A stretch of 64,000 nt of DNA from Thermoplasmata archaeon. GTDB taxonomy: Archaea > Thermoplasmatota > Thermoplasmata > Lutacidiplasmatales > UBA184. The notes beneath the pieces are model-generated. The model did not search any database. It had not been told where the DNA came from and saw nothing but the letters and a program-made list of their open reading frames with translations. The translations under genes and the position numbers were made by a program. This document shows positions 1 to 64,000 of the stretch, in pieces. Position 1 is the stretch's first letter. Each line of letters opens with the position of its first letter. The stretch covers positions 1 through 64,000 of the forward strand of contig JAKAVQ010000001.1 in NCBI GenBank assembly GCA_021817245.1, in the 5' to 3' direction.

Positions 1-589
1 ATCTAAGGAGTCGGCGACGTACATCTATCGGCGGGCGCTCGAGCACAAGGCGACCCGCGGAAAGAAGATCGTCGCGCTGGTCGCGGCGAGCGTCTACGCG
101 GCGTGCCGCCAGTGCCACGTCCCGCGGACAATGAAGGAGATCATCGCCCACTCCAAGGCGACGAAGATCGAGGTCGGGCGCGCGTACACCTTGCTCGCGC
201 GCGAGCTCAAGCTCGGTCTGAAGCCGGTCGAGCCCCGCGACTACCTCGTCCGCTTTACTCAGGACCTGAACCTCTCGAAGGAGGTCCGCCAGAAGGTGCT
301 CGGGCTGCTCGAGCAGGTCGAGCAGGTGTACTCGACGAGCGGCGTGCTGCCGAACGGGATCCTCGCGACGATCATCTACATCGCTTCGAACCTGATGGGC
401 GAGCCCCGCAGCCAGGATCGCATCGCCGCCGTGGCCAACGTCACACCGGTGACGATCCGCAACCACTACAAGGAGCTCCTCGACCTCCTCGGGTTGCCGA
501 AGAACCTGACGAACCCGCAGGCCCGCGGCAACCTTCCGTCCGAGACCGAGGAGAAGCTCGCCGTGGACGCCGCGGCGGCCGGGCACTAG
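1..589 (+). CDS. tfb: Transcription initiation factor TFB (5'-truncated)
   Basis: General archaeal transcription factor B, which bridges the TBP-TATA complex and RNA polymerase. The reading frame is already open at base 2, so the zinc ribbon, B-finger and N-terminal core lie outside the window. What remains is the end of the first cyclin fold and the whole second cyclin fold, including the repeat around GILATIIYIASNLMGEP and the DNA-binding helix VTPVTIRNHYKEL, which match TFB/TFIIB core repeats. The internal ATG at 131 is not the start, since homologous sequence continues upstream of it. TAG at 587-589. Confidence 0.93.
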   Translation, partial: SKESATYIYRRALEHKATRGKKIVALVAASVYAACRQCHVPRTMKEIIAHSKATKIEVGRAYTLLARELKLGLKPVEPRDYLVRFTQDLNLSKEVRQKVLGLLEQVEQVYSTSGVLPNGILATIIYIASNLMGEPRSQDRIAAVANVTPVTIRNHYKELLDLLGLPKNLTNPQARGNLPSETEEKLAVDAAAAGH

Positions 590-665
590 GGCGGACGGCC
601 GCTCGGACCCGACCGGGGCAACGGTCCCCCGGAAACGAAATGAACCTCCGGGCGGCTCGCCGACC

Positions 666-1868
666 GTGACGACGGCGCCAGTGCTGAGCTACTCGTCGTA
701 CCGGACGTACCTCGAGTGCCCCCAACGCTGGAAGTTCCTCTACGTCGAAAAGCGTCCCGAGGCACCGCGCAGCTACTTCACCTTCGGCCGGGTCGTGCAC
801 ACCGTCCTCGAGTCGCTCCTCCGCCCGCTCGTCGTACCGGCGGCCCGCAAGGTCGGGAGCGCCGGGTCCCAGCGGACGCTCGAGGACTGGCAGCCCGCGC
901 GGGTGACCACGGGGGAGGCGCTCTTGATGTCCAAGGAGGAGCTCCTCGCGTGCTACGAGCAAAACTGGTCCGCCGAAGGCTACCTGACACCGGAAGAGGA
1001 AGGTCGGTACCGCGCGCTCGGGCGGGATTTGCTGCTCCGCTACCACGATCACCTCGCTCGCGAGCGACCGCGACCGGTGGCCATCGAGGAGCACCTCGAG
1101 ACCCGATGGGACGGCATCGAGATCCACGGCTACATCGACCGCATCGATCGCACGCCGGCGGGCGGGCTCGAGATCGTCGACTACAAGACCTCCCGCGAGC
1201 TCTCGAACGAGGACGTCAAGGACTCTGACCAGTTGAGCCTTTACCAGGTGCTCGTCGAAGGCAACTATGCCGAACCGGTCGAGCGCCTGACCCTAGTCCA
1301 CTTGAGGTCCCAGACGCCGCTGAGGGGGCGGCCGCGCGCCCGGAGCACGCTCGAACGGCTTCACGACCGCCTCGGCACGGTCCGCGACGGCATCCGGGAG
1401 GAGGCGTTCGACCCGAACCCGGGGCGGTATTGCAACCGCTGCGACTTCAAGGAGATCTGCCCGGAGTTCGCCGTCGTCCCCCCGCCGGAAGAGGCCCGGC
1501 TCAAGGAGCTCGTCGATAGGTTCGAGCAGCTGCGGGCGGAGGAGCGCCGGCTCGAGTCGGATCTGAAGCGCACGGCCGAGGAGCTCCACCGCTCGGCCGA
1601 AGCGATCGGCCTCCACCGAGTGCCCGGCAGCCGTTCGGTCGCCGTGCGGCGGAAGGAGGAGACCTGGCAGTACTCGCTCGACGCGGTCCGGCTGCTCCTG
1701 GAGAGCGCAGGGCTCTCGCATCGGGTAGGTTCGGGCAGCCAGGAGGAGATCCGCGCCCTCGTCCGCGACCGCACGATCGATCCGGACGTGCGTCGCCGCA
1801 TCGCCGAGCTCGGGACCCGCCGGGTGAAGTGGTACTGGGACCTCGACCTGGCCGACGCTCGCCGCTAG
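666..1868 (+). CDS. PD-(D/E)XK nuclease with Cas4/AddB-like cysteines
   Basis: RecB/Cas4-superfamily nuclease (PF12705-like), probably acting on DNA ends in repair; substrate unknown. The catalytic set is visible: D158 in GYIDRID, then E169 and D172-x-K174 in LEIVDYKTS. One N-terminal cysteine (C18) and three C-terminal ones (C256, C259, C265 in CNRCDFKEIC) fit the four-cysteine iron-sulfur pattern of Cas4 and AddB. Residues about 275-315 are a charged coiled coil. GTG start at 666. There are no cas genes nearby, so this is not a CRISPR Cas4. It stands alone between tfb and purP. Confidence 0.82.
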   Translation: MTTAPVLSYSSYRTYLECPQRWKFLYVEKRPEAPRSYFTFGRVVHTVLESLLRPLVVPAARKVGSAGSQRTLEDWQPARVTTGEALLMSKEELLACYEQNWSAEGYLTPEEEGRYRALGRDLLLRYHDHLARERPRPVAIEEHLETRWDGIEIHGYIDRIDRTPAGGLEIVDYKTSRELSNEDVKDSDQLSLYQVLVEGNYAEPVERLTLVHLRSQTPLRGRPRARSTLERLHDRLGTVRDGIREEAFDPNPGRYCNRCDFKEICPEFAVVPPPEEARLKELVDRFEQLRAEERRLESDLKRTAEELHRSAEAIGLHRVPGSRSVAVRRKEETWQYSLDAVRLLLESAGLSHRVGSGSQEEIRALVRDRTIDPDVRRRIAELGTRRVKWYWDLDLADARR

Positions 1869-1916
1869 CCCCGAGACCCTCGCAAAGGCTATGACGGTGA
1901 CCCGATACTTCCCCGT

Positions 1917-2984
1917 ATGGGAATCTCTCTCGCCGACTCGAACCGTCTCGCCCCGTTGCGGGACCGGACCCCCTCGGTCACGACCCTCTGCTCGCATTCC
2001 TCGCTCCAGATCTTCCACGGCGCCCGCGCCGAGGGGTTCCCGACGCTCGGCCTCGCGGTCGGGACTCCGCCCCGGTTCTACGACGCCTTCCCGCTGGCCC
2101 GCCCCGACCGGTTCCTCACGGTCCCCCGAGTGAAGGACCTCTCGGGGGTCACCGACCAGCTGCGGGACGTGGGCGCGATCCTGATCCCCCACGGCTCGTT
2201 CGTGGAATACCTCGGACCCGAAGCGTTCGCCGCGCTCGACGTGCCGGTCTTCGGCAACCGTGCCGTTCTCGGCTGGGAGTCGGACCGGCGGAAGGAGCGG
2301 GAGTGGCTCGAGAGCGCCGGCGTCTCCATGCCGAAGCGGTTCGAGGACCCTTCGGAGGTCGACGGGCCGGTGATCGTGAAGTACTACGGGGCGAAGGGGG
2401 GCAAGGGGTTCTTCCTCGCCAAGAACCGCGAGGCGCTCGGGGACTTCCACCCGACGGGACCCCACGTCATCCAGGAGTACGTGCTCGGAACCCGTTACTA
2501 CATGCACTTCTTCTACTCGCCGCTCTCGGACCGAGGGTACCGCGTCGGGCACGGCTCGCTCGAGCTGCTCGGCATGGACCGACGGGACGAAGCGAACATC
2601 GACGAGCTCTACAAGCTCGGCGCTCAGGAGGAACTGCTCAAGGCCGGGATCCGCCCGACGTTCGTGGTGACGGGGAACGTGCCGGTGATCCTCCGAGAGT
2701 CGCTCCTGCCGAAGGCCTTCGAGGTCGGCGCGCGCATCATCGAGCGTTCGATCGAGCTGTTCGGGGGAATGGTCGGGCCGTTCTGCGTCGAGGGGATTAT
2801 GACCGAGGAGCTCGAGTTCAAGGTCTTCGAGATCTCGACCCGGATCGTCGCGGGAACGAACCTGTTCATCTCGGGAAGCCCGTACTCCGACCTCGTCGCC
2901 CCGGGGCTCTCGACCGGGCGCCGGATCGCCCAGGAGATCCACCGGGCCCGGGCCGAGGGACGACTCGGCGAGGTCCTGAGCTAG
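1917..2984 (+). CDS. purP: PurP: formate-dependent AICAR formyltransferase (FAICAR synthetase)
   Basis: Archaeal ATP-dependent ligase that makes FAICAR from AICAR and formate in purine biosynthesis, replacing folate-dependent PurH. The 355-residue length and ATP-grasp layout match the family. The N-terminal part around ATLCSHSSLQ-like residues (TTLCSHSSLQIFHGA) is typical, followed by the nucleotide-binding loop GAKGGKGFF and the C-terminal segment FCVEGIMTEELEFKVFEIS. ATG at 1917 sits soon after the preceding gene. It is a single gene here; no other purine gene is in the window. Confidence 0.92.
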   Translation: MGISLADSNRLAPLRDRTPSVTTLCSHSSLQIFHGARAEGFPTLGLAVGTPPRFYDAFPLARPDRFLTVPRVKDLSGVTDQLRDVGAILIPHGSFVEYLGPEAFAALDVPVFGNRAVLGWESDRRKEREWLESAGVSMPKRFEDPSEVDGPVIVKYYGAKGGKGFFLAKNREALGDFHPTGPHVIQEYVLGTRYYMHFFYSPLSDRGYRVGHGSLELLGMDRRDEANIDELYKLGAQEELLKAGIRPTFVVTGNVPVILRESLLPKAFEVGARIIERSIELFGGMVGPFCVEGIMTEELEFKVFEISTRIVAGTNLFISGSPYSDLVAPGLSTGRRIAQEIHRARAEGRLGEVLS

Positions 2985-3080
2985 GCGTCCGGCGCCGGCG
3001 CCTCGCCCGAGAGCGCTCCGAGCCCGGTAGCCAAGGCCTCACGGGCCCGGGCCACGAGGTCTGGCCCGAGGGCGAGGGAC

Positions 3081-3090
3081 CCGTTAAGAG
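3081..3090 (+). promoter_or_regulatory. TATA-like box for the ABC exporter
   Basis: CCGTTAAGAG lies about 29 bases before the ATG at 3115, so the transcript should be leaderless or nearly so. The remaining 2985-3080 stretch shows nothing recognisable. Confidence 0.5.
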
Positions 3091-3114
3091 CGGGTCCGCT
3101 CCTCGGCGGCGTTC

Positions 3115-4056
3115 ATGGTCGCTGCGATCCGCGCCGAGCATCTGCGCAAGGTCTACCCCCAGTCGACGGCGGGGGTCGCGGCGCTCGAGGACCTGACGCT
3201 CGAGGTCCCCACCGGCCGGGTCTACGGCCTCATCGGGCGCAACGGCGCCGGCAAGACGACGTTCGTCCGGATCTGCGGGACCCAGCTCAAGTCGACTTCG
3301 GGGCGGGTCTCGATCCTCGGCCTCGAGGTCGATCGTGAGGACCGTGAGATCCGCTCCCGCATCGCCTGCATCCCGCAGGAGTCGCGTCCCCTCTACTTCC
3401 TCAACGTCGAGGAGGTGGTGCTCCTCTACCTGACGATGCGGGGGATGGATCGCGTCGAGGCTCGCCGACGCACCCGCGACGCCCTCGCCGAGCTCTCGCT
3501 CACCGAGTACGCGAAGCGCTCCGTCCAGCGGCTCTCGGGTGGGCTCCGGCGGCGGACCCTGTGCGCGATGGTGCTCGCCTCCGACGCCGACCTCCTCTTC
3601 CTCGATGAGCCCACGACCGGTCTCGACCCGATCGCCCGCCGGGAGGTGTGGGAGGCGATCCGTCGGACGAGCCGGGAGCAGCGGACGATTGTGCTCACCA
3701 CCCATTACCTCGACGAGGCGGAGGCCCTGTCGACGCGTCTCGCGCTCGTGGAGCGGGGTCGTCTGGTCCTCGAAGGGACCCCGGCGGACCTGCGCGGACG
3801 CGTGCGGTATCCGTACCGGGTGACGATCCAGGGGTCGTTCCCCCGCGAGGAGCTGGAAGGCTACGGGAAGGTCTCGGAGATCGAGGGGGGGCTGCTGGTC
3901 TTCACGCGGGAGGCCGAGGCCCGGGAGATCGCCCGCAAAGCGCTCGAACTCGGGGTCCGGCTCTCTCTCGGCCCGGTGAGCCTCGAGGACATCTTCCTCG
4001 ATATCGTCGGCCGGTCGATCGAGGAGGACACGCCGAGGGAGGAGGCGGCGGGATGA
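3115..4056 (+). CDS. ABC-2 type exporter, ATP-binding subunit
   Basis: ATPase of a DrrA/CcmA-like ABC exporter. Walker A GRNGAGKTT at residues 41-49, signature LSGGL at about 140-144, Walker B LLFLDEP at about 160-166, and an H-loop in TTHYLDEAE. The C-terminal 75 residues form the extra domain common in drug or lipid exporters of this class. The stop overlaps the permease start as ATGA, so the two are translated together. The substrate cannot be deduced. Confidence 0.92.
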   Translation: MVAAIRAEHLRKVYPQSTAGVAALEDLTLEVPTGRVYGLIGRNGAGKTTFVRICGTQLKSTSGRVSILGLEVDREDREIRSRIACIPQESRPLYFLNVEEVVLLYLTMRGMDRVEARRRTRDALAELSLTEYAKRSVQRLSGGLRRRTLCAMVLASDADLLFLDEPTTGLDPIARREVWEAIRRTSREQRTIVLTTHYLDEAEALSTRLALVERGRLVLEGTPADLRGRVRYPYRVTIQGSFPREELEGYGKVSEIEGGLLVFTREAEAREIARKALELGVRLSLGPVSLEDIFLDIVGRSIEEDTPREEAAG

Positions 4057-4799
4057 CCGCACGTCATCGGCTGCGCTCGCTCTTCACGCTGGTCCAGCTG
4101 AACGGCATCATCCCGATCCGCTCCCAGCCGCTCTATCTCGTGAACCTGCTCGCCTCTCCCCTTTCGTTCCTCTTCTTCATCACGATCGTCTCCCGGGGCG
4201 CCTACCTGGCCTACGGGATCACGGGCGGCATGATCCTCACCATGCTGAGCGTGGGCACGGGTCTCCAGAGCGATCTCACGCACTACCGCCACGACCTCAA
4301 GTTCCAGGATATCGTGGTCGCTTCGCCGGTCGAGGCGCCCGTCTACGTCGCCGGGATGGCGCTCAGCGAGCTCGTCTACTCGCTGCCGGCGCTCGCGGTC
4401 TTCGTGCTGATGTTCATCGCCGAGGGGCTCGCCACCGTCTCGAGCGCGGTCGTCCTCGCCGGGACCCTCGTCCTCGTCTGGGCCTTCGCGAGCGCGCTCG
4501 CGTTCACCCTCGCGACCTACTTCCAGGACGTTCGGGAGACGTTCCTGTTCAGCCCGCTCATCTCCCTCGTGCTCACGGTGCTGCCGCCGGTCTACTACCC
4601 GCTCTCCGCGCTCCCGGGCTGGGCGCAGGTCATCGCGCACTTCTCCCCCACGACGTACGCCGCGGGCCTCGTCCAGGGCTCGGTCGGGCTCGCGCCCTTC
4701 TCGGTCTCGGCGGCCCTCCTCGACTGGGGCGTGCTCGCGGCCTTCACTGCGGGCCTCTTCGTTCTGGCGGCGCTGAAAGCGCGCTGGAAGGAGCCGTGA
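4053..4799 (+). CDS. ABC-2 type exporter, permease subunit
   Basis: Integral membrane partner of the preceding ATPase, 248 residues. It has about six hydrophobic spans, beginning near residue 30, and the ABC-2 family pattern of a cytoplasmic coupling region (LTHYRHDLKFQDIVVASPV) followed by paired C-terminal spans with the PVYYPLSALP turn. ATG at 4053 overlaps the TGA of the ATPase gene (ATGA). This start was chosen over the longer upstream frame because it is the natural coupled start. Confidence 0.88.
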   Translation: MTARHRLRSLFTLVQLNGIIPIRSQPLYLVNLLASPLSFLFFITIVSRGAYLAYGITGGMILTMLSVGTGLQSDLTHYRHDLKFQDIVVASPVEAPVYVAGMALSELVYSLPALAVFVLMFIAEGLATVSSAVVLAGTLVLVWAFASALAFTLATYFQDVRETFLFSPLISLVLTVLPPVYYPLSALPGWAQVIAHFSPTTYAAGLVQGSVGLAPFSVSAALLDWGVLAAFTAGLFVLAALKARWKEP

Positions 4800-4850
4800 G
4801 GACGCGCGCGAGCCGCGTCCGGAGCGGTGAGACTCGTGCGTCGCGCGAGG

Positions 4851-4859
4851 GCTTATGTA
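4851..4859 (+). promoter_or_regulatory. TATA-like box for the zinc-ribbon protein
   Basis: GCTTATGTA ends about 25 bases before the ATG at 4884. This favours that ATG, leaderless, over the upstream in-frame GTG near 4827. Confidence 0.45.
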
Positions 4860-4883
4860 CGGGGCGCATGGTGGAGCCGCCCG

Positions 4884-5123
4884 ATGCTTTCTTTCGCGGA
4901 CAGTCGCGGCTTCGACTCCTCGGACGAACGCTTCTCGCACTGCCAGTTCTGCGGCCGGAACCTTGTGGTGCTGCCCGACGACCGGCGGGGAGGGAGCTGC
5001 TTCGACTGCCTCGCGCTCTCGGTCGCCGCCCCGACGCGGTGTCCCGAGTGCGGCTCGATGATCCCCGGCGAGGAGCGCGGTACGGGATGCGCGAACTGCC
5101 GCTGGTTCCCGCTCCGCGAGTGA
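4884..5123 (+). CDS. Small double zinc-ribbon protein
   Basis: A 79-residue protein with two CxxC pairs in each half: CQFC then CFDC, and CPEC then CANC. It therefore probably binds two zinc ions as tandem zinc ribbons. The N-terminus is a short polar tail. Function is unknown; such proteins often bind nucleic acid or act as adaptors. The start follows the TATA spacing; a GTG at 4827 in the same frame would add 19 basic residues and is less likely. Confidence 0.6.
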   Translation: MLSFADSRGFDSSDERFSHCQFCGRNLVVLPDDRRGGSCFDCLALSVAAPTRCPECGSMIPGEERGTGCANCRWFPLRE

Positions 5124-5143
5124 GCCTCCCCGGCGCGGCCGCT

Positions 5144-5152
5144 AAGCTTATC
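5144..5152 (+). promoter_or_regulatory. TATA-like box for tRNA-Ser
   Basis: AAGCTTATC, about 31-39 bases upstream of the mature 5' end at 5183, which suits a short tRNA leader. Confidence 0.5.
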
Positions 5153-5182
5153 GGTCGCTTCCCGTCCTCCGACCTCGGGCGT

Positions 5183-5300
5183 GCCGAGGTGGCTCAGTCC
5201 GGTACGGCGCGAGTCTGGAAAGCTCGTGGCGGAATACGCCTCGGGAGTTCAAACGGCGCGATCGGTCTCCCCGTCGCGCGGGAAAGTCTCCCCCTCGGCG
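5183..5300 (+). tRNA. tRNA-Ser (anticodon GGA) with a T-loop intron
   Basis: The acceptor stem GCCGAGG (5183-5189) pairs fully with CCTCGGC (5293-5299), with discriminator G5300. The anticodon arm is 5210-5226 with anticodon GGA at 5217-5219. A long class-II variable arm with paired GGCG and CGCC occupies 5227-5242. The T-stem is GGGAG (5243-5247) and CTCCC (5288-5292), but the enclosed loop is 40 nt instead of 7. Removing 5254-5286 (33 nt) leaves TTCAAAT and an 85-nt tRNA-Ser. The insert contains a GCGCGA/TCGCGC hairpin (5256-5261 with 5274-5279). CCA is not encoded. The assignment to Ser follows anticodon and variable arm. Confidence 0.9.
5254..5286 (+). other. Intron in the T-loop of tRNA-Ser (position 59/60)
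   Basis: 33 nt. Predicted fold: T-stem as outer helix, 3' bulge A5285-G5286-T5287, central helix T5248-T5249-C5250 with G5282-A5283-A5284 plus an A-G opposition (A5251/G5281), 5' bulge from A5252, then the inner GC hairpin (one G-G mismatch at its base). Cutting after the second base of each bulge yields TTCAAAT. Boundaries may slip by one or two bases within the A run. Confidence 0.8.
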
Positions 5301-5337
5301 CTCCCCCGGCGGTCATCGGCGAGAGCGGTGTCGCCCC

Positions 5338-5826
5338 ATGACGGTCCCGAGCCGTCGCACGGTGCCAGCCCAGCTCCAGATCGACGCGATCCTCTCCCAC
5401 CTCGACGGGCGGCAGGCGCTCGAGGAGGTCTGCCGGTTCCTTCACGCCTCGTTCCCGCACTACGCCTGGGTCGGCATCTATCGCACGGAGGGCGCGGAGC
5501 TCGCGCTCGTTGCATGGGACGGGCGAGGGCCGACCGAACACACGCGGATACCGATCTCGCGCGGGATCTGCGGCCGGGCGGCCCGCGAGGGGAGGAGCGT
5601 GATCGTCGACGATGTGAGGAGCTCGACCGAGTACCTCGCCTGCTTCCTCGAGACCCGGGCGGAGATCGTGGTTCCGATCCGGGGCGAGGGAGCGGTCCTC
5701 GGCGAGATCGACATCGACGGCAACGAGGTCGGGGCCTACGACGATTCCGACCGAAGGTTCCTCGAGGCGGTCGCCGCGAAGCTCACGTCCGCCCTCGAGG
5801 GGATCTCCTCCGAGCCTCCCGCGTGA
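5338..5826 (+). CDS. GAF-domain protein related to free methionine-(R)-sulfoxide reductase
   Basis: 162 residues forming a single GAF domain. The segment GICGRAA...VDDV...LACF...EIVVPI follows the fRMsr (YebR) family, which reduces free Met-R-sulfoxide. C78 (in GICG) and C102 (in LACF) match two of its three active-site cysteines. The third, normally about ten residues before GVCG, is absent, as is the following IACD aspartate. It may therefore be a two-cysteine reductase or a ligand-binding GAF protein. ATG starts 37 bases after tRNA-Ser. The 3' end overlaps the convergent gene by 44 bases. Confidence 0.75.
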   Translation: MTVPSRRTVPAQLQIDAILSHLDGRQALEEVCRFLHASFPHYAWVGIYRTEGAELALVAWDGRGPTEHTRIPISRGICGRAAREGRSVIVDDVRSSTEYLACFLETRAEIVVPIRGEGAVLGEIDIDGNEVGAYDDSDRRFLEAVAAKLTSALEGISSEPPA

Positions 5827-6550
5827 GCGTCCGGCCGATCGTACGTAGCGCCTCCGCACGGGCTCCCCGTGCGTCGAAGCGGTCGCGGATTCCCCCGGCG
5901 GGGGGGGATCGGACCCGCTCGAGGTCCTCCGCGATGTGCGTCAGGGCGCGGCGCAGCTCGTCGACGATCGGCAGGTCGGCGACGCGACTCGTGCGAGAGA
6001 GCGGGTTCAGATCGATCGAGATTACCTTCTGACCTCGCGCCCGCAACGCCTCGGCCCGGTCGCCATCCTCGAGAGGGATGAGACAGAGATCGGCGGCGTA
6101 GATCCCGTCGCGATCGACGCGCGCCCGGTCCGAGGGAAGCCCTGCGATCCGCGCGGTCGGACGGACCCCGAGGACAGGGGCGACGCCCGCGGACTCGAGC
6201 GCTCGAGCGACGCGCCGCGCGCGGGCGAGAGTACGGTGGAACAGGTTCACTTCGACGCGAATGTGAGGGTCGGCTCGGACGACGCGGGCGATCTCGCGGG
6301 CGGCGAGCGCGGCGACGTTGCCGTTGACGCTGATCACGGGCCGCCGTGCGGCGTGGAGCCAGACGGCCGCCGCGCGCTCGGCCCGGCGGGCGCTCGCGCT
6401 GGTCCGTTCACCGAGCAGATAGTCGAACGCTTCCCCGCGCCCGTGCGCGATGAGCCCCTCGGCGACCACGAGTCCGGCGGACTGCGCGCGGGCGAGCGCG
6501 CCCCGGACCCGAAGGCTTGCGTAGCGGGGGTGGCGCGGAGAGAGCCGCAT
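5783..6550 (-). CDS. 4-phosphopantoate--beta-alanine ligase (archaeal phosphopantothenate synthetase)
   Basis: Archaeal enzyme (PF02006, formerly DUF137) that joins phosphopantoate and beta-alanine with ATP in coenzyme A biosynthesis. Recognisable features are the N-terminal HPRYASL, AHGRGEAFDYLLGE, the PVISVNGNVAAL segment and VEVNLFHRT, then VISIDLNPLSRT near the C-terminus. Length of 255 residues matches the family. It lies 12 bases downstream of a coiled-coil gene on the same strand and is probably co-transcribed with it. Its last 44 bases overlap the convergent GAF gene. Confidence 0.9.
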   Translation of the reverse strand: MRLSPRHPRYASLRVRGALARAQSAGLVVAEGLIAHGRGEAFDYLLGERTSASARRAERAAAVWLHAARRPVISVNGNVAALAAREIARVVRADPHIRVEVNLFHRTLARARRVARALESAGVAPVLGVRPTARIAGLPSDRARVDRDGIYAADLCLIPLEDGDRAEALRARGQKVISIDLNPLSRTSRVADLPIVDELRRALTHIAEDLERVRSPPAGGIRDRFDARGARAEALRTIGRTLTREARRRSPRGRT

Positions 6551-6562
6551 CGGTCGGGACCG

Positions 6563-7294
6563 CTACCCGGTCGGCGGACGGTCCGGGCCCGGCGTCGGCG
6601 GGTCGTCGGCCGACACGAGCCGGCTCTCGAGCGCCGCGATGCGGTCCTCGAGCGGCGCCAGGCCATCCTCCACCGCCTTCGTCAGGGCGAGCTTCAGGCT
6701 CTCCTCGAGCGCCATCAGGTCCCGGCCGAGGTCGATGATGCGGCGCGCGTTCTCGTTGAGCAGAAGGCGGCTCTGGGTGGAGACCCGGTACGTGTCGGAA
6801 AGGTCCTTCGTGAGCTGGTGCGAGCTCTGGGCGAACGCTTCGACCGAATCCCCGATGGGCTTCCACTTCGCATCGAGGTTGGTCCAGAGACCCGTCGCGA
6901 TCCGCTGGGCGGCCGCGTCGACGCCGCTCGACAATTCCTTCGAGACCCTCTCCGAAAGGCCGGTCTCGAACCCCGAGAGCCGTTGCTTGAGATCCTCCCC
7001 CAGCGCCTGTTCGCCGGTCTCGACCTTCTGTACGCGCTCTTCGAGCGACTGCAAGCGAGCGAGCAGGTTCGAGTACGCGGTTCCGACCAGCATGTCGAGG
7101 TGGGCCTGCTCGGACTCCTGTGCCCGAAGGAGGAGATGCAGGACCCAATGCTCCCGCCCTTTCGTCTCGGCGAGTGGCCCGCGATCCAAGCGGTCGCGGA
7201 CCTCCCGCTCGTCGAGCAGGCTCTGCAGCTCCTTCAGGACCTCGAGTCGAAGGGACGTCGTGCCGCCGGGACCCGATGTCGGACGCGCCGCCAT
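6563..7294 (-). CDS. Coiled-coil protein of unknown function
   Basis: 243 residues, no membrane span and no recognised enzymatic domain. The region from about 70 to 235 is rich in heptad-like Leu/Glu/Arg/Gln and is predicted to be a long helical coiled coil. The N-terminal 50 residues (LRLEVLKELQSLLDEREVRD) are also helical, and the tail is Pro-rich. It precedes the phosphopantothenate synthetase by 12 bases. It might be a structural or chromosome-associated protein, but nothing in the sequence decides. Confidence 0.7.
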   Translation of the reverse strand: MAARPTSGPGGTTSLRLEVLKELQSLLDEREVRDRLDRGPLAETKGREHWVLHLLLRAQESEQAHLDMLVGTAYSNLLARLQSLEERVQKVETGEQALGEDLKQRLSGFETGLSERVSKELSSGVDAAAQRIATGLWTNLDAKWKPIGDSVEAFAQSSHQLTKDLSDTYRVSTQSRLLLNENARRIIDLGRDLMALEESLKLALTKAVEDGLAPLEDRIAALESRLVSADDPPTPGPDRPPTG

Positions 7295-7318
7295 CGCCGG
7301 CGAATGGAGAGCCCGGTG

Positions 7319-7327
7319 CTATATAGG
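7319..7327 (-). promoter_or_regulatory. TATA box for the coiled-coil/phosphopantothenate synthetase pair
   Basis: CTATATAGG is a near-palindromic strong box centred 29 bases upstream of the ATG at 7294, so a leaderless transcript is expected. The surrounding 7328-7489 stretch shows no gene. Confidence 0.6.
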
Positions 7328-7489
7328 TTGGTAACGGCGCGCGGGGCCAATCGCCTCGCGATCGCGCTCTTTGCGGCCCGCTCGGCCGAGAGGTATTCGG
7401 ACGCCCCGGGGCTTGCGGCGCCGTACCGCGTGGGGAGGTACGGTTTGGCGGATTTGGCGGTAGCCCTCCGTGAATCGCGCTCAACCGAG

Positions 7490-7499
7490 AGTTTTTAAT
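7490..7499 (+). promoter_or_regulatory. TATA-like box for the small CopG-like gene
   Basis: AGTTTTTAAT is the most AT-rich spot in the area. Transcription should begin near 7520, leaving about 60 bases of leader before the ATG at 7580. Confidence 0.5.
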
Positions 7500-7579
7500 C
7501 GTATAGGTTCACCGTGGACTGTGGGACGTGCGACAGGCCGGGTACCCGGGCGGTACGATCCCCGGAGAGTGCATTGAAC

Positions 7580-7756
7580 ATGCCGCGACCCCCGAAGAGC
7601 AAGGCGAAGCGACGTGTCGGACTGGCCGTCTACCTCGAGCCGGCGATCCTGCGGACCCTGAAGGTCGCCGCGGAGCGAGACCGGCGATCGACGTCCACCC
7701 AGGCCGCCCTCTACATCGAGGAGGGCCTCGGCCTGCGAAAGTTGGCGGCGCGCTGA
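7580..7756 (+). CDS. Small ribbon-helix-helix-like protein
   Basis: 58 residues with a basic N-terminus (RPPKSKAKRR), then a strand-like segment VGLAVYLEPAILRTLKVAAERDRRSTST and an alpha helix (TQAALYIEEGLGLRKL). The pattern of one strand and two helices resembles CopG/RHH DNA-binding domains or antitoxins. No toxin gene is adjacent. The start at 7580 is supported by a GGAG at 7564-7567; the GTG at 7514 in the same frame would lie before the likely transcription start. Confidence 0.6.
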   Translation: MPRPPKSKAKRRVGLAVYLEPAILRTLKVAAERDRRSTSTQAALYIEEGLGLRKLAAR

Positions 7757-7784
7757 TCGGCCGCGAGAGGGCCGGGCGACCGGG

Positions 7785-8936
7785 CTACGAGAATCCTGGT
7801 CCGAGTAGCTCGCGGGCGACGATCAGCCGACGGATCTCCGAGGTCCCGGCGCCGATCTCGAGCAGCTTTGCGTCCCGGACCATCCGCTCGAGCGGAAGGT
7901 CGCGCATGTACCCCATGCCGCCGTGCACCTGGACCGCCTCGAGCGCGACGCGCGTCGAGGCTTCGGAGGCGAAGGTGAGGGCCGCGGCGGACGCGCGCAG
8001 GCTGCGCCGGTCCTCAGTCACCCGGTGAAGCGCCGCGTACACCAGGAGCCGGGACGCCTCGAGATCCGTGTACATGTTCGCGAGCTTCGCCTGGACCAGC
8101 TCGAAGTGGCCGATCTTCTGCCCGAACTGCTCGCGCTCGCGCGCGTAGGCGACCGAGCGCTCGAGGCATTCGGCCATGATGCCGACCGGGATCGCCGCGA
8201 GGACCGCCCGCTCGACGTTCAGCCCTCCCATCAGGATCCCGACGCCTCCGTTCTCCTCGCCGAGCCGCTGGTCCGCCGGAACCTCGACGTCGTGGAACAC
8301 GAGCTCACCGGTCGGAGAGCCGCGCATCCCCATCTTGTCCAGCTTTCGGGCCACCGAGAAGCCGGCGGTCTCCCGACGGACGAGGAACGCGCTGATCCCG
8401 TGCGCCCCCTTCTCGGGGGCGGTCTTCGCGTACACGAGCAGTTCGTCCGCGACCGGACCGTTGGTGATGAACTGCTTCGTCCCGTTGAGGACGTAGTGGT
8501 CTCCGTGCCGCTCGGCGCGGGTGCGGAGCGACACCGCGTCGGATCCCGCCCCGGGCTCGGTGAGCGCGAGGGCGCCGATTGCCGCCCCGCTCGCGATGGG
8601 CGGTAGGAACGCCGACCGTTGCGCATCGGTCCCGTTGCGCGCGACATTGTCCCCGAACAGGTTCGAGTGCGCGCCGGCGGTCAGGGCGAGCGCGGGGCTG
8701 GCCCGGGCGATCTCCTCGAGCACCAGGGCCTGGGCGAGGTAGGAGAGCCCGAGCCCGCCCCACTCGGTCGGGATCGTGATCCCGAGGAACCCCTGCTCGC
8801 CGAGGCGATGCAGGACATCGCGGGGAAAGTAGTCCTCCCGGTCCATGCGGTCGGCGACCGGGGCGACCTCCTTGCGCACGAAGCGTCGCGCCGCTTCCTT
8901 GAGCTCCCGCTCCTCGTCGGAGAGCGCGAGGTCCAT
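7785..8936 (-). CDS. Acyl-CoA dehydrogenase, isovaleryl-CoA dehydrogenase-like
   Basis: FAD-dependent alpha,beta-dehydrogenation of acyl-CoA, 383 residues. All three domains are present, with [11 protein letters not shown] and [10 protein letters not shown] typical of the FAD-binding middle domain. The C-terminal [19 protein letters not shown] lacks the usual Tyr-Glu base at that position. An acidic residue occurs instead in the helix [10 protein letters not shown], as in isovaleryl-CoA dehydrogenase, suggesting a branched-chain substrate from leucine breakdown. It stands alone; a GCGTTATGC box at about 8958-8966 gives a leaderless start. Confidence 0.9.
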
Positions 8937-8978
8937 GCCGGTGCGACCGCCCCGGGCGCATAACGCTTCCCGGAAGGT

Positions 8979-10547
8979 TCAGTTCGAGCGAGCGGCGGGC
9001 TTGGCCCGGAGGAGCCCGATGTGGCGGCGCCACTCCGGTCGTCGGCGAGGGAAGTCGGCCCGGTAGTGGGCCCCCCGGCTCTCCGTGCGGGTAAGGGCCG
9101 CGCGCGCGATGAGGGATGCCGTGAGCGCCGCGTTCGCGAGCGGGCCCGCGGGGTCGTCCGGACGGCCCGGCTCGGCGAGCCGACCGATCCGGTCGAGGTC
9201 GCGGAGCGCGGAGCGGAGGCCGTCGGCGGTGCGGACGATGCCGACATCGTCCCAGAGGAGACTTCGGATCTCCGAGACGAGCTCCGGGTCGTCCCGGCGC
9301 CCGGCTCCGGAGGGGAGCGGCACCCGGACCAAACGGCCCGGTGCCGGTGGACCGTGCGCCGCGGGGTGGCCGAGCTGACGGGCGACCCGCTCCCCGAAGA
9401 CGAGCCCTTCGAGGAGGGAGTTGCTCGCGAGGCGGTTCGCCCCGTGGACGCCGGTCGAGGCGACCTCTCCGCACGCGTAGAGGCCGGGAAGGCTGGTGTG
9501 GCCGTCCAGGTCCGTCGAGATCCCCCCGATCATGTAGTGGGCGGCCGGGGTCACCGGTATCATGTCCCTCGAAGGGTCGAGACCGTAGGTCGAGAGAAAA
9601 CGACAGATGGACGGGAATCGCACGAAGAGGCGGTCCCTCGGGAGACCGGTCGCGTCGAGGTAGACGCACGGATGGCCCGTGCGATGGATCTCCCGATCGA
9701 TCGCCCGGGCCACGACATCTCGTGGGGCCAGCTCAGCATCGCGGTGGACGGTCGTCATGAACCGCTCTCCCGCGTCGTTCCGGAGGACCGCCCCTTCCCC
9801 CCGGAACGCCTCCGTGATGAGAAACCGGGGCGCGCCCTCCCGCCAGAAAACCGTGGGGTGGAACTGGATGAACTCCATATCGGTGATCAGCCCCCCGGCC
9901 CGGAACGCGATGGCGACCCCCTCTCCGGTCGCGATCGACGGGTTCGAGCTCTGTCGGTAGAGGCTCCCGGCCCCCCCGGTCGCGAGCACCACCGGTCCCG
10001 GCGCGAGGATCTCCGTTCCGCCTCCGAGGTCGTCCGAGAGGTACGCCCGGGGTCCGTCGCGGCCGGCGGGCTCGAGTCGACGCAGGACCGTCCGCTCGCG
10101 CACCTCGATGCCGGCCTCGAGGGTGCGCCGACGCAGCGCCTCCTCGATCGAAAGACCCGTCGCGTCTCCTCCCGCGTGGAGGATGCGGAAGCGCGAGTGC
10201 GCCGCCTCGCGTCCCAGGGAGATCTGTCCGTCGACGGTGTCGAACGGCACACCGTACCGGACCAGGTCGGCGATCCGCGCCGGAGCTTCCGACGTGAGGA
10301 CCCGGGCCGCGTCCCGGTTCACGAGCCCGTCGCCAGCGGACAAAGTGTCCTCGAGGTGCAGGGTCGGAGAGTCGTCCGGGCCGATCGCGGCGGCGATCCC
10401 TCCCTGGGCGTACTTCGTGTTGGACTCTTCGAGGCGGGACTTCGTGACCATCGTGGGTCGCAACCCGAGCTCCCGGCAGCGGAGCGCCACATAGAGACCG
10501 GCGATCCCGCTGCCGACGATGAGCGGACGATGCGAGGACTCCGGCAC
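8979..10547 (-). CDS. nadB: L-aspartate oxidase
   Basis: Flavoenzyme that oxidises aspartate to iminoaspartate, first step of de novo NAD synthesis. It has the N-terminal dinucleotide fold (VGSGIAGLYVALR), the family signatures TKYAQGGIAAAIG and SRFRILHAGGDATG, and HPTVFW/ACGEVASTGVHGANRLASNSLLE near the FAD and active site. At 522 residues it is close to the bacterial length and includes a C-terminal helical domain. nadA and nadC are not in the window. A GCTATACTG box lies about 25 bases upstream on this strand. Confidence 0.93.
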   Translation of the reverse strand: MPESSHRPLIVGSGIAGLYVALRCRELGLRPTMVTKSRLEESNTKYAQGGIAAAIGPDDSPTLHLEDTLSAGDGLVNRDAARVLTSEAPARIADLVRYGVPFDTVDGQISLGREAAHSRFRILHAGGDATGLSIEEALRRRTLEAGIEVRERTVLRRLEPAGRDGPRAYLSDDLGGGTEILAPGPVVLATGGAGSLYRQSSNPSIATGEGVAIAFRAGGLITDMEFIQFHPTVFWREGAPRFLITEAFRGEGAVLRNDAGERFMTTVHRDAELAPRDVVARAIDREIHRTGHPCVYLDATGLPRDRLFVRFPSICRFLSTYGLDPSRDMIPVTPAAHYMIGGISTDLDGHTSLPGLYACGEVASTGVHGANRLASNSLLEGLVFGERVARQLGHPAAHGPPAPGRLVRVPLPSGAGRRDDPELVSEIRSLLWDDVGIVRTADGLRSALRDLDRIGRLAEPGRPDDPAGPLANAALTASLIARAALTRTESRGAHYRADFPRRRPEWRRHIGLLRAKPAARSN

Positions 10548-10621
10548 GCGCCGGGCACCCTATGGCGCAGTATAGCGGTTCGCGCCCGGGGTCTCGTATA
10601 CCCCCTCCGGTTCCCCCCGGC

Positions 10622-11998
10622 ATGTCCGGAGGGAGTGCGGTGAGCCGGGAACCCGAGTGGAGGACGGCGGTTCGCGTGCTCGACGAGCCGGACTTGGCCC
10701 GCGAGCTCACCGATCGCTGCGGGCAGGCGAGCGGCCTCCGTTCGGTCGGGGTCACGGACCTTCTGGCCGCCCGACCGGCGTTCTGGCGCCTGGCCGCGCC
10801 GCCCGTCAGGGTGACCGCGGAGCGGGAGGCCCGGATGCGATCGGGTCGGACCTGGCACCGACGTCTCGGCGAGGCGCTCGCTGCAGAGGGCCAACTCGAG
10901 GTCCGGGTCCGGCGGGACGGGATCGTCGGGCGGCTGGACGCGCTCACCGATCGACCGATCGAGGTGAAGACGGCGTCCCTCGCCGTAGGGCCCGAGCTCC
11001 TCCTCGCCGAGCGCCCCGAGTACGCCGAGCAGCTCGCCATGTACTGCGCGCTGCTCGGCCGTCCGGACGGCCGCATCCTGGTCCTGGAGGTCCGCGACCG
11101 AGAGGTCGGCGCCGTCCGCGCCCTCGATGTTCGGTTCCGACGTCCGGGGGTTCTGCTCGAGGAGATGCGGCGCCGTGCCGCGGCCCTGAGGGCCGCGTGG
11201 GACGCCCGCCGGCCCGAGGGGCTCGCGCGATGTCCCTGGTACGACCGAGGCTGCGAATACCGACAGAGCGGGACGTGCGACTGCGGCGGGAACGAGCCGA
11301 TCGAGTCCGACGCGCTGCGGAGGGAGGTCGAGGCGGTCGACGCCGTGCCCTCGGAAGAGGCTCGGCTCCGGGAGCGGCTGTCGGCCGAACCGGTCCCGGT
11401 CTCGTCCTACCCGATCGCCCGCTTCCGCGAGATCGTTTATCCGCGGCGGGCGTTCTTCGAGCGGAGCCGTCCCCCGCCCCCGCCCGAACCGTGGGCCTCG
11501 CCGCTCGAGCGCGACCCCGGGAGCTACTCGCGATGGGCCGAGGCGGTCGAGAGTGGACCGGTGGGAGAGGTCGCGCGCCTGCCGTCGCGCGCCGAAGAGC
11601 CCGAAGAGGACGTCACCGGCTTTCGCGGGGCGCCGTACCTGCTGCGGAGCTCGGCGGCCCGGGTTCCGCCGACCTCCGCCGAGCTCGTGGGCCGGTTCCC
11701 CCAGTACGTTCTCGAGCTGGGGTTCAAGTGCGTGGTCACCGGCACGAACGTGGCGCGGGCGATCATCGCCTACGAGCACCCGGCCCCGAGCTCCGACCGG
11801 CTGCGGGTGTTTCGGATCGAGCTCACGTCCCCCGCGACGTTCGCGCGGCTCTGGCGACGACGTTCCTCCGCGCTCGAGCGGGCCCTCCGCAGCGGGGCCC
11901 CGCTCGACCTGCCGGCCTGCCCCGAGTGGATGTTCGACCGCTGCCCCTACCGGGGAGAGTGCGGATGCGCTTCGGCCCCCGAGCGTTCCCAGCGGTAG
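10622..11998 (+). CDS. PD-(D/E)XK nuclease-like protein with two cysteine clusters
   Basis: 458 residues. The nuclease core is suggested by D106 (VGRLDAL) and E114-x-K116 (PIEVKTAS), the spacing of Cas4/RecB-type enzymes. A cysteine set follows at about 204, 211, 219 and 221 (CPWYDRGCEY...CDC). A second cysteine cluster with similar spacing lies at the extreme C-terminus (CPEWMFDRCPYRGECGC). The C-terminal half has no recognised domain and may be a degenerate repeat of the first. ATG at 10622 is about 25 bases after a CGTATACC box; an upstream in-frame ATG at 10562 precedes that box. The 3' end overlaps the next gene by 52 bases. Confidence 0.65.
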   Translation: MSGGSAVSREPEWRTAVRVLDEPDLARELTDRCGQASGLRSVGVTDLLAARPAFWRLAAPPVRVTAEREARMRSGRTWHRRLGEALAAEGQLEVRVRRDGIVGRLDALTDRPIEVKTASLAVGPELLLAERPEYAEQLAMYCALLGRPDGRILVLEVRDREVGAVRALDVRFRRPGVLLEEMRRRAAALRAAWDARRPEGLARCPWYDRGCEYRQSGTCDCGGNEPIESDALRREVEAVDAVPSEEARLRERLSAEPVPVSSYPIARFREIVYPRRAFFERSRPPPPPEPWASPLERDPGSYSRWAEAVESGPVGEVARLPSRAEEPEEDVTGFRGAPYLLRSSAARVPPTSAELVGRFPQYVLELGFKCVVTGTNVARAIIAYEHPAPSSDRLRVFRIELTSPATFARLWRRRSSALERALRSGAPLDLPACPEWMFDRCPYRGECGCASAPERSQR

Positions 11999-12921
11999 AT
12001 CGTTGCGGAATTGACGACCCCGAAGCCGTGCTCCTCGTAGAGACGCCGGGCGGGAGCGTTCGCGACCGTGACCCAGAGATGCACGCCGGAGTACCCGAGC
12101 GCTCGAAGGGCGCGCAATCCCCACCGGAGGAGGTACCGGCCGAAGCCCCGACCTCGTTCCGCCGGGTCGACCAGGAAGTTGAGGAAGACGGCCCGCTCGG
12201 GGGACTGCTCCCCGGTCAATAGCGCGCCGAGGAGCCGCGGGGGCTCCGGCGCGACGAGCGCGGTCGAAGCCTCGGGCAGGAACCGACCGAGCGATCCGTC
12301 CAGGATCGCCTCGATGACCCGTCGGTGGTCCTCGAGCCGGGGTCCGACGAGGAGCTCGTCGACGGTCCCCGCGAACGCCCGGACGTCCAGGTCCGCGAGC
12401 GACTCGAGGGTGACGTCCGATACCGGCACCAGGAGAAGGCCCGCGGGAGGAGGGCCCGGGCCCGCGTCGTCGGCCGGAACGAGCGGGTGTTCGCGCAACT
12501 CCCGCGCGATGACCGTCGCCCCCGGCCGACCGGCGAACGGTCCGAGCATCCGTCCCTCGGCGGATCCCGAGAGACCGGTGAATCCCACGTCCACCGAGCG
12601 CGCGTCCGCCGGCAACCCGGCCAAGAGGGTCGAGAGCAGCAGGGCCGCGCGCTCCTCCGCGTCGTCGGACTGTCCTACGTGGACGTGCCCGAACGCCTCC
12701 GCGCCGAAGACCGAGTAGAACGCGAGGCCCCCACCCTGGACGAGCGGATAGTACCAGCCCGTGCGCCGGCCCGCCCGCAGATCGTTGGCGACCTCCTCGA
12801 CCCAGTCTCCTCGCGGCGCTTCGCGGCGCCGGGCGAGCTCGCGGCGAAGGAGCTGGACCATCTCGAGGAGCTCGTCGGCAGGGGCTCCTCGGGTCGGGAG
12901 CGGCGCATCCATCCGGCTCAC
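11947..12921 (-). CDS. GNAT-family N-acetyltransferase (two-domain)
   Basis: 324 residues. The C-terminal half holds the acetyl-CoA pyrophosphate loop VDPAERGRGFGRYLL followed by the GNAT strand VHLWVTVANAPARRLYEEHGF. The N-terminal half (WYYPLVQGGGLAFYSVFG onward) looks like a degenerate second GNAT fold. The substrate is unknown. GTG start, six bases after the stop of prs on the same strand, so the two are probably one transcript. The 3' end overlaps the convergent nuclease-like gene by 52 bases. Confidence 0.8.
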   Translation of the reverse strand: MSRMDAPLPTRGAPADELLEMVQLLRRELARRREAPRGDWVEEVANDLRAGRRTGWYYPLVQGGGLAFYSVFGAEAFGHVHVGQSDDAEERAALLLSTLLAGLPADARSVDVGFTGLSGSAEGRMLGPFAGRPGATVIARELREHPLVPADDAGPGPPPAGLLLVPVSDVTLESLADLDVRAFAGTVDELLVGPRLEDHRRVIEAILDGSLGRFLPEASTALVAPEPPRLLGALLTGEQSPERAVFLNFLVDPAERGRGFGRYLLRWGLRALRALGYSGVHLWVTVANAPARRLYEEHGFGVVNSATIYRWERSGAEAHPHSPR

Positions 12922-12927
12922 GCCCCC

Positions 12928-13803
12928 TTACGAGGGCGACTCGCGTCGGAGGATCTGCGCGATGTCCGGTGCTACGGAGGCCTTCTCCGCGGGATTGCCG
13001 AGCGTGTCGGTCGAGTAGACCTCGTCGGTCACCGCCTTGATGCGCTCGAAGGCGTCGCGAAGGAAGAGGCCGTGGGTACACGCGGCGCTGATCGCGCCGG
13101 CGCCCCGCTTCTTCAGAAGCTTCGCCGCCTCGACGATCGTCCCGCCGGTCGAGATCACGTCGTCAATGAGCACGAGATGCTTCCCCTCGATCGGGAGCGG
13201 AAGCTCCGGCGGCAGGGTGAGTTCGACATGCTCGCTGTCGATCCGTTTCTTCTCGAGCGCGAACCAGGGCCGGTCGAGGAGCTGCGCCATCCGGCGGACG
13301 CGGTCGATCCCGCCCTTGTCCGGCGAGACCAGGATGTCCGTCGGTCGTTCCCTCAGGAGCCGTGCGATGGCGGGGATCCCGCTCGCCTCGAACGCCGGCT
13401 TCGCGAAGTGCGCGAGCGTCTGCGCGGAGTGAAGGTCGACGGTGACCACGATGTCCGCGTCGAGCTCTACGTGGCGGCAGAGCGCGCGGGCGCTCACGGG
13501 CTCGCCGGGAAAGAACCGTCGGTCCTGCCGCGCGTAGCCGAAGTACGGGACGACCACGAGGGTCCTTCGGGCCCCGGCTTCCCGAACGGCGTCCTGCAGC
13601 AGGAGGAGCTCCAGGAAGTCCTGGTCGGTGCGGGTCGACTGCACGACGACCACGTCGTCGCCCTCGAGCCGACCGCCGACCCGGACGTAGAGCTCCCCGT
13701 CCGGAAAGCGCTTCGTAAAGGGGATGCCAAACGGGGCGTTGCCGAGCTCGCGCGAGATCCGTTCGGCGAGCGCAGTCGAGGCGGTACCTCCGATGACGTG
13801 CAT
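12928..13803 (-). CDS. prs: Ribose-phosphate pyrophosphokinase
   Basis: Makes PRPP from ribose 5-phosphate and ATP for nucleotide, NAD and histidine synthesis. Present are the flexible-loop region YARQDRRFFPGEP, the divalent-ion site TVDLHSAQ, the pyrophosphate segment SPDKGG, and the ribose-phosphate loop VLIDDVISTGGTI. Length of 291 residues matches archaeal enzymes. It leads a two-gene unit with the GNAT gene. A CCTTTAGTG box lies about 30-40 bases upstream of the ATG. Confidence 0.94.
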   Translation of the reverse strand: MHVIGGTASTALAERISRELGNAPFGIPFTKRFPDGELYVRVGGRLEGDDVVVVQSTRTDQDFLELLLLQDAVREAGARRTLVVVPYFGYARQDRRFFPGEPVSARALCRHVELDADIVVTVDLHSAQTLAHFAKPAFEASGIPAIARLLRERPTDILVSPDKGGIDRVRRMAQLLDRPWFALEKKRIDSEHVELTLPPELPLPIEGKHLVLIDDVISTGGTIVEAAKLLKKRGAGAISAACTHGLFLRDAFERIKAVTDEVYSTDTLGNPAEKASVAPDIAQILRRESPS

Positions 13804-13865
13804 GCCGGGCCCCCCGGAGTGGGACGAGGTTCCCCACTAAAGGATTGCGACGAGGTGGGGGCCGC

Positions 13866-15233
13866 TTACAGGTCCTCGTCGCGCGGTCGCCGACCGTGTC
13901 TATCGGCCCGGCGCACTTTCGGCGGCGGCCGACCCCGCCGATCCGACCGGGAGGACTTTCGGGGCACCGAGCGCCCCGCGTTCGGTCGCTCGTCCGCGTC
14001 GGAACGCTCGTCGCGGTCTGAGGTCTCCCCGCCCCAGGCGCGCAGGGAGGATCCCGAGGACCGTCGTCCACGACCCCGATCCTCCTCGTCGTCCGGATCG
14101 TCCTTGGCCCGACGGGCTTCGTCCTCTTCCTTGCGGATCGGGCTCTCGATCCCCTCGGCCCGTAGCGCCCAGTGGACCCCGAACGCCAGCAGGATGACGC
14201 CGGCGATCGTCAGTCCCATGAACTGCCAAGATTGCGGTGGGACCATGCTGCTGTGACCCTCGAGCAGCAGCTTCAGCGCACCGAACCAGGGGAGCATCCC
14301 TCGCGCCACGCCGATGATCCAGCCGGTCTCGACCAGCGAGCTGATCTGGTAGGGCGTGCCGGTCTGGTCCGGGGTGCCGATGCATCCCGACGGGCCCGAG
14401 CAGACGTAGTTGTTGTCCCCCATCGTGACGTACCCCGAGTGTGCCCCGAGCGCCGGCGCGGACAGGTCGATCGACACGTTGACCGCGCGCCAGCCGATAC
14501 GATACAGCTCGAGGGTCCCGGTGAGGCCGGTGGTGCCGCACCCGGCCGGGGTCCCGGTCGTGCTGTAGACGGCGTTCGGCAGGTTTCCGCAGGGAAGCCC
14601 ATCGAGCTGCGGAGCGCTGTAGGTCGAGCTGGTCGGGTCCCAGACCAGGTAGACGAGCGCTCGGTGGATCACCGGAGTGGCCCCCGCCCCGTTCGGATGA
14701 TAGAGGATCACATCGCCGTACTCTCCGTAGGTGGAGAAGCTCGTCGCTAAACCCACGACGTACGGCACGATGGTCGAGGGGGCGACCTTCTGGGCCAGGA
14801 CGAGGTCGCCGGTGTTGATCAGGCCGACGACGTCGTTCGAGCCGTGCTGCATGCTGTTCGACTCCACGACATAGATCGGCGGCCAGTTCGAGGTATAGGC
14901 GTACAGGGAGACGAGAAGGACCACGATGATGGCCAGCGCCACCAGCGGCTCGAAGTAGAGCGAGTCCCGCGCCCGGTAGAAGACCGGGGGTCGGCGGCGA
15001 GGACCGGAGCCGGACCAGGTCGGAGGGACCCCGGGCTCCTCGTCCTCCCCGTCGGGGTCGTCCGGCGAGCGCCACCTTCGGGGGGGGGGCCGGTCGCGGT
15101 CAGAGGACCGATGGCTCGCCCGCCGGCGGCGCCGGGGCGTCTCCTCTTCGTCCTCTTCGAGATCCTCCCGTGCGTCGGTCTCGTCGTCGAGGTCGTCGTC
15201 GATCGAGCGGCGGGAGCGACGGGACGGGGCCAT
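13866..15233 (-). CDS. Archaeal signal peptidase I (S26B) with long charged termini
   Basis: Membrane protease that removes signal peptides from secreted proteins. After one N-terminal span (residues about 95-113) come the catalytic serine S127 in ESNSM, the histidine in PVIHR and the aspartate box VTMGDNN, as in archaeal/ER-type peptidases with a Ser-His-Asp centre. A second span lies near residues 350-368. The first 90 and last 85 residues are Arg/Asp/Glu-rich low-complexity tails, far beyond the usual size. ATG at 15233 is about 22 bases after a GGGTTATGC box; an upstream ATG at 15260 is less likely. Confidence 0.85.
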   Translation of the reverse strand: MAPSRRSRRSIDDDLDDETDAREDLEEDEEETPRRRRRASHRSSDRDRPPPRRWRSPDDPDGEDEEPGVPPTWSGSGPRRRPPVFYRARDSLYFEPLVALAIIVVLLVSLYAYTSNWPPIYVVESNSMQHGSNDVVGLINTGDLVLAQKVAPSTIVPYVVGLATSFSTYGEYGDVILYHPNGAGATPVIHRALVYLVWDPTSSTYSAPQLDGLPCGNLPNAVYSTTGTPAGCGTTGLTGTLELYRIGWRAVNVSIDLSAPALGAHSGYVTMGDNNYVCSGPSGCIGTPDQTGTPYQISSLVETGWIIGVARGMLPWFGALKLLLEGHSSMVPPQSWQFMGLTIAGVILLAFGVHWALRAEGIESPIRKEEDEARRAKDDPDDEEDRGRGRRSSGSSLRAWGGETSDRDERSDADERPNAGRSVPRKSSRSDRRGRPPPKVRRADRHGRRPRDEDL

Positions 15234-15381
15234 TCGGTCCGCCTCGGCCCGGGCCCGCATAACCCTTCGTCTCGACCGGAACGGTGGGGGAGCCGGGGCC
15301 CCGCGTGCGCGACCGCCCCAGTGGCCGAAGCCTTAAGGCGGCGGACGCGCAAGGGCCTCCGACCGACCGGAGTTCCCCGCC

Positions 15382-16011
15382 ATGCGTTGGATCGACATCT
15401 CGATGCCGCTGTTCGAGCAGATGCCCTGCTTCCCGGGAGATCCCGAGTTCTCGCTCCGGCCCGTCCATTCCCTGGCGCGGGGGGACGCCTACAGCGTCTC
15501 GGCGGTGGCCCTCGGTTCGCACGCCGGGACGCACGTGGACCCGCCGAACCACTTCCTTCCTGACGGGGCATCGATCGACCGCGTCGACCCCGATATCCTG
15601 AATGGACCCTGCCGAGTCCTCGAGGTGGCCGGGGCCGATTCCGAGATCGGGCCGGAAGTCATCGACCAGATCCCGGCCGGGACGACGCGCGTCCTGTTCC
15701 GGACCCGGAACTCCGAGCGGTGGAGCCGGCGTCTCGAGTTCTTCCCGGATTACGTGAGCGTCGGTCCGGCGGCGGCCGACGCGATCGTCGCACGCGGGAT
15801 CCGACTGGTCGGGGTGGATTCGCTCTCCGTCGAGCGCGACCTGACCGGACGATTCCCGGTCCATCACCGTCTCCTCGGTCACGGCACGCTGATCATCGAG
15901 GGACTCTTGCTCGCCGGAGCGCCGGCGGGAGAGTATCGCCTGCACGCGCTGCCGCTCCGGCTCAAGGGCGGCGATGGCGGGCCGGCCCGCGTCTATCTCA
16001 CCGACGTGTAG
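15382..16011 (+). CDS. Cyclase-family metal hydrolase (kynurenine formamidase-like)
   Basis: 209 residues of PF04199. The metal-binding motif HAGTHVDPPNHF is intact, followed by the family's VGVDSLSVE and the late HHRLLGHGTLIIEGL segment. Family members hydrolyse N-formylkynurenine or similar amides using zinc or manganese. No other tryptophan-breakdown gene is near, so the substrate is open. A CCTTAAGG box precedes the ATG by about 50 bases. The next gene begins nine bases after its stop. Confidence 0.85.
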   Translation: MRWIDISMPLFEQMPCFPGDPEFSLRPVHSLARGDAYSVSAVALGSHAGTHVDPPNHFLPDGASIDRVDPDILNGPCRVLEVAGADSEIGPEVIDQIPAGTTRVLFRTRNSERWSRRLEFFPDYVSVGPAAADAIVARGIRLVGVDSLSVERDLTGRFPVHHRLLGHGTLIIEGLLLAGAPAGEYRLHALPLRLKGGDGGPARVYLTDV

Positions 16012-16020
16012 GGGCCGCGG

Positions 16021-16458
16021 GTGTCGCTCGCCGCTCCAGGCCCCGGCGCCGCGTCGCTCTCGCTCTCCACCCCGTCGTTCTACATCCTGGTCGCCACGCT
16101 CGGGTTGTTCGTGGTGATGCTCATCGTCCTTCGCACGCACTACCCGAACCGCAAACGCGGCTTCGAGGGGTACGTCGACGCGGCCGGCGTGAGTCTCGCC
16201 TTCCTGGTCTTCTCGGTGGCGCTCGTGGTCGTCCTCGCGGTCGACGATCCGACCGGAAACGGCACGTCGTGGGCGCTGTTCGAGACGGTGATCAACGGCT
16301 ACTGGCTCGCGTTCGCGATCCCGATCGTGACCGTGGGAAGCTCGGTGCAGGCGCGCAGCCGGGGCGCGATCCGGTGGATGATCCCGTCGGTCGGCGTCGC
16401 CGTGCTGATGTTCTTCGCGATCTTCGCCTATTACGCGGCGATGGCCGCGGGGGCCTGA
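16021..16458 (+). CDS. Four-span membrane protein of unknown function
   Basis: 145 residues with hydrophobic spans at about 18-38, 52-72, 85-105 and 118-140. A short charged loop (RTHYPNRKRGFEGY) follows the first span. No enzymatic motif is visible. GTG start, nine bases after the hydrolase stop, suggests co-transcription with it. It ends just before the convergent Trm112-like gene. Confidence 0.65.
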   Translation: MSLAAPGPGAASLSLSTPSFYILVATLGLFVVMLIVLRTHYPNRKRGFEGYVDAAGVSLAFLVFSVALVVVLAVDDPTGNGTSWALFETVINGYWLAFAIPIVTVGSSVQARSRGAIRWMIPSVGVAVLMFFAIFAYYAAMAAGA

Positions 16459-16473
16459 TCCTGGGCTCGAGTC

Positions 16474-16656
16474 TCAGTCGCGCTCGTCGGGCGGCAGAAG
16501 GTCGGGTATCCCGTCCGAGATCGGATAGTCGGCCTTGCACGCGCCGCAGCGCAATGACCCCTCGACGACCTCGTTGCCCTCCCGGCTGCGAACGGTGAGC
16601 GAGAGCTCGCCCCGGCAGACGGGACAGCGCAGGATCTCGAGTAGGTCCGGCTTCAC
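16474..16656 (-). CDS. Trm112-like zinc protein
   Basis: 60 residues. It begins with KPDLLEILRCPVCRG and ends SLRCGACKADYPISDGIPDLLP, the pattern of the Trm112/UPF0434 family with two CxxC zinc pairs. In archaea Trm112 activates several RNA and protein methyltransferases by forming a heterodimer. The GTG start at 16656 overlaps the stop of the aIF2-gamma gene as GTGA. It is therefore the third gene of the S6e operon, tying methyltransferase activation to translation genes. Confidence 0.85.
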   Translation of the reverse strand: MKPDLLEILRCPVCRGELSLTVRSREGNEVVEGSLRCGACKADYPISDGIPDLLPPDERD

Positions 16657-17888
16657 CGTCCACTCCCTTCGACGATGCCGAAGCCGATCAGACGCCAGGC
16701 GTTCAGCCGACGCGAGATCGCGACCCGGCTCCCCGGGAAGACGGTGACCGCCCGGTTGAGCGCCAGCTCGAGCTCGTCTCCGCGCGCGCTCGTCACCTTG
16801 CCGCTCGCGACGGTCGTGCCGACGGTGATCGCGAGCAGCTCGCTCGTACGGATCTTCTCGACTTTGATCTCGCGCTGAGCGCCGAGGACCCGCTCGAGGA
16901 GGGTCGCCTTGAGCCGGATCTTCTGGCTCACCGGCGGCAGCGTCCCCGCGGTTCCGATCAGGCGCCCGGTGAGCCCGTCGCCCTTCGCGAGGGCGGGGTC
17001 GAGACTGGTCCCGACCGCCGCGAGGCCGCCCGGCCTCAACTCCTCCCACTCCTGGCCGCCGGAGACGATGGAGGTGACGTGGGTCATCAGCGATTCCCCT
17101 TGGCTACCGGCCGCGCCGGCGCGCCCCGGGCGGATCTCGATCTCCTCGCCCTTCGTGATGCGGCCCTGGAGCAGCGATCCTCCGAGCACGCCGCCCCGGA
17201 GCTCGGTGGGGCGGGTTCCCGGCCGGTTCACGTCGAACGACCGGGCGACGTACATGAGCGGCGGTTTTGCGAGGTCGCGCGCCGGCGTCGGGATCGTCTG
17301 CTCGACGGCCTCGATGAGCGCATCGATCCCCACCCGATGGTTCGCGCTCACCGGGATCACGGGCGCCCCGGCGAGTGGGGATCCCTTCAGGAACTCGACG
17401 ATCTCGTGGTAGTTCGCGGCCGCCTCCTCCGCGGACAGCAGGTCGATCTTGTTCTGGACCACCACGACCTTGCGGACTCCGATGATGTCGAGGGCGTAGA
17501 GATGCTCCCGGGTCTGGGGCTGCGGGCAGTGCTCGTTGGCCGCGACGAGGAGCAGGGCCCCGTCCATGATCGCCGCCCCCGAGAGCATCGTCTCCATGAG
17601 CGTCTCGTGGCCGGGCGCGTCCACGAACGAGACGGCACGGAGGAACTCCGCCTTGCCTCCGCAGGTCGGACAGACCGGTTCGACCGAGTACCCCGAGGGC
17701 TCGGGGCAGCTCGGACACTTGTAGAACGCAGCGTCGGCGTAGCCGAGCTTGATCGAGATGCCCCGCTTCAGCTCTTCCGAGTGACGGTCCGTCCACTCTC
17801 CGGTGAGCGCCTGCGTCAGCGTCGTCTTGCCGTGGTCGACGTGGCCGACCAGGCCGATGTTGACCTCGGGTTGGCGCGGGACCTTCAT
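16653..17888 (-). CDS. eif2g: Translation initiation factor 2, gamma subunit
   Basis: GTPase core of aIF2, which carries initiator tRNA to the small subunit. GHVDHGKTT (P-loop), DAPGH and NKID are all present, and the aIF2-gamma zinc knuckle is complete (CPSC and CPTCGG at about residues 58-76). Domains II and III follow with GTRPTELRGGVLGGSLLQG. Length of 411 residues is standard. ATGA overlap with S6e upstream and GTGA overlap with the Trm112-like gene downstream. Confidence 0.96.
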   Translation of the reverse strand: MKVPRQPEVNIGLVGHVDHGKTTLTQALTGEWTDRHSEELKRGISIKLGYADAAFYKCPSCPEPSGYSVEPVCPTCGGKAEFLRAVSFVDAPGHETLMETMLSGAAIMDGALLLVAANEHCPQPQTREHLYALDIIGVRKVVVVQNKIDLLSAEEAAANYHEIVEFLKGSPLAGAPVIPVSANHRVGIDALIEAVEQTIPTPARDLAKPPLMYVARSFDVNRPGTRPTELRGGVLGGSLLQGRITKGEEIEIRPGRAGAAGSQGESLMTHVTSIVSGGQEWEELRPGGLAAVGTSLDPALAKGDGLTGRLIGTAGTLPPVSQKIRLKATLLERVLGAQREIKVEKIRTSELLAITVGTTVASGKVTSARGDELELALNRAVTVFPGSRVAISRRLNAWRLIGFGIVEGSGR

Positions 17889-18262
17889 GAGGCGCCGAAG
17901 AGCTCCGCGAGCGCCTTCGGGCCCTTCTGCTCGACCACGAGATTGATCTGGACGGTGTCCTCGCTGACCGTGTTCCCCCGGAAGGTGCGGCGCCTGCGCA
18001 TCCCGTTCCGGGGCGCATGGAACCCGAAACCCTCGCCGACGTAGAGTCGGGTCTGGCGAGCTCCCGGGAGGTCGGGCCGGAGCGCGAAGCCACTGCGGTC
18101 GGTGCCCCCGGTGATGCGGAACGTGTACCCGCTCGCGCCGATCAGCTCCCCGCCGATCGTCTCGCCGATGCGTTTGCCCAGGAAGCCTGCGGATTGGGGG
18201 TCTCCGACGGTGCGGGCGATCGACGTCGCCCGGTCGGAAATCACCAGCTTGTACTCGACCAT
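17885..18262 (-). CDS. rps6e: 30S ribosomal protein S6e
   Basis: 125 residues covering the short archaeal S6e: EYKLVISD, GKRIGETIGGE, FRITGGTDRSGFALRPDL and RRRRTFRGNTVSEDTVQINL. First gene of the operon with aIF2-gamma and the Trm112-like gene, linked by an ATGA overlap. The ATG is preceded by GAGGGCG, a weak ribosome-binding site. Confidence 0.96.
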   Translation of the reverse strand: MVEYKLVISDRATSIARTVGDPQSAGFLGKRIGETIGGELIGASGYTFRITGGTDRSGFALRPDLPGARQTRLYVGEGFGFHAPRNGMRRRRTFRGNTVSEDTVQINLVVEQKGPKALAELFGAS

Positions 18263-18296
18263 TCGCCCTCAGGAAGCGGCGGCCGAGGGGTGGGTG

Positions 18297-18306
18297 GTTT
18301 AAATAG
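18297..18306 (-). promoter_or_regulatory. TATA box for the S6e operon
   Basis: On the minus strand the sequence reads CTATTTAAAC about 35-44 bases before the S6e start. This leaves a leader of roughly 14 bases carrying the GAGGG site. Confidence 0.6.
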
Positions 18307-18419
18307 CTTTTCTGGCCGACCGCGGTCGAAGGGAGCGGGGCGGCGTCCGGTGCTCTCCCGGAGCGACCGCAGTCCCCCGGGCCGCCGTCGGGCGCTCGCC
18401 CTTATGAGCCCCCTCTCGC

Positions 18420-19367
18420 GTGGCGGCCCGCGACGAGGGCGGCACAGTGGCAGACCTCGGACCGGTGACGCTCGCTTTCGGGGTCCTGCTGCTGGTCGGG
18501 GGGTTCGCCTACGCCGCCGCCGCCGACCTGAAGAATCGGGAGGTGTCGGACGTTCTCTGGCAGGTCCTGGGACTGGCCGGTTTCGCGGTCGGCCTTGCCG
18601 CAGTGGCCCCCGGCGGGGCGCTACCGGTGCTGCTCTGGTGCGCCGTCGCCGCGCTGACGCTCGAACACATGTTCGGCTGGGACTCCTACCTCGGCCGATG
18701 GTCGGACTCGGCGAACCTTGTCGAACTCGCCGCGTACGTCGCGGTCGTCGCGTTCGTGCTGATCGCACTCGACCGGGTGGGGCTGGGGGCGAGCGGGGTG
18801 CCGGTGGCGGTGCTCGCGCTACTCGTCAGCGTCGTCTTCGCACGGGGCCTGTTCGAGGCCGGGGTGCTCTACGGAGGGGCCGACGCGAAGGCGCTCATGA
18901 TCGCCGGGCTCCTCGTGCCGATGTTCCCCACCCCCTGGGTGGTTGGCTCGTCGGGCACGGTCCTCTCTGTCCCGGCGATCCTTCCGTTCCCGGTCGACCT
19001 CCTGATGAACGCCGCCCTGATCAGCGTCGTCATCCCGATCGGGATCGCTGTTCGGAACGTCCTCCGGGGGGAGTTTTCGCTCGCCCGGGGGTTCACGGGC
19101 TACAGCCTCGGGGTCAAGGAGCTCCCCGATCGCTTCGTCTGGGTCCGCGACCGTTCCCTGCCGTCTCTCGCCGAGCGGGAAGCCGCGGTCGAGACCTCGG
19201 CGGAGGACCGACGCTTGCGGGTCGAGCTCGCGCGGGAGCTCTCCCAGCGGGGGGTTCGCCGGGTCTGGGTCAGCCCGCAGCTCCCGTTCCTGGTCCTGAT
19301 GGCGCTCGGCGCGGTAGCGGCCCTGCTGGCCGGCAACCTCGTGATCGACCTGCTGCAGTGGCTCTGA
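18420..19367 (+). CDS. Prepilin/preflagellin peptidase, family A24
   Basis: Membrane aspartyl protease that processes class III signal peptides of type IV pilins and archaellins. Catalytic aspartates are expected in ADLKNREVSD near the N-terminus and in GGADAKA (the GxGD-like motif) in the middle. About seven hydrophobic spans occur, with a long soluble insertion (about residues 210-275) before the last one. The GTG at 18420 is used here; a second in-frame GTG at 18447 is possible. A CCTTATGAG box at 18400-18409 supports leaderless initiation. No pilin genes are in the window. Confidence 0.82.
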   Translation: MAARDEGGTVADLGPVTLAFGVLLLVGGFAYAAAADLKNREVSDVLWQVLGLAGFAVGLAAVAPGGALPVLLWCAVAALTLEHMFGWDSYLGRWSDSANLVELAAYVAVVAFVLIALDRVGLGASGVPVAVLALLVSVVFARGLFEAGVLYGGADAKALMIAGLLVPMFPTPWVVGSSGTVLSVPAILPFPVDLLMNAALISVVIPIGIAVRNVLRGEFSLARGFTGYSLGVKELPDRFVWVRDRSLPSLAEREAAVETSAEDRRLRVELARELSQRGVRRVWVSPQLPFLVLMALGAVAALLAGNLVIDLLQWL

Positions 19368-19409
19368 CCGGCCGTCGCCAAAGCTTTTCTCCGCTGCCCT
19401 AGTCGGTTC

Positions 19410-19841
19410 GTGCCGATGTCCGGACCCCGCCGGCCCGCGCGCCGTCATCCGATCCGGGTGCTGATCGCGAAGCCGGGCCTCGACGGCCATGATCGGGGAG
19501 CGAAGGTCGTCGCTCGCGCGCTCCGGGACGCGGGGATGGAGGTCATCTACGCCGGTCTCCGTCAGACGCCGGAGGAGATCGTCCGGGCCGCCCTCGAAGA
19601 GGACGTCGACCTGATCGGACTGTCGATCCTGTCGGGGGCGCACATGGCCCTCTTCCCGAAGGTCCTGAAGCTCCTGAAGGCGCAGAAGGCCGGCAGCGTA
19701 CCGGTATTCGCCGGCGGGATCATCCCCGACGAGGACGCGCATCGGCTCAAGAAGGCCGGCATCCGCGCGATCTTCGGACCGGGCACGTCGCTCGAGGAGA
19801 TCGTGGGCACCGCCCAGAAGCTGGCGCGTCGCCGGGCATGA
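19410..19841 (+). CDS. mcmA2: Methylmalonyl-CoA mutase, cobalamin-binding (small) subunit
   Basis: Stand-alone B12-binding domain. The cobalamin signature [18 protein letters not shown] (DxHxxG with the ligand histidine) is followed by [10 protein letters not shown] and [10 protein letters not shown]. It would pair with a separate large catalytic subunit, which is not in the window, to isomerise methylmalonyl-CoA and succinyl-CoA. GTG 19410 or ATG 19416 both fall about 25 bases after an AAAGCTTTT box. The stop overlaps meaB (ATGA). Confidence 0.92.
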
Positions 19842-20815
19842 AGGGGAGCCCCCGGCTTCCGACGGCCGCTCGGGCTATCCTCGCGGGGGACCGGCGGACG
19901 CTGGCCCGGGTCATCTCGTGGGTGGAGAACGGTTCTCCCTCCGCGGAGCCGGTGCTGAGGGCGCTCTACCCCCGAACCCACGGCGTTCCGGTCGTAGGGC
20001 TGACCGGTCCCCTCGGGGTGGGCAAGTCGAGCCTGATCAGCACGCTCGTGGGCCTTCTTCGGGCCCGCGGGCGGAGCGTGGCGGTGGTCGCGGTCGATCC
20101 GTCGAGCCCGTTCTCTGGAGGGTCCGTGCTCGGCGACCGGATCCGGCTCGAGCGGCGTCCGGACGACGCGGGCGTGTTCTTTCGCTCGATGGCGAGCCGC
20201 GGGGCCGCGGGAGGCGTCGCCACGGCCACGCTCGAGGTCTGCCGTCTGCTCGACGCCGCGGGGTTCGATGTCGTGTTGGTGGAGACCGTCGGTAGCGGCC
20301 AGGTCGATGTGGCGATCCGCGAGATCGCGACCACGAGCATCGTCGTGCTGGTGCCCCATCTCGGCGATGAGGTGCAGACCCTGAAGGCGGGGCTCTTCGA
20401 GATCGCGGACATCTTCTGCGTGAACAAGTCCGACCTCCCCGGAGCGGACGTCGCCCGGCGCGACCTCGCCGACCTGGTCGCCCACGGGCCGTACGAGGGT
20501 GGGTGGACGCCCGCGATCGTCAGCACCTCGACCACCGCCGCGACGGGGACCGAGGAGCTCTGGAGCGCGGTCGAGGCCCACGAGGCCTTCCTCGACCGGA
20601 CCGGCGGCCGTCGGGCGGGCGAACGGCGTCGTCTCGCCGCGGAGATCGTCGGGCTCGTGCGCGACCGCGTCGGCCGCGAGCTCACCGGCCGTCTCGAGCG
20701 GGACCCCGAGCTTCGTCGCTTGCTCGACGCGGTCACGGCTCGGACCTTGGACCCGCGCAGCGCGGCTCGCCGACTGCGCCTCGCCTCTCCGCCCGGGCCG
20801 GAGGGCCGACGATGA
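19838..20815 (+). CDS. meaB: MeaB-type GTPase, methylmalonyl-CoA mutase chaperone
   Basis: 325 residues of the ArgK/MeaB G3E family. P-loop [13 protein letters not shown], the [13 protein letters not shown] segment, a switch region [11 protein letters not shown] and the base-recognition NKSD are visible. MeaB loads and protects the B12 cofactor of methylmalonyl-CoA mutase. It is translationally coupled on both sides by ATGA overlaps, to the small subunit upstream and a methyltransferase downstream. Confidence 0.93.
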
Positions 20816-21390
20816 CGGAGATCTCGCTCGTGATCGCGGGAATCCTTCTGGCCGGAGGGCTCGCCACGGCCTACTTCATCTTCGCGACGTTCCTCTTCGG
20901 CGCCGGTTACGAGCCGACCCACGGTCGTGCCGTCGAACGGATGCTCCGCTATGCCGAGGTCGGACCCTCCGACACCGTCTACGACCTCGGGGCCGGCACC
21001 GGCGCGATCGTCTTCCGCGCAGCCCGCACCTACCGGGCCCGGGTCGTCGGGATCGAGGTCGAGCCGATCCGGGTCCTCGTGCTCCGGCTGCGTCGCCGGT
21101 GGGGCAGCGGTCGCGAGCGCATCTCCATCCGCTGGGGCAACTTCTTCCGTACCGACTTCCGCGACGCGACCGTGGTCACGGCGTTCCTCTGGCCCGGGGC
21201 GATGGCGCGTCTCCGTCCGAAGTTCGAAGCGGAACTTCCGGACGGCGCCCGGATCGTCAGCCACTGCCACGCAATCCCCGGGTGGGACCCCGTCCAGTAC
21301 GACCCGGGGACGGACGTCTACTTCTACCGGTTCCGTCGGGCGACGGCCCCCGGGGACGCCGGGGTCCCTCCGGTCAGGGATGGTACTTGA
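20812..21390 (+). CDS. Membrane-anchored class I SAM methyltransferase
   Basis: 192 residues. The N-terminal 25 residues form one hydrophobic span (LVIAGILLAGGLATAYFIFA), followed by a Rossmann-type SAM motif VYDLGAGTGAIV and the acidic loop IEVEP. Later motifs (VVTAFLWPG, VSHCHAIPGW) resemble the small archaeal/bacterial methyltransferases of the SAM-MT 12 type that act on proteins such as lysine residues. The ATG overlaps the meaB stop (ATGA), so a role tied to mutase handling is possible but unproven. Confidence 0.75.
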   Translation: MTEISLVIAGILLAGGLATAYFIFATFLFGAGYEPTHGRAVERMLRYAEVGPSDTVYDLGAGTGAIVFRAARTYRARVVGIEVEPIRVLVLRLRRRWGSGRERISIRWGNFFRTDFRDATVVTAFLWPGAMARLRPKFEAELPDGARIVSHCHAIPGWDPVQYDPGTDVYFYRFRRATAPGDAGVPPVRDGT

Positions 21391-21502
21391 ACCAGAACGC
21401 CGCGCCGACCGCGAAGACGCTGAGGATCACGAGCGCGCCCGCGACCCATCCGAGGTTCTGGCCCCGCTCGCTCTCCGGGGCGGTATGCACGGCGGCCGAC
21501 AC
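21374..21502 (-). CDS. Single-span microprotein (42 aa)
   Basis: Predicted from the minus strand: GTG at 21502, then a short polar N-terminus (SAAVHTAPESERGQNL), one span (WVAGALVILSVFAVGAAFWF) and a KYHP end. A TATA-like CCTTAAACC lies about 25 bases upstream (21520-21530), giving a leaderless start. Function unknown; size and layout recall accessory subunits of respiratory or transport complexes. Its 3' end overlaps the convergent methyltransferase gene by 17 bases. Confidence 0.5.
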   Translation of the reverse strand: MSAAVHTAPESERGQNLGWVAGALVILSVFAVGAAFWFKYHP

Positions 21503-21556
21503 GATCGACTGAGCGGCGTCGGGGTTTAAGGGAGTGCGATACGCACCGGGAGCGGT

Positions 21557-21688
21557 TCAGGGGATCCCGGCACCGATCTGCCCCGTGATGCCGAGGTACG
21601 CCACCACGACGCCCACGACGATCGCCGCGGCGAAGATCGCGATCACGAAGGCGCGAGGAACCGGTTCCGGCGGAGTGGCGTGCGACAC
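21557..21688 (-). CDS. Single-span microprotein (43 aa)
   Basis: Minus-strand GTG at 21688, N-terminus SHATPPEPVPR, then one span (AFVIAIFAAAIVVGVVVAYL) and GITGQIGAGIP. It lies directly upstream of the 42-residue microprotein and has the same design: short proline-containing polar head, one span, short tail. The upstream element (TCTTGAATC) is weak. Evidence is composition and synteny only. Confidence 0.45.
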   Translation of the reverse strand: MSHATPPEPVPRAFVIAIFAAAIVVGVVVAYLGITGQIGAGIP

Positions 21689-21745
21689 AGAGACCGACCG
21701 GCTCGGGGATTCAAGAGACCGTCGTAGGTGCGGCGCCGGCCGGCG

Positions 21746-22639
21746 TCAGGGCGCCGCGGCCCCGTGCTTCGCTCCCTTTCCCGCCGGCTTCGAGGGCGCG
21801 GGGGCGGGGGTCTCGGGCGCTTCGGAGGCCGACGTCTCCGCCTCAGGGGCCGCCACGGCGGTGGTCGCACCGGCCTTCTCGGCCTCTTTCTTCTCGGGGG
21901 TCGGGGTCACGTACTCCTCGACAACGCGGATCATCGACGGGTGGAGGTGCGTGCGGATGCGGTCGATCACCCGAGGCTTCGCGGCCATCCAACCGATGTC
22001 GAACTTCGTGCGCTCGGGAAGTCGCAGGGTGATCGCGTGGTCCTCGTGCTCGATGGTGAACTCGGCGGCGCGGCCGTACTGCAGGTCCACGATCGCGCGG
22101 GCCCGCTCCACGGGATCGTCGATCCGTTCGAGGATCTTGAACGTCCCCCGGACCTTCCGGCCGGCGAACGGGGGATTGAAGTCGACGCGGACCCGAGCCG
22201 CGGTGAGCGTGACGACCCGGCCCCGACGACCCTCGATCGTGAGCAGGGTGCCGACATCGAGATGCGCGTCCTCCCGCCGCATCTCGGGCAGGCGCTCGAT
22301 CTCGTGCATCGAGAAGAGCTCGATCAGGTTCGGGTCCCGCTCGCCAAACGCTTCGGCGGGCGCGAACTCCCGGGTCACTTCCGCTCCGACCTTGAGGCCG
22401 ATCAACGCGTTCTCGATCCCGGTCGGGAAGCGGTCGCCCCCGATCTCGTGGGGACGCGGACCGAAGTGGAACCCCTCCGGCGCCGGGATGTTCGCCTTCT
22501 GGGCGACCTCCTCGCGCGTGGTGTCGAGGAGCTCGGTCTTCCCACCGGACTCCGACCAGAGCTCGTAGTCGATTCGGACGAGGTCCCCGGAACGTGTGAG
22601 GTCGGCCGGGGGGTGCGCCGCAGGAGCCTCGGACGGCAT
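21746..22639 (-). CDS. FKBP-type peptidyl-prolyl isomerase (SlyD-like) with C-terminal extension
   Basis: 297 residues. An FKBP domain (GDLVRIDYELW, LLDTTREEVA, FPTGIENALIGLKVGAEV, AFGERDPNLIE) is interrupted by an insert-in-flap chaperone domain around FSMHEIERLPEM to FNPPFAGRKVRGTF, as in SlyD and archaeal long FKBPs. Residues about 160-240 form an additional domain found in archaeal members. The last 55 residues are Ala/Glu/Pro-rich and disordered. It acts on prolyl bonds during protein folding. An ACCTTATCC box (22662-22670) gives a leaderless ATG. Confidence 0.9.
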   Translation of the reverse strand: MPSEAPAAHPPADLTRSGDLVRIDYELWSESGGKTELLDTTREEVAQKANIPAPEGFHFGPRPHEIGGDRFPTGIENALIGLKVGAEVTREFAPAEAFGERDPNLIELFSMHEIERLPEMRREDAHLDVGTLLTIEGRRGRVVTLTAARVRVDFNPPFAGRKVRGTFKILERIDDPVERARAIVDLQYGRAAEFTIEHEDHAITLRLPERTKFDIGWMAAKPRVIDRIRTHLHPSMIRVVEEYVTPTPEKKEAEKAGATTAVAAPEAETSASEAPETPAPAPSKPAGKGAKHGAAAP

Positions 22640-22661
22640 GGTCCCGCCGACACCGGACGCA

Positions 22662-22670
22662 GGATAAGGT
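22662..22670 (-). promoter_or_regulatory. TATA-like box for the FKBP gene
   Basis: ACCTTATCC on the minus strand, centred 27 bases before the ATG at 22639. Confidence 0.5.
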
Positions 22671-22756
22671 TTGCTTCGCGGGGTCCACCGCCCGGCGGCC
22701 GGCCCGCGCCCTCCGGCGTCGTACCGCCCGTCCGCCCGCGGGCCGAACGCGACCGG

Positions 22757-23626
22757 TTACGGCGGCCCCTGACGGCGAGAGGAGGGAGGGGCGGGGGAGG
22801 TTCCGGCCGCGGCGGCACCGCGCGACCGGCGGGACCAGCGGAACCATGCGTGCACGAGCGCGAACGGTTTCATCGCCGCCTCGACGTACCGTAGGGGGTG
22901 GCGGATCGGCGGACGATGCTCCCTCAGACGGGCGCCGAGCTCGCGGTGCTTGAAGATCGACATCGCCATCTGGAACAGGTAGAGGTAGCGCTTGCGCGCC
23001 CATCGGAGGTAGCTGGTCTCCGAGCTCTTGTCGTGGTAGACCCAGGCATCGGGCAGGTAGACGCCCGAGAAGCCGGCCCGGAGCACCCGGGTCTCGAGGT
23101 CATGGTCCTCGGCGGTGACCGACGGGTCGAAGCCGAACCGCCTCAGGACCGTGGTCGACCAGGCCGTGTTCTGGAGGGGCAGGTACGCGATGTGGTTTGG
23201 GACGACGTCCTCGTAGATCGACCGCTCGAGCAGTTCCATGTACCGCTCGAGCGACGTCTCGGCCGGCTTGAGCGGCCGGGTGGGACCCCCGCTGAACGCC
23301 GCCCGGCCGGATTCGATCGGGGCCACGATCCGCTCGAGCCAGTCCGGCGGCGCGACCTCGTCCGAGTCGAGGAAGACCGTCGTGTCCTCCCGGAGGAGCG
23401 CAAGCGAACTCGCCCGGGCGTCGACCGGCCCTCCCGCAAACCGTTCGAGGTCGACCCGCAGCGTCGGGAATCGGTGCGTGGCCGCGTCGGCGAGTTCGGC
23501 GGGGGTCGCCGGCGACGCGGCAATCAGGACCCGGTCGGGCCGCCGGGTCTGATCGGCGAGTGAGGCGAGCGCGGCCAGGAGGCGGGGATCGTCGCGCACG
23601 GCGATCTCGACACAGACGGAGCCCAT
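22757..23626 (-). CDS. Glycosyltransferase family 2
   Basis: 289 residues of a GT-A fold. SVCVEIAVRDDPRLLAAL replaces the usual VSVVIP start. VFLDSDEVAPPDWL carries the DxD metal motif, and TAEDHDLETRVLRAGF is the ED acceptor-side motif typical of GT2. It likely transfers a sugar during surface glycan or lipid synthesis. A longer upstream frame exists, but the ATG at 23626 sits 25-30 bases from a shared TATA box. It is divergent from the GT4 gene. Confidence 0.85.
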   Translation of the reverse strand: MGSVCVEIAVRDDPRLLAALASLADQTRRPDRVLIAASPATPAELADAATHRFPTLRVDLERFAGGPVDARASSLALLREDTTVFLDSDEVAPPDWLERIVAPIESGRAAFSGGPTRPLKPAETSLERYMELLERSIYEDVVPNHIAYLPLQNTAWSTTVLRRFGFDPSVTAEDHDLETRVLRAGFSGVYLPDAWVYHDKSSETSYLRWARKRYLYLFQMAMSIFKHRELGARLREHRPPIRHPLRYVEAAMKPFALVHAWFRWSRRSRGAAAAGTSPAPPSSRRQGPP

Positions 23627-23651
23627 CGGAGTTCCGGAGGACCCACCCAAC

Positions 23652-23660
23652 CCCTTAAAC
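23652..23660. promoter_or_regulatory. Shared TATA-like box between two divergent glycosyltransferase genes
   Basis: CCCTTAAAC sits in the 54-base gap between starts at 23626 (minus) and 23681 (plus), about 30 and 25 bases from them. It reads as GTTTAAGGG on the other strand. One element seems placed to serve both leaderless genes. Confidence 0.5.
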
Positions 23661-23680
23661 TCCCGGCCGCTACCGCCGGC

Positions 23681-24715
23681 GTGCGGATTCTCCTGCTCGG
23701 GGGCGGCGTGCAGCCGATCCCCCCGACGGGGTACGGCGCGGTGGAGCGGATCGTCGCAGAGCTGCGCACCGCGCTCGAAGCCGCCGGTCACGAGGCGGTG
23801 GTGGTGAACCGGGTCCGCCGGCGCCGGACGATCGACGAGTATCCCTTCGCCTGGGAGCTCCCGCGGTTGCTGCGCTCGGAGCGGTTCGACGTGCTGCACG
23901 CCCACACCCCCGTCGTGGCGAACCGGCTCGCCGGGCGGGGCTTCCCGTTCGTCTACACCTCCCACTCTCGCCACTGGTACTACCGAGAACGCCTGAGCCA
24001 TCGTTGGGGCTACTGGCTCGAACGCCGCGCGGTCCGGCGGGCCGGGGCCGTGATCGCGCTCACGGCACCGCTGGCGCGAACGATGCGCTCCGTCGTCCGG
24101 CCCCCGCTGCCACCGATCTCGGTCATCCCCTCCGGGGTGGACCGGGAGCGGTTCCGGCCGCGCTGGGAGCTACGGAACGGCCGACGGGCGCTCGGCGTCG
24201 GGGTGGTGACCCGGTTCAAGCGTTGGGACGTTGCAGCGCGGTCGCTCGTCGGCACCGGGGCGACGCTGACCCTGGTCGGACCGATCGTCGATCCGGTCTA
24301 CGCCGCGGAGGTTCGGAGCGTCGGCCCGCACGTGGAGCTTCGGGGGGAGGTCGCCCCCGAGGAGCTGGTTCGGCTCTACGCCGAGAGCGACTTCCTCCTC
24401 CATCCGAGCGAGGTCGAGATCCTCTCGGCGTCCGTGATCGAGGCTCTCGCCTCCGGATTACCGGTTGTCGGAGGGGCGTCGGTGGAGGGGGTGGTCGAGG
24501 AGGGGTCGACCGGTTGGTCCGCTCCCGGCGAGGGGTCGGTGCTCGCCGACGGACTGCGGGACCACGTCCGCGCGTTGCTCGCCGACCCGGCGCTGCGGCG
24601 GTCGATGGGGGAAGCGGCCCGCCGTTCGGCGGAAGAGCGGTTCGCGTGGGACCGCATCGCGGCGCGGCACGTCGAGGTCTATCGCTCGTTGCCCGGCGGG
24701 GATCGACCGCGCTAG
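23681..24715 (+). CDS. Glycosyltransferase family 4/1
   Basis: 344 residues with a GT-B fold. The N-terminus MRILLLGGGVQPIPPTGYGAVE is the acceptor-domain start; VLHAHTPVVAN and VIPSGVDRERFRP are family landmarks. The donor site includes the E-x7-E-like run SEVEILSASVIEALASGLPVVG. The product is probably a sugar nucleotide-dependent transferase for surface glycans, matching the divergent GT2 and the convergent epimerase. GTG start. The last four bases overlap the epimerase gene tail to tail. Confidence 0.88.
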   Translation: MRILLLGGGVQPIPPTGYGAVERIVAELRTALEAAGHEAVVVNRVRRRRTIDEYPFAWELPRLLRSERFDVLHAHTPVVANRLAGRGFPFVYTSHSRHWYYRERLSHRWGYWLERRAVRRAGAVIALTAPLARTMRSVVRPPLPPISVIPSGVDRERFRPRWELRNGRRALGVGVVTRFKRWDVAARSLVGTGATLTLVGPIVDPVYAAEVRSVGPHVELRGEVAPEELVRLYAESDFLLHPSEVEILSASVIEALASGLPVVGGASVEGVVEEGSTGWSAPGEGSVLADGLRDHVRALLADPALRRSMGEAARRSAEERFAWDRIAARHVEVYRSLPGGDRPR

Positions 24716-25692
24716 GCGGCCGTCCGATCCCCGATCCCGTGCTCGGCCGCCATCTCTGCGATCGTCCGGTCCATCGCGGCCGAACTCGACCAACGGGGCT
24801 CCCAGCCGAGGCGGCGGGCCTTCTCGATCGAGAGGAGCTGCTGCGGGACGTCCCCGACCCAGCCCCGTTCCCCTCCGGTGTAGTCGATGCGGGCCCGGCC
24901 CCCGTGGACCCGGACCACCCGCTCGGCGATCTCCCGCACCGAAGTGCGGTCGGCGGTGCCGAGGTTGTAGATGTTCACGCCCGCGGTCGCCCGGTCCCCG
25001 ATGCGGAGCATGCCGTCGACGCAGTCCTCGGTCCGGAGATAGCTCTTCGACTGACGCCCGTCGCCCAACACCTCGAGGCGGCTCGGGTCCCGGGTCAGCT
25101 TGGCGAAGAAGTCGTAGAGGACCCCGTGCGTCATGCGCGGCCCGATGATGTTGGCGAACCGGAAGATGAAGACGCGCATCCCGTAGGTGTGCGCGAACGC
25201 GGAACACATCGCCTCGCCCGCGAGCTTTGCGGCCCCGTAGAGCGACTCGGGCTCGAGCGGCCCGTATTCTTCGGGCGTGGGAAGCTCCGAGGGGAACCCG
25301 TAGACCGCGCTCGAGGAGGAGTAGAGGAACCTTGGGATGTCCTGGCGACGCGCGGTCTCGAGGAGTTCGTAGGTCGCGAGCGCCCCGTGCTCGAAGTCGA
25401 GACTCGGGTCGGCAGAACCGAGACGGATGTCGGTGTTGGCGGCGAGATGCCAGACCTCGGACGCTCCACGCAGCTGGTCCGAGTACTCCCCCGGCCGCCG
25501 CACGTCGGCCGAGAGGAGCGTGCAGTGTCCGGTGGCAAGCGGCGCCGTGAGATGGTCGCGCCGCCCCCCCGAGAGGTTGTCGATCACCCGAACTTCGGTG
25601 CCCCGTTCGAGCAGGCGTGTCACGAGGTGAGAGCCGATCGCCCCCGCCCCTCCGGTGACGACGCTCGCCCGTTCTCCCGGTGCCCGGGCCAT
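24712..25692 (-). CDS. NAD-dependent nucleotide-sugar epimerase/dehydratase
   Basis: 326 residues, extended short-chain dehydrogenase family. Rossmann motif TGGAGAIGSHL, RVIDNLSGGR, the conserved LAAN, SSSAVYG and the catalytic YGAAK (Tyr-x3-Lys) are present. Closest in pattern to UDP-glucose 4-epimerase. It would supply sugars for the neighbouring glycosyltransferases. A strong TATA box (25712-25723) gives a leaderless ATG. Confidence 0.88.
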   Translation of the reverse strand: MARAPGERASVVTGGAGAIGSHLVTRLLERGTEVRVIDNLSGGRRDHLTAPLATGHCTLLSADVRRPGEYSDQLRGASEVWHLAANTDIRLGSADPSLDFEHGALATYELLETARRQDIPRFLYSSSSAVYGFPSELPTPEEYGPLEPESLYGAAKLAGEAMCSAFAHTYGMRVFIFRFANIIGPRMTHGVLYDFFAKLTRDPSRLEVLGDGRQSKSYLRTEDCVDGMLRIGDRATAGVNIYNLGTADRTSVREIAERVVRVHGGRARIDYTGGERGWVGDVPQQLLSIEKARRLGWEPRWSSSAAMDRTIAEMAAEHGIGDRTAA

Positions 25693-25711
25693 CCGCCGGG
25701 CGCGAGTCAGA

Positions 25712-25723
25712 GAAGCATATATA
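25712..25723. promoter_or_regulatory. Strong bidirectional TATA box
   Basis: CATATATAAACC reads as a good box in both directions. It is about 26 bases from the epimerase start (minus) and about 55 from the next plus-strand ATG, where a second weaker CCTAAAGC (25738-25745) may also act. Confidence 0.6.
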
Positions 25724-25773
25724 AACCGACGCTCGCCTAAAGCACGTCACCGACTCTCCCGGTCGGAACGACC

Positions 25774-25998
25774 ATGCGTACGTACGTCCGGATGACCTTC
25801 CATTCCGAAGGCGCGAACCCGCTCAAGGTCCTGGAAGCGATGCGAACGCTTGGGTTCGAGGAGTCGATGGGAATGCACGATTTCGTCTACAAGTGGAAGG
25901 ACAAGGCGTCCCTCGACGACGTGATCCGTCTGATGACGGAGATGCACGAGCGGTTGAACGGGTTGGACGTACACTACGAGATCACGACGATCTCCTGA
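25774..25998 (+). CDS. Conserved-looking small protein of unknown function
   Basis: 74 residues with no membrane span: a strand (TYVRMTFHSEG), helix (NPLKVLEAMRTLGF), strand with aromatic residues (HDFVYKWKD), helix (LDDVIRLMTEMHERLNG) and final strand (VHYEITTIS). The beta-alpha-beta-beta-alpha-beta order resembles a ferredoxin-like or ACT-type fold. It precedes a winged-helix gene by 19 bases, so both may form one unit. Confidence 0.65.
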   Translation: MRTYVRMTFHSEGANPLKVLEAMRTLGFEESMGMHDFVYKWKDKASLDDVIRLMTEMHERLNGLDVHYEITTIS

Positions 25999-26017
25999 AG
26001 CGCGTTCGGTTCGGAGC

Positions 26018-26410
26018 ATGCCGCAGCAGGCGCTCGAAGCATTGGAGCGGAAACTGCTCCTCCACCTGCTCGAGCACCGGGGCCAGCAGATCCGGTTCGA
26101 GGCCTCGCAGTGGACGACCGAGTTCGGCATCTTCCGCAAGTTCTCCGAGGAGGACTCGCTCGAGATCAAGCAGGCCCTGCGCTCGCTCGAGATGTCGCGC
26201 ATGGTCTATCGACGGACCCAGTACGTGGTCGGCTACTCGGAGCCGAAGCACGTCTACTCGCTGACGCCGAGCGGCCACCGGATGGCGCTCGAGTTCCAGC
26301 GCGGGGAGACTCCCCGAGGCCCCGAGGTACCCTCTCCGGAGCCCGCGCTCGACGGCGAGCCGGGCCCCGCGCCGGCGCTGTCCGCCCGGCCGCCGTCGGC
26401 CGACGTCTAG
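26018..26410 (+). CDS. Winged-helix DNA-binding protein
   Basis: 130 residues. Residues 5-85 look like a winged helix: helices ALEALERKLLLHLLEHRGQQIRFEASQW and LEIKQALRSLEMSRMVYRR, then a wing (TQYVVGYSEPKHVYSLTPSGHRMAL) ending in the PadR/MarR-like SLTPSG turn. The last 45 residues are Pro/Ala-rich and disordered. Probable transcription regulator of unknown target. It is followed six bases later by a GNAT gene. Confidence 0.65.
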   Translation: MPQQALEALERKLLLHLLEHRGQQIRFEASQWTTEFGIFRKFSEEDSLEIKQALRSLEMSRMVYRRTQYVVGYSEPKHVYSLTPSGHRMALEFQRGETPRGPEVPSPEPALDGEPGPAPALSARPPSADV

Positions 26411-26416
26411 CGACCG

Positions 26417-26962
26417 ATGACGGTCCTCGAAGGCAAAGCGGTCCGGCTCCGGCCGCTTTCCGCAACCGAGTACCCTCGGGTCTACGGCTGGTACGCGGAC
26501 CCGGAGGTCGTCGCTCCGTTCGACCGATACGTCGGCGAGTCGCTGGCCGCGTTCGTCCGCTCCGTCGAGACGGCGCCGGACGACCCGACCTCCCTTGCCC
26601 CGCGGTTTGGCATCGAACGCCGTTCGGACCGGGAGCTGGTCGGCGCCGTGGGTCACTATCGCGCGCATCCGGTGCTCGAGTACGAGGATGTCTGGTACCT
26701 GCTCGGGGAGCCGTCGGCCCGAGGCCAGGGGATCGGCCGAGAATCGGTCGGGCTGCTGGTCGACTACCTATTCCGCACCCTCGCCGTCGAGCGGGTCGGG
26801 GCGACCTGCGACGAGGAGAACGTCGCGTCGTACCGGCTGGTCGAGGGCCTCGGCTTCCGCCCGGAGGGCACGATGCGATCGGCTCTGTTCCATCACGGCC
26901 GATGGCACGATGTGCGGACCTACGGGATCACCCGGACGGAGTGGGCGGATCGACCCCGCTAA
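26417..26962 (+). CDS. GNAT acetyltransferase, RimJ/RimL-like
   Basis: 181 residues. VRLRPLSATEYP, GIERRSDRELVGAVGHY, the acetyl-CoA loop SARGQGIGRESVGLLVDY and the end NVASYRLVEGLGFRPEG follow the family that acetylates ribosomal-protein N-termini or small amines. Third in a row after the small protein and the winged helix. Its last 35 bases overlap the convergent alaX gene. Confidence 0.85.
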   Translation: MTVLEGKAVRLRPLSATEYPRVYGWYADPEVVAPFDRYVGESLAAFVRSVETAPDDPTSLAPRFGIERRSDRELVGAVGHYRAHPVLEYEDVWYLLGEPSARGQGIGRESVGLLVDYLFRTLAVERVGATCDEENVASYRLVEGLGFRPEGTMRSALFHHGRWHDVRTYGITRTEWADRPR

Positions 26963-27686
26963 GCAGGAACCGGACCCGGGTCTTGCCGCTCGGGCGGGGT
27001 GCCTCGGGGGGAAATTCGAGCGGACCGATCTCCCCGGTGGAGCGAACGTGCGTCCCTCCGCACGGGCAGACATCGAGCCCCTCGATCTCGATGACACGGA
27101 CCGGGTCGACGGTCGCGGGCAGGGGAACGAGTCCCGATCGCGCGGACGAGGGATGGCGGTCCCATTCCGCCCGGGAAACGAGGCGGATCGCGACCCGGCG
27201 GGGGACCTCGAGCGCCGCGCCGACCCAGGCGGGGAGTCCTTCGGCCCTCTCCCCAGGCATCGCCCCCTCGAGGTCGATCGTCGCGGAGCTCCCCGAGAGG
27301 TTCGCCCGTTCGGTCCGGAGCCCCGTGTGGGCGAAGACGAGGGCGCTCACGAGATGCTGGGCCGTGTGAAGACGCATGTGGCGGTGTCGTCGGGACCAGT
27401 CGACCGTCCCTTCCACCACGCCGCCGACCTTCAGATCGCGGAGGGCGGAGTTCGGGCCCCGGAGGCGGTGGACGACCGAGCTCCCCGAGCGGATCACGTC
27501 GACCACGGCGAGGGGCTGCCCGCCCTCGGTGCGCAGCGATCCCTGGTCGCTCGGCTGCCCGCCCCCGGTCGGGTAGAAGTAGGTTCGGTCGAGCACAACG
27601 CCGCCCGGGGGGAGCGCGACGACCCGCCCGGTGAACTGCCGGACGTACGCGGAGGGAAGGTCGGGCAGGTACGCGAGCTCCGTCAC
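26928..27686 (-). CDS. alaX: Alanyl-tRNA editing protein AlaX
   Basis: Free-standing trans-editing enzyme that hydrolyses mischarged Ser- or Gly-tRNA(Ala). The 252-residue protein has FYPTGGGQPSDQG, the first zinc motif in LHTAQHL (HxxxH) and the second in CPCGGTHV (CxxxH), all of the AlaRS editing domain. It lacks a synthetase body. GTG at 27686 is the first start after the upstream frame loses similarity. It is convergent with the GNAT gene and divergent from PCNA. Confidence 0.9.
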   Translation of the reverse strand: MTELAYLPDLPSAYVRQFTGRVVALPPGGVVLDRTYFYPTGGGQPSDQGSLRTEGGQPLAVVDVIRSGSSVVHRLRGPNSALRDLKVGGVVEGTVDWSRRHRHMRLHTAQHLVSALVFAHTGLRTERANLSGSSATIDLEGAMPGERAEGLPAWVGAALEVPRRVAIRLVSRAEWDRHPSSARSGLVPLPATVDPVRVIEIEGLDVCPCGGTHVRSTGEIGPLEFPPEAPRPSGKTRVRFLLSGVDPPTPSG

Positions 27687-27744
27687 GGTCGACCCAGCGC
27701 GCCGGGGTCCATGTCGCTTGTGCCGGGACGCCGCCCGAAGCAAC

Positions 27745-27752
27745 CTTTTTAG
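27745..27752 (+). promoter_or_regulatory. TATA-like box for the PCNA gene
   Basis: CTTTTTAGA-like run, about 30-35 bases before the ATG at 27784, leaving a leader of about 10 bases. Confidence 0.5.
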
Positions 27753-27783
27753 AGGGGACCGATGTGTCGCGCCGAGGCTTTGG

Positions 27784-28515
27784 ATGTTCAAGCTCCGCAT
27801 CAAGATGGAGAACCTCCGCGAGGTCGTGGAGGTCGTCTCGACGCTCGTCAGCGAGGTCAAGCTCGCGATCTCCAAGGACGGGCTCGAGGCGAAGGCGGTC
27901 GACCCGTCGCACGTCGCAATGCTGGTCCTCAAGCTCCAGAAGGGAGTCTTCGAGGAGTTTACGGGGGAACCCACGGAGATCGGTGTGGACATCGAGAAGC
28001 TGAAGGAGGTCCTTCGCCTGGCGAAGCCGGGGGACGTCCTCGATCTGCAGTTCGATGGCAAGAACCGGCTGGTCGCCGGCGTCGGGAGGCTTACCCGGCA
28101 GATGGCGGTCGTCGACCCGGCCGGGATCACGGACCCGAAGGTCCCCAACGTCAACCCGCCGGCGAGCGTCACCGTGAAAACCGAGGACATGCGCCAGGGG
28201 ATTCGCGGAAGCGAGAGCTTCACGGACCATGTCACCCTGAGCCTTGAGCCCGAAGCGTTCACGATGCATTCGGAGGGGGACACCGACCGGCTCGACCTCC
28301 GGATCCCCAAGGAGGGCCTTTCGCGGCTCGAGGTGAAGGAGCCGGTGAAGAGCATGTACCCGCTCGACTTCTTCTCGGCGATGGTGAAGTCGATCGTGGC
28401 GGAGGAGACCACCCTCCACGTCGGGAACGAATACCCGCTCAAGGTCGAGTTCGCGATGGGTGGGGGGCGTGGGGAGGGCCGATACCTCCTCGCTCCGCGC
28501 GTCGAAGAGGACTAG
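27784..28515 (+). CDS. pcn: DNA polymerase sliding clamp (PCNA)
   Basis: Trimeric ring that tethers replication and repair enzymes to DNA. The 243-residue length, FKLRIKMENLREVVEVVSTLV, DGLEAKAVDPSHVAML, the domain-linking region and the C-terminal YPLKVEFAMGGGRGEGRYLLAPR are typical. ATG at 27784 gives the standard N-terminus; the earlier in-frame start adds unrelated sequence. Confidence 0.95.
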   Translation: MFKLRIKMENLREVVEVVSTLVSEVKLAISKDGLEAKAVDPSHVAMLVLKLQKGVFEEFTGEPTEIGVDIEKLKEVLRLAKPGDVLDLQFDGKNRLVAGVGRLTRQMAVVDPAGITDPKVPNVNPPASVTVKTEDMRQGIRGSESFTDHVTLSLEPEAFTMHSEGDTDRLDLRIPKEGLSRLEVKEPVKSMYPLDFFSAMVKSIVAEETTLHVGNEYPLKVEFAMGGGRGEGRYLLAPRVEED

Positions 28516-28536
28516 ATCTCCCGGCCCCTCCGCTAG

Positions 28537-28546
28537 CTTCTTTATC
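28537..28546 (+). promoter_or_regulatory. TATA-like box for the thiolase gene
   Basis: GCTTCTTTAT, about 24 bases before the ATG at 28566, so a leaderless transcript. Confidence 0.5.
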
Positions 28547-28565
28547 CGAGACCGGTCGCGGGACC

Positions 28566-29771
28566 ATGTCCTCGACTTCCGGCACCCGCGTCGCCATCCT
28601 GTCGGCCGTACGCACACCGATCGGCAAGTACGGCGGGGCCCTGCGCAGCGTCCCGGCCGCAGGGCTCGGGACGGTCGCGGCGCGGGCGGCGATCGAACGC
28701 GCGGGGCTCGAACCCGCCGACGTCGAGGAGGTGCTCCTTGGTCAGGGGATTCAGGCCGGGGCCGGCCAGAATCCCGCCCGTCAGGTCCTTCGGGGGGCCG
28801 GGGTGCCGGACACGGTCGGCGCCGCGACCGTCAACATGGTCTGCGGCTCCGGCATGAAGGCACTCCACTGGGGATTCTCCTCGATCCGGGCCGGCGACTT
28901 CGACCGGGTGCTCGTCGGTGGGATGGAGAGCATGTCGAACGCCCCTTATCTCCTGCCGGGCGCGATGCGCTGGGGGAGCCCACCCGGTGCCCACACTCTC
29001 GACGACGCGATGCAGCGGGACTCCCTTATCGATGCCTACGGGGAGCACGAGATCATGGGGCTCACCGGGGAGCGGGTCGCCCGGAAGTTCGGGCTGACCC
29101 GCTCCGATGTCGATGCGTTCGGGCTGAGGAGCCACCTCCGGGCATCGCGGGCGGTCGCGGCCGGCACGTTCGCCTCCGAGATCGTCCCCGTCCCTCCGGG
29201 CGTCGTCCCCGGCAGCACCGGGCTCGATCATGACGAGGGGCCCCGCGCCGACACGACGTTCGAAGGTCTCTCCCGGCTACGGCCGGCCTTCGCTCCGGAC
29301 GGCGTGCTCACGGCCGGCAACTCCTCCCGGCTCTCGGATGGCGCGTCGGCGCTCCTCCTGGCGAGCGAGCGGGAGGTCGAACGTCGGGGCGTCCGCCCGC
29401 TCGCGTGGATCCATTCGACCGCCGAGAGCGGCGTCCATCCGAGCGATGTGATGGAGTCGCCGATCCCGACCGTACGCCGACACCTCGCGCGAGTGGGGCT
29501 CGCGCCGGCCGACTTCGATCGGGTCGAGCACAACGAGGCCTACGCCTCGGCCTCGCTCGCCGTGCAGCGGACGTTCGACTTCTCCGAGGAGGAGTTCAAC
29601 GCGAACGGCGGCGCCGTCGCGCTTGGGCACCCGATCGGGATGAGCGGAGCCCGGATCGTCGTCACGCTCGTGCACGAGCTCCTGCGCACGAAGGGCCACC
29701 GCGGGCTCGCGACCCTCTGCATGGGCGGCGGGAACGGGCTGAGCGTGATCGTCGAGCGGGCGGAGGAGTGA
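28566..29771 (+). CDS. Acetyl-CoA C-acetyltransferase (thiolase) with complete active site
   Basis: 401 residues. The nucleophilic cysteine (NMVCGSGMKA), Asn-Glu motif (EHNEAYA), catalytic histidine (ALGHPIGMSGAR) and second cysteine (CMGGGNGL) are all intact. It can condense two acetyl-CoA to acetoacetyl-CoA or cleave 3-ketoacyl-CoA. It stands alone, so its pathway is open: beta-oxidation with the acyl-CoA dehydrogenase, or supply of acetoacetyl-CoA to the HMG-CoA synthase, whose operon-borne thiolase homologue lacks the catalytic residues. Confidence 0.93.
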   Translation: MSSTSGTRVAILSAVRTPIGKYGGALRSVPAAGLGTVAARAAIERAGLEPADVEEVLLGQGIQAGAGQNPARQVLRGAGVPDTVGAATVNMVCGSGMKALHWGFSSIRAGDFDRVLVGGMESMSNAPYLLPGAMRWGSPPGAHTLDDAMQRDSLIDAYGEHEIMGLTGERVARKFGLTRSDVDAFGLRSHLRASRAVAAGTFASEIVPVPPGVVPGSTGLDHDEGPRADTTFEGLSRLRPAFAPDGVLTAGNSSRLSDGASALLLASEREVERRGVRPLAWIHSTAESGVHPSDVMESPIPTVRRHLARVGLAPADFDRVEHNEAYASASLAVQRTFDFSEEEFNANGGAVALGHPIGMSGARIVVTLVHELLRTKGHRGLATLCMGGGNGLSVIVERAEE

Positions 29772-29782
29772 CCCCTTCCTCG

Positions 29783-31000
29783 CTAGCGCAGACGGATCCC
29801 GAGACGCGTTTCGACCTCGGCGAGCGCGTGGGAAGCCGCCCGTCGGTCCCCCCGGGCGATCCCGCCCCGAGGGTCGGCGTCGAGCGACCGAGCGAACGCG
29901 CGGATGCGGGCGATCGCCCGGTCGGTCCCGAGGTTGTCGAGGAGGTCCTGGCGGACCCCCTCCGCAAGCGCTTGGGCGGTCCGGACGCCGAGCGGTCCCC
30001 GACGCGACGAGCCGAGCCACGCTCCGATCGATCGACGGACGCCGGCGAGCTCGAGCGCCGCAGAGCAGTACGCGTCCCCGTCCCACTCGAGCCGTTCGGA
30101 GTATCGTGGGGTAAGGAGGTACCACCGAAGCCCGGGAGCCTCGGCGTCGCGCAGCGCCTCCCGGATCGACACCAGGTTCTGGGTCGACTTCGACATCTTC
30201 CGTCCGTCCTGCAGGACGAACGCGGTGTGCAGGAAGAAGCGAGAGAACGGGCGACCGTCGAGTGCCAGCGCAATCTCGTTCTCGGCGTGGTGATGGGGAT
30301 AGACGAGGTCGAGTCCGCCTCCGTGAAGGTCGACCGGCACGCCGAGGTAGTGTCGGGCCATCGCGTAGCACTCGAGGTGCCAGCCCGGCATCCCGGGACC
30401 GTAGGGTCCCCTCCACGATGGGAGCGGCGGCTCCTGACGCTTCCAGACCATGAACTCCGACGCGACCGACTCCCGATCCGGGAACGGGTGGCCGGGCTCG
30501 AGAACCGCGTGCTCCGCGAGCTCGGTGCTGACCGGGAAGTTCTCCTCGCGAGGCCGGTCCGGCGGGCGATAGTACCACGCCTCCCCGTCGTGGCGGACGC
30601 GCCCGGTCCGCTCGAGACGGGCCGCGACCTGGACCATCCGGGGAATGAAGTCGCTGGCGCGCGGCAGGTAGGTAGGGCGGAGGATCCCGAGGGCGTCGAG
30701 GTCGCGCAGGAAGGCGGCCTCCTCGCGCCGGGCGAGGGTTCGCCAGCTCGTACCGAGGAGGGCCGCCCGTCGGTCGATCTTCTCCTCGAAATCGGTGATG
30801 TTCATCACGTGGCGGACCGGAACACCGTCGGCCTCGAACGCCCGGCGGACGACGTCGAAGTAGAGGTACGTCCGAGCGTGGCCGACGTGCGCCGGCGCGT
30901 AGACGGTCGGTCCGCAGACGTACATGCCCAGGGGGCGGGACGGCCGCCGTCGGACCGGGTGGATCCGCCCGCTCAGGGTGTCGAAGACCCGGAGAACCAT
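29783..31000 (-). CDS. cysS: Cysteinyl-tRNA synthetase, short form
   Basis: Charges tRNA-Cys. Class I signatures HVGHA (HIGH) and KMSKS are present, with zinc ligands in YVCGPT, WHLECYAM and the GGGLDLVYPHHHAENE run, which is two residues longer than the usual PHHENE. The protein is 405 residues, ending where the C-terminal anticodon-binding mini-domain would begin, so it is shorter than the usual 460-480. MshC-like ligases have this length, but YVCGPTVY points to CysRS. ATG at 31000, or 31012 four residues earlier. Confidence 0.85.
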   Translation of the reverse strand: MVLRVFDTLSGRIHPVRRRPSRPLGMYVCGPTVYAPAHVGHARTYLYFDVVRRAFEADGVPVRHVMNITDFEEKIDRRAALLGTSWRTLARREEAAFLRDLDALGILRPTYLPRASDFIPRMVQVAARLERTGRVRHDGEAWYYRPPDRPREENFPVSTELAEHAVLEPGHPFPDRESVASEFMVWKRQEPPLPSWRGPYGPGMPGWHLECYAMARHYLGVPVDLHGGGLDLVYPHHHAENEIALALDGRPFSRFFLHTAFVLQDGRKMSKSTQNLVSIREALRDAEAPGLRWYLLTPRYSERLEWDGDAYCSAALELAGVRRSIGAWLGSSRRGPLGVRTAQALAEGVRQDLLDNLGTDRAIARIRAFARSLDADPRGGIARGDRRAASHALAEVETRLGIRLR

Positions 31001-31026
31001 GGACCACCGCATCGGCGTCCGACCGC

Positions 31027-31036
31027 GCTTAACGCT
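31027..31036 (-). promoter_or_regulatory. TATA-like box for cysS
   Basis: GCGTTAAGCG on the minus strand, about 25 bases before the two candidate ATGs. The gap from here to 31230 is GC-rich with a GGGGGG/CCCCCC hairpin at 31131-31148 and no gene. Confidence 0.5.
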
Positions 31037-31245
31037 TTGGAGCGCGGTTACCTCCGCGTCGCTCGGCGCGGTGACCGGCCGACGAGGAACGGCTCGGGAG
31101 CGGGCCCGAACGCCGACCGCAGCGCCCGGCGGGGGGTCCGGGCCCCCCGACGGCTCGGGCCCGGCCCTCCGGGGCGCCCGCGGGGCTGCGGCGCTCGCGC
31201 CCAACGCTAGGTTGAAGAGCGGCGGGCGCCGTGGAGGGACCGCGG

Positions 31246-31482
31246 ATGGAGACCCTCTTCCTCCTGGTCGAAACCGAAGTCGGCCGCCTCGACGAGGTCC
31301 TCCGCCGGATCCGGTCGGTGCCCGGCGTGACCGAGGTGCAGGTGGTGACCGGACCGTTCGACGTGATCGTCAAGGTCGAAGCGCCGCACATCAACCAGGC
31401 GCTCGACACCGTGGTCCACCGGATCCGGCGGATCGGAGGGATCAAGTCGACCGAAACGCTGGTGACGGTCGCCACGGGTTGA
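31246..31482 (+). CDS. Stand-alone Lrp/AsnC effector-binding (RAM) domain protein
   Basis: 78 residues: one beta-alpha-beta-beta-alpha-beta RAM domain (FLLVETEVGRLDEVLRRI, VPGVTEVQVVTGPFDVIVKVEA, LDTVVHRIRRIGGIKSTETLV) without the usual N-terminal helix-turn-helix. Such proteins bind amino acids or modulate full-length Lrp regulators by mixed assembly. ATG at 31246 chosen; GTG at 31231 is possible. Confidence 0.8.
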   Translation: METLFLLVETEVGRLDEVLRRIRSVPGVTEVQVVTGPFDVIVKVEAPHINQALDTVVHRIRRIGGIKSTETLVTVATG

Positions 31483-31510
31483 GCCGCCGCCCGGCGTCGT
31501 CCGTGGATTG

Positions 31511-31519
31511 AATAAATAC
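31511..31519 (+). promoter_or_regulatory. TATA box for the peroxiredoxin gene
   Basis: AATAAATAC, 22-30 bases before the ATG at 31541. It rejects the TTG start at 31508, which would lie inside or before the promoter. Confidence 0.6.
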
Positions 31520-31540
31520 GGGTGGGGCCGTAGGCCCCCG

Positions 31541-31981
31541 ATGGTCGCGGTCGGAGAGAAGGCACCGGAGTTCAAGTCGCGGAACCAGGACGGGTCGCCG
31601 TTCGAACTGTCGTCTCTGCGGGGCCACCCGTTCGTCCTCTACTTCTACCCGAAGGCGGACACTCCGGGGTGCACGATCGAGTCGAAGGGGTTCCGCGACG
31701 ACTACGCAAAGCTGCGGTCGCACCGGGTCCAGGTGGTCGGCGTGAGCGTGGACGACTGCCCGGATCAAAAGGCGTTCGCGGAGAAGTACGGTCTCCCCTT
31801 TACCCTGGTCGCCGACCACTCGAAAGAGGTCTCGAAGACGTACGGGGTGCTGAGCCCCCAAGGCTACGCCCGGAGGGTCTCCTTCCTCGTCGACGCCGAC
31901 GGCAAGGTTGTGGAGATCGTCGACTCCTCCTCCCCCGGTCCTCACCTCGAGCGGGCCCGCGCGCGGTTCCTCAAGGGCTAG
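31541..31981 (+). CDS. bcp: Peroxiredoxin, BCP/PrxQ type
   Basis: 146 residues. The peroxidatic cysteine lies in KADTPGCTIES; the usual PrxQ resolving cysteine five residues on is replaced (SKGF). A cysteine in VSVDDC may be the partner, or the enzyme may be 1-Cys. It reduces hydroperoxides using thioredoxin-like donors. Convergent with the MMPL gene, 16 bases apart. Confidence 0.92.
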   Translation: MVAVGEKAPEFKSRNQDGSPFELSSLRGHPFVLYFYPKADTPGCTIESKGFRDDYAKLRSHRVQVVGVSVDDCPDQKAFAEKYGLPFTLVADHSKEVSKTYGVLSPQGYARRVSFLVDADGKVVEIVDSSSPGPHLERARARFLKG

Positions 31982-31997
31982 CGCGGCGCCGACTCCC

Positions 31998-34900
31998 CTA
32001 CTCCTGCCGGCGGGGCCGGCCCATCGGCCTGGCCGGGGGCGCATCCGCCCCGGGAGCGGCCGATCGGGGCGGGGCCGGCTTCGGTCGGCGTCCGCTGAGC
32101 GACCAGACCCGGTCGCCGAGCAGCTGAAGGAACGCTGGGACCAGGTAGGTCCGCACGATCATGGCGTCGAGCACGACCGCGATGGCGACCGAGAAGCCGA
32201 TCGCCCGGATGAGGGTGAACGAGCCGACGAGGAGCGCACCGAAGGCGCTCGCCAGGATGACCGCGGCGGCGGTGATGATCCCCCCGGTGCGGGCGACCGC
32301 CTCGACCGCCGCCTCTCCCGACGGCCGACCTCGCAGGCGTTCCTCCCGGACCCGCGTCAGGACGAAGATGTTGTAGTCGATCCCCAGCCCGAGGACGAGC
32401 ATGATGAGCAGCGTCCGCACGTAGAAGAACAGCGGAAAGCCGAGCAGCTGGTCGAAGATCAGGTGCGTCAGCGCCCAGGCCCAGCTGATCGAGAGGCCGA
32501 TCGTCGCGACCGCCATGACCGCGATGATCCACGAGCGCAGGACGATCAGGAGGACCGCGATGAGGCCGATCGTGACCGCGACGATCAACAGGTCGGTGGC
32601 GCTCGAGGTCTGGTTCGCAAGGTCCCGGATGAGCGGGGCTCCGCCGCCGAAGTGGACCGCCGTGATCTCGGGGTGGCCGGCGGCATACCCCTCGAACGCG
32701 CTGCGGACTCCCTCGACCGCGTTCACCGCCGTCTCGCTGAGCCCCGACGCGGCGGGGACGAGGTCGAGGACGACCGTGCGCTGGTCCGTGCCGACGTAGC
32801 CCCCGAGGAGGGCCACCAGCGTGGTTCGGGTCGCGACCGGCAGCGAGGAGAGGTTGAGCCACTCTCCGAGCGGGGCGCCGTACGCTCCGACGGGGGAAGT
32901 GACCTGGGCGATCCCGCCCGTCGAGCTCGCCTGCGAAGTCAGCGCTGCGATCGCCCCGAACTCGGTCGCGTTCGTGACGTTCCCGGGGCCCAGGAGCGCG
33001 GCGGAGAACGTGACGAGGGCGAAGGAGGGGACCGCAAAGCCGGGTCCGAAGTAGTCGCCGAGCACGGCGAGCCCGCGGGTCGCCGAGTGGCCGCTCGGCA
33101 GCTGCGCATAGAAATCGTAGGAGAGGGGCGCGTCGAGCGCCACGACGACCAGCGGGACCGAGACCAGGAGCACGAGCCCGACGACCAGGACCGGGTGGCG
33201 CTGGGTCGCCCGGCCCGCGCGGTAGAAGTACGTCGACTCGGTCCGGAGGCGCGAGCCGACCCGCTGGGCGTGACGGCTGAACCGATCCCCGGTCGTCGGC
33301 CAGAAGATCCTCGGCCCGAGGAGCCGGAGGAGAGCCGGTATCATCGTCAGCGAAACGAGGACCGCGATCAGGATCGCGACGGAGAGGACCGATCCCCACT
33401 GGCTGAGGAGGGCGACCCCGCTGAACGCGAGCGCGACGGTCGCGATGATCGCGGTCGAGCCGCTGGTCGCCACCGACTGGCCCGCCCAAGAGACCGACGC
33501 GACGATCGCGTCGTCGGACCGCTCCCCCTGGAACAATTCCTCGCGGTAGCGGGCCGTGAGGAAGATCGAGTAGTCGGTCCCGACTCCGAGGACGAAGACC
33601 TCCTCGAGCGTGATCGACGTGGTGTCGACGTGGCCGACGACGGTGCCGATCAGGACCGTGGCGCCGAGTCCGAGGACGAGGGCGATGCCGAGGGCCGCGA
33701 AGGTGACGAGCGGGGCGATGGGGGAGCGGAAGTAGATCATCGCGATCGCGAGCAGCAGCCCGACCGTGATCGGAAGGACGAGCGCGATCGATTCGTTCAC
33801 CGACGTCTGGGTCAACCGGTCGAGTGCGCTCGGGCCGGTCTGGACGTACTGGATCGCCCCCGTCGCGTCGTGCGCGTGTACGATGCCGGGGACGAGCGCG
33901 TCGATCGCTCCGAGGTCGGAGTAGACCGGCTGACCCCCGCTCGCGTTCGTAAAGGAGTCCGAGACCGTGAAGGCGACGTTGACGATCGACGCCGCCCCGT
34001 TCGGGGCCACGTACGGGCCGGAGATCCCGGCCGGGACGGGGAGCGGTTCCCGCGCCAGCGTGGTCGTTGCGACCGTCTGGGCGGCCCAGGCCGAGGCCGG
34101 GCCCGGCGCGACCTGGGCCGACGGGAACGCGTCCCAGACCGTGCGGAGAAAGGCCGGCGGCAGCCCGGTCGCCGGTCCGAGGACGGTCACGACGACCCAC
34201 TGGACGCTCGGCCACGCCGTGAAGTTCCCCACGTCGAGCGCCGCAAGCGCTGTCGCCGCGACCGCCTGGTCGGGAGCCGGCAGCGCAACGAGGAGCGGCG
34301 CCTCACCGGTGCGCGCCGCCCCGTTCGTGCACGCGACGAGGTTCGCGAGTCCCTGCCAGCACGGCGCACCGGTCGGGTTCGCGCTCGTGTTGAACGATCC
34401 GTAGAAGGCGTTGAGGAAACGGGACGCGGTCGCGTTCGCGAGCGAGGCGTTCGTCGCTTGGAGGGCGAGGTAGGTCGCGGACGCCGGTGACGTACCGTTC
34501 ACGAGGGCCTCGAAGTTCGCGAGGAACGTCGCCGGAGGTCCCCACAGCAGGCGGGCAGAGGCGTTCACCGCGGGCGGTAGCGCGTTGGGGCCCGAGATCC
34601 CCCCCGCGAGCACCCCGCCCGCGAGCTCCGCCTGTCCCGCGAGGTACCCGGCGTACGCGGTGTAGACGCTCGCGACCCCCGCGACGTCCGTGAGCGCTCG
34701 GTCGCTCTCGAGAGCGCTCGTGACGTTCAGTACGACCGCCTGGCCGTTCGCGTCGGTGAGGTTGGTCCCGTAGAACAATAGGATCGTCGCGGCCACGCCG
34801 GTGGAGTTCGGGAAGAGGCGGGCGAGCTCGACGCTGGCCTCGGCGCTCGGAGAGTTCGAGGGGAGGGAGGTGGTGCTGTTCGTCGTGACAGAACCGAGCA

Positions 34901-35039
34901 GCGGGAGGAACGGGATCGCGACCAGGAGGAGCGCGATCCAGAACGCGATCGGGTACCACGGGTGCCGGACGATCCAGCGACCCAGCCGGCCGAACCCGCG
35001 GGCGCCCCCGGCGCCGCTCCCCCCCGAGCCGCGGGTCAT
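31998..35039 (-). CDS. MMPL/RND superfamily transporter
   Basis: 1013 residues with two halves of one-plus-five spans and two large extracytoplasmic loops. Each half has the MMPL transmembrane motif: GVGTDYSIFLTARYREEL and GLGIDYNIFVLTRVREER. This is the proton-driven export family that moves lipids or drugs in bacteria and archaea. The loops are Ser/Thr/Ala-rich with likely glycosylation sites (NST, NAS). It follows cbf5 on the same strand by about 30 bases. Substrate unknown. Confidence 0.93.
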   Translation of the reverse strand: MTRGSGGSGAGGARGFGRLGRWIVRHPWYPIAFWIALLLVAIPFLPLLGSVTTNSTTSLPSNSPSAEASVELARLFPNSTGVAATILLFYGTNLTDANGQAVVLNVTSALESDRALTDVAGVASVYTAYAGYLAGQAELAGGVLAGGISGPNALPPAVNASARLLWGPPATFLANFEALVNGTSPASATYLALQATNASLANATASRFLNAFYGSFNTSANPTGAPCWQGLANLVACTNGAARTGEAPLLVALPAPDQAVAATALAALDVGNFTAWPSVQWVVVTVLGPATGLPPAFLRTVWDAFPSAQVAPGPASAWAAQTVATTTLAREPLPVPAGISGPYVAPNGAASIVNVAFTVSDSFTNASGGQPVYSDLGAIDALVPGIVHAHDATGAIQYVQTGPSALDRLTQTSVNESIALVLPITVGLLLAIAMIYFRSPIAPLVTFAALGIALVLGLGATVLIGTVVGHVDTTSITLEEVFVLGVGTDYSIFLTARYREELFQGERSDDAIVASVSWAGQSVATSGSTAIIATVALAFSGVALLSQWGSVLSVAILIAVLVSLTMIPALLRLLGPRIFWPTTGDRFSRHAQRVGSRLRTESTYFYRAGRATQRHPVLVVGLVLLVSVPLVVVALDAPLSYDFYAQLPSGHSATRGLAVLGDYFGPGFAVPSFALVTFSAALLGPGNVTNATEFGAIAALTSQASSTGGIAQVTSPVGAYGAPLGEWLNLSSLPVATRTTLVALLGGYVGTDQRTVVLDLVPAASGLSETAVNAVEGVRSAFEGYAAGHPEITAVHFGGGAPLIRDLANQTSSATDLLIVAVTIGLIAVLLIVLRSWIIAVMAVATIGLSISWAWALTHLIFDQLLGFPLFFYVRTLLIMLVLGLGIDYNIFVLTRVREERLRGRPSGEAAVEAVARTGGIITAAAVILASAFGALLVGSFTLIRAIGFSVAIAVVLDAMIVRTYLVPAFLQLLGDRVWSLSGRRPKPAPPRSAAPGADAPPARPMGRPRRQE

Positions 35040-35069
35040 CGGTCGTGCCAGCGGGCGCGGTGCATAACC

Positions 35070-36026
35070 CTACCTTGCGTCCGAAGGCGCCGCCCGGGAG
35101 GACCGGGCCGCGCCGCTCTTCCAGCGGGGAGGGAACCGTGCCGGATCGACGAAGACCCGGGTCTCCGCGACGACCCACCCGTGCCGGACCGAGGCGACCG
35201 CGTCGGAATCGGTCTGAGCGACCCCGGTCGCGATGAGCGTCCCTCCGCGGTCGACCAGGGCGACGTGGGCCTCGCGGGAGAACGGCCGGGGGATCGACAG
35301 GATACCTCCGCTCGCGAGGCCCGCGCCGTGCGCCAGCGCGCTCGCGGCCCCGTCCTTGACGACGATCGACGGGAACTCCCTCCAGATCTCGGCGATCGGG
35401 TGGAGGAGTCCGAGGAGCGGCGCGGGGTCCCCGTCCGCCCGCAGCGCGACCGCGTCGGCGAGCCGCGTCAGCGGAATGGCGTCCCGCTCCTCGAACGGCC
35501 CGTTCCCGACGCGGCGCAGCTCCTCGAGGTGAGCGCCCACCCCCAGCGCCTCTCCGAGGTCCACCGCCAGGGTACGGACGTAGGTGCCCGAGTCGGCGAC
35601 CACGTCGAGCAGGAGCCGGGTGCCCGCCCGCTCGACCGAGCGGAGGCGGTGGATCGTGCGGACCCGCCGCTCGCGCTTTACTGCCGAGCGCACGGGAGGC
35701 AGTTGATAGATCGGACCGGTGAACTCCCCGATCACCCGGTCGAGTTCCCCCATCGGTACGTCGGCGTGCAGCGCCACGACCGCGATGTACCGCTTCGGAA
35801 ACTCCAGCACCAGCGGGAGGAGCTTGAGCGCGGGGCCGACGCCGACCCAGAGGAGGCCCGAGACGTTCGGGTCGAGAGTACCGGCGTGCCCGGCGACCTC
35901 CACACCGAGAAGGTCTCGCGCCCATGCCGTGACCTGGTGGGAGGAGGGGCCTCTCGGCTTGTCGATGAGGAGGAACGCCCCGTCCCGGTACCGGGCGAGG
36001 ACCGGATCGCTCTCGGGGGTGCTCAC
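35070..36026 (-). CDS. truB: tRNA/rRNA pseudouridine synthase Cbf5 (TruB family)
   Basis: Catalytic subunit of H/ACA snoRNPs and stand-alone pseudouridine-55 synthase. Signature AGHAGTLDPNVSGLLWVG with the catalytic aspartate, KRYIAVVALHADVP and SGTYVRTLAVDLGEALG are present. A C-terminal PUA domain follows (IVVKDGAASALAHGAGL onward). GTG start overlaps the cmk stop as GTGA, so it is the last gene coupled to the ribosomal superoperon. Confidence 0.95.
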   Translation of the reverse strand: MSTPESDPVLARYRDGAFLLIDKPRGPSSHQVTAWARDLLGVEVAGHAGTLDPNVSGLLWVGVGPALKLLPLVLEFPKRYIAVVALHADVPMGELDRVIGEFTGPIYQLPPVRSAVKRERRVRTIHRLRSVERAGTRLLLDVVADSGTYVRTLAVDLGEALGVGAHLEELRRVGNGPFEERDAIPLTRLADAVALRADGDPAPLLGLLHPIAEIWREFPSIVVKDGAASALAHGAGLASGGILSIPRPFSREAHVALVDRGGTLIATGVAQTDSDAVASVRHGWVVAETRVFVDPARFPPRWKSGAARSSRAAPSDAR

Positions 36027-36571
36027 GGGGCGCTCGCCTCCTCGGCCGCCCGGACGAAGGTGACGATCTTCTCGGCGACCCGGTCGGGCGGGATGTCGGT
36101 CGAGTCGACGAGCAGGTCTGGTACCTCCCCGTCGAGGTCCAGGTCATAGTAGTGGCGGTACCGCTCCTGCTCGACGGCCTCCCGGGCACGGACGAGGCGT
36201 CGTGCCTCCGAGAGGGTTTGGTGGTCCCGTCCGGCGACGCGCCGCACCCGCTCCTCCTCGCTCGCCGTCACGATCACGTAGTGGACCGGGACGCCGGCCC
36301 GTCGGCAGAGCGCGCCCTGGATCCGGCCTTCGAGGAGGCGACCGGCGATGGCGAGGCCCTGCATCGTCCGGTCGAGCTCCCGGTCGACCTCGGGATGTTC
36401 TCGCGCGTACTCGCCGAACGCTTCGACGGTGAGCCCGCGCCGCTTCGCCTCTTCTCGGAAGAGCTCCCCGGCCGACCGGAACTCGAGGCCGAGCCGCTCG
36501 GCAACGAGCCGGCCGGCGGTCGACTTCCCGCTCCCGGGCGGACCCCCGATCGTGACGACGGACCGGATCAC
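36023..36571 (-). CDS. cmk: Cytidylate kinase
   Basis: 182 residues. P-loop GGPPGSGKST at residues 9-18, EFRSAGELFREEAKRRGL, a lid-like RVRRVAGRDHQTL. Archaeal CMP kinase makes CDP. The GTG at 36571 overlaps the DUF106 stop (GTGA) and its own stop overlaps the cbf5 start. In many archaea L34e and L14e flank this gene; both are missing here. Confidence 0.92.
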   Translation of the reverse strand: MIRSVVTIGGPPGSGKSTAGRLVAERLGLEFRSAGELFREEAKRRGLTVEAFGEYAREHPEVDRELDRTMQGLAIAGRLLEGRIQGALCRRAGVPVHYVIVTASEEERVRRVAGRDHQTLSEARRLVRAREAVEQERYRHYYDLDLDGEVPDLLVDSTDIPPDRVAEKIVTFVRAAEEASAP

Positions 36572-37380
36572 GCGGAGCCCCCGGCCGAGCCCTTCGCGGG
36601 GGAGACCGGGGCATGGGGGTGCTCCTCGAGGTAGCGGCGCAGCCAGACATGCTTGAGGACCCGGCGGAAGATCATCGAGGTCGGCACCGTGTAGAGGCTG
36701 AAGATGACGAACCACCACGGGATCGGCAGTCCCGAGATGTTGTGGAAGAGGTTGATGTAGGTGCCCCCGAGGTCGATCGTCTGCTGGACCGAGTTGGCGG
36801 CCTGGATCACCAGGCCCACCCAGCTGTAGATTAGGATCAGGAGGAAGTACGTGATCGCCATCCCCTTGAATTGGGCGAGGGAGATCTCGCCCGAAAGACG
36901 CGTCAGGCGCTCCTGGTGCGGCTTGAGCGCGGCGATCCGGTCCTTCTTCCCCGAGCGGATCGCCTCCATCTGCACCTTGCGGAACGCCGAGCTCCACTTC
37001 TGGACCCGCGCCGCCTTCATCCAGTCGGTGGTGTAGTTGTAGGCGAACGCGGTGATCAGCATCTCGATCGATCCGGCAAGGGCCATCGTGACGAGCAGAT
37101 AGTTCGAGCCGAAGCCGATCGCCGCGTAGAGCGGCCCCGACTGGGTCGGACTGACGCCGAGCGCGGTCGCGATCCCGTTGCGGGTGCCGGTGTCGATCAG
37201 CATCAGGAGCCCGAGCAGGCCCAGGAAGACGTAGATGAACGTCGAGACCTTGAACGCGGGACGGGCCATCGGAGGAGCGGGGCGCGGCGCCGGCTCGGGC
37301 GTGAGCTCGGTCTCCTCCGCTTCCTCGGTCTCCTCCTCGGCGTCCGAGGAAGGCAGGGGCGCTTTGTCGTCCGGAGCCAT
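36568..37380 (-). CDS. DUF106/EMC3-type membrane insertase-like protein
   Basis: 270 residues of the archaeal Oxa1/YidC/EMC3 superfamily. An acidic N-terminal tail is followed by three main spans: about 48-62, 93-112 and 170-190, plus a fourth near 220. Between the first pair lies a positively charged coiled-coil cytoplasmic loop (WMKAARVQKWSSAFRKVQMEAIR). Directly after secY (ATG overlaps the secY stop), consistent with membrane-protein insertion alongside the translocon. Confidence 0.88.
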   Translation of the reverse strand: MAPDDKAPLPSSDAEEETEEAEETELTPEPAPRPAPPMARPAFKVSTFIYVFLGLLGLLMLIDTGTRNGIATALGVSPTQSGPLYAAIGFGSNYLLVTMALAGSIEMLITAFAYNYTTDWMKAARVQKWSSAFRKVQMEAIRSGKKDRIAALKPHQERLTRLSGEISLAQFKGMAITYFLLILIYSWVGLVIQAANSVQQTIDLGGTYINLFHNISGLPIPWWFVIFSLYTVPTSMIFRRVLKHVWLRRYLEEHPHAPVSPAKGSAGGSA

Positions 37381-39146
37381 CAGCTCTCCCCTCCGAGGAA
37401 CCGACGGAGGAGGGGGTTCATCTCCATCAGCTGCTCCCGGCCCATCGCCTCATAGAGGTTGATGATGATCCCCACCATCAGGAGCACCCCGGTCCCGCTC
37501 GCGTTGCCGAGCGTCCCGATGAGATCGGCCCCCGCGGCGAGCGCCCCGACGGCCGCTCCCGAGATCACCGTGATGACCGGAATGTACCGCTCCAACACGC
37601 GTCGCAGGACCCGTGGTTCCCGACGGAACCCCGGGATCTGCATCCCGGACGCTTCGATCTGACGGGCCACGGCCTCCGGTCCCATGTTGGTCGTCTGGAT
37701 CCAGAACTTCGCGAAGAGGATCGATCCGCCGACCATCGCGCCGAAGTAGATCGCGACGTGGAGGAGCCCCTGCCAGACGTTGTGCGGATAGATGAACTGC
37801 CCATAGGTCTGGTAGTTGAAGATTGGCAGGAGCCAGGACTCGAGACCGTTCACGGTGGAGAGGTAGTACGCCCCTCCGCTGATCGGCGTCGTCTGGCTCA
37901 ACCCGTGCTGGCTGATCTGCGCGGCCGTCGGATACCCCCCGATCCACCACTGATGGCCGAGGAGCGGGAAGTGGACGAGCGCCGGGTTCGTCCAGAGGAG
38001 GATCGAGATCATCGACACGTTCGCGAGCAGCGCGCTCATCAGGATGACCGGGATGTTCGACGCGTAGATCAGACGGAGCGGATAGCGGCCGCGCGCCCCC
38101 CTCGACTCGGCGTGCGAGAGCGGCAGCTCGATCCGGGTCGACTCGGTCCACGCGACGAGGAAGAAGATCGCCGCGGTGCCGACGAGCGCGACGATCGGGT
38201 TCGGCTGCCGGAGCAGGATCTGCTCCCACCCTCCGCCCGCCATCTGGGAGGCGGAAAGGTGGGTGAGGAAGTAGATCGTCTTCGGGATCGTACCGCTCGG
38301 GGGGTTCGTGAGCGTGACGCCGAGCGCGGGGTTCTGCGGCACCCAGTTGATCGTGCCCTGGATGATCTGCTGGGAGACCCCGGCCGCGATGAAGAGCGAG
38401 ATCCCGCTGCCGATCCCCCACTTCGAGACGACCTCGTCCATCAGGAAGACCAGGTAGCTGCCGAAGACGAGCTGCGCGACGATGATTGAGTTCGCGAGGA
38501 GGAGACCGTTCCCGGCGGACGCCTGCCCGAGCGACGTGACGAGCGACGCCGACGGGGTCAGGTAGCCGAACACCTGCGGGACCGCCTCGATGAAGATCAT
38601 CGCGATCACGATGACTTTCTGCGTTCCCTGGTAGACCCCCTTATCCTCGTCGTCCGTGAGGTCGAGGTTGATGATCTTCGCGCCGGTGAAGAGCTGCATG
38701 ATGATCGACCCGGTCACGATCGGGCCGATCCCGAGGTGCATGAGCGTCCCCTGGGCTCCAGCCAGGATCGCTCGGTAGCTCGCGAAGAGGTCGATGACCG
38801 TGGCCTGGTCGACCCCGAAGAGGTAGATGTTCGTGAGCAGGAAGTAGAGGAGAAGGACCCCGATGGTCCAGAACATCTTGGTCCGGAAGTGGACGTGACC
38901 CTTCGGCTGGGTAACCGCCGGCAGCCGCGTCGTGAGCGGCTTCAGTCCGTAGAGCTTGGAGCGGGGGCCGTTGTAGGAGAGTCCGAGGTAGAGCAGCGCG
39001 AGGACCGCGGCGGTCGCCGCGGCGATCAGGCCGAACGCGAGCGGCGTCGGCTGTTCCCAGAACCAGAGGAGGACGAGAACGATGACCCCGAGGACCAGGA
39101 GGGGCAGGGCCCACCGACCGTCGCGGGGAATCTCCTCGTCCGCCAT
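37380..39146 (-). CDS. secY: Preprotein translocase SecY with N-terminal extension
   Basis: Channel subunit of the Sec translocon. Canonical SecY begins near residue 68 (LYGLKPLTTRLPAV) and includes the plug/TM2 region GIGPIVTGSIIMQLF and a cytoplasmic RGARGRYPLRLIYASNIPVIL loop. The 588-residue protein is about 100 longer than usual. Residues 1-60 add two membrane spans (ALPLLVLGVIVLVLLWF and AFGLIAAATAAVLALLYL), giving an expected 12 rather than 10, and one outer loop is also long. It follows L15; an ATTTATATAG-like box lies near 39172-39181. Confidence 0.93.
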   Translation of the reverse strand: MADEEIPRDGRWALPLLVLGVIVLVLLWFWEQPTPLAFGLIAAATAAVLALLYLGLSYNGPRSKLYGLKPLTTRLPAVTQPKGHVHFRTKMFWTIGVLLLYFLLTNIYLFGVDQATVIDLFASYRAILAGAQGTLMHLGIGPIVTGSIIMQLFTGAKIINLDLTDDEDKGVYQGTQKVIVIAMIFIEAVPQVFGYLTPSASLVTSLGQASAGNGLLLANSIIVAQLVFGSYLVFLMDEVVSKWGIGSGISLFIAAGVSQQIIQGTINWVPQNPALGVTLTNPPSGTIPKTIYFLTHLSASQMAGGGWEQILLRQPNPIVALVGTAAIFFLVAWTESTRIELPLSHAESRGARGRYPLRLIYASNIPVILMSALLANVSMISILLWTNPALVHFPLLGHQWWIGGYPTAAQISQHGLSQTTPISGGAYYLSTVNGLESWLLPIFNYQTYGQFIYPHNVWQGLLHVAIYFGAMVGGSILFAKFWIQTTNMGPEAVARQIEASGMQIPGFRREPRVLRRVLERYIPVITVISGAAVGALAAGADLIGTLGNASGTGVLLMVGIIINLYEAMGREQLMEMNPLLRRFLGGES

Positions 39147-39182
39147 GCAGCCGCTTCGGAGCCGATGGGCAATTTATATAGT

Positions 39183-39626
39183 CTACGGAGGGGCCGCCGC
39201 GGGAGGCGCTCCGGGCGGGGTCTTGAGCACCGTGACCTTCTCCCGGGCGTGCTTGGTCGCGTGCGGTACGTAGACCTTCCAGGTACCGCGCGCCTCCCCA
39301 CCGCCGAGCAGCCGATCGATCCCGAGCTTCGCGAGGTCGGCGACGACGGTCTCGCCTTCGTGCGAGATCGCTCCGGCGGCCGTCAGGAGATCCCGGAGGC
39401 CGTCGAGCTCGCCGACGTTCACCGCGCGGGGGTGTTCGACGATCTCGGGCGGCCGCTTGAAGCCGTGCCGGCCGAAGTGGTCGGGCGCGTAGATGAGCAT
39501 CGACTTGAACTTGTACTTGTGAAGACCCGCGTTGCCGCGGCCTCCTTGCTTCCCCGCGCCGCGGCCCGCCTTGATGCCGCGACCGTGGGTGCGCAGTCCC
39601 CGGAACTTCCGTGTACGACTTGGCAT
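39183..39626 (-). CDS. rpl15: 50S ribosomal protein L15
   Basis: 147 residues. SRTRKFRGLRTHGRGIKAGRG is the archaeal L15 N-terminus, followed by the rRNA-binding GGRGNAGLHKYKF and a C-terminal KVTVLK. A Pro/Ala tail is added. ATG at 39626; 20 bases after L30. Confidence 0.95.
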   Translation of the reverse strand: MPSRTRKFRGLRTHGRGIKAGRGAGKQGGRGNAGLHKYKFKSMLIYAPDHFGRHGFKRPPEIVEHPRAVNVGELDGLRDLLTAAGAISHEGETVVADLAKLGIDRLLGGGEARGTWKVYVPHATKHAREKVTVLKTPPGAPPAAAPP

Positions 39627-39646
39627 GCTCGTTCCTCCCGGTACGC

Positions 39647-40078
39647 CTAGATCATCCGTCGCGCGAGGTCGTTGATCGCCCGACCGCGGTAGCCGAGCGC
39701 GCCTCCGAGGGAGAACGCCCGCTTCGTCGATCGCCAGCCCCCCTTGGGGGCCTTCAGGCGGAAGAGCGGCCGCACTTCGGGAACCTCGAGCAGGCCCCGT
39801 TCGGCGACCTTGCGGCTCGCCTCTCCGAGGGCTTCCTCCGCGAGCGGAGTTCCCGCCACGGTACGGCCGCGCTCGCGCAGGAGCAGCCCAACGGTCTCGG
39901 GATCGACCTCGCCCCAGGTGACGTACCCCTGCACCCGGTGCAGCATCCCCACGAACGACGGCACGTCCGGCACGATGGTCGCGTGGTTCGCACGGGTCAG
40001 ATGGAGGTGACGAAGTGTCTCGACGATCTCCGCGCCGGAATGCACAGTCCCCCGGACTCGCACGACCATCCACGTCAT
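39647..40078 (-). CDS. rpl30: 50S ribosomal protein L30
   Basis: 143 residues: VVRVRGTVHSGAEIVETLRHLHLTR and the extended archaeal C-terminal region (LFRLKAPKGGWRSTKRAFSLGGALGYRG). Three bases after S5. Confidence 0.95.
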   Translation of the reverse strand: MTWMVVRVRGTVHSGAEIVETLRHLHLTRANHATIVPDVPSFVGMLHRVQGYVTWGEVDPETVGLLLRERGRTVAGTPLAEEALGEASRKVAERGLLEVPEVRPLFRLKAPKGGWRSTKRAFSLGGALGYRGRAINDLARRMI

Positions 40079-40081
40079 GCG

Positions 40082-40981
40082 CTAGGGCCTCCCGCCGCCA
40101 CGACCGGCGCCCGGAGCACCGGGACCCCGACCGCCCGGTCCACCGCGTCCGGGGGGTCCGCCCCGGCCGGGGGGACCGCCCCGACCCGGAGGCCGTCCGC
40201 CCGGACCCCGTCCGCGGCCACGACCGCCGCGCACCGGCCGCGGGGCCCCTTCCTCCTTGGGAGGCAGGATCGAGACGCCCGTCGGTCCCCGAACGATCTT
40301 CAGGCGCTGGGCATCCTCGGAGGTCACCTTGAGGCCGGCAAGCCCCACCAGCGCCGCGTAGGCGGCCTGAGCGTAGTTCACCGTGGTCTTTGTGTGACCT
40401 TCGGTGAACCCCCAGGCGTCGGTGACCCCCGCGAAGCGCAGGATCGGTTTCGCGATATCGCCGACCGCCAGCCCCACGCCCTGCGGAGCCGGCTTGAACG
40501 TCACGACGACCGAGCCGGACCGGCCGGCAGCCGAGAACGGCATCGAATGCGCGCGGCCGCAGCCGCACTCCCAGCTGCCGCAGCCGCGGAGCACCTGCAC
40601 GACCTCGAGCTTCGCCCGGTCGATCGCCCGCCGGATGGTCGGGCCGACCTCGCGGCCCTTCGCGCGGCCCAGGCCGACGAAGCCGTCGCCGTTCCCGACC
40701 ACGACCGTGACCGCGAACTTGAACCGGCGTCCCGAATCGGTCATGCGCTGCACCATGTTCACGTCGAGGACCTCGTCGTGAAGGTTCGGCAGGAGCTTGT
40801 CCACGATCTGGGGCTCGCGCAGCGGGAGCCCGCTCTCGAGCGCCTGGCTCATCGACGTGATCTCGTCGGAGGCGACCCGGCGACCGAGCTCGGTCTTCGG
40901 GACCCACGGAGGCGGCGGGGCGGCTCCGGGCCCAGAGCCTCCTCGGAACGGCGGTTGCGGACCGGACATGGCGGCGCTCAC
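40082..40981 (-). CDS. rps5: 30S ribosomal protein S5 with RGG-rich tail
   Basis: The first 240 residues are ordinary archaeal S5: [32 protein letters not shown], the [16 protein letters not shown] knuckle and [18 protein letters not shown]. Residues 246-299 are a low-complexity tail of Arg, Gly and Pro, with PGRGGP repeats and RGG boxes. GTG start overlaps the L18 stop as GTGA. Confidence 0.95.
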
Positions 40982-41505
40982 GCGGCGACCTCCGCCGGGC
41001 GCACGAGGCCCGGCAATTTCAGCTTGTAGGATTCCATGGGCTGGGGAAGTGGCTTCGGAAGATGGGTCCCGTTCAGCCGGTCGGCCTTGGGGAACCCCTC
41101 CTCTCCGTGCGGGATGTCGAGACCCGCGTCGAGGAGGCCCTTGAGCGCGGCGGTAAGCCGCCCCCCGGCCGTCGGTCGCCGGAGGCCGACGTCGAGCACC
41201 GCCGTCTCGGCACCGGCGGACTTCGATCGCAGGCCCGCGAGGTACCCGGTGAGGTAGGCGGCCGGGGTCGAGCCGAGGCTCGCGGCCGGGAATTCGATCC
41301 CGGAAAGTTCACCGGAATCGGCCGTGGCCAGGACGCGGTCGCCGACGGGATCGAACGAGACGATGGCGACCCGCACTCGGCGTTCGGATAGCCGAACGAC
41401 GGCGCGCGGCCGGCCGCTCTTGAGCAGGCGGAGACGGACCCGATAGTCGGTGCGGCCCTCGCGGCGGCGACGGAAGTGGACGCGGTAGCGCGGTCCCGTG
41501 CTCAT
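40978..41505 (-). CDS. rpl18: 50S ribosomal protein L18
   Basis: 175 residues: [34 protein letters not shown] and the 5S rRNA-facing [29 protein letters not shown] overlaps the L19e stop (ATGA). Confidence 0.95.
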
Positions 41506-41963
41506 GGGGTCGCCTCCGGCAGATGGCCGGCCAGTCGAAGGTTCACGAGCAGGTGGGCACGACTGCGGAACATGCCGCCCTTGGCCCGTCGGAAGAACTC
41601 CCGGTAGATCGCCGGGGAGATCTTCTCGCCCTCGCGGAGCTCCCGGAGCAGCGCGCGCTGGGCCCGGATGCGTCGCATCCAGCGGGCCTTCCGCGAGACG
41701 CGCGAGGTCGGGGTGCCGCGGCGGGAACCGGGGCCGGAGTGCCGGCCCTTGCGGACCTCGAGCGCGTGGCGGCGCGCCCGGACCCGGGAGGTGCCCCGGA
41801 CGGCCATGCGTCGGATCACACCGGCCTTGATCGCGCTGCGGACGTCGGACCGGGTGACCGCGTCCGCGAGCTCTTCCTGGCTCGCCGGGTCGATCCAGAC
41901 CCGGCCCTCCCCGCACTTCAACAGGGCAGCGGCGAGGCGACGTTGGTTCGAGAGATCCGGCAT
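41502..41963 (-). CDS. rpl19e: 50S ribosomal protein L19e
   Basis: 153 residues: LSNQRRLAAALLKCGEGRVWIDP, RSDVRSAIKAGVI and KGRHSGPGSRRGTPTSRVSRK with a basic helical C-terminus. Four bases after L32e. Confidence 0.95.
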   Translation of the reverse strand: MPDLSNQRRLAAALLKCGEGRVWIDPASQEELADAVTRSDVRSAIKAGVIRRMAVRGTSRVRARRHALEVRKGRHSGPGSRRGTPTSRVSRKARWMRRIRAQRALLRELREGEKISPAIYREFFRRAKGGMFRSRAHLLVNLRLAGHLPEATP

Positions 41964-41967
41964 GGTC

Positions 41968-42570
41968 CTACGTCTCCTCCCCGCCCTTGACGATCGGGTT
42001 CAGGACACGGATGCCGAGCTTGCGGGCCTCTTCCTCGAGCACGAGGCGACGCCGGGTCCCGACGGTCCGCGCGATGATCGCGGCCTGGGAGCGGCCGTCG
42101 AGCGCCTCGAGGTCCCGGCTCGTCCGTACGAGGACCGGTCGGAACCCGCTCGGAACCAGGCCACGAACGCGCGCGGGGGATCGGTAGCCGATGCGGACGA
42201 TCTTCGGACGGTAGCCGTAGTGACGGCGCTGCTTCGACTGCAGCCCGCGAGGCCGGCGCCAGGCTCCGTCCCGACCGATGCGATAGTAGCGGTTCGCGGC
42301 CTGTCGGCCGAAGACGGGTCGGGACCGGTCGAGCCGGTCGCGCGCGGCCAGGAGTTGGCGGTTGCGGGGATCGAGCACGGCGCGCTTCGGCACCCGCGTC
42401 TTCTCCTCCTCGGGGACGGCCCGCTTCTCCGGCGCCGCGTCCGACGCCGGGGCCGGAGGGGTCGGGGTCGCGGGGCGTTTCGTGCGGCGGCGCGCGGTCG
42501 TCACGGCCGCCTCCGGAGCGGGCACCGGCGTCGTCCCCGCCTCCTTCGCGGGGGCTTCCTCGTCCGGCAT
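41968..42570 (-). CDS. rpl32e: 50S ribosomal protein L32e with N-terminal extension
   Basis: 200 residues. The L32e core starts near residue 78 (RPVFGRQAANRYYRIG) and includes WRRPRGLQSKQRRHYGYRPKIVRIGYRSP. The first 75 residues are an Ala/Pro/Glu/Lys-rich disordered leader, longer than in most archaea. Confidence 0.94.
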   Translation of the reverse strand: MPDEEAPAKEAGTTPVPAPEAAVTTARRRTKRPATPTPPAPASDAAPEKRAVPEEEKTRVPKRAVLDPRNRQLLAARDRLDRSRPVFGRQAANRYYRIGRDGAWRRPRGLQSKQRRHYGYRPKIVRIGYRSPARVRGLVPSGFRPVLVRTSRDLEALDGRSQAAIIARTVGTRRRLVLEEEARKLGIRVLNPIVKGGEET

Positions 42571-42573
42571 CGC

Positions 42574-43140
42574 CTAGCTCCCCTCCTTCAGGTGCGCCCG
42601 CTCGATGAGGTAGATGCCGTCCTGAAAGACCCGCGGGTCGTAGTCCCGAATCCGGGTCACCCGCTCGATGTTCGCCGCGCTCTGGCCGACCTGCTCGACG
42701 TCGGTGCCCGAGATCGTCACGATGTCGCCCTCGACCGCGGCTTTCGTGCCGGGCTCGAGGCGCGTGGAGCGGGGATGCTTTTCGCCAAGGAAGTTCTCGA
42801 TCACAAGCTCCTCGCCGCGGACCTGGACCTTCATCGGGAAGTGCGCCGCCACGACCTTCATGCGGGCCTCGACGCCGCGACTGACGCCGCCCGTGACGTT
42901 CCGGAGATGCGCCGCCCACGTCCGCAGGAGCGCCTGCGAGCGCTTGCGGCGGGCCGGGATCCGGAGCTCGAGCGTCGCGGAGGAGCCCGAGACCGCGAGC
43001 GAGATGGCGTCCGACGGGAACCCTCGGGCGCTCTCACCGAGGGGACCCTTCGCCTTCAGGGTCCGACCGTCCAGGCGGACCGATACTCCCTTCGGGAGGG
43101 CGATCACCTCGCGGCCGAGCGCGGAATCGTCAGTAGACAT
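42574..43140 (-). CDS. rpl6: 50S ribosomal protein L6
   Basis: 188 residues: VIALPKGVSVRLDGRTLKAKGPLGE, then archaeal ARMKVVAAHFPMKVQV and ENFLGEKHPRSTRL and the end RDYDPRVFQDGIYLIERAHLKEG. Its 5' end overlaps S8 by 11 bases. Confidence 0.95.
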   Translation of the reverse strand: MSTDDSALGREVIALPKGVSVRLDGRTLKAKGPLGESARGFPSDAISLAVSGSSATLELRIPARRKRSQALLRTWAAHLRNVTGGVSRGVEARMKVVAAHFPMKVQVRGEELVIENFLGEKHPRSTRLEPGTKAAVEGDIVTISGTDVEQVGQSAANIERVTRIRDYDPRVFQDGIYLIERAHLKEGS

Positions 43141-43519
43141 AGGCGAGGAGCCGACCTCCGATCTTCATCTCGCGGGCCTGCTGGTGGGAGACGAGCCCGC
43201 GGTTCGTGGAAAGGACCAGGATCCCGAAGTCCTGCGCGGGAAGGAAGCGCGCCTCGTACCGCTCGAGCCCGTCGTGGGCAACGGCGACGCGCGGCTTGAT
43301 CACGCCGCAGGAGTTGATCCGGCGCGCGAGGCGCACGTCGTACTTGCCGCCCCGTCCCGTCGGGACGAACGTGAACTCCTCGATGTAGTGGTGCTCGCGG
43401 AAGATCCGAAGGACCTCGGCGATCAGCTTCGAGGTCGGGGCGATCTCGACGGACTGCTTGCCGTCTCGGTCCGCGTGCCGCAGCGCGACGAGCGCATCGT
43501 TCAGAAGATCGTGTTGCAT
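43130..43519 (-). CDS. rps8: 30S ribosomal protein S8
   Basis: 129 residues: LNDALVALRHADRDGKQSVEI, IEEFTFVPTGRGGKYDVRLARRINSCGVIKPR and the C-terminal GILVLSTNRGLVSHQQARE rRNA-binding loop. Confidence 0.95.
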   Translation of the reverse strand: MQHDLLNDALVALRHADRDGKQSVEIAPTSKLIAEVLRIFREHHYIEEFTFVPTGRGGKYDVRLARRINSCGVIKPRVAVAHDGLERYEARFLPAQDFGILVLSTNRGLVSHQQAREMKIGGRLLAYVY

Positions 43520-43532
43520 CGCTCGTCCCCCT

Positions 43533-43679
43533 CTACTGGTACTTGCGGAACCCGAGGTCCATCGCGACCTCGCGGAAGCACTGACGGCAAAGGTGGAGTC
43601 CGTACCGCCGCACGATCCCGCGCTTGCGGTCGCAGCGGAGACACCCTTCCTTGCGTCCGAAATTCTTCTTGGGCTTCAT
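43533..43679 (-). CDS. rps14: 30S ribosomal protein S14, zinc type
   Basis: 48 residues, too short for many gene finders. Starts [15 protein letters not shown] and ends [18 protein letters not shown]. The four zinc cysteines form two CxxC pairs (CLRC, CRQC). It fills the expected slot between L5 and S8, with 19- and 13-base gaps. Confidence 0.95.
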
Positions 43680-43698
43680 CGCTCGTCTCCGGTCCCCC

Positions 43699-44259
43699 TC
43701 ACTCGAGGATCGTCACTCCGAACGCCTTGACCAGGTACTGTCGGGTGTCGTCCGGCGTCGATCGGAGTACGCGCGGCAGCGGCCGGGGACGGACCCGGCG
43801 CTGACGGATCCGGTAGCCGGCACGTCCGAGCTCGACCGCCACGTCCATCCCGTGGATTCCGATCTGGGGATCGTACTTCATGCCCGAAAAGTCGGTGTAG
43901 TCCGCGATCCCGAACGAGAAGTTGCCGTTCCGGTCGATCGAGTCGACGTCCAGCTGCCGGTCGCGCGCCTCGAACGCGCGGTGGAGGAAATCGATCGCGA
44001 CGTCGCCCCTCAGGGTCACCTTCGCCCCGATCTCCTGGCCCTGGCGGATCCCGAAGTCGCGGTTCGTTGAGTGGGCCCGGGTCGAGATCGGCTTCTGGTG
44101 GGTGACCATCTCGAGAACGCGGGAGGCCTTCGTCCGGGTCTCCCCCGACTCGCCGACGCCGGCGTTGACGACGATCTTGATCACCCGAAGCTCCCGGTGC
44201 GGGTTTCCGGTCGGCACGGGGACGTCGGGCCGGGGAGTCGTGGCGGGCGGAGCGCTCAT
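43699..44259 (-). CDS. rpl5: 50S ribosomal protein L5
   Basis: 186 residues: [35 protein letters not shown] and the FGIADYTDF loop with [22 protein letters not shown] overlaps the S4e stop. Confidence 0.95.
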
Positions 44260-44972
44260 CGATCCGTGCCCTCCCCCAGCGTGACCTCGGGCGAGGTCTG
44301 CCCGACCACGAAGACGTACTCCTTCACCGTCGAGAACCCTTCCTTGAAGTGGACCAGGTTCGGCTGGGACGAGTTGCGGACCTCGACCCGGTCGACTCGG
44401 GCGAGCTCCCCGACATGCGAACCGCCAGAGACGTACGCAAGCGCCCCCGGCGCGAGCCGGAGGTGCTCTACGACCTTCTGTTCCGGTAGCGACAGCTTCA
44501 CCGAGTCTCCGACCCGATAGGCAGAACCGGCCGGGACCAGGAGGTTGCGGCCGTCGTGGAGGGTGACCTCGACCTTCCCGCCCTTGACCGCGTGCTTGAA
44601 CCGGACGCGCCCGAGCTTGACCGACGCCTCGGTCGAGGGGATCGAGATCAGCGCGAACTTGCCGCGCCGGTCCCGCATGACCCGGTAGTGGGCATCGAGG
44701 GGAGCGGCGAACGACAGGGTGTCCATGAGCCCGAGTCCGCGGTCGAGGTCCTTCGCGACCTGCCCGTCGACCCGGACGGAGCCCGAGCGCAGGAGGATTC
44801 GGGCTTCGCGCGCGGACGCCACGATCCGACGTACGTCCCGCAGCACGAGAAGGAGCGGCATCGACGCGTCCTGGGCGTGCGGGCCGGGCCCGGGACGTTT
44901 CAGCCACTTCGTCCCCTTGCGCGGGACCGTCCAGCTGCGGGGAGCCGCGCGGCGCTTCAGACGGAACGTCAT
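44256..44972 (-). CDS. rps4e: 30S ribosomal protein S4e
   Basis: 238 residues: LKRRAAPRSWTVPRKGTKW, an S4 domain around ILLRSGSVRVDGQVAKDLDRGLGLMDTLSF and the KOW-like C-terminal GGSHVGELARV. ATG overlaps the L24 stop (ATGA). Confidence 0.95.
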   Translation of the reverse strand: MTFRLKRRAAPRSWTVPRKGTKWLKRPGPGPHAQDASMPLLLVLRDVRRIVASAREARILLRSGSVRVDGQVAKDLDRGLGLMDTLSFAAPLDAHYRVMRDRRGKFALISIPSTEASVKLGRVRFKHAVKGGKVEVTLHDGRNLLVPAGSAYRVGDSVKLSLPEQKVVEHLRLAPGALAYVSGGSHVGELARVDRVEVRNSSQPNLVHFKEGFSTVKEYVFVVGQTSPEVTLGEGTDR

Positions 44973-45535
44973 GCCGCCTCGTCGCCCTCCTCGTCCGCGG
45001 TCGGGCGGGCCTTCTTCGACCGCGCGCGTTTCGTCGGCGCGGAGGTGGAGTCTTCTGCCTCCGGCGCGGCGGCTTCGGGGGCGCCCTCCGCGGGAGCGGA
45101 CGGTTCGGCCACCGGCGCGGTTTCCTCCGGGGGCACTTCGGCGGTCTCGCCCCGCTCCTCGGGGGTGACGTCCTCCTCCCGGACGCGGAGCGACCGACGT
45201 CGCCACGGATCCGAGAGGTTGAGACGGGTGATCACGAGGTGGCTCAGGCGGAGCTCGAGCGGCTTCAGCTTCTCGTCGGCCGTCTTCAGGGTCACGTTGT
45301 CGAGCGTAACGGCGTAGTCCCGGCGGTTGACCTTCGCGATGCGCTCCTCGCGCCCGACGAAGCTCCCCGAGAGGACGCGGACCGTGTCCCCCTTGCGGAC
45401 CGGGACCGAGCGACGATGGAAACGGGCGCGGAGCTCGCGAGAGAGCGGGGCGTTCATCCGACGCCGGCGCTCGAAGGAGTCCGCGGTGAAGTAGGATTTG
45501 CGCTGCCGGCGGGGAGCGTGGGGAGAGCGACGCAT
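44969..45535 (-). CDS. rpl24: 50S ribosomal protein L24 with acidic tail
   Basis: 188 residues. The first 120 carry RRKSYFTADSFERRRRMNAPLS-like sequence and a KOW motif (VRKGDTVRVLSGSFVGREERIAKVN). Residues 125-188 are an Ala/Glu/Pro-rich tail ending in a basic then acidic cluster. Confidence 0.94.
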   Translation of the reverse strand: MRRSPHAPRRQRKSYFTADSFERRRRMNAPLSRELRARFHRRSVPVRKGDTVRVLSGSFVGREERIAKVNRRDYAVTLDNVTLKTADEKLKPLELRLSHLVITRLNLSDPWRRRSLRVREEDVTPEERGETAEVPPEETAPVAEPSAPAEGAPEAAAPEAEDSTSAPTKRARSKKARPTADEEGDEAA

Positions 45536-45543
45536 GGTTCCTC

Positions 45544-45942
45544 CTACAGGATGATCGACGAGGCGGCCGCGATCCGCGGCCAGCGCTCGGCGGCCTCCTT
45601 CGCCACCGGCCCCTTGATCTGCGAGCCCTTGATCTCGCCGATCTCGGTCGTGATGACCGCGGCGTTGTCCTCGAACTGCAGCCGGGAGCCGTCGGCCCGG
45701 TGGATCGGCGATCGGGAGCGTACGATGACGGCGGTCAACACCTGGCGGCGCATTTCGGGGGTGCCCTTCTTGACCGACACGATCACGAGGTCGGCGATCC
45801 CCGCGCGCGGATAGCGCCGGTGCGTGCCGTGCCAGTTCCGCACCGCGATGATCTCGACGACCTTCGCGCCGGTGTTGTCGACGCACTCGAGCCGAGCCCC
45901 CTTGGGGAGGCCCCGGCCCCGCCGGCCCGCGAGACCCTTCAT
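45544..45942 (-). CDS. rpl14: 50S ribosomal protein L14
   Basis: 132 residues: [70 protein letters not shown] overlaps the S17 stop. Confidence 0.95.
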
Positions 45943-46364
45943 GCCTCCTCCTTCTCGACGGCGGGCTCGTGGGCGGGCGCGGCATCCTCGCCGGCGACCC
46001 GGTGGGTGGCCTCGCCGAGGTCCTCGACGACGCAGAAAGAGACATACTTCGAGAGCGGACGGGTCTCCGCGATACGGACCCGGTGGCCCACGGGCGCCGC
46101 GAGGCACGGCGGAGCGTGGGCGAGGTAGCGCCGACGGCGCTTCTCGTACCGCTCGAACTTCGGCACGTAGTGCAGGAGCACGCGCTCGACGACCGCGGTC
46201 CGCTGCATCGAGGTGGAGACGACCGTGCCCTCGAGGACCTGGCCCCGAAGGGAAAGGCGGCCGTGGAACGGACAGTGGCGGTCCTCGCAGGGGACCTTCG
46301 GGGCCCGAACGTCGAGACCGATGTCCCGGGCCCGGCGAGCACGCGTCGTACGGGGGGGCGTCAT
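45939..46364 (-). CDS. rps17: 30S ribosomal protein S17
   Basis: 141 residues: [25 protein letters not shown] (archaeal/eukaryotic extension), the OB core [20 protein letters not shown] and [12 protein letters not shown] overlaps the Rnp1 stop. An acidic tail ends the protein. Confidence 0.95.
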
Positions 46365-46687
46365 CGGAACCTCTTCGGACCGGCGACGAGCAGGCGCTTC
46401 GTCCGGTCTTCGGGACGCACGCGAAGGGTGTCACCTTTTAACGGTAACTCTCCGCTCGGAAGCCGGAGCGTACCCTCGAGCCCGGTCTTCGCCACGCGGA
46501 CGAGCCGGCGGCGGCCCGGCACCCGGATCACGAACGTCGAGAGCGACTCGTCGACGAGCGTACCTTCGAGCCCGGCCGCGAGCCCCGGTGCCGTTCGCAC
46601 GGAGATCGGCGCGCCGAGGATCTCGCCGGCCAGTGCCTCGCGCTCGACGCGCGGGAGCGATGCGAGAGGGCGGTTCGGATCGGACAT
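46361..46687 (-). CDS. rnp1: Ribonuclease P protein component 1 (Rpp29/Pop4)
   Basis: Protein subunit of archaeal RNase P, which trims tRNA 5' ends. 108 residues: [32 protein letters not shown] and the basic C-terminus [18 protein letters not shown]. Embedded between L29 and S17 as in other archaea; the Sui1 gene that often sits beside it is absent. Confidence 0.93.
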
Positions 46688-46706
46688 CGGTTCACCTGGT
46701 CGCCCC

Positions 46707-46931
46707 CTACGGACGGCGTCCCTCCGGCCGGTGGCGAGCGCGCTCGTTGAGGACGGTAAGGGCCCGGGCGACGTTCGTCCGGAGCGCCCGCATGCGGCCC
46801 GGGCTCGGCGGCGCGCCGCCCATCGCGGCGACCCCGCGCTCGCGCAGAAGGTCGTTCTCGACGTCGGCGACGCGGCGGCGGAGCTCGTCGTCGGAGAGGG
46901 CGCGGAGGTCCTTCATCCGAAGCAGCGTCAC
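46707..46931 (-). CDS. rpl29: 50S ribosomal protein L29
   Basis: 74 residues: LRMKDLRALSDDELRRRVADVENDLLRERG and a second helix with RMRALRTNVARALTVLNER. The GTG at 46931 overlaps the S3 stop as GTGA and is preferred to the ATG at 46916. Confidence 0.93.
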   Translation of the reverse strand: MTLLRMKDLRALSDDELRRRVADVENDLLRERGVAAMGGAPPSPGRMRALRTNVARALTVLNERARHRPEGRRP

Positions 46932-47608
46932 GACGCCCCCGTGACCGGAGCGGGGCCGGCCCCCACGATCTCCTCGGCGGTCGGGATCGCCGGGGCCGCC
47001 TTCGCGCGCTCTTCGACGCCCTTCACCACGATCTCGTCCGGGAGCTTCGCCGTGGGGCGCATGATCCAGACGTTGACCCCGATGACCCCGGGCTTGAGCC
47101 GGGCCTGGTAGAATCCCTTGTCGATCCAGAGATGGACCGCTTCCCCGCAGTACTTGATCGTCCCGGCCTTGAACCGCTCGGTCCGGTGCCGCTCGCCGGT
47201 GAGCTTGCCCGAGAGGATCACCTGACAGCCGCGAGCCCCGGACTCCATGATCCGTCGCACCGTCGAGTGTCCCGCCCGTCGGAAGTGCCACCCGCGCTCG
47301 AGGGTGGAGGCGAGCTTCTCGCTCATGAGCTGAGCGTTCAGGCTCGGGTTCCGTTCCTCTTGGACCTCGATCTGCGGGTTATCGAGTTGGAAGCGGTGTT
47401 GGATGTCCTCGGTCAGACGCTTGATCAGCTCTCCCCGGTGCCCGATCAGGATCCCGGGGCGTTCGCAGATCAGCGTCACGCGCGTGCCCATCGGGGTGCG
47501 GACGATGTCGAGGCCCCCGAACCCGGCCCGGGCGCTCTCCTGGACGAGGTAGTCCTTCAGCAGCACGCGCCGCATCTGCTCCTGGATGACCTTGCGCTCG
47601 GCGCTCAT
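46928..47608 (-). CDS. rps3: 30S ribosomal protein S3
   Basis: 226 residues: RRVLLKDYLVQESARAGFGG, a KH domain with the GHRG loop in PGILIGHRGELIKRL, and MRPTAKLPDEIVV. ATG overlaps the L22 stop. Confidence 0.95.
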   Translation of the reverse strand: MSAERKVIQEQMRRVLLKDYLVQESARAGFGGLDIVRTPMGTRVTLICERPGILIGHRGELIKRLTEDIQHRFQLDNPQIEVQEERNPSLNAQLMSEKLASTLERGWHFRRAGHSTVRRIMESGARGCQVILSGKLTGERHRTERFKAGTIKYCGEAVHLWIDKGFYQARLKPGVIGVNVWIMRPTAKLPDEIVVKGVEERAKAAPAIPTAEEIVGAGPAPVTGAS

Positions 47609-48063
47609 GCCGTCTCCTTGCGCTCGGCGAGCACGATCTCAACGTTCGTCGTCTGCTCGTTCCAGGCGGTCGAGCGGCCGTGGGCCCGGGGCATCATCGC
47701 CTTGCGGATCTGCCCGCGGGAGCTCGCGGCGACCTTCACGAACAGGCGGTCCTCGTCGAGCCCGTCGTACTCCGCGTTCTCCTTCGCGTTCTCGAGCACC
47801 TTGAGGACGTTCTTCGCGACCTTCGTCGCGTAACGGCCGGGTCCGGAACCACGGTGGTGGGCCGTCTCCTGGTTGTACCGACGGAACGGGATCGTGTGGC
47901 GGAGGGCGATCGCGTCCTCGAGCACCCCACGGGCCCGGTCGAGCGGAAGTCCCCGGATCGCGTTCAGCACCTCGTACGCCTTCTTCGGAGAGATCGGAAG
48001 CTCCACTCCGCGCGCCCGGGCGACGTTCACGCCCGGCTCGTCCCGATAGGTGTAGCCCCGCAT
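47605..48063 (-). CDS. rpl22: 50S ribosomal protein L22
   Basis: 152 residues: GVELPISPKKAYEVLNAIRGLPLDRARGVLEDAI, the long tip loop with RYNQETAHHRGSGPGRY and the C-terminal AHGRSTAWNEQTTNVEIVL. Confidence 0.95.
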   Translation of the reverse strand: MRGYTYRDEPGVNVARARGVELPISPKKAYEVLNAIRGLPLDRARGVLEDAIALRHTIPFRRYNQETAHHRGSGPGRYATKVAKNVLKVLENAKENAEYDGLDEDRLFVKVAASSRGQIRKAMMPRAHGRSTAWNEQTTNVEIVLAERKETA

Positions 48064-48079
48064 GGTTTCCCTCCCTTCC

Positions 48080-48505
48080 TCACTTCAACGGCATGAACTT
48101 CGACGATCGCGTGGCCCCGACACCGGGTCCGGAGTGCTTTTCGAACCGGCGCGTCAGCGCGAACTCGCCGTAGTAGTGTCCGATCATCTCGGGACGGATC
48201 TCGACCTCGGTGAAGGTCCGCCCATTGTGGATCGCGACCCGTCGCCCGACGTGATCCGGCAGGACGAGCGCGTCGCGGCAGTGCGTGCGAACGACCTTGC
48301 CGGCCGGGGTCGAGCGGAGCCGCTCGAAGAAACGCGTGGTCTCGTCGTTGAAGCCGCGCCGGATCGAACGGCGGGCCCGCGCGTTCAGGATCTCGCCCAG
48401 TTCGGCCAAACCCAACGCCTGGAGCTCGGGCAGGGTCTTGCCCCGGTACGTGAACTCGCGCTTGCGGCGCGACTCGACCTTCTTGGTCCTGCGGGCCTTC
48501 GGCAT
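48080..48505 (-). CDS. rps19: 30S ribosomal protein S19
   Basis: 141 residues: RKREFTYRGKTLPELQALG, VVRTHCRDALVLPDHVGRRVAIHNGRTFTEVEI and the end FALTRRFEKHSGPGVGATRSSKFMPLK. Confidence 0.95.
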   Translation of the reverse strand: MPKARRTKKVESRRKREFTYRGKTLPELQALGLAELGEILNARARRSIRRGFNDETTRFFERLRSTPAGKVVRTHCRDALVLPDHVGRRVAIHNGRTFTEVEIRPEMIGHYYGEFALTRRFEKHSGPGVGATRSSKFMPLK

Positions 48506-48511
48506 GGTGCT

Positions 48512-49240
48512 CTACGTCCCTCCGCGGGCGCCGCCCCGTCGCTTCTTGCGGGTCGAACGGGAGAACCGACCGACCTTGGCACCGGGCCAGGTGCCGCTGT
48601 GGACCGTGCTCGGGCGCCCGACGTGCTGGTGGGCCCCGCCTCCGAACGGGTGATTGACCGGGTTCATCGCAACGCCGCGCACCTTGAACGCGGCACGTGC
48701 CAGCGACCGGGTCGCCCAGACCTTCTTGCCGGCCTTGATGATCGGGCGTTCGCCGCGCCCGCCTCCGCCGACCGCGCCGACCTGGGCGCGGCAGGTCGCG
48801 AGGAACTGCTTGAACGTCCCCGAGGGGAGCTGGACGGTCACTTCGGTGCCGGTGTGCGCGACCACGAGCGCGCTCGACCCGGCCGAGCGTACCAGGCGAC
48901 CCCCGTCGAACGGCTTCACCTCGAGATTCGAGACGAGGGTCCCATCCGGGATCGTCGCGAGCGGGAGGATCGAGCCCCGGTCGACCTTGCCCTGCTGGAA
49001 GGCCACGACATCGCCCGTCGCGAGCCCGGCCGAAGCGAGGATGCGAACCGTCTCACCGTTCGGGGCGCTCACGGAGGCGACCGGGGCCGTGCGTCCCGGG
49101 GCCGGCGCGATGTCCACGACCCGACCCTCGCCGACGACCTCGGGCGGGGGATGATAGATCGGACCGTGGTGGCGGTGGCTCGGCGAGCGGTACGTCCCGG
49201 TCCCGCTGCCGCGGCGGCGGGAGATGATGCGCTTTCCCAT
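48512..49240 (-). CDS. rpl2: 50S ribosomal protein L2
   Basis: 242 residues: MGKRIISRRRGSGTGTYRSP start and the peptidyl-transferase-near NPVNHPFGGGAHQHVGRPSTV. ATG overlaps the L23 stop by one base (TGATG). Confidence 0.96.
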   Translation of the reverse strand: MGKRIISRRRGSGTGTYRSPSHRHHGPIYHPPPEVVGEGRVVDIAPAPGRTAPVASVSAPNGETVRILASAGLATGDVVAFQQGKVDRGSILPLATIPDGTLVSNLEVKPFDGGRLVRSAGSSALVVAHTGTEVTVQLPSGTFKQFLATCRAQVGAVGGGGRGERPIIKAGKKVWATRSLARAAFKVRGVAMNPVNHPFGGGAHQHVGRPSTVHSGTWPGAKVGRFSRSTRKKRRGGARGGT

Positions 49241-49515
49241 CAGAACACCCCGGCCCGGCTGCCGATGTCCTCGGAGGAATACTCCTTAGTGAACCGGACG
49301 GTCGCGATCTTGCCCTGACGGACGATCTTGGTCGTGATCTTGGCGACCTTGCAGTGATAGAGGCTCTCGACGGCCCGCTTGACCTCCGCGCGCGTCGCAC
49401 GTCGGTCGACGACGAACTCGAGCTTGTTCTGCCGCTCCATTTCGTCCATCGACTTCTCGGTCACGTAGGCGTGCATGATGATGCGGTGGCGCAGCGACGA
49501 CTCGGGAGCGCTCAC
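49240..49515 (-). CDS. rpl23: 50S ribosomal protein L23
   Basis: 91 residues: AYVTEKSMDEMERQNKLEFVVDRRATRAEVKRAVE and VRFTKEYSSEDIGSRAGVF. The tunnel-exit docking site for SRP. GTG overlaps the L4 stop (GTGA). Confidence 0.95.
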   Translation of the reverse strand: MSAPESSLRHRIIMHAYVTEKSMDEMERQNKLEFVVDRRATRAEVKRAVESLYHCKVAKITTKIVRQGKIATVRFTKEYSSEDIGSRAGVF

Positions 49516-50348
49516 GCCGCGACCTCCCCGAGCCGGCTCCGGAGCGACTCGACGGCCGCTTTCGAGTAGAGCGTCAGCCGGCCGGCCACGCCCCCGGGAG
49601 CGAGGTCCTCGGTGGCGAGGCGCTGAGCCGGAACGACCTCGACGCCCGAGAGGTTGCGGAAGCCGAGCGCTCGACCGGGCGCGCTCGTCACGACGAGAAG
49701 GCTCCGGGGGGTCCGTCGGACGCGCCCCCGCCGACGGGCCTTCCCCGAGGAGGTGAAGTGGGTGCCGTTCTGGGCGCGCTCGACGTCGGACCAGACCTTC
49801 AGGCGCACCAGGAGCCGCCGGGCCTCGGCGGCGGTCGCGATCGCCTCGACCGGGTCGGCGACCACGATCGGCAGGTGGAGACCGTGCGGAACGGTGTGGC
49901 CTCGCTCCCGGGCGAGAACCTCTTCCCGCGTCGCGGCGAGCGCGGAGCCGAACGCCGCGCGCCGCTCCTTGCGGTTGATCTTCTTCGTCCAGATCCGCTC
50001 GATCTTCGGTGGATGGGCGGGACGTCCGCCGACGGTGTTTGGAGCCTGCGCGCCGCGCATGGAGTCCATCAGCCGGGGGGTTCGGGCGACCCCACGGCCC
50101 TTCCCCGACCACTCGACCGAGTGGCGGAGTCCCGCCGTCGGGCTGGTCCCGTACGGCTGTCGACGGTGCGACTGCGCCGCCACCACGGCGCGCCGGATGA
50201 GGTCCGGTCGAACCGGCAGGGAGAAGGCCAGCGGGAGCGTGATACTCCCGGAGGGCTTGCCGTCGAGATCGAGCAGATGCGCCCGGTGGTGCGGAGAATG
50301 ACCCGGGGGCGGGGGCGGAGCGCCCCCCGACTCTGCCGACGCCGTCAT
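49512..50348 (-). CDS. rpl4: 50S ribosomal protein L4
   Basis: 278 residues: SGSITLPLAFSLPVRPDLIRRAVVAAQSHRRQPYG, VEWSGKGRGVARTPR and the RPAHPPKIERIWTKKINRKERR loop. ATG overlaps the L3 stop. Confidence 0.95.
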   Translation of the reverse strand: MTASAESGGAPPPPPGHSPHHRAHLLDLDGKPSGSITLPLAFSLPVRPDLIRRAVVAAQSHRRQPYGTSPTAGLRHSVEWSGKGRGVARTPRLMDSMRGAQAPNTVGGRPAHPPKIERIWTKKINRKERRAAFGSALAATREEVLARERGHTVPHGLHLPIVVADPVEAIATAAEARRLLVRLKVWSDVERAQNGTHFTSSGKARRRGRVRRTPRSLLVVTSAPGRALGFRNLSGVEVVPAQRLATEDLAPGGVAGRLTLYSKAAVESLRSRLGEVAA

Positions 50349-51343
50349 ACTCCCTGCTTCGACCGGGTACTGAGGTAGCGCAGGTCGACCTTCTCGACCG
50401 ACGCAACGCGGCTGCGCATCGGGGCGCGGAACCTCAACAGGCGCTTCGCGGGGCCCGGCAGCGAGCCGTGGAGAAGGAGGCAAGCGCTTCGCACCTCTCC
50501 GTAGTGGAGGAATCCCCCCAGCGGTGTGATCGGGTCGCTGCGGGGGTCCCGCACGACCTTCAGGACGCGCATATTGAACTGGGTACGTCGGTGGTATCCC
50601 TGCTGGCCGGCCTGCGGGATCCGGTACGAGACGAAGCTGGGGTTGTGAGGCCCGAGCGTGCCGATCATCCGCCGGTGCTTTGAGTTCTTGCGGGGCTGCA
50701 ACTTGACCCCCCAGCGCTGGATGTGGCCCTGGAATCCGAAGCCCTTCGTGACGCCGACCACATCGACGAACTCTCCCTCCTTGGTGAGCTGGTCGACGGG
50801 GACCTCCTGACCGAGCTTCTCGAGCGCGAACGCCCGCCGCTCCTCGAACTTCTCTCCCGAGACCCGGAGCTCGAACAGCTCGGGGGTCTTCGAGCCGGTG
50901 CCCGAAATGAGGTCGGGCTGTGTATGGGCAATCAGGCGGACCTCGTCGCCCGCGACCCGTCCGAAGGCCGCGAGCTTCTCCGGCGAGCTCGACCCGTGTC
51001 GTGGGATCCGTCGGCCGAGCCCTTGGGCGAGATCCGACGCCCAGACCTCGCCGACGGGACGTAGACCGTACGGATGTCGCTGGTAGAGCCGGGCGCCGAC
51101 GATCCGGAGCGGAGGGACCTCCACGACCGTCACCGGGATCGCGACCTCCTGTCCCGCGGTCGTGGAGCGCTTACGGTAGTCGACGATGAACGCATGCGTC
51201 ATGCCGACCTTGAAGCCGGCGAAGCCCTCGATCGACGGCTGCTTCGGGCCGTCGGGCCAGGAACGGATGCGGGGAAGCGCCCGGACCGACCGGGAGCGGG
51301 GCGAGAAGGCGAGGGATCCTCGCCGGGGACGATGCCGTGCCAT
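50345..51343 (-). CDS. rpl3: 50S ribosomal protein L3
   Basis: 332 residues; first gene of the superoperon. ARHRPRRGSLAFSPRSRSVR is the archaeal N-terminus, followed by AGFKVGMTHAFIVD and the W-loop WGVKLQPRKNSKHRRMIGTLGPHNPSFVSY. ATG at 51343. The leader has GGAGGT (51362-51367 region) about 18 bases upstream, further than normal for a ribosome-binding site. Confidence 0.96.
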   Translation of the reverse strand: MARHRPRRGSLAFSPRSRSVRALPRIRSWPDGPKQPSIEGFAGFKVGMTHAFIVDYRKRSTTAGQEVAIPVTVVEVPPLRIVGARLYQRHPYGLRPVGEVWASDLAQGLGRRIPRHGSSSPEKLAAFGRVAGDEVRLIAHTQPDLISGTGSKTPELFELRVSGEKFEERRAFALEKLGQEVPVDQLTKEGEFVDVVGVTKGFGFQGHIQRWGVKLQPRKNSKHRRMIGTLGPHNPSFVSYRIPQAGQQGYHRRTQFNMRVLKVVRDPRSDPITPLGGFLHYGEVRSACLLLHGSLPGPAKRLLRFRAPMRSRVASVEKVDLRYLSTRSKQGV

Positions 51344-51391
51344 GGGTCGATAGGGGGTCCTACCTCCGGTGGGGACGGGGGAGAGGGGTGC

Positions 51392-51400
51392 CCTATATAA
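51392..51400 (-). promoter_or_regulatory. TATA box of the S10/spc superoperon
   Basis: TTATATAGG on the minus strand is the strongest box in the region. Transcription should start near 51370, giving a leader of about 27 bases before L3. No second strong promoter is obvious before the short gap ahead of secY. Confidence 0.65.
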
Positions 51401-51585
51401 GCGCTCGCGCGCGCGCCCTTCGACGACGCGTTCCGGGCACTTTCTCCTCGAGGATTCCCGCGGAGGGTCGGACCACTTCGGACGCGCGCGTAGAGCGCGT
51501 CGCGCCGGGGTCGGACCTCCGGGACGCCCGACGGCGCGGAGAACCATTATGTCGCCGCACCCCTCGCTCGGGGGTCGAGGGATCC

Positions 51586-52647
51586 GTGAAGGCGTACGTG
51601 AAGACCCGCCGGGCGCCGGGGGGGGAGATTCGGACCGTGCCGGACCCGACACCGGCGGACGGGGAGGTCCTCGTGCGCGTGCGCGCTTCGTCCGTCTGCG
51701 GGACCGACGTCCACATCTGGGCATGGAACGAGTGGGCGCAGTCGAGGGTCCGCCGCATCCCGATGATCTTCGGCCATGAGCTGAGCGGCGAGGTCCTCGA
51801 GCTCGGTCCGGGCGTCAAGAGCCTCGCGGTCGGGGACCATGTCTCGGCGGAGACGCACATCGCCGACGGCACCTGCTATCAATGCCGGACCGGCAAGATG
51901 CACATCTGCCAGAACGTCCAGGTGCTCGGGGTCGACCGCGACGGGGTCTTCGCGGAGTACGCGGTCCTGCCCGAGCAGAACGCCTGGCGGAACGATCCGT
52001 CGCTCGACCCGGCGCTCGCGTCGATCCAGGAGCCGCTCGGCAACGCGATCCACTCCCTCCTGCCCGAGGACAGCATCGAGGACGTGGCGGGCAAGGACGT
52101 GCTGATCGCCGGATGCGGTCCCGTGGGGCTCCTCGCGATCGTCGTCGCGCGGAAGCTCGGGGCCCGTAAGGTCTTCGCGACGGAGGTGAGTCCCGTCCGG
52201 ATCCGGCTCGCCCGCCAGATGGGGGCCGACCACGTTTTCAACCCGACCGAGACCGGGGCCGAGCTGCCGCGGCAGATCTCGGCCGAGACCGAGGGACGGG
52301 GGGTCGACGTCGCCTGCGAGATGAGCGGCCACCCGGCGTCGCTGCGGCTCTGTTTCGACGCCCTCACGCCCGGCGGACGTGTCTCGCTGCTCGGCCTCTT
52401 CGACCGGGAGTCCGCGCTCAACTTCGACGATGCGATCATCTTCCGGGCCGCCCGGGTCCACGGCATCTTCGGACGGCGGATGTTCGAGACCTGGTTCCAG
52501 GCGAAGGGCCTCCTGGCCGAGCCGGACTTCCGTGCGAAGATGGCTCAGATCATTACCCACCGGGTAGCCATCGGGGAGCTTCCCAAGGCGATGGAGCTCA
52601 TGCAGACGTATCAGGCGGCGAAGGTCTCGCTGGAACCCAGGTGGTGA
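51586..52647 (+). CDS. tdh: L-threonine 3-dehydrogenase
   Basis: 353-residue zinc medium-chain dehydrogenase oxidising threonine to 2-amino-3-ketobutyrate with NAD. Catalytic zinc residues in SVCGTD and FGHE, Rossmann GCGPVGLLA, and TGRH-like GIFGRRMFETW match archaeal Tdh. In the structural zinc loop (THIADGTCYQCRTGKMHIC) the first of four cysteines is aspartate. GTG start at 51586; the longer frame crosses the L3 promoter. Overlaps kbl (GTGA). Confidence 0.93.
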   Translation: MKAYVKTRRAPGGEIRTVPDPTPADGEVLVRVRASSVCGTDVHIWAWNEWAQSRVRRIPMIFGHELSGEVLELGPGVKSLAVGDHVSAETHIADGTCYQCRTGKMHICQNVQVLGVDRDGVFAEYAVLPEQNAWRNDPSLDPALASIQEPLGNAIHSLLPEDSIEDVAGKDVLIAGCGPVGLLAIVVARKLGARKVFATEVSPVRIRLARQMGADHVFNPTETGAELPRQISAETEGRGVDVACEMSGHPASLRLCFDALTPGGRVSLLGLFDRESALNFDDAIIFRAARVHGIFGRRMFETWFQAKGLLAEPDFRAKMAQIITHRVAIGELPKAMELMQTYQAAKVSLEPRW

Positions 52648-53846
52648 CGGAGATGCGCGATCCCACCGCGTTCCTCGCGGAGGAGTATCGTCAGCTCGTG
52701 GACAGCGCGACCGACTGGAAGCTGCGGGTCCTCGAGGGACCGAGCGCCCCGTGGTGCGAGATCGACGGTCGTCGGGTCCTGATGTTTTGCTCGAACAACT
52801 ATCTCGGGCTGTCGAACCACCCGAAGCTCAAGGAGGCGGCGATCGCCGCCGTCCGGAGCCACGGGGTCGGCTCGGGGTCGGTCCGCCCGATCGCCGGGAA
52901 CATGGACCTCCATATGGAGCTCGAGCGCCGGCTCGCCCGCTTCAAGGGGGCCGAGGCTTCGCTCGTCTATCAGAGCGGCTTCGCGACGAACTCCGGCCTG
53001 ATCCCGCAATTGGTCGGCGAAGGGGACCTCGTGGTGAGCGACGAGCTGAACCACGGGAGCATCATCGACGGGGTGCGCCTGAGCCGGGCCGAGCGCGCCG
53101 TCTACCGCCACACCGATATGCCGGACCTCGAGCGGGTGCTCGCTACCGCCGAGGAGCACCGGCCGACGTACCGTCGGGTCCTGATCATCACCGACGGGGT
53201 CTTCTCCATGGACGGAGACATCGCTCCCCTCGACCGCATCGCAGAGCTCGGGCACCGGCACGGCGCGATGGTGTACGTCGACGACGCCCACGGGGAGGGT
53301 GTCCTCGGAGACGGCGGTCGGGGCATCGTCTCCCACTTCCACCTCTCCCGGGACCGCGTCCATGTGGAGATGGGCACCTTCTCGAAGGCGTTCGGGGTCG
53401 TCGGTGGCCACATCTCCGGCTCCCGCTCGCTCGTCGATTTCGCGTACAACAAGTCCCGCACCTGGCTGCTCAGCGGGTCGCATCCGCCGCCGGTCGCCGC
53501 GGCGTGCCTCGCCGCGATCGACGTGCTGGAACACGAGGCAGAGCACGTGCGCCGGCTTTGGGAGCTGACGCACCGCTTCAAGTCGGCGATGCGGGGGCTC
53601 GGCTTCGACATCGGGCAGAGCGAGACCCCGATCACTCCGATCCTCGTCGGGGACAGCCGGAGGGCGAAGGAACTTTCGGAGCGCCTGTTCGCCCTCGGGG
53701 TCTTCGCGCTGCCGATCGTCTTTCCGATGGTGGCGAAGGACCGGGCCCGGATCCGCACAATCATGAACGCGGCCCTCACCGACGACGACCTCCATCTCGC
53801 CATCTCGGCGTTCGAGAAGGCCGGTCGCGAGCTTCGGATCCTCTAG
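52644..53846 (+). CDS. kbl: Glycine C-acetyltransferase (2-amino-3-ketobutyrate CoA ligase)
   Basis: PLP enzyme of the alpha-oxoamine synthase family that splits aminoketobutyrate with CoA into glycine and acetyl-CoA, completing the Tdh step. Conserved are NNYLGLSNHP, DELNHGSIIDG, DDAHGEGVLG and the PLP lysine in GTFSKAFGVVGG. Start chosen at the GTG overlapping the tdh stop as GTGA; GTG 52641 is also in frame. Coupled operon. Confidence 0.94.
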   Translation: MTEMRDPTAFLAEEYRQLVDSATDWKLRVLEGPSAPWCEIDGRRVLMFCSNNYLGLSNHPKLKEAAIAAVRSHGVGSGSVRPIAGNMDLHMELERRLARFKGAEASLVYQSGFATNSGLIPQLVGEGDLVVSDELNHGSIIDGVRLSRAERAVYRHTDMPDLERVLATAEEHRPTYRRVLIITDGVFSMDGDIAPLDRIAELGHRHGAMVYVDDAHGEGVLGDGGRGIVSHFHLSRDRVHVEMGTFSKAFGVVGGHISGSRSLVDFAYNKSRTWLLSGSHPPPVAAACLAAIDVLEHEAEHVRRLWELTHRFKSAMRGLGFDIGQSETPITPILVGDSRRAKELSERLFALGVFALPIVFPMVAKDRARIRTIMNAALTDDDLHLAISAFEKAGRELRIL

Positions 53847-53998
53847 CCCTCGCCGCGCCGTGGCACGGCTCCCCGAGATCGATCCGGCCCTGGGGACCTC
53901 GCGGCGACGGAGCTCGGCCGCGGGTCCGACGGCTCCCGCCGCGTCATGAGGCCACCCGCGGGGGCCTGCGGCGCGGTTACCCGGGGCCCATCGAGTGC

Positions 53999-54006
53999 GT
54001 ATATAG
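53999..54006 (+). promoter_or_regulatory. TATA box for the DUF2203 gene
   Basis: GTATATAG, about 30 bases before the ATG at 54034, which makes the GTG at 54007 implausible. The 53847-53998 stretch upstream shows no supported gene. Confidence 0.6.
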
Positions 54007-54033
54007 GTGGAACGTCATGGTTTCGACGGCAGC

Positions 54034-54528
54034 ATGGACCGGGCCGTGCGACCGAAGGACCGCGAGCGGAGCGAACCGCCCCGACGGTGGACGCCGGAGG
54101 ATGCGGACCGGCGGCTCGCCGACCTCGCGGAGCTCCTGCCGCGGCTCAAGGGATGGGTCGTGCGCCTCGGCGAGGTCCATCAGGAGCTGAAGCGCCTTCA
54201 GCGGTTCTGGGGTTCGGACGTGGACTCGGCCGACCATGTCGACCACCTGTTGAAGCAGCGGCTCGATGCCGAGTGGAAGAACCTGACGCGGCGCCTCGAG
54301 GAGGTCGTGACCGCCCTGCGGAACGAGGGCATTGAGATCAAGGACCTCGAGAACGGGCTCGTCGATTTCTACGGAGAGGTCGAGGGCGAGGTCGTCTTCC
54401 TCTGCTGGCAGCGCGGGGAGGCCCGGGTCGGCTTCTACCATCCGATCTCGGGCAGCTCCCGGGACCGCCGGCCGATCCCCGCGTCGGCCCGGGCCTACCC
54501 GCCGGCGCGTCCGGGCGGCCTCGCCTGA
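54034..54528 (+). CDS. DUF2203 family protein
   Basis: 164 residues. A helical N-terminal half (TPEDADRRLADLAELLPRLKG and following coiled helices) and the family's C-terminal GLVDFYGEVEGEVVFLCWQRGEARVGFYHPI. The family is widespread in bacteria and archaea with no known activity. It stands alone, convergent with the zinc-ribbon membrane protein. Confidence 0.85.
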   Translation: MDRAVRPKDRERSEPPRRWTPEDADRRLADLAELLPRLKGWVVRLGEVHQELKRLQRFWGSDVDSADHVDHLLKQRLDAEWKNLTRRLEEVVTALRNEGIEIKDLENGLVDFYGEVEGEVVFLCWQRGEARVGFYHPISGSSRDRRPIPASARAYPPARPGGLA

Positions 54529-54558
54529 GGACCGACGCGAGCGCGCTTCGCTCGGGCG

Positions 54559-55485
54559 CTAACCCGTCGTGAGGGCATCGCCCGACTGCGCGATCTGCAC
54601 CGTGCGCACCCCGAGCGCGAACGCTCCAAGGCCCGAGAGGGCCGCCGTCGCCGCGAGCAAGAGGGGGAACGCCGCGGCGAGACCGAGAAGGTAGAGCGCG
54701 ACCGGGCCGACCAGCCCGGCGCCACCCCCCACGACCCCGATCGGGGGCCGGTCGGAACGCCAGGTGATCCACGCCGCCAGACCCGCGACGGCGGCGACGA
54801 CCGCGAGCAGGAGGGCCGCGCCGCCGAGAGATGCGAGGAACGTCTCGAGGTCCGGGAACGGCGAGAGCGACCGGGTGGTCACGCTGCTCGCGCTACCGGG
54901 GAGGAGGGTGACGGAGATCCCCTGAGTTCCCGCATCGTACACGGGGCTCGCGAACGAGGTCACGGTCACGGTCGAGTACCCCGCGAGACTGACGTTGAGG
55001 ACCACTCCTCCCGAGGGCACCCCGCGGAAGAGGAACGAGCCGTCCCCGGCGGTCGACTCCAGGAGCTGGGCGCCGCTGTCCTCGGTGAGGACGACGCGGG
55101 CGCCTGCGGCGGGGCCGACCGCTCCCGCCGCCGGCTCGGCGTAGACCGTCCCCGAGACCACGTACGACGCCGGCGCCGTCGCCGCGTCGGCTTCGAAGAC
55201 GAACACCCCGGCGAAGGCGATCGCGAGGACCACGACGCCGACGAGCGCCGCCGCAACCGCCGGGCGGGCCCGCCAGCGGGGGGGACGGGGCCGGGGAAGG
55301 GTGGGGTAAAGCCCTGGATAGACCTCCCAGCTGTACAGCGGCGGGGGGTCGCGCGGAACGACCACCGGCATCGGGGTTCGGCAGTGCGGGCACGGAAACC
55401 ACTGCGTCGGGGGCGTGGAGGCGAGGACGGCGCGGACCGCGGCACCGCACGACGGACATCGCACGGTGACCGTCGGCACGTCCAT
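54559..55485 (-). CDS. Zinc-ribbon membrane protein with carboxypeptidase-regulatory-like domain
   Basis: 308 residues in order: zinc ribbon (CPSCG and CPHC, residues 9-35), Pro-rich linker, one span (about 75-97), an outside beta domain (SYVVSGTVYAE...GSFLFRGVPSGGVVLNVSLAGYS) of carboxypeptidase-regulatory type, then three spans to the C-terminus. The layout is of a membrane-anchored sensor or envelope protein. Function unknown. Confidence 0.7.
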   Translation of the reverse strand: MDVPTVTVRCPSCGAAVRAVLASTPPTQWFPCPHCRTPMPVVVPRDPPPLYSWEVYPGLYPTLPRPRPPRWRARPAVAAALVGVVVLAIAFAGVFVFEADAATAPASYVVSGTVYAEPAAGAVGPAAGARVVLTEDSGAQLLESTAGDGSFLFRGVPSGGVVLNVSLAGYSTVTVTSFASPVYDAGTQGISVTLLPGSASSVTTRSLSPFPDLETFLASLGGAALLLAVVAAVAGLAAWITWRSDRPPIGVVGGGAGLVGPVALYLLGLAAAFPLLLAATAALSGLGAFALGVRTVQIAQSGDALTTG

Positions 55486-56154
55486 CGATCGCGGCCGAGC
55501 CGGGCGGAGGTCTTAGCGTTACGGAGAGCGCTCGCGAAGCCGCACCCCCGGATCGCCGCGGTCGACGACGGCGCGTTCGACCGGGACGACCCGACGGCGC
55601 CGATCGCGGCGCTTGTGATCTCGGCGCCCGATTACGTGGAGGCGGTCCGCACGCACCGGGTCCGGGTCGACGGCCGGGACGCGACCCGGCGGGTCCTCGA
55701 GCTCCTCCGGGCGGTCGGGCCGCTCGACGGGGTGCGGGCGCTCCTCCTCGACGGCGCGGTCCTGGGGGGCTTCAACGTCGTCGACCTCGATGCGCTGCAC
55801 CGCGCCCTGGGGTTTCCCGTGGTCGCGCTGACCCGCCGGCCCCCGGACTTCGTCCGGATCCGTGCGGCGCTCCGCAAGTATTTTCCTCGCGACTCGGCCC
55901 GACGATGGCGGCTCCTCACGGCGCACCGGCTCTTCCGGGTACCCACGGAGGGCGCTCCGCTCCTCGCCGCGGCGGTGGGATGCACCCGCGCCGACGCGGC
56001 GCGCCTCGTTCGAGTGACGACGGTCCGAGGGCATTGGCCCGAGCCGCTCCGCCTCGCGCACCTGATCGCGTCCGCCGGCCGCCCGGCGCGCCGACGCCGC
56101 CGACCGAAGACTTATGCCCGGAAGCGCCCTTCTGGGGCAGGGCCTGTAGCTTAG
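55384..56154 (+). CDS. DUF99 family protein (start uncertain)
   Basis: DUF99 (PF01949) family, similar in fold to endonuclease V-like proteins but of unknown activity. Matching segments: RIAAVDDGAFDRDDP, VRALLLDGAVLGGFNVVDL, FPVVALTRRPPDFVRIRAALRKYFP. The family's N-terminus corresponds to about 55540, where no ATG, GTG or TTG occurs in frame. GTG 55384 is the nearest upstream start; it adds about 50 non-homologous residues and overlaps the divergent gene. The last 15 bases lie inside tRNA-Arg. Confidence 0.7.
   Translation: MRARKPLRRGRGGEDGADRGTARRTSHGDRRHVHRSRPSRAEVLALRRALAKPHPRIAAVDDGAFDRDDPTAPIAALVISAPDYVEAVRTHRVRVDGRDATRRVLELLRAVGPLDGVRALLLDGAVLGGFNVVDLDALHRALGFPVVALTRRPPDFVRIRAALRKYFPRDSARRWRLLTAHRLFRVPTEGAPLLAAAVGCTRADAARLVRVTTVRGHWPEPLRLAHLIASAGRPARRRRRPKTYARKRPSGAGPVA
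56109..56117 (+). promoter_or_regulatory. TATA-like box for tRNA-Arg, inside the DUF99 gene
   Basis: GACTTATGC, 23-31 bases before the tRNA 5' end at 56140. The tRNA promoter therefore lies within the DUF99 coding sequence. Confidence 0.5.
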
Positions 56155-56248
56155 CTTGGACAAAGTACTGGCCTTCTAAGCCAGCAAACTCGGGTTCAAA
56201 GGTCCCGGCGCCTCGACGGCGCCGGGGCGGAGACTCCCGACAGGCCCG
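56140..56248 (+). tRNA. tRNA-Arg (anticodon TCT) with a T-loop intron
   Basis: Acceptor GGGCCTG (56140-56146) pairs fully with CAGGCCC (56241-56247), discriminator G56248. The D-arm is GCTT/AAGT. The anticodon stem CTGGC/GCCAG encloses CTTCTAA with anticodon TCT at 56175-56177. The T-stem is TCGGG (56190-56194) and CCCGA (56236-56240), but the loop is 41 nt. Removing 56201-56234 (34 nt) leaves TTCAAAT and a 75-nt tRNA. Without recognising the insertion a standard search may miss or mis-end this gene. CCA is not encoded. Confidence 0.9.
56201..56234 (+). other. Intron in the T-loop of tRNA-Arg (position 59/60)
   Basis: 34 nt. Inner hairpin of nine perfect pairs (56204-56212 with 56218-56226, loop TCGAC), extended by T-G and G-C pairs. 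Central helix TTC (56195-56197) with GAG (56230-56232) and an A-G opposition; 3' bulge A56233-C56234-T56235; 5' bulge from A56199. Same design as the tRNA-Ser and tRNA-Ala insertions. Confidence 0.82.
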
Positions 56249-56257
56249 CCCGGCCCC

Positions 56258-57319
56258 TCACGGCGCCCCGACCTTCGCCGCGCAGCTCGCGCAAAGGATC
56301 TCGCGGGGGCCGGACGGGAGGGGGTTCCCGCACAGGGGGCAGGTCGCCCGGGCGTCCGCGGCGGCCAGGAGCTCCTGCACGCTCGTGCGGAGCGCGGGAT
56401 CCGGCATCGGTTCCGCCCGGTCCGAATGGAGGGTCGGGGCTCCCGAGGATGGGAGGAACGCCTCCGGCCGGGGCCGATACACGCCGAGCCGGTGATCGAA
56501 GACGGTCCACCCTCGCGCGACGAGGCCTTGGAGGGCAGAGTCGACGAGCTCCCGCACGCCGCCGAAGACATGGGTCAGCTCGACCGCGTTCAGGCCCGAG
56601 GATTCGCTCACCACCTCGAGGCAGCGCGCCATCAATAGGGTGAGGTCGCCCCGGCCCACCGCCCGGTCGACCGCCCAGCTGAACCGGGACGTGCGGCGTA
56701 CGCGTCGGGCGGCGGAGAGGCGCCCCGCCCTGGGATCGACGAGCAGGTCGGACCGGGGCAGATCGAGCTCGAGCCGGATCCGCTCTTCGGGAAGGTACAG
56801 GAGGAGCGCGACCGAGAACGGAAGGAGGGCCCGCTCGCGACAGGCCCCGATGCCCTGAGCGAGCGTGCCCACGAACCCTCCCAACTCGACCCGCTCGCCG
56901 CCGGTGGCGGCCCGGTCCTCCTCGACCCTCGAGCGGGGGAGGTAATGCTCGCGCAGGAGGACGCGGAGGATCGCGCGCTCCGTCGGGCCCTCCGAGGTGG
57001 GACCGAGCTCGGCCGAGCCGTCGGAGTGGACGACGATCCTTTCGAACGGCCGCAGGAACTCCCAGGCCGGGCCGGCCCCGGGCGGAGCGTGGAGGCGGAG
57101 CTCTCCCTCCTCGAAGCGTGCATCCTCGTCGGCGAGCAGGGCGTAGAAGTGGGGGTACTCCCGTCCGTCCGCCCGGAGCGAGAACGGCGCGAGCCGCGGG
57201 CGCCGGCGGGAGAGGAACTCCTCGTGGGCGCGCGCGAGCGCGCGTTCCGAGTAAGCATCGTGCCGTTCGCCCGCGAAGCGCAGCGCGAGCGCGTTGAGCT
57301 CAGGCAGCGGAACGTCCAT
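56258..57319 (-). CDS. Uncharacterised protein with C-terminal zinc ribbon
   Basis: 353 residues. The C-terminus has CPLCGNPL and CASC, a zinc ribbon. The rest is not recognised: an N-terminal helical part (LPELNALALRFAGERHDAY), a beta-rich part with GREYPHFYALLADED and VELGGFVGTLAQGIGACRERALLPFSVALLLYLPEE, and a helical region (LTLLMARCLEVVSESSGLNAVEL). Its start lies 20 bases inside the glycosyltransferase 3' end, so they are co-transcribed. Confidence 0.65.
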   Translation of the reverse strand: MDVPLPELNALALRFAGERHDAYSERALARAHEEFLSRRRPRLAPFSLRADGREYPHFYALLADEDARFEEGELRLHAPPGAGPAWEFLRPFERIVVHSDGSAELGPTSEGPTERAILRVLLREHYLPRSRVEEDRAATGGERVELGGFVGTLAQGIGACRERALLPFSVALLLYLPEERIRLELDLPRSDLLVDPRAGRLSAARRVRRTSRFSWAVDRAVGRGDLTLLMARCLEVVSESSGLNAVELTHVFGGVRELVDSALQGLVARGWTVFDHRLGVYRPRPEAFLPSSGAPTLHSDRAEPMPDPALRTSVQELLAAADARATCPLCGNPLPSGPREILCASCAAKVGAP

Positions 57320-58508
57320 CGATCGGACCTCTCCGCTCGCGGGCGAGCGAGTAGACCGAGATAAAGCGACGGGCCATCGTCTCGAGCGAAGCGTTACGGC
57401 GGACGAACGCCTCCGCGCTCCGGGCGACCCGGCGGCGTTCCTCGGGCCGGTCCGCGAGCTCCACGAGGGCATCGCCGAGCGCTCCCGGCACGGTCATCGA
57501 GACCCGCCGGCCGGTGACGCCGTCCTCGACGATCTCCGCGGGTCCTCCCGTGTCGGGGGCCACGACCGTGGTCCCGCACGCCATCGCCTCAAGCAGCGCG
57601 ACCGACGCGGTGTCGCTCGTCGACGGCAGCACGAACAGTTCGGTCTGCGCGAGGAGTGCCGGCTTCTCTTCCTCCGCGACGGGGCCGACGTAACGCACCC
57701 GGACCTTGAGGCGGGGGTCGCCGGCGATCCGCGCCCGCACGCTCTCCTCCTCCGGACCGAGGCCTCCGATCACGGCCACCAGGTCGGTCCGGTCGATTGC
57801 GGTCGAGACCGCGTCGAGGAACCGGTGGATCCCCTTGTCGACCGTCAGTCGTCCAAGGTACGTGACGAGCGTCCCGTCGGGAAGGCCGCAGCGGGTCCGC
57901 CAGTCCGGAACCCGAGCGTGGGGACGGAACCGGTCGACATCGACCCCGTTCGGCACGACCTCCACCGGTCGCCGGAACGGCTTTCGCACGCTCTCGACCA
58001 GGGCGTCCCGTGCCGCCGCCGTCGGCGCGGTCGTGAGGTCGCAGCGCCAGTAGGTACCGAGGTTGTACCACCAGGCGACTCGGAAGAAGAACGGCACGAG
58101 GAACTTCTGCGGGACGGCCGCCCGCATCTCGCGGAGGTTCGTGTGGAACGTGCCGATGAGAGGATGCCGGTACCGACGCGAGGCGAGGAACCCCATGCTC
58201 CCGAGCGGTCCGGGGGAGTGGATGTGCACCACATCGGCGTCGGCGACCCCTCGTTTTCCGCGCAGGAGACCGAACGGAAAGACCGGCCAGCGGTACTGGC
58301 CGTAGAGCGGCACCGGCACCGACCGGATCCGCCGGACGAACACCCCGTCGACGACCTCTTCCTCGTTCGGAGCCCCCGTGACCGGGTTCGGTGCGAAGAC
58401 CCGCACCGAGTGGCCCATCCGAACCATGGTGCGCGCAAGGCCGCTCGTGACGGCCGCGACCCCGTCCCGCATCGGCGGGTAGGAATCGGTGTAGTAATCG
58501 ACCTCCAT
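57300..58508 (-). CDS. Glycosyltransferase family 4
   Basis: 402 residues, GT-B fold. EVDYYTDSYPPMRDGVAAVTSGLA is the acceptor-domain start typical of lipid-linked and mannosyl transferases; VVHIHSPGPLG, GTFHTNL, VVPNGVDVDRFRP and the donor-site STSDTASVALLEAMACGTTVVAPDTGGPAE are all present. Probably glycosylates a lipid. ATG at 58508 (or five residues earlier at 58523) follows a CCATAAGGT box. Overlaps the zinc-ribbon gene at its 3' end. Confidence 0.88.
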   Translation of the reverse strand: MEVDYYTDSYPPMRDGVAAVTSGLARTMVRMGHSVRVFAPNPVTGAPNEEEVVDGVFVRRIRSVPVPLYGQYRWPVFPFGLLRGKRGVADADVVHIHSPGPLGSMGFLASRRYRHPLIGTFHTNLREMRAAVPQKFLVPFFFRVAWWYNLGTYWRCDLTTAPTAAARDALVESVRKPFRRPVEVVPNGVDVDRFRPHARVPDWRTRCGLPDGTLVTYLGRLTVDKGIHRFLDAVSTAIDRTDLVAVIGGLGPEEESVRARIAGDPRLKVRVRYVGPVAEEEKPALLAQTELFVLPSTSDTASVALLEAMACGTTVVAPDTGGPAEIVEDGVTGRRVSMTVPGALGDALVELADRPEERRRVARSAEAFVRRNASLETMARRFISVYSLARERRGPIDGRSAA

Positions 58509-58547
58509 CGCTGGACGACCCATCGCGTCGCGCGAGTTCCTAACCTT

Positions 58548-58804
58548 ATGGGTCGAGCGGCCGGTGGGCGTACAGGGTCTCGGTCGGCACCCCCGCGAGC
58601 GACGCCGAGCTCGACCGCGGGTCCCGACGCCCAGGGGGCCGCGGCCGGATTCCGGGTCTCGCGCTCCGCGTCGTGGTTCCGGGCCGGCCCCCCCTCTTCC
58701 ACGGATACGGCGGGCGGGACCGGGCCGAGTGGCTCCCCGTCACCGAGCGGTCCGTCTTCGGCATCGCGTCGAGGACCAAGTCGTTGACCGCGGTCGCCCG
58801 GTGA
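58548..58804 (+). pseudogene. Degraded fragment of a beta-lactamase-family serine hydrolase
   Basis: In one plus-strand frame the run from about 58643 to 58804 reads IPGLALRVVV, then FHGYGGRDRAEWLPVTE and FGIASRTKSLTAVAR followed by TGA. This matches the N-terminal third of PF00144 (IPG, GYG-x-D, and the SxxK nucleophile motif SRTK). The rest of the enzyme is missing, and a plausible ATG (58548) lies in a different frame, implying a frameshift. It sits between divergent and convergent intact genes. No other coding feature explains this roughly 300-base gap. Confidence 0.5.
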
Positions 58805-58817
58805 GGGACCCCACGAC

Positions 58818-59603
58818 CTACAGGACCGTCTCGAAAGCACGCTCGAGCAGGCTCATCTCCCTCACCTCGAGGGCCCGGCGGTCGAACGAGACGATTAGGG
58901 CCGAACCGGTCTCGCGGGCCTGGCCGACCAGCCAGTGCACGAACTTGAGCGTCGTGTCGAGCGAGTACTCCGTCGCGAGGTACTCGAGCGCGTCGACGTA
59001 AACGAGAGCACCGCCCGGCGACTCCGTCGGGTCCCGAAGCCGTCCTCCGATCTCCCCCGGAGCGAGGCGCGGCGGAGCCCCGGGCTCGTTGCCGCCCCCA
59101 CCGCCGACCGTGAGGTCGAGCCGCGGCTGACCGTGGTCCCCCGGCACCTCGGGGGGCCGGAGCGAAACGGTCACGAGCCGGGGGAACGACGGAGCGTTCG
59201 CGCGCAGGATTTCGATCGCCCGGGTCGGCCGCTCCTCCCGCACCAACACGCTGTGGCCGGGAGCGAGGCGGAGCGGAGGCGCGGCCGGGCCGCCGACCGG
59301 CGCTCCCCAGGGGCGCGCCGCCTGCGGGGCCCGGAGCAGAGAGTTCCAGGCGGGTCGCCGCGGGGGGCCGAGAAGGCTGCGACGCTTGGCCTCGACCTCT
59401 TCGGCGAGGCGGGCGAGCCGGCTCTCCGCCAGGATACGAAGCTCTTGGGCGGTGTGGCCCCGGGAGACGTGCTGGAGCACCTCCCGGAGGGCGCTGCGCA
59501 GCCCATCCTCGTAGCCGGAGGAGTAGGTTCGGGCGTACTCCTCGTCGGCCGGTGGCTCCTCCGACGGCGGTGGCGGGTTCGGACGGCTGGGGGGGGCGCT
59601 CAC
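58818..59603 (-). CDS. DUF835 domain protein coupled to the mevalonate-entry operon
   Basis: 261 residues. The C-terminal 90 (ALVYVDALEYLATEYSLDTTLKFVHWLVG, SALIVSFDRRALEVREMSLLERAF) are DUF835, a KaiC/RecA-like degenerate domain frequent in Thermoplasmata and methanogens. The N-terminal half is a helical region (GYEDGLRSALREVLQHVSRGHTAQEL) and Pro-rich linker. GTG overlaps the DUF35 stop (GTGA), so it is translated with the HMG-CoA synthase cluster. Its role there is unknown. Confidence 0.8.
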   Translation of the reverse strand: MSAPPSRPNPPPPSEEPPADEEYARTYSSGYEDGLRSALREVLQHVSRGHTAQELRILAESRLARLAEEVEAKRRSLLGPPRRPAWNSLLRAPQAARPWGAPVGGPAAPPLRLAPGHSVLVREERPTRAIEILRANAPSFPRLVTVSLRPPEVPGDHGQPRLDLTVGGGGGNEPGAPPRLAPGEIGGRLRDPTESPGGALVYVDALEYLATEYSLDTTLKFVHWLVGQARETGSALIVSFDRRALEVREMSLLERAFETVL

Positions 59604-60091
59604 GCCGGGGCCCGGGGCTGCGCGGAAGGGGGTTCCGCGGGGATGGGGGCCGGCGAGCCTCGCGGCGGAGAGGGTCCCGAGGGCTCCTCGGTCGGCGCAA
59701 ACTTGTAGCCGTAGTGGATGACGCCGGCCTTTCCCTCTTCCCGCAGCTTGCGGAACGTCGCGTGTACCTGGAGCCCGATCCGCACTTCGGGCGGGTCGAC
59801 GTCGACGACCTGGCCGGTGAGGATCGGTCCCTCCACGGTCTCGACCAGGGCCACGACATACGGTACCTGCATCTCGAAGCCCTGGGCGGGGTCGTGGACC
59901 ACGGTGAACGACAGCACTTCGCCGTCGCCCGAGAGCTGGAACGGGACCATCTTCTCGATCGACTGGCGGTGATGGGTACACTCCGGGCAGACCGCCCGGG
60001 GCGGGAAGTACACGGTGCTGCAGTTCGTGCACTTCGACCCGCCGAGATTGTAGCGCCGCGGGGTCTCGCGCCAGAAGCGTGCGATCGACAT
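59600..60091 (-). CDS. DUF35 zinc ribbon/OB-fold acyl-CoA-binding protein
   Basis: 163 residues. Rubredoxin-like zinc ribbon CTNC and CPEC at residues about 21-38, then an OB fold (GDGEVLSFTVVHDPAQGFEMQVPYVVALVE). In methanogens this protein bridges thiolase and HMG-CoA synthase and shares the CoA pantetheine channel. The last 40 residues are a Pro/Ala tail. It is 19 bases after the thiolase homologue and overlaps DUF835. Confidence 0.9.
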   Translation of the reverse strand: MSIARFWRETPRRYNLGGSKCTNCSTVYFPPRAVCPECTHHRQSIEKMVPFQLSGDGEVLSFTVVHDPAQGFEMQVPYVVALVETVEGPILTGQVVDVDPPEVRIGLQVHATFRKLREEGKAGVIHYGYKFAPTEEPSGPSPPRGSPAPIPAEPPSAQPRAPA

Positions 60092-60110
60092 CGATGCTTC
60101 CTCCCTCCGA

Positions 60111-61280
60111 TCAGTTCACCCGCTCGAGCAGATGGACCACCGTCGTCGCTCCCGTGCCCCCGACGTCCTGGGCAAGTCCGAGGGTAGCGCCCGAGACCTG
60201 TCGGTCCTGGGCCTCTCCCCGGAGCTGGCGGACCAGCTCCACGACCTGGGCGACCCCGACGGCGCCGAACGGCCGGCCCTGCGCCTTGAGCCCGCCCGAG
60301 GAGTTCACGGTCGGGGATCCGCCGAGCCCAAACCGGCCGCTCGCGAACTCAGCCCCGGCGCGTCCCTTCGGGACGAACCCGAGGTCCTCGAGGGAGACCA
60401 GCGCGCTGATCGAGTAGGCGTCGTGGATCTCCGCGACCTGCACGTCCTTCGGGGTCCGGCGCGCCCGGTCGAAGGCATGGCGCGCGGCGACCACGGTCGA
60501 TTCGAGGGTCGTCGGCTCCTTGCGGTGCTGCAGCGCCAGCGTGTCGCACGCGACCTGGCTCGCCGCGATGCGGATTGGAGTGTCGGTGTGCCGGCGCGCC
60601 TCCTCGAGCGGCCCGAGGACGACCGCGGCCGCACCGTCGGAGAAAGGGGCGCAGTCGAGGACGCCGAGCGGTTCGGCGACCGGGCCCGCGCCCAACACTT
60701 GTTCGAGACGCACCCGGTTACGGTAGTGCGCGTTCGGGTTGCGGCTCCCCATCTCGTGCGCGTGGACCGGTACGGCGGCGAGCTCCTCCCGCGAGGTACC
60801 GAACAGATGCATGTGGCGTCGCGCCACGAGGGCCCAGAGCGCGGGAAGGGTCGCGCCGAAGACGACCTCCCATTCGTGGTCGGCCGACGAGTTCGCGATC
60901 TCGCCGGCGGTCGTGTCCGGGACATCGGTGAGCTTCTCCGCTCCGCCGACGACGACGTAGTCGTAGAGACCGCTCGCGACCGCAAGGTAGCCCTGGTGGA
61001 GCGCGAGCGCTCCGGAGGCGCCCCCACCCTCGATGCGGACGCTCGGAAGGTGGCGGCCCGCGAGGCCGGCGTAGTCGAGGATGAGCGGGGCGATGTGCTC
61101 CTGGCCGATCAGCGAGCCGGAGGCCATGTTGCCGAGGAAGAGGCCCCCCAGGTCGGCGGAGGAGAGCCGGGCGTCAACGAGCGCCTGGAGGCCGGACTCG
61201 ATCCCGATCTCTCGGAACGAGCGGTCCCACAGCTCGCCGAACTTCGTCTGTCCGATGCCGAGGACGGCGACGTCCCTCAT
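60111..61280 (-). CDS. Archaeal thiolase homologue lacking catalytic Cys and His
   Basis: 389 residues of the archaeal acetoacetyl-CoA thiolase (SCPx-like) family that sits with HMG-CoA synthase. Fold landmarks are kept: GIGQTKFGELWDRS, DCAPFSDGAAAVVLG, EIHDAYSISALVSLEDLGF (H286) and NSSGGLKAQG. But the nucleophile position, normally EAACASG, reads EGGGASG (G87, codon 61020-61022), and the GHP histidine is arginine (GRPFGAVG, R336, codon 60273-60275). The protein is otherwise full length without frameshift. Position in the operon between HMG-CoA synthase and DUF35 suggests a structural role or unusual chemistry. Confidence 0.88.
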   Translation of the reverse strand: MRDVAVLGIGQTKFGELWDRSFREIGIESGLQALVDARLSSADLGGLFLGNMASGSLIGQEHIAPLILDYAGLAGRHLPSVRIEGGGASGALALHQGYLAVASGLYDYVVVGGAEKLTDVPDTTAGEIANSSADHEWEVVFGATLPALWALVARRHMHLFGTSREELAAVPVHAHEMGSRNPNAHYRNRVRLEQVLGAGPVAEPLGVLDCAPFSDGAAAVVLGPLEEARRHTDTPIRIAASQVACDTLALQHRKEPTTLESTVVAARHAFDRARRTPKDVQVAEIHDAYSISALVSLEDLGFVPKGRAGAEFASGRFGLGGSPTVNSSGGLKAQGRPFGAVGVAQVVELVRQLRGEAQDRQVSGATLGLAQDVGGTGATTVVHLLERVN

Positions 61281-61281
61281 C

Positions 61282-62334
61282 CTACTCGCCTCCCATGTGG
61301 ATCTTTCCGCGGAACTTCGCGTACACCGCGTACGACAGCTCGATGCCGTGCTCCAGGTACCACTCGACCGGGCGGCCGAACGAACGGTCGTAGCTCCGGA
61401 TCTCCTCCGTGGTTTCGAGGTCGAAAGCGTCGGATCCCGCACCGGAGCCGTACCCGACCATGAGGATCCGCTCGCCGGGGCCCGCGTGGTCGAGGACGTT
61501 CGCGAGGCCGATCAGGGCGGCGCCCGAGTAGGTGTTGCCGATGAACGGGGTCACGAGCCCATAGCGCATCTGCTCGTCGGAGAAACCGAGGATCTTGCCG
61601 GCCCGCTGCGGGAACTTCCCGTTCGGCTGGTGGAAGACGACGTGTCGGTAGTCCTTCGGGGTCGTCCCCGAGGCCTCCATGATCCCGCGGGCACACTCGG
61701 TGACGTGCCGGAAGTACGCGGGCTCCCCCGTGAAGCGGCCGCCGTGGCTCGGGTACTTCTGGCCCTCGCGACGCCAGAAGTCCGGCGTGTCGGTCGTGTA
61801 GGAGAGCGTCCGGAGCACTCGGCAGATCACTCGATCCCGGCCGATGACGAACGCCGCGCCGCCGGCGCTCGCGGAGTACTCGAGCGCGTCGCCGGGCGCC
61901 CCCTGGGAGGTGTCGGTCCCGATCGCGACGCCGTAGCGGATCATGTCGGCCCCGACGAGTCCGAGACACGTCTGGATCGCCGCGGTGCCGGCCTTGCAGG
62001 CGAACTCGAAGTCCGCCGCGGTGAGGTTCGGCGTGGCCCCGACCGCCTGGGCGACCACGGTCGCCGTCGGCTTCACGGCGTAGGGATGCGACTCCGACCC
62101 GACGTAGATCGCCCCGATCTGCTGAGGGTCGATCGCACCGCGCACGAGCGCGGTGCGGAGTGACTCGGTCGAGATCGTGATCGTGTCCTCGTCGGGGGAG
62201 GGGACGCTCTTGCGGTGGACATTCAGGCTCTGCCCCATCGCGGCCCCGTCGGACCCCCAGACCCGGCCGATCTCCTCGGGCGTGATCCGGTAGCGAGGGA
62301 CGTAGGCACCGTAGCTCACGATTCCTGCTTGCAT
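61282..62334 (-). CDS. hmgS: Hydroxymethylglutaryl-CoA synthase (archaeal)
   Basis: 350 residues. Condenses acetoacetyl-CoA with acetyl-CoA, first committed step of the mevalonate route to archaeal lipids. The catalytic triad is intact: E81 (GSESHPY), C113 (EFACKAGT) and H235 ([10 protein letters not shown]). N-terminus [14 protein letters not shown] is typical. One base separates it from the thiolase homologue and 16 from the HTH regulator, so one transcript. Confidence 0.95.
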
Positions 62335-62350
62335 TCGATCTCCCTTCTGT

Positions 62351-63028
62351 TCAGAGTTCCTCGAGCCGTTCGATCAACGCCGGGGCGCTGAACGGGGTCG
62401 TGAGGAGAGGAATGTTCTCGACCTCGGAGAGTCGGACCGCGAGCGGGTCCACGCGACCCGGGGCCGCGAAGACGACCGCCGCGGGCTTGAGCGGGTGCGC
62501 GCGGATCGCGACCATCGGCGATCGCCCGTACTTCACGTTCGAGAAGATCAGCGCGCGCTGGGTCGTCCAGCCGTAGACCTCGACGAACCGCGAGGCATCG
62601 ATCGCGAGGATCGCACGAGGGGCGTCGAGCACGGTGAAGCCGTGGATGTCCCGGTGGAGGTCGACCCGGCTCACCGCCCGCGCCTCGAGCCGGTCCGCAA
62701 GCGTCTTCAGAGGGATCGCGACCGCGAACTCGCGCATCCCCAGGATCCCGTCCGAGTGGGGACGAATGCCCAGCCGCTGGCCGACCCGGCCGCCGTTCTG
62801 GACGTCGAGCGCGAGGAGGGCGTCGACGTATCGGCGGATGAAGCCGGCTCCCGGGCTGGCGCGCCGCTCCGACTCGTAGTCGCTGATCACGGAGGGGACA
62901 GTCGAGAGGTGCTTCGCGAGGTCCCGCTGCGAGATCGCGAAGTCCTCCCGCCACTTCCGCAGCGTGCGGCCCGGATGAGGGGAGAGGACGACCTCGCCGG
63001 CGATCTTTTCGCGGATCTCCGCTTCCAC
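62351..63028 (-). CDS. XRE-type transcriptional regulator of the HMG-CoA synthase operon
   Basis: 225 residues. The N-terminal helix-turn-helix ([34 protein letters not shown]) is of Cro/XRE type. The C-terminal domain ([52 protein letters not shown]) is the archaeal sensor domain that commonly accompanies this HTH upstream of HMG-CoA synthase. It probably senses an isoprenoid or CoA metabolite; the effector is not known. GTG start, leaderless. Confidence 0.88.
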
Positions 63029-63050
63029 GAGCTCGGTCGAGGCGTCCTCC

Positions 63051-63060
63051 GGTATAAATC
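63051..63060 (-). promoter_or_regulatory. TATA box for the mevalonate-entry operon
   Basis: GATTTATACC on the minus strand, centred 27 bases before the GTG at 63028. Confidence 0.6.
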
Positions 63061-63130
63061 GCTGCGCGTCCTGTCGGTGCTAAGGCTCGACATCTGCCGA
63101 AGGGGCCGCGACCGCCGCCGGGCGGACAGG

Positions 63131-63237
63131 TGGACCGGGCGAGATGCTCCGGCCCGGGGCGAGCGCTTGCCCCGGACCATTTGAACTCGCGACCTCTACC
63201 TTGCCAAGGTAGCGATCTTCCGCTGATCTACCGGCCC
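63131..63237 (-). tRNA. tRNA-Ala (anticodon GGC) with a T-loop intron
   Basis: Read on the minus strand: acceptor GGGCCGG (63237-63231) pairs with CCGGTCC, including the G3-U70 wobble that identifies tRNA-Ala. D-arm GATC/GATC, anticodon stem CTACC/GGTAG with loop TTGGCAA (anticodon GGC at 63205-63203), five-base variable region and T-stem GCGAG/CTCGC. The T-loop is 42 nt; removing 63145-63179 (35 nt) gives TTCAAAT and a 72-nt tRNA. Discriminator A at 63131. Confidence 0.9.
63145..63179 (-). other. Intron in the T-loop of tRNA-Ala (position 59/60)
   Basis: 35 nt. The cleanest of the three: an inner helix of 10-11 pairs (starting GGTCCGGGGC, ending GCCCCGGGCC, eight-base loop), central helix TTC with GAG plus an A-G opposition, 3' bulge C-A-T and 5' bulge of A residues. 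Canonical cutting after the second base in each bulge restores TTCAAAT. Confidence 0.85.
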
Positions 63238-63263
63238 ACGCCGAGCGGCCGAGGCCCGGGGCG

Positions 63264-63272
63264 GGATAATAC
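63264..63272 (-). promoter_or_regulatory. TATA-like box for tRNA-Ala
   Basis: GGTATTATC on the minus strand, about 27-35 bases before the tRNA 5' end. Confidence 0.5.
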
Positions 63273-63416
63273 CTTCTCCGTCCCGCCCTTCCGCCGGGTC
63301 GCTTTCCGCTCGGGGCCGGCCGTCGCGCAGAGCGCGCGGTACCCTCGACCCGGCGTCTCGCCGGCGCGCGTTGGAGCCAAACGCTTAAGCGGCCGGGTCG
63401 GCATCGACTCGCCGCG

Positions 63417-63776
63417 ATGGCGGACGGGGGTGCCTCCGGCGAGCCGATCGACGTGCTCGTGAAGAGCACGCGCGACCTCCTCCGCCCCGAAGAGCTCGTG
63501 CGGGAGGCGACCCGCGATATCGTCAAGGACGAGATTCGGCGCCACCTCGAAAAGACGCTGCACGAGGACCCGAAGCTCCAGCAGGCCCTCAAGGACGCGG
63601 TCCGCGACCTGCTCGAAGCGCGCGCGAACGAGTACGCGGCGCTCCTCCGGGTGGGGGCCGCGACCGCACGTCTTGGGCTCTCGGCCTTGCCTCCCGACGT
63701 GCGCCGGGCGGTCATGAAGGACCTTGTCGACCTCTTGTCGAAGGAGCTCGGCCAGATCGTCGAGAGGTCGCTCTAA
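63417..63776 (+). CDS. Small helical protein of unknown function
   Basis: 119 residues, almost all predicted alpha helix, with Asp/Glu and Arg/Lys in heptad-like order (LLRPEELVREATRDIVKDEIRRHLEKTL). No membrane span or motif is seen. Three bases precede the PAC2 gene, so they are co-transcribed; a link to proteasome assembly is possible but only positional. AACGCTTAAGCG (63379-63390) may hold the promoter. Confidence 0.65.
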   Translation: MADGGASGEPIDVLVKSTRDLLRPEELVREATRDIVKDEIRRHLEKTLHEDPKLQQALKDAVRDLLEARANEYAALLRVGAATARLGLSALPPDVRRAVMKDLVDLLSKELGQIVERSL

Positions 63777-63779
63777 CCC

Positions 63780-64000
63780 ATGCCGATGGCGCCGGACCAG
63801 GTCCGGATCTACGAGATCAAGCGCGTCGACGTCGAGGGCGCGATCGTCATCGACGGTTTCCCTTCCGTCGGTCTGGTCAGCTCGATCGTCGCGAACTACC
63901 TCATCGACACGCTCGATATGGAGCAGATCGGGATCGTCGAGTCCCCGGCATTCCCCACGGTCTCGCTCGTGCGGAACGGGAATCCGCAGCATCCCGTGCG
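63780..64000 (+). CDS. PAC2 family protein, 3'-truncated (proteasome assembly chaperone-like)
   Basis: The first 73 residues are in the window: IYEIKRVDVEGAIVIDGFPSVGLVSSIVANYLIDTL and IVESPAFPTVSLV, which match the PAC2 (PF09754) family of archaeal homologues of proteasome assembly chaperones. ATG at 63780 or 63786. The gene runs off the right edge. Confidence 0.88.
   Translation, partial: MPMAPDQVRIYEIKRVDVEGAIVIDGFPSVGLVSSIVANYLIDTLDMEQIGIVESPAFPTVSLVRNGNPQHPV

Follow-up and report, generated by a model that had tools for sequence, protein, structure and literature searches.

The window, that is, the whole 64-kb stretch of DNA analyzed here from a Lutacidiplasmatales MAG, has a GC content of 70% and carries three tRNA genes, each with a short insert in the T-loop, one of which adjoins a gene for HMG-CoA synthase. 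The features are the following:

5183..5300, + strand, tRNA-Ser(GGA) gene, exons 5183-5253 and 5287-5300, 12 of 12 acceptor and T-stem pairs
5254..5286, + strand, predicted T-loop intron of tRNA-Ser(GGA), 33 nt, at 59/60, coordinates set from the T-loop position
56140..56248, + strand, tRNA-Arg(TCT) gene, exons 56140-56200 and 56235-56248
56201..56234, + strand, predicted T-loop intron of tRNA-Arg(TCT), 34 nt, at 59/60
61282..62334, - strand, HMG-CoA synthase gene adjoining tRNA-Ala(GGC)
63131..63237, - strand, tRNA-Ala(GGC) gene, exons 63237-63180 and 63144-63131, G3-U70 pair present
63145..63179, - strand, predicted T-loop intron of tRNA-Ala(GGC), 35 nt, at 59/60

The Rfam tRNA model matches the window at 5183-5300 (+), 56140-56214 (+), and 63237-63168 (-), the latter two matches stopping within the T-loop insert, and neither this model nor the intron-aware model R1 found further tRNA genes in the 64 kb. 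The G3-U70 pair present in tRNA-Ala(GGC) is the identity mark of tRNA-Ala. A dissection script, which judged the window genes by acceptor and T-stem pairing only, found all 12 pairs (G-U allowed) in each of the three genes, and excision at 59/60 yields TTCAAAT in all of them. An earlier note on this DNA had described a 40-nt T-loop in tRNA-Ser that becomes TTCAAAT on removal of 33 nt at 59/60, with tRNA-Arg and tRNA-Ala likewise interrupted at that site by inserts that, taken together, measure 33, 34, and 35 nt, and the script bears out both statements. Its description of all tRNA-Ser stems as perfect holds for the acceptor and T stems but not for the anticodon stem, which contains a U-G pair, nor for the D stem, which is short and partly mismatched. 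Similarly, the pattern ascribed to every tRNA gene of the window is correct there (three of three) but applies to only 15 of 48 genes genome-wide, so that the complete series is a sampling accident, with a chance of about 2.6% under random placement.

The source MAG (2.31 Mb, 31 contigs, 92.9% complete, 4.0% contaminated) yields 44 matches to the Rfam tRNA model, all dissectable. Leu-TAG, His-GTG, Pro-GGG, and Pro-TGG came from R1, built from 11 genes of this same MAG, and from the script, for a total of 48 tRNA genes. T-loop inserts of 26-38 nt are present in 15 of them, namely Ser GGA, CGA, and GCT, Arg TCT and TCG, Ala GGC, Glu CTC, Asn GTT (two copies), Gly TCC, Gln CTG, Asp GTC, Lys TTT, Leu TAG, and His GTG, while the T-loop is uninterrupted in the other 33. 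Each of the 13 interrupted genes that were dissected has 12 of 12 stem pairs and gives TTCAAAT or TTCGAAT after excision. Reading by eye also located inserts elsewhere: a D-arm insert alone in four genes (Arg-GCG twice, an initiator-like Met-CAT, and Pro-TGG), a D-arm insert in addition to the T-loop intron in Lys-TTT and Leu-TAG (the six loci being L033, L035, L034, L234, L041, and L038), and an anticodon-arm insert in four genes (L021, L022, L025, and L026), for an overall 23 interrupted genes out of 48.

Intact second copies, which the earlier note had named as evidence for decay of the interrupted genes, were searched for genome-wide, and no uninterrupted gene for any T-loop-interrupted anticodon was found in this 93% complete MAG. 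For this search, the anticodons of L021, L022, and L025 were read by eye, as automatic calling breaks down where a gene has an insert in the anticodon loop or a long one in the D-arm; L025 was read as Glu-TTC because its exons match those of Glu-CTC and the long variable arm is absent, and one CCG call, in L363, is probably Leu-TAG. No tRNA-Trp or tRNA-Pro(CGG) was found in the MAG with the Rfam model, R1, or the script, and these genes may be too interrupted for the models or may lie in the absent part of the MAG; the archaeal 16S model likewise had no match in this MAG. Some duplicate tRNA genes at contig ends may be strain variants. The two tRNA-Asn copies (L031:181-284 and L032:158-261), located near the ends of contigs C17 and C15, have exons one base apart and strongly different T-loop introns, and adjoin near-identical tRNA-Met genes; they are either paralogues or the products of two strains within the MAG.

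The inserts are very probably protein-spliced archaeal introns of the bulge-helix-bulge (BHB) kind, placed in the T-loop between A59 and U60, family-wide and inherited, a reading drawn from sequence comparison. What is directly observed is their anatomy, their recurrence across genomes, their co-variation, the lack of uninterrupted copies in this MAG, and one EndA gene together with one RtcB gene. The anatomy was assessed on 182 distinct genes collected by a scan script that demands TTC[AG]A, a pyrimidine at position 60, T8, and T33, so that these features are the product of selection and not findings; genes such as the tRNA-Gly(TCC) of the source MAG are dropped by the script and, even if dissected, stand outside the 182. 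The latter gene (L037:291-393, - strand) has C33 in place of U33, plus a T-loop intron. In this set and the genes dissected in the source MAG, intron length ranges from 22 to 39 nt. In 179 of the 182 genes, U54-U55-C56 pairs with intron positions -3 to -5, and the count is 223 of 226 (225 distinct sequences) when 44 further genes are added; in the slide control, 115 and 63 genes remain paired after a shift of one base and at most 29 after larger shifts. This gives a central helix flanked by a 3-nt bulge at either joint, and, since EndA cuts after the second base of each bulge, the joints are fixed at 59/60. A59 is present in 182 of 182 genes, although the script did not demand it.

The fourth pair of the central helix is standard mainly where position 57 is G, since G57 faces C(-6) in 87 of 91 genes, whereas, of 135 genes with A57, 114 have G at -6, 15 have U, 5 have A, and one has C. 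Against the BHB reading, position 57 forms a standard pair with -6 in only 70 of the 182 genes, the opposition being mostly A-G and the central helix often consisting of three pairs, and the start of the inner stem is delayed in 12 of 182. The inner stem contains 74-97% standard pairs, depending on the group, with up to four Watson-Crick pair types at one position, and scores above all of 1000 partner shuffles in 9 of the 11 groups with at least five distinct introns, a comparison that ignores relatedness, many of the genes being orthologues rather than independent cases. Structure is therefore kept while sequence changes in these nine groups, although Met-CAT surpasses its best shuffle by a hair, and Leu-TAG and Leu-TAA merely equal theirs. 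The precursors of the three window genes fold better than shuffled sequences (z of -2.8, -4.6, and -4.5); their minimum-energy folds contain the intron stem in all three cases, whereas the T stem appears only in those of Arg and Ala, and the short central helix is left open in all three, which also counts against the BHB assignment. Taken together, the BHB, slide, and co-variation controls support the identification of the tRNA-Ser, -Arg, and -Ala inserts as T-loop introns, and their removal restores a normal tRNA in the 13 genes dissected in the source MAG.

The enzymes expected for such introns are encoded in the MAG. Both matches to the EndA domain (PF01974) lie in one 354-aa ORF, which starts where the upstream gene ends, and the PF01974 search found no second splicing endonuclease gene or separate beta subunit in the MAG; RtcB is encoded on contig C30. 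The catalytic Tyr, His, and Lys are present in the 354-aa protein, their roles being assigned after PMC12397907 and general background. The alignment places no insert at the position of the CSL/ASL loop in either repeat. The type check proposed earlier thus returns one two-domain chain, which by alignment appears to be an alpha-prime EndA lacking the CSL/ASL loop: it has the two fused domains and the catalytic triad of the homodimeric enzymes, the dimer state being predicted, and is not a broad-specificity EndA of the (alpha-beta)2 type or of the epsilon2 type with CSL/ASL. EndA was matched in 36 of 41 genomes of relatives, the five without a match being incomplete (59-73%) members of the same genus as the source MAG. 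An extra EndA domain, suggested by open frames of 495-617 aa in the family, was rejected, since the gene of the source MAG is the 354-aa ORF and the remainder is open frame in GC-rich DNA.

In the proposed mechanism, the T stem would act as the outer helix of the BHB, U54-U55-C56-R57 would pair with intron positions -3 to -6 to form the central helix, A58-A59^i1 and (-2)(-1)^U60 would make up the two 3-nt bulges, and the intron stem would provide the inner helix. The two-domain EndA would cleave within both bulges and RtcB would ligate the exons, leaving UUCRAAU, and splicing would be expected to come ahead of the steps that depend on the T-loop, i.e., the formation of pseudouridine 55 and the action of RNase P and tRNase Z. 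Ca. Lutacidiplasmatales and close kin have probably inherited introns of this kind in about 6-15 tRNA genes of each genome, their structure being conserved while the sequence changes fast.

The distribution of these introns was followed with R1 in scans that used stricter filters whenever they covered more than 40 genomes. A scan of the genus at E<=0.001, which does not separate interrupted from ordinary tRNAs, was used solely to list places. Among 150 class genomes of at least 80% completeness, 87 matched R1 at E<=1e-10, with 6-13 matches in each of the 24 listed genomes of the Lutacidiplasmatales family and 1-4 in the others; these matches were not all dissected, and ordinary tRNAs reach 62-63 bits in some genomes, near the 1e-10 limit. 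No member of the family occurs among the 20 listed of the 63 unmatched genomes, which begin at the rank of same order. In the phylum (295 genomes, E<=1e-12, 13 candidates scored per genome, matches dissected in part), 51 genomes matched, specifically the same 24 family genomes with 5-12 matches and 27 others with 1-3, the counts outside the family being lower bounds and the contrast between families partly a matter of ascertainment, because R1 was made from source-MAG genes. Moreover, 13 of 23 titled genomes matched, again with partial dissection: all seven named MAGs of the family with 8-12 matches each and six others with one, of which five are a T-loop intron in Arg-TCT and one is an ordinary tRNA; the ten titled genomes without an R1 match include further Methanomethylophilaceae and Methanomassiliicoccus MAGs. 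The 24 listed family genomes and the seven named MAGs, each with many matches, agree with the earlier suggestion that the lineage rather than a single gene carries T-loop introns.

Outside the family, dissection located T-loop introns in Arg-CCG, Ala-CGC, and Lys-TTT of family f2 (same order), in Met-CAT and Leu-TAA of f25, in Arg-TCT of f5 and f8, and in Asp-GTC of one genome each of f44 and f34, the last with an insert of only 17 nt (L337:1501-1589). In f8, R1 matched 25 of 41 genomes, each of the 25 loci being Arg-TCT with an insert of 19-27 nt; identical coordinates link this family to Ca. Methanoplasma glyptotermitis and Ca. Methanomicula labiotermitis among the titled genomes, and the 19-27 nt Arg-TCT intron recurs in Ca. 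Methanoplasma, Ca. Methanomicula, and relatives (L312-L335, L346-L350). Hence, from the three scans and these dissections, lone T-loop introns are scattered over the phylum and pile up in the Lutacidiplasmatales family. Some of the interrupted isotypes are not the same from family to family, which suggests separate gains, while the recurring Arg-TCT, Lys-TTT, and Asp-GTC may go back to common descent. The HMG-CoA synthase of the window shares 90-92% identity with its counterparts in several Thermoplasmata MAGs, 87% with that of SubAcS13-64, and 83% with that of AcS5-116, the latter two being genomes of the Lutacidiplasmatales paper (PMC9287336), whose main text does not contain the word 'intron'. 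In the absence of a 16S match, this protein served to place the lineage, and the source MAG accordingly belongs, by inference, to that order or its close kin.

Within the family, the history of the introns was approached by comparing 279 pairs from different tRNAs within 13 genomes with shuffled sequences. A recent spread from tRNA to tRNA at 59/60, of the kind reported for Thermoproteales, would account for a single site common to many tRNAs, and one pair, His and Ser-CGA of the source MAG, is 0.815 identical, above every shuffled pair; nonetheless, mean identity within a genome is 0.604 against 0.594 for shuffled sequences, which makes such a spread unlikely. The introns of different tRNAs, which the earlier note had called unrelated in sequence, are about as unlike as shuffled sequence, and its proposal of an intron family moving between tRNAs finds no support as a recent event, although an ancient spreading followed by drift may have occurred. 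Orthologous introns have a mean identity of 0.643 over 1421 pairs, and the tRNA-Ala intron lies beside the same HMG-CoA synthase gene in 20 of 80 titled loci of other MAGs; introns kept by descent, with letters drifting under structural constraint, fit these data. Their retention might also be explained by the hiding of T-arm attachment sites from integrases, which PMC4090602 discusses for archaeal tRNA introns while stating that other tRNA genes remain open; here 33 of 48 genes keep an open T-loop, and this explanation is likewise unlikely.

Two further readings deny that the inserts are introns. The fold of the insert into a stem could suggest a permanent, structured extension of the T-arm that persists in the mature tRNA; tRNA architecture, however, relies on the T-loop, which a kept insert would destroy, uninterrupted relatives in other families have the plain TTCRAAT, and the exact fit of the intron 3' end to UUC, flanked on each side by a 3-nt bulge, is what the endonuclease requires and would be purposeless in a retained arm, making this reading very improbable. 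Decay of the tRNA genes, to which the poor scores from standard tRNA finders might be attributed, is hardly credible at all in view of the intact stem pairs of all 13 dissected genes, the lack of an uninterrupted copy for Asn, Asp, His, and other interrupted anticodons, and the recurrence in many genomes. The BHB introns are also distinct from permuted tRNA genes, in which the 3' part lies upstream of the 5' part, and this candidate was rejected on the normal order of the parts; recently transposed introns of the Thermoproteales type were rejected because the introns of different tRNAs lack sequence similarity. A search of viral contigs for relatives of one window protein came up empty and was uninformative.

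Introns of this kind are already known. In agreement with what the earlier note had stated for Thermoproteota, non-canonical BHB tRNA introns, 59/60 included, are described mainly from Crenarchaeota and Nanoarchaeota in PMC4090602 and PMC3218864, and the present ones resemble them in the BHB at the joints, the short length, the T-loop position, and the presence of several per genome. Unlike Crenarchaeota, with many scattered sites and two-gene EndAs, the present lineage belongs to Thermoplasmata, has a single two-domain EndA gene, and is interrupted in 15 genes at one site. It shares with the Thermoproteales carrying transposed introns (Fujishima et al. 2010, as summarized in PMC4090602) the interruption of many tRNAs of one lineage, but the introns of different tRNAs are very similar there and not here. 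The same T-loop joint, 59/60, is found in permuted tRNA genes known from Thermofilum and Cyanidioschyzon (PMC3218864), whereas here the parts are in normal order and separated by an intron of 22-39 nt. No report of T-loop introns in Thermoplasmata was found in the literature searched, which was mostly other than subscription papers; since the default search of tRNAscan-SE 2.0 covers such introns (PMC8450103), they may sit unremarked in databases. What is new is the lineage, the accumulation of introns at one non-canonical site, and the accompanying two-domain enzyme.

The enzyme resembles the alpha-prime EndAs of Archaeoglobus, Thermoplasma, and Ferroplasma, with two PF01974 domains per chain, the triad, and no CSL/ASL (PMC6379350, PMC8707768), but would have many T-loop and some D-arm introns to handle. 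In published work, homodimeric EndAs are termed narrow (PMC6379350, PMC4033280), the two-domain enzymes of Archaeoglobus and Thermoplasma are listed as such (PMC6379350), and CSL/ASL loops are linked with diverse introns (PMC12397907). Euryarchaeota with homodimeric or homotetrameric EndA are said to have few introns, at the canonical site (PMC4090602, PMC4033280, PMC6379350), with fewer than 10% of tRNA genes interrupted and the canonical site only (PMC4090602), an exception being allowed for three thermophilic euryarchaeal methanogens (PMC3218864). The substrates of homodimers are said to include bulge-helix-loop motifs as well, and minimal BHBs are cleaved by the Ferroplasma enzyme (PMC8707768), which argues against a simple narrow-enzyme reading. 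A plain two-domain EndA, lacking a broad-specificity loop, may serve a genome with nearly half of its tRNA genes interrupted because the T-arm, through the T stem and UUCRA, offers a second half, ready-made, of a near-canonical BHB; the site rather than an enzyme loop would then have let introns pile up, with A57/G(-6) as a licensed variant, an explanation that is plausible though somewhat more doubtful than not. If true, the published link between intron diversity and CSL/ASL loops would be broken, and even so-called narrow EndAs would be predicted to process the T-loop 59/60 site. With its two-domain EndA and T-loop introns in 15 of 48 tRNA genes, this soil lineage offers a natural test of the intron-EndA link, which the lone Arg(UCU) T-loop intron of Ca. 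Methanoplasma and relatives may bring within reach of enrichment cultures. Lastly, standard annotation tools miss or mis-end interrupted genes: ARAGORN, in bacterial-code mode, finds one of the three window genes, tRNA-Arg, with a false 3' end, and the Rfam tRNA model misses 4 of the 48 genes of the source MAG, two of them with T-loop introns.
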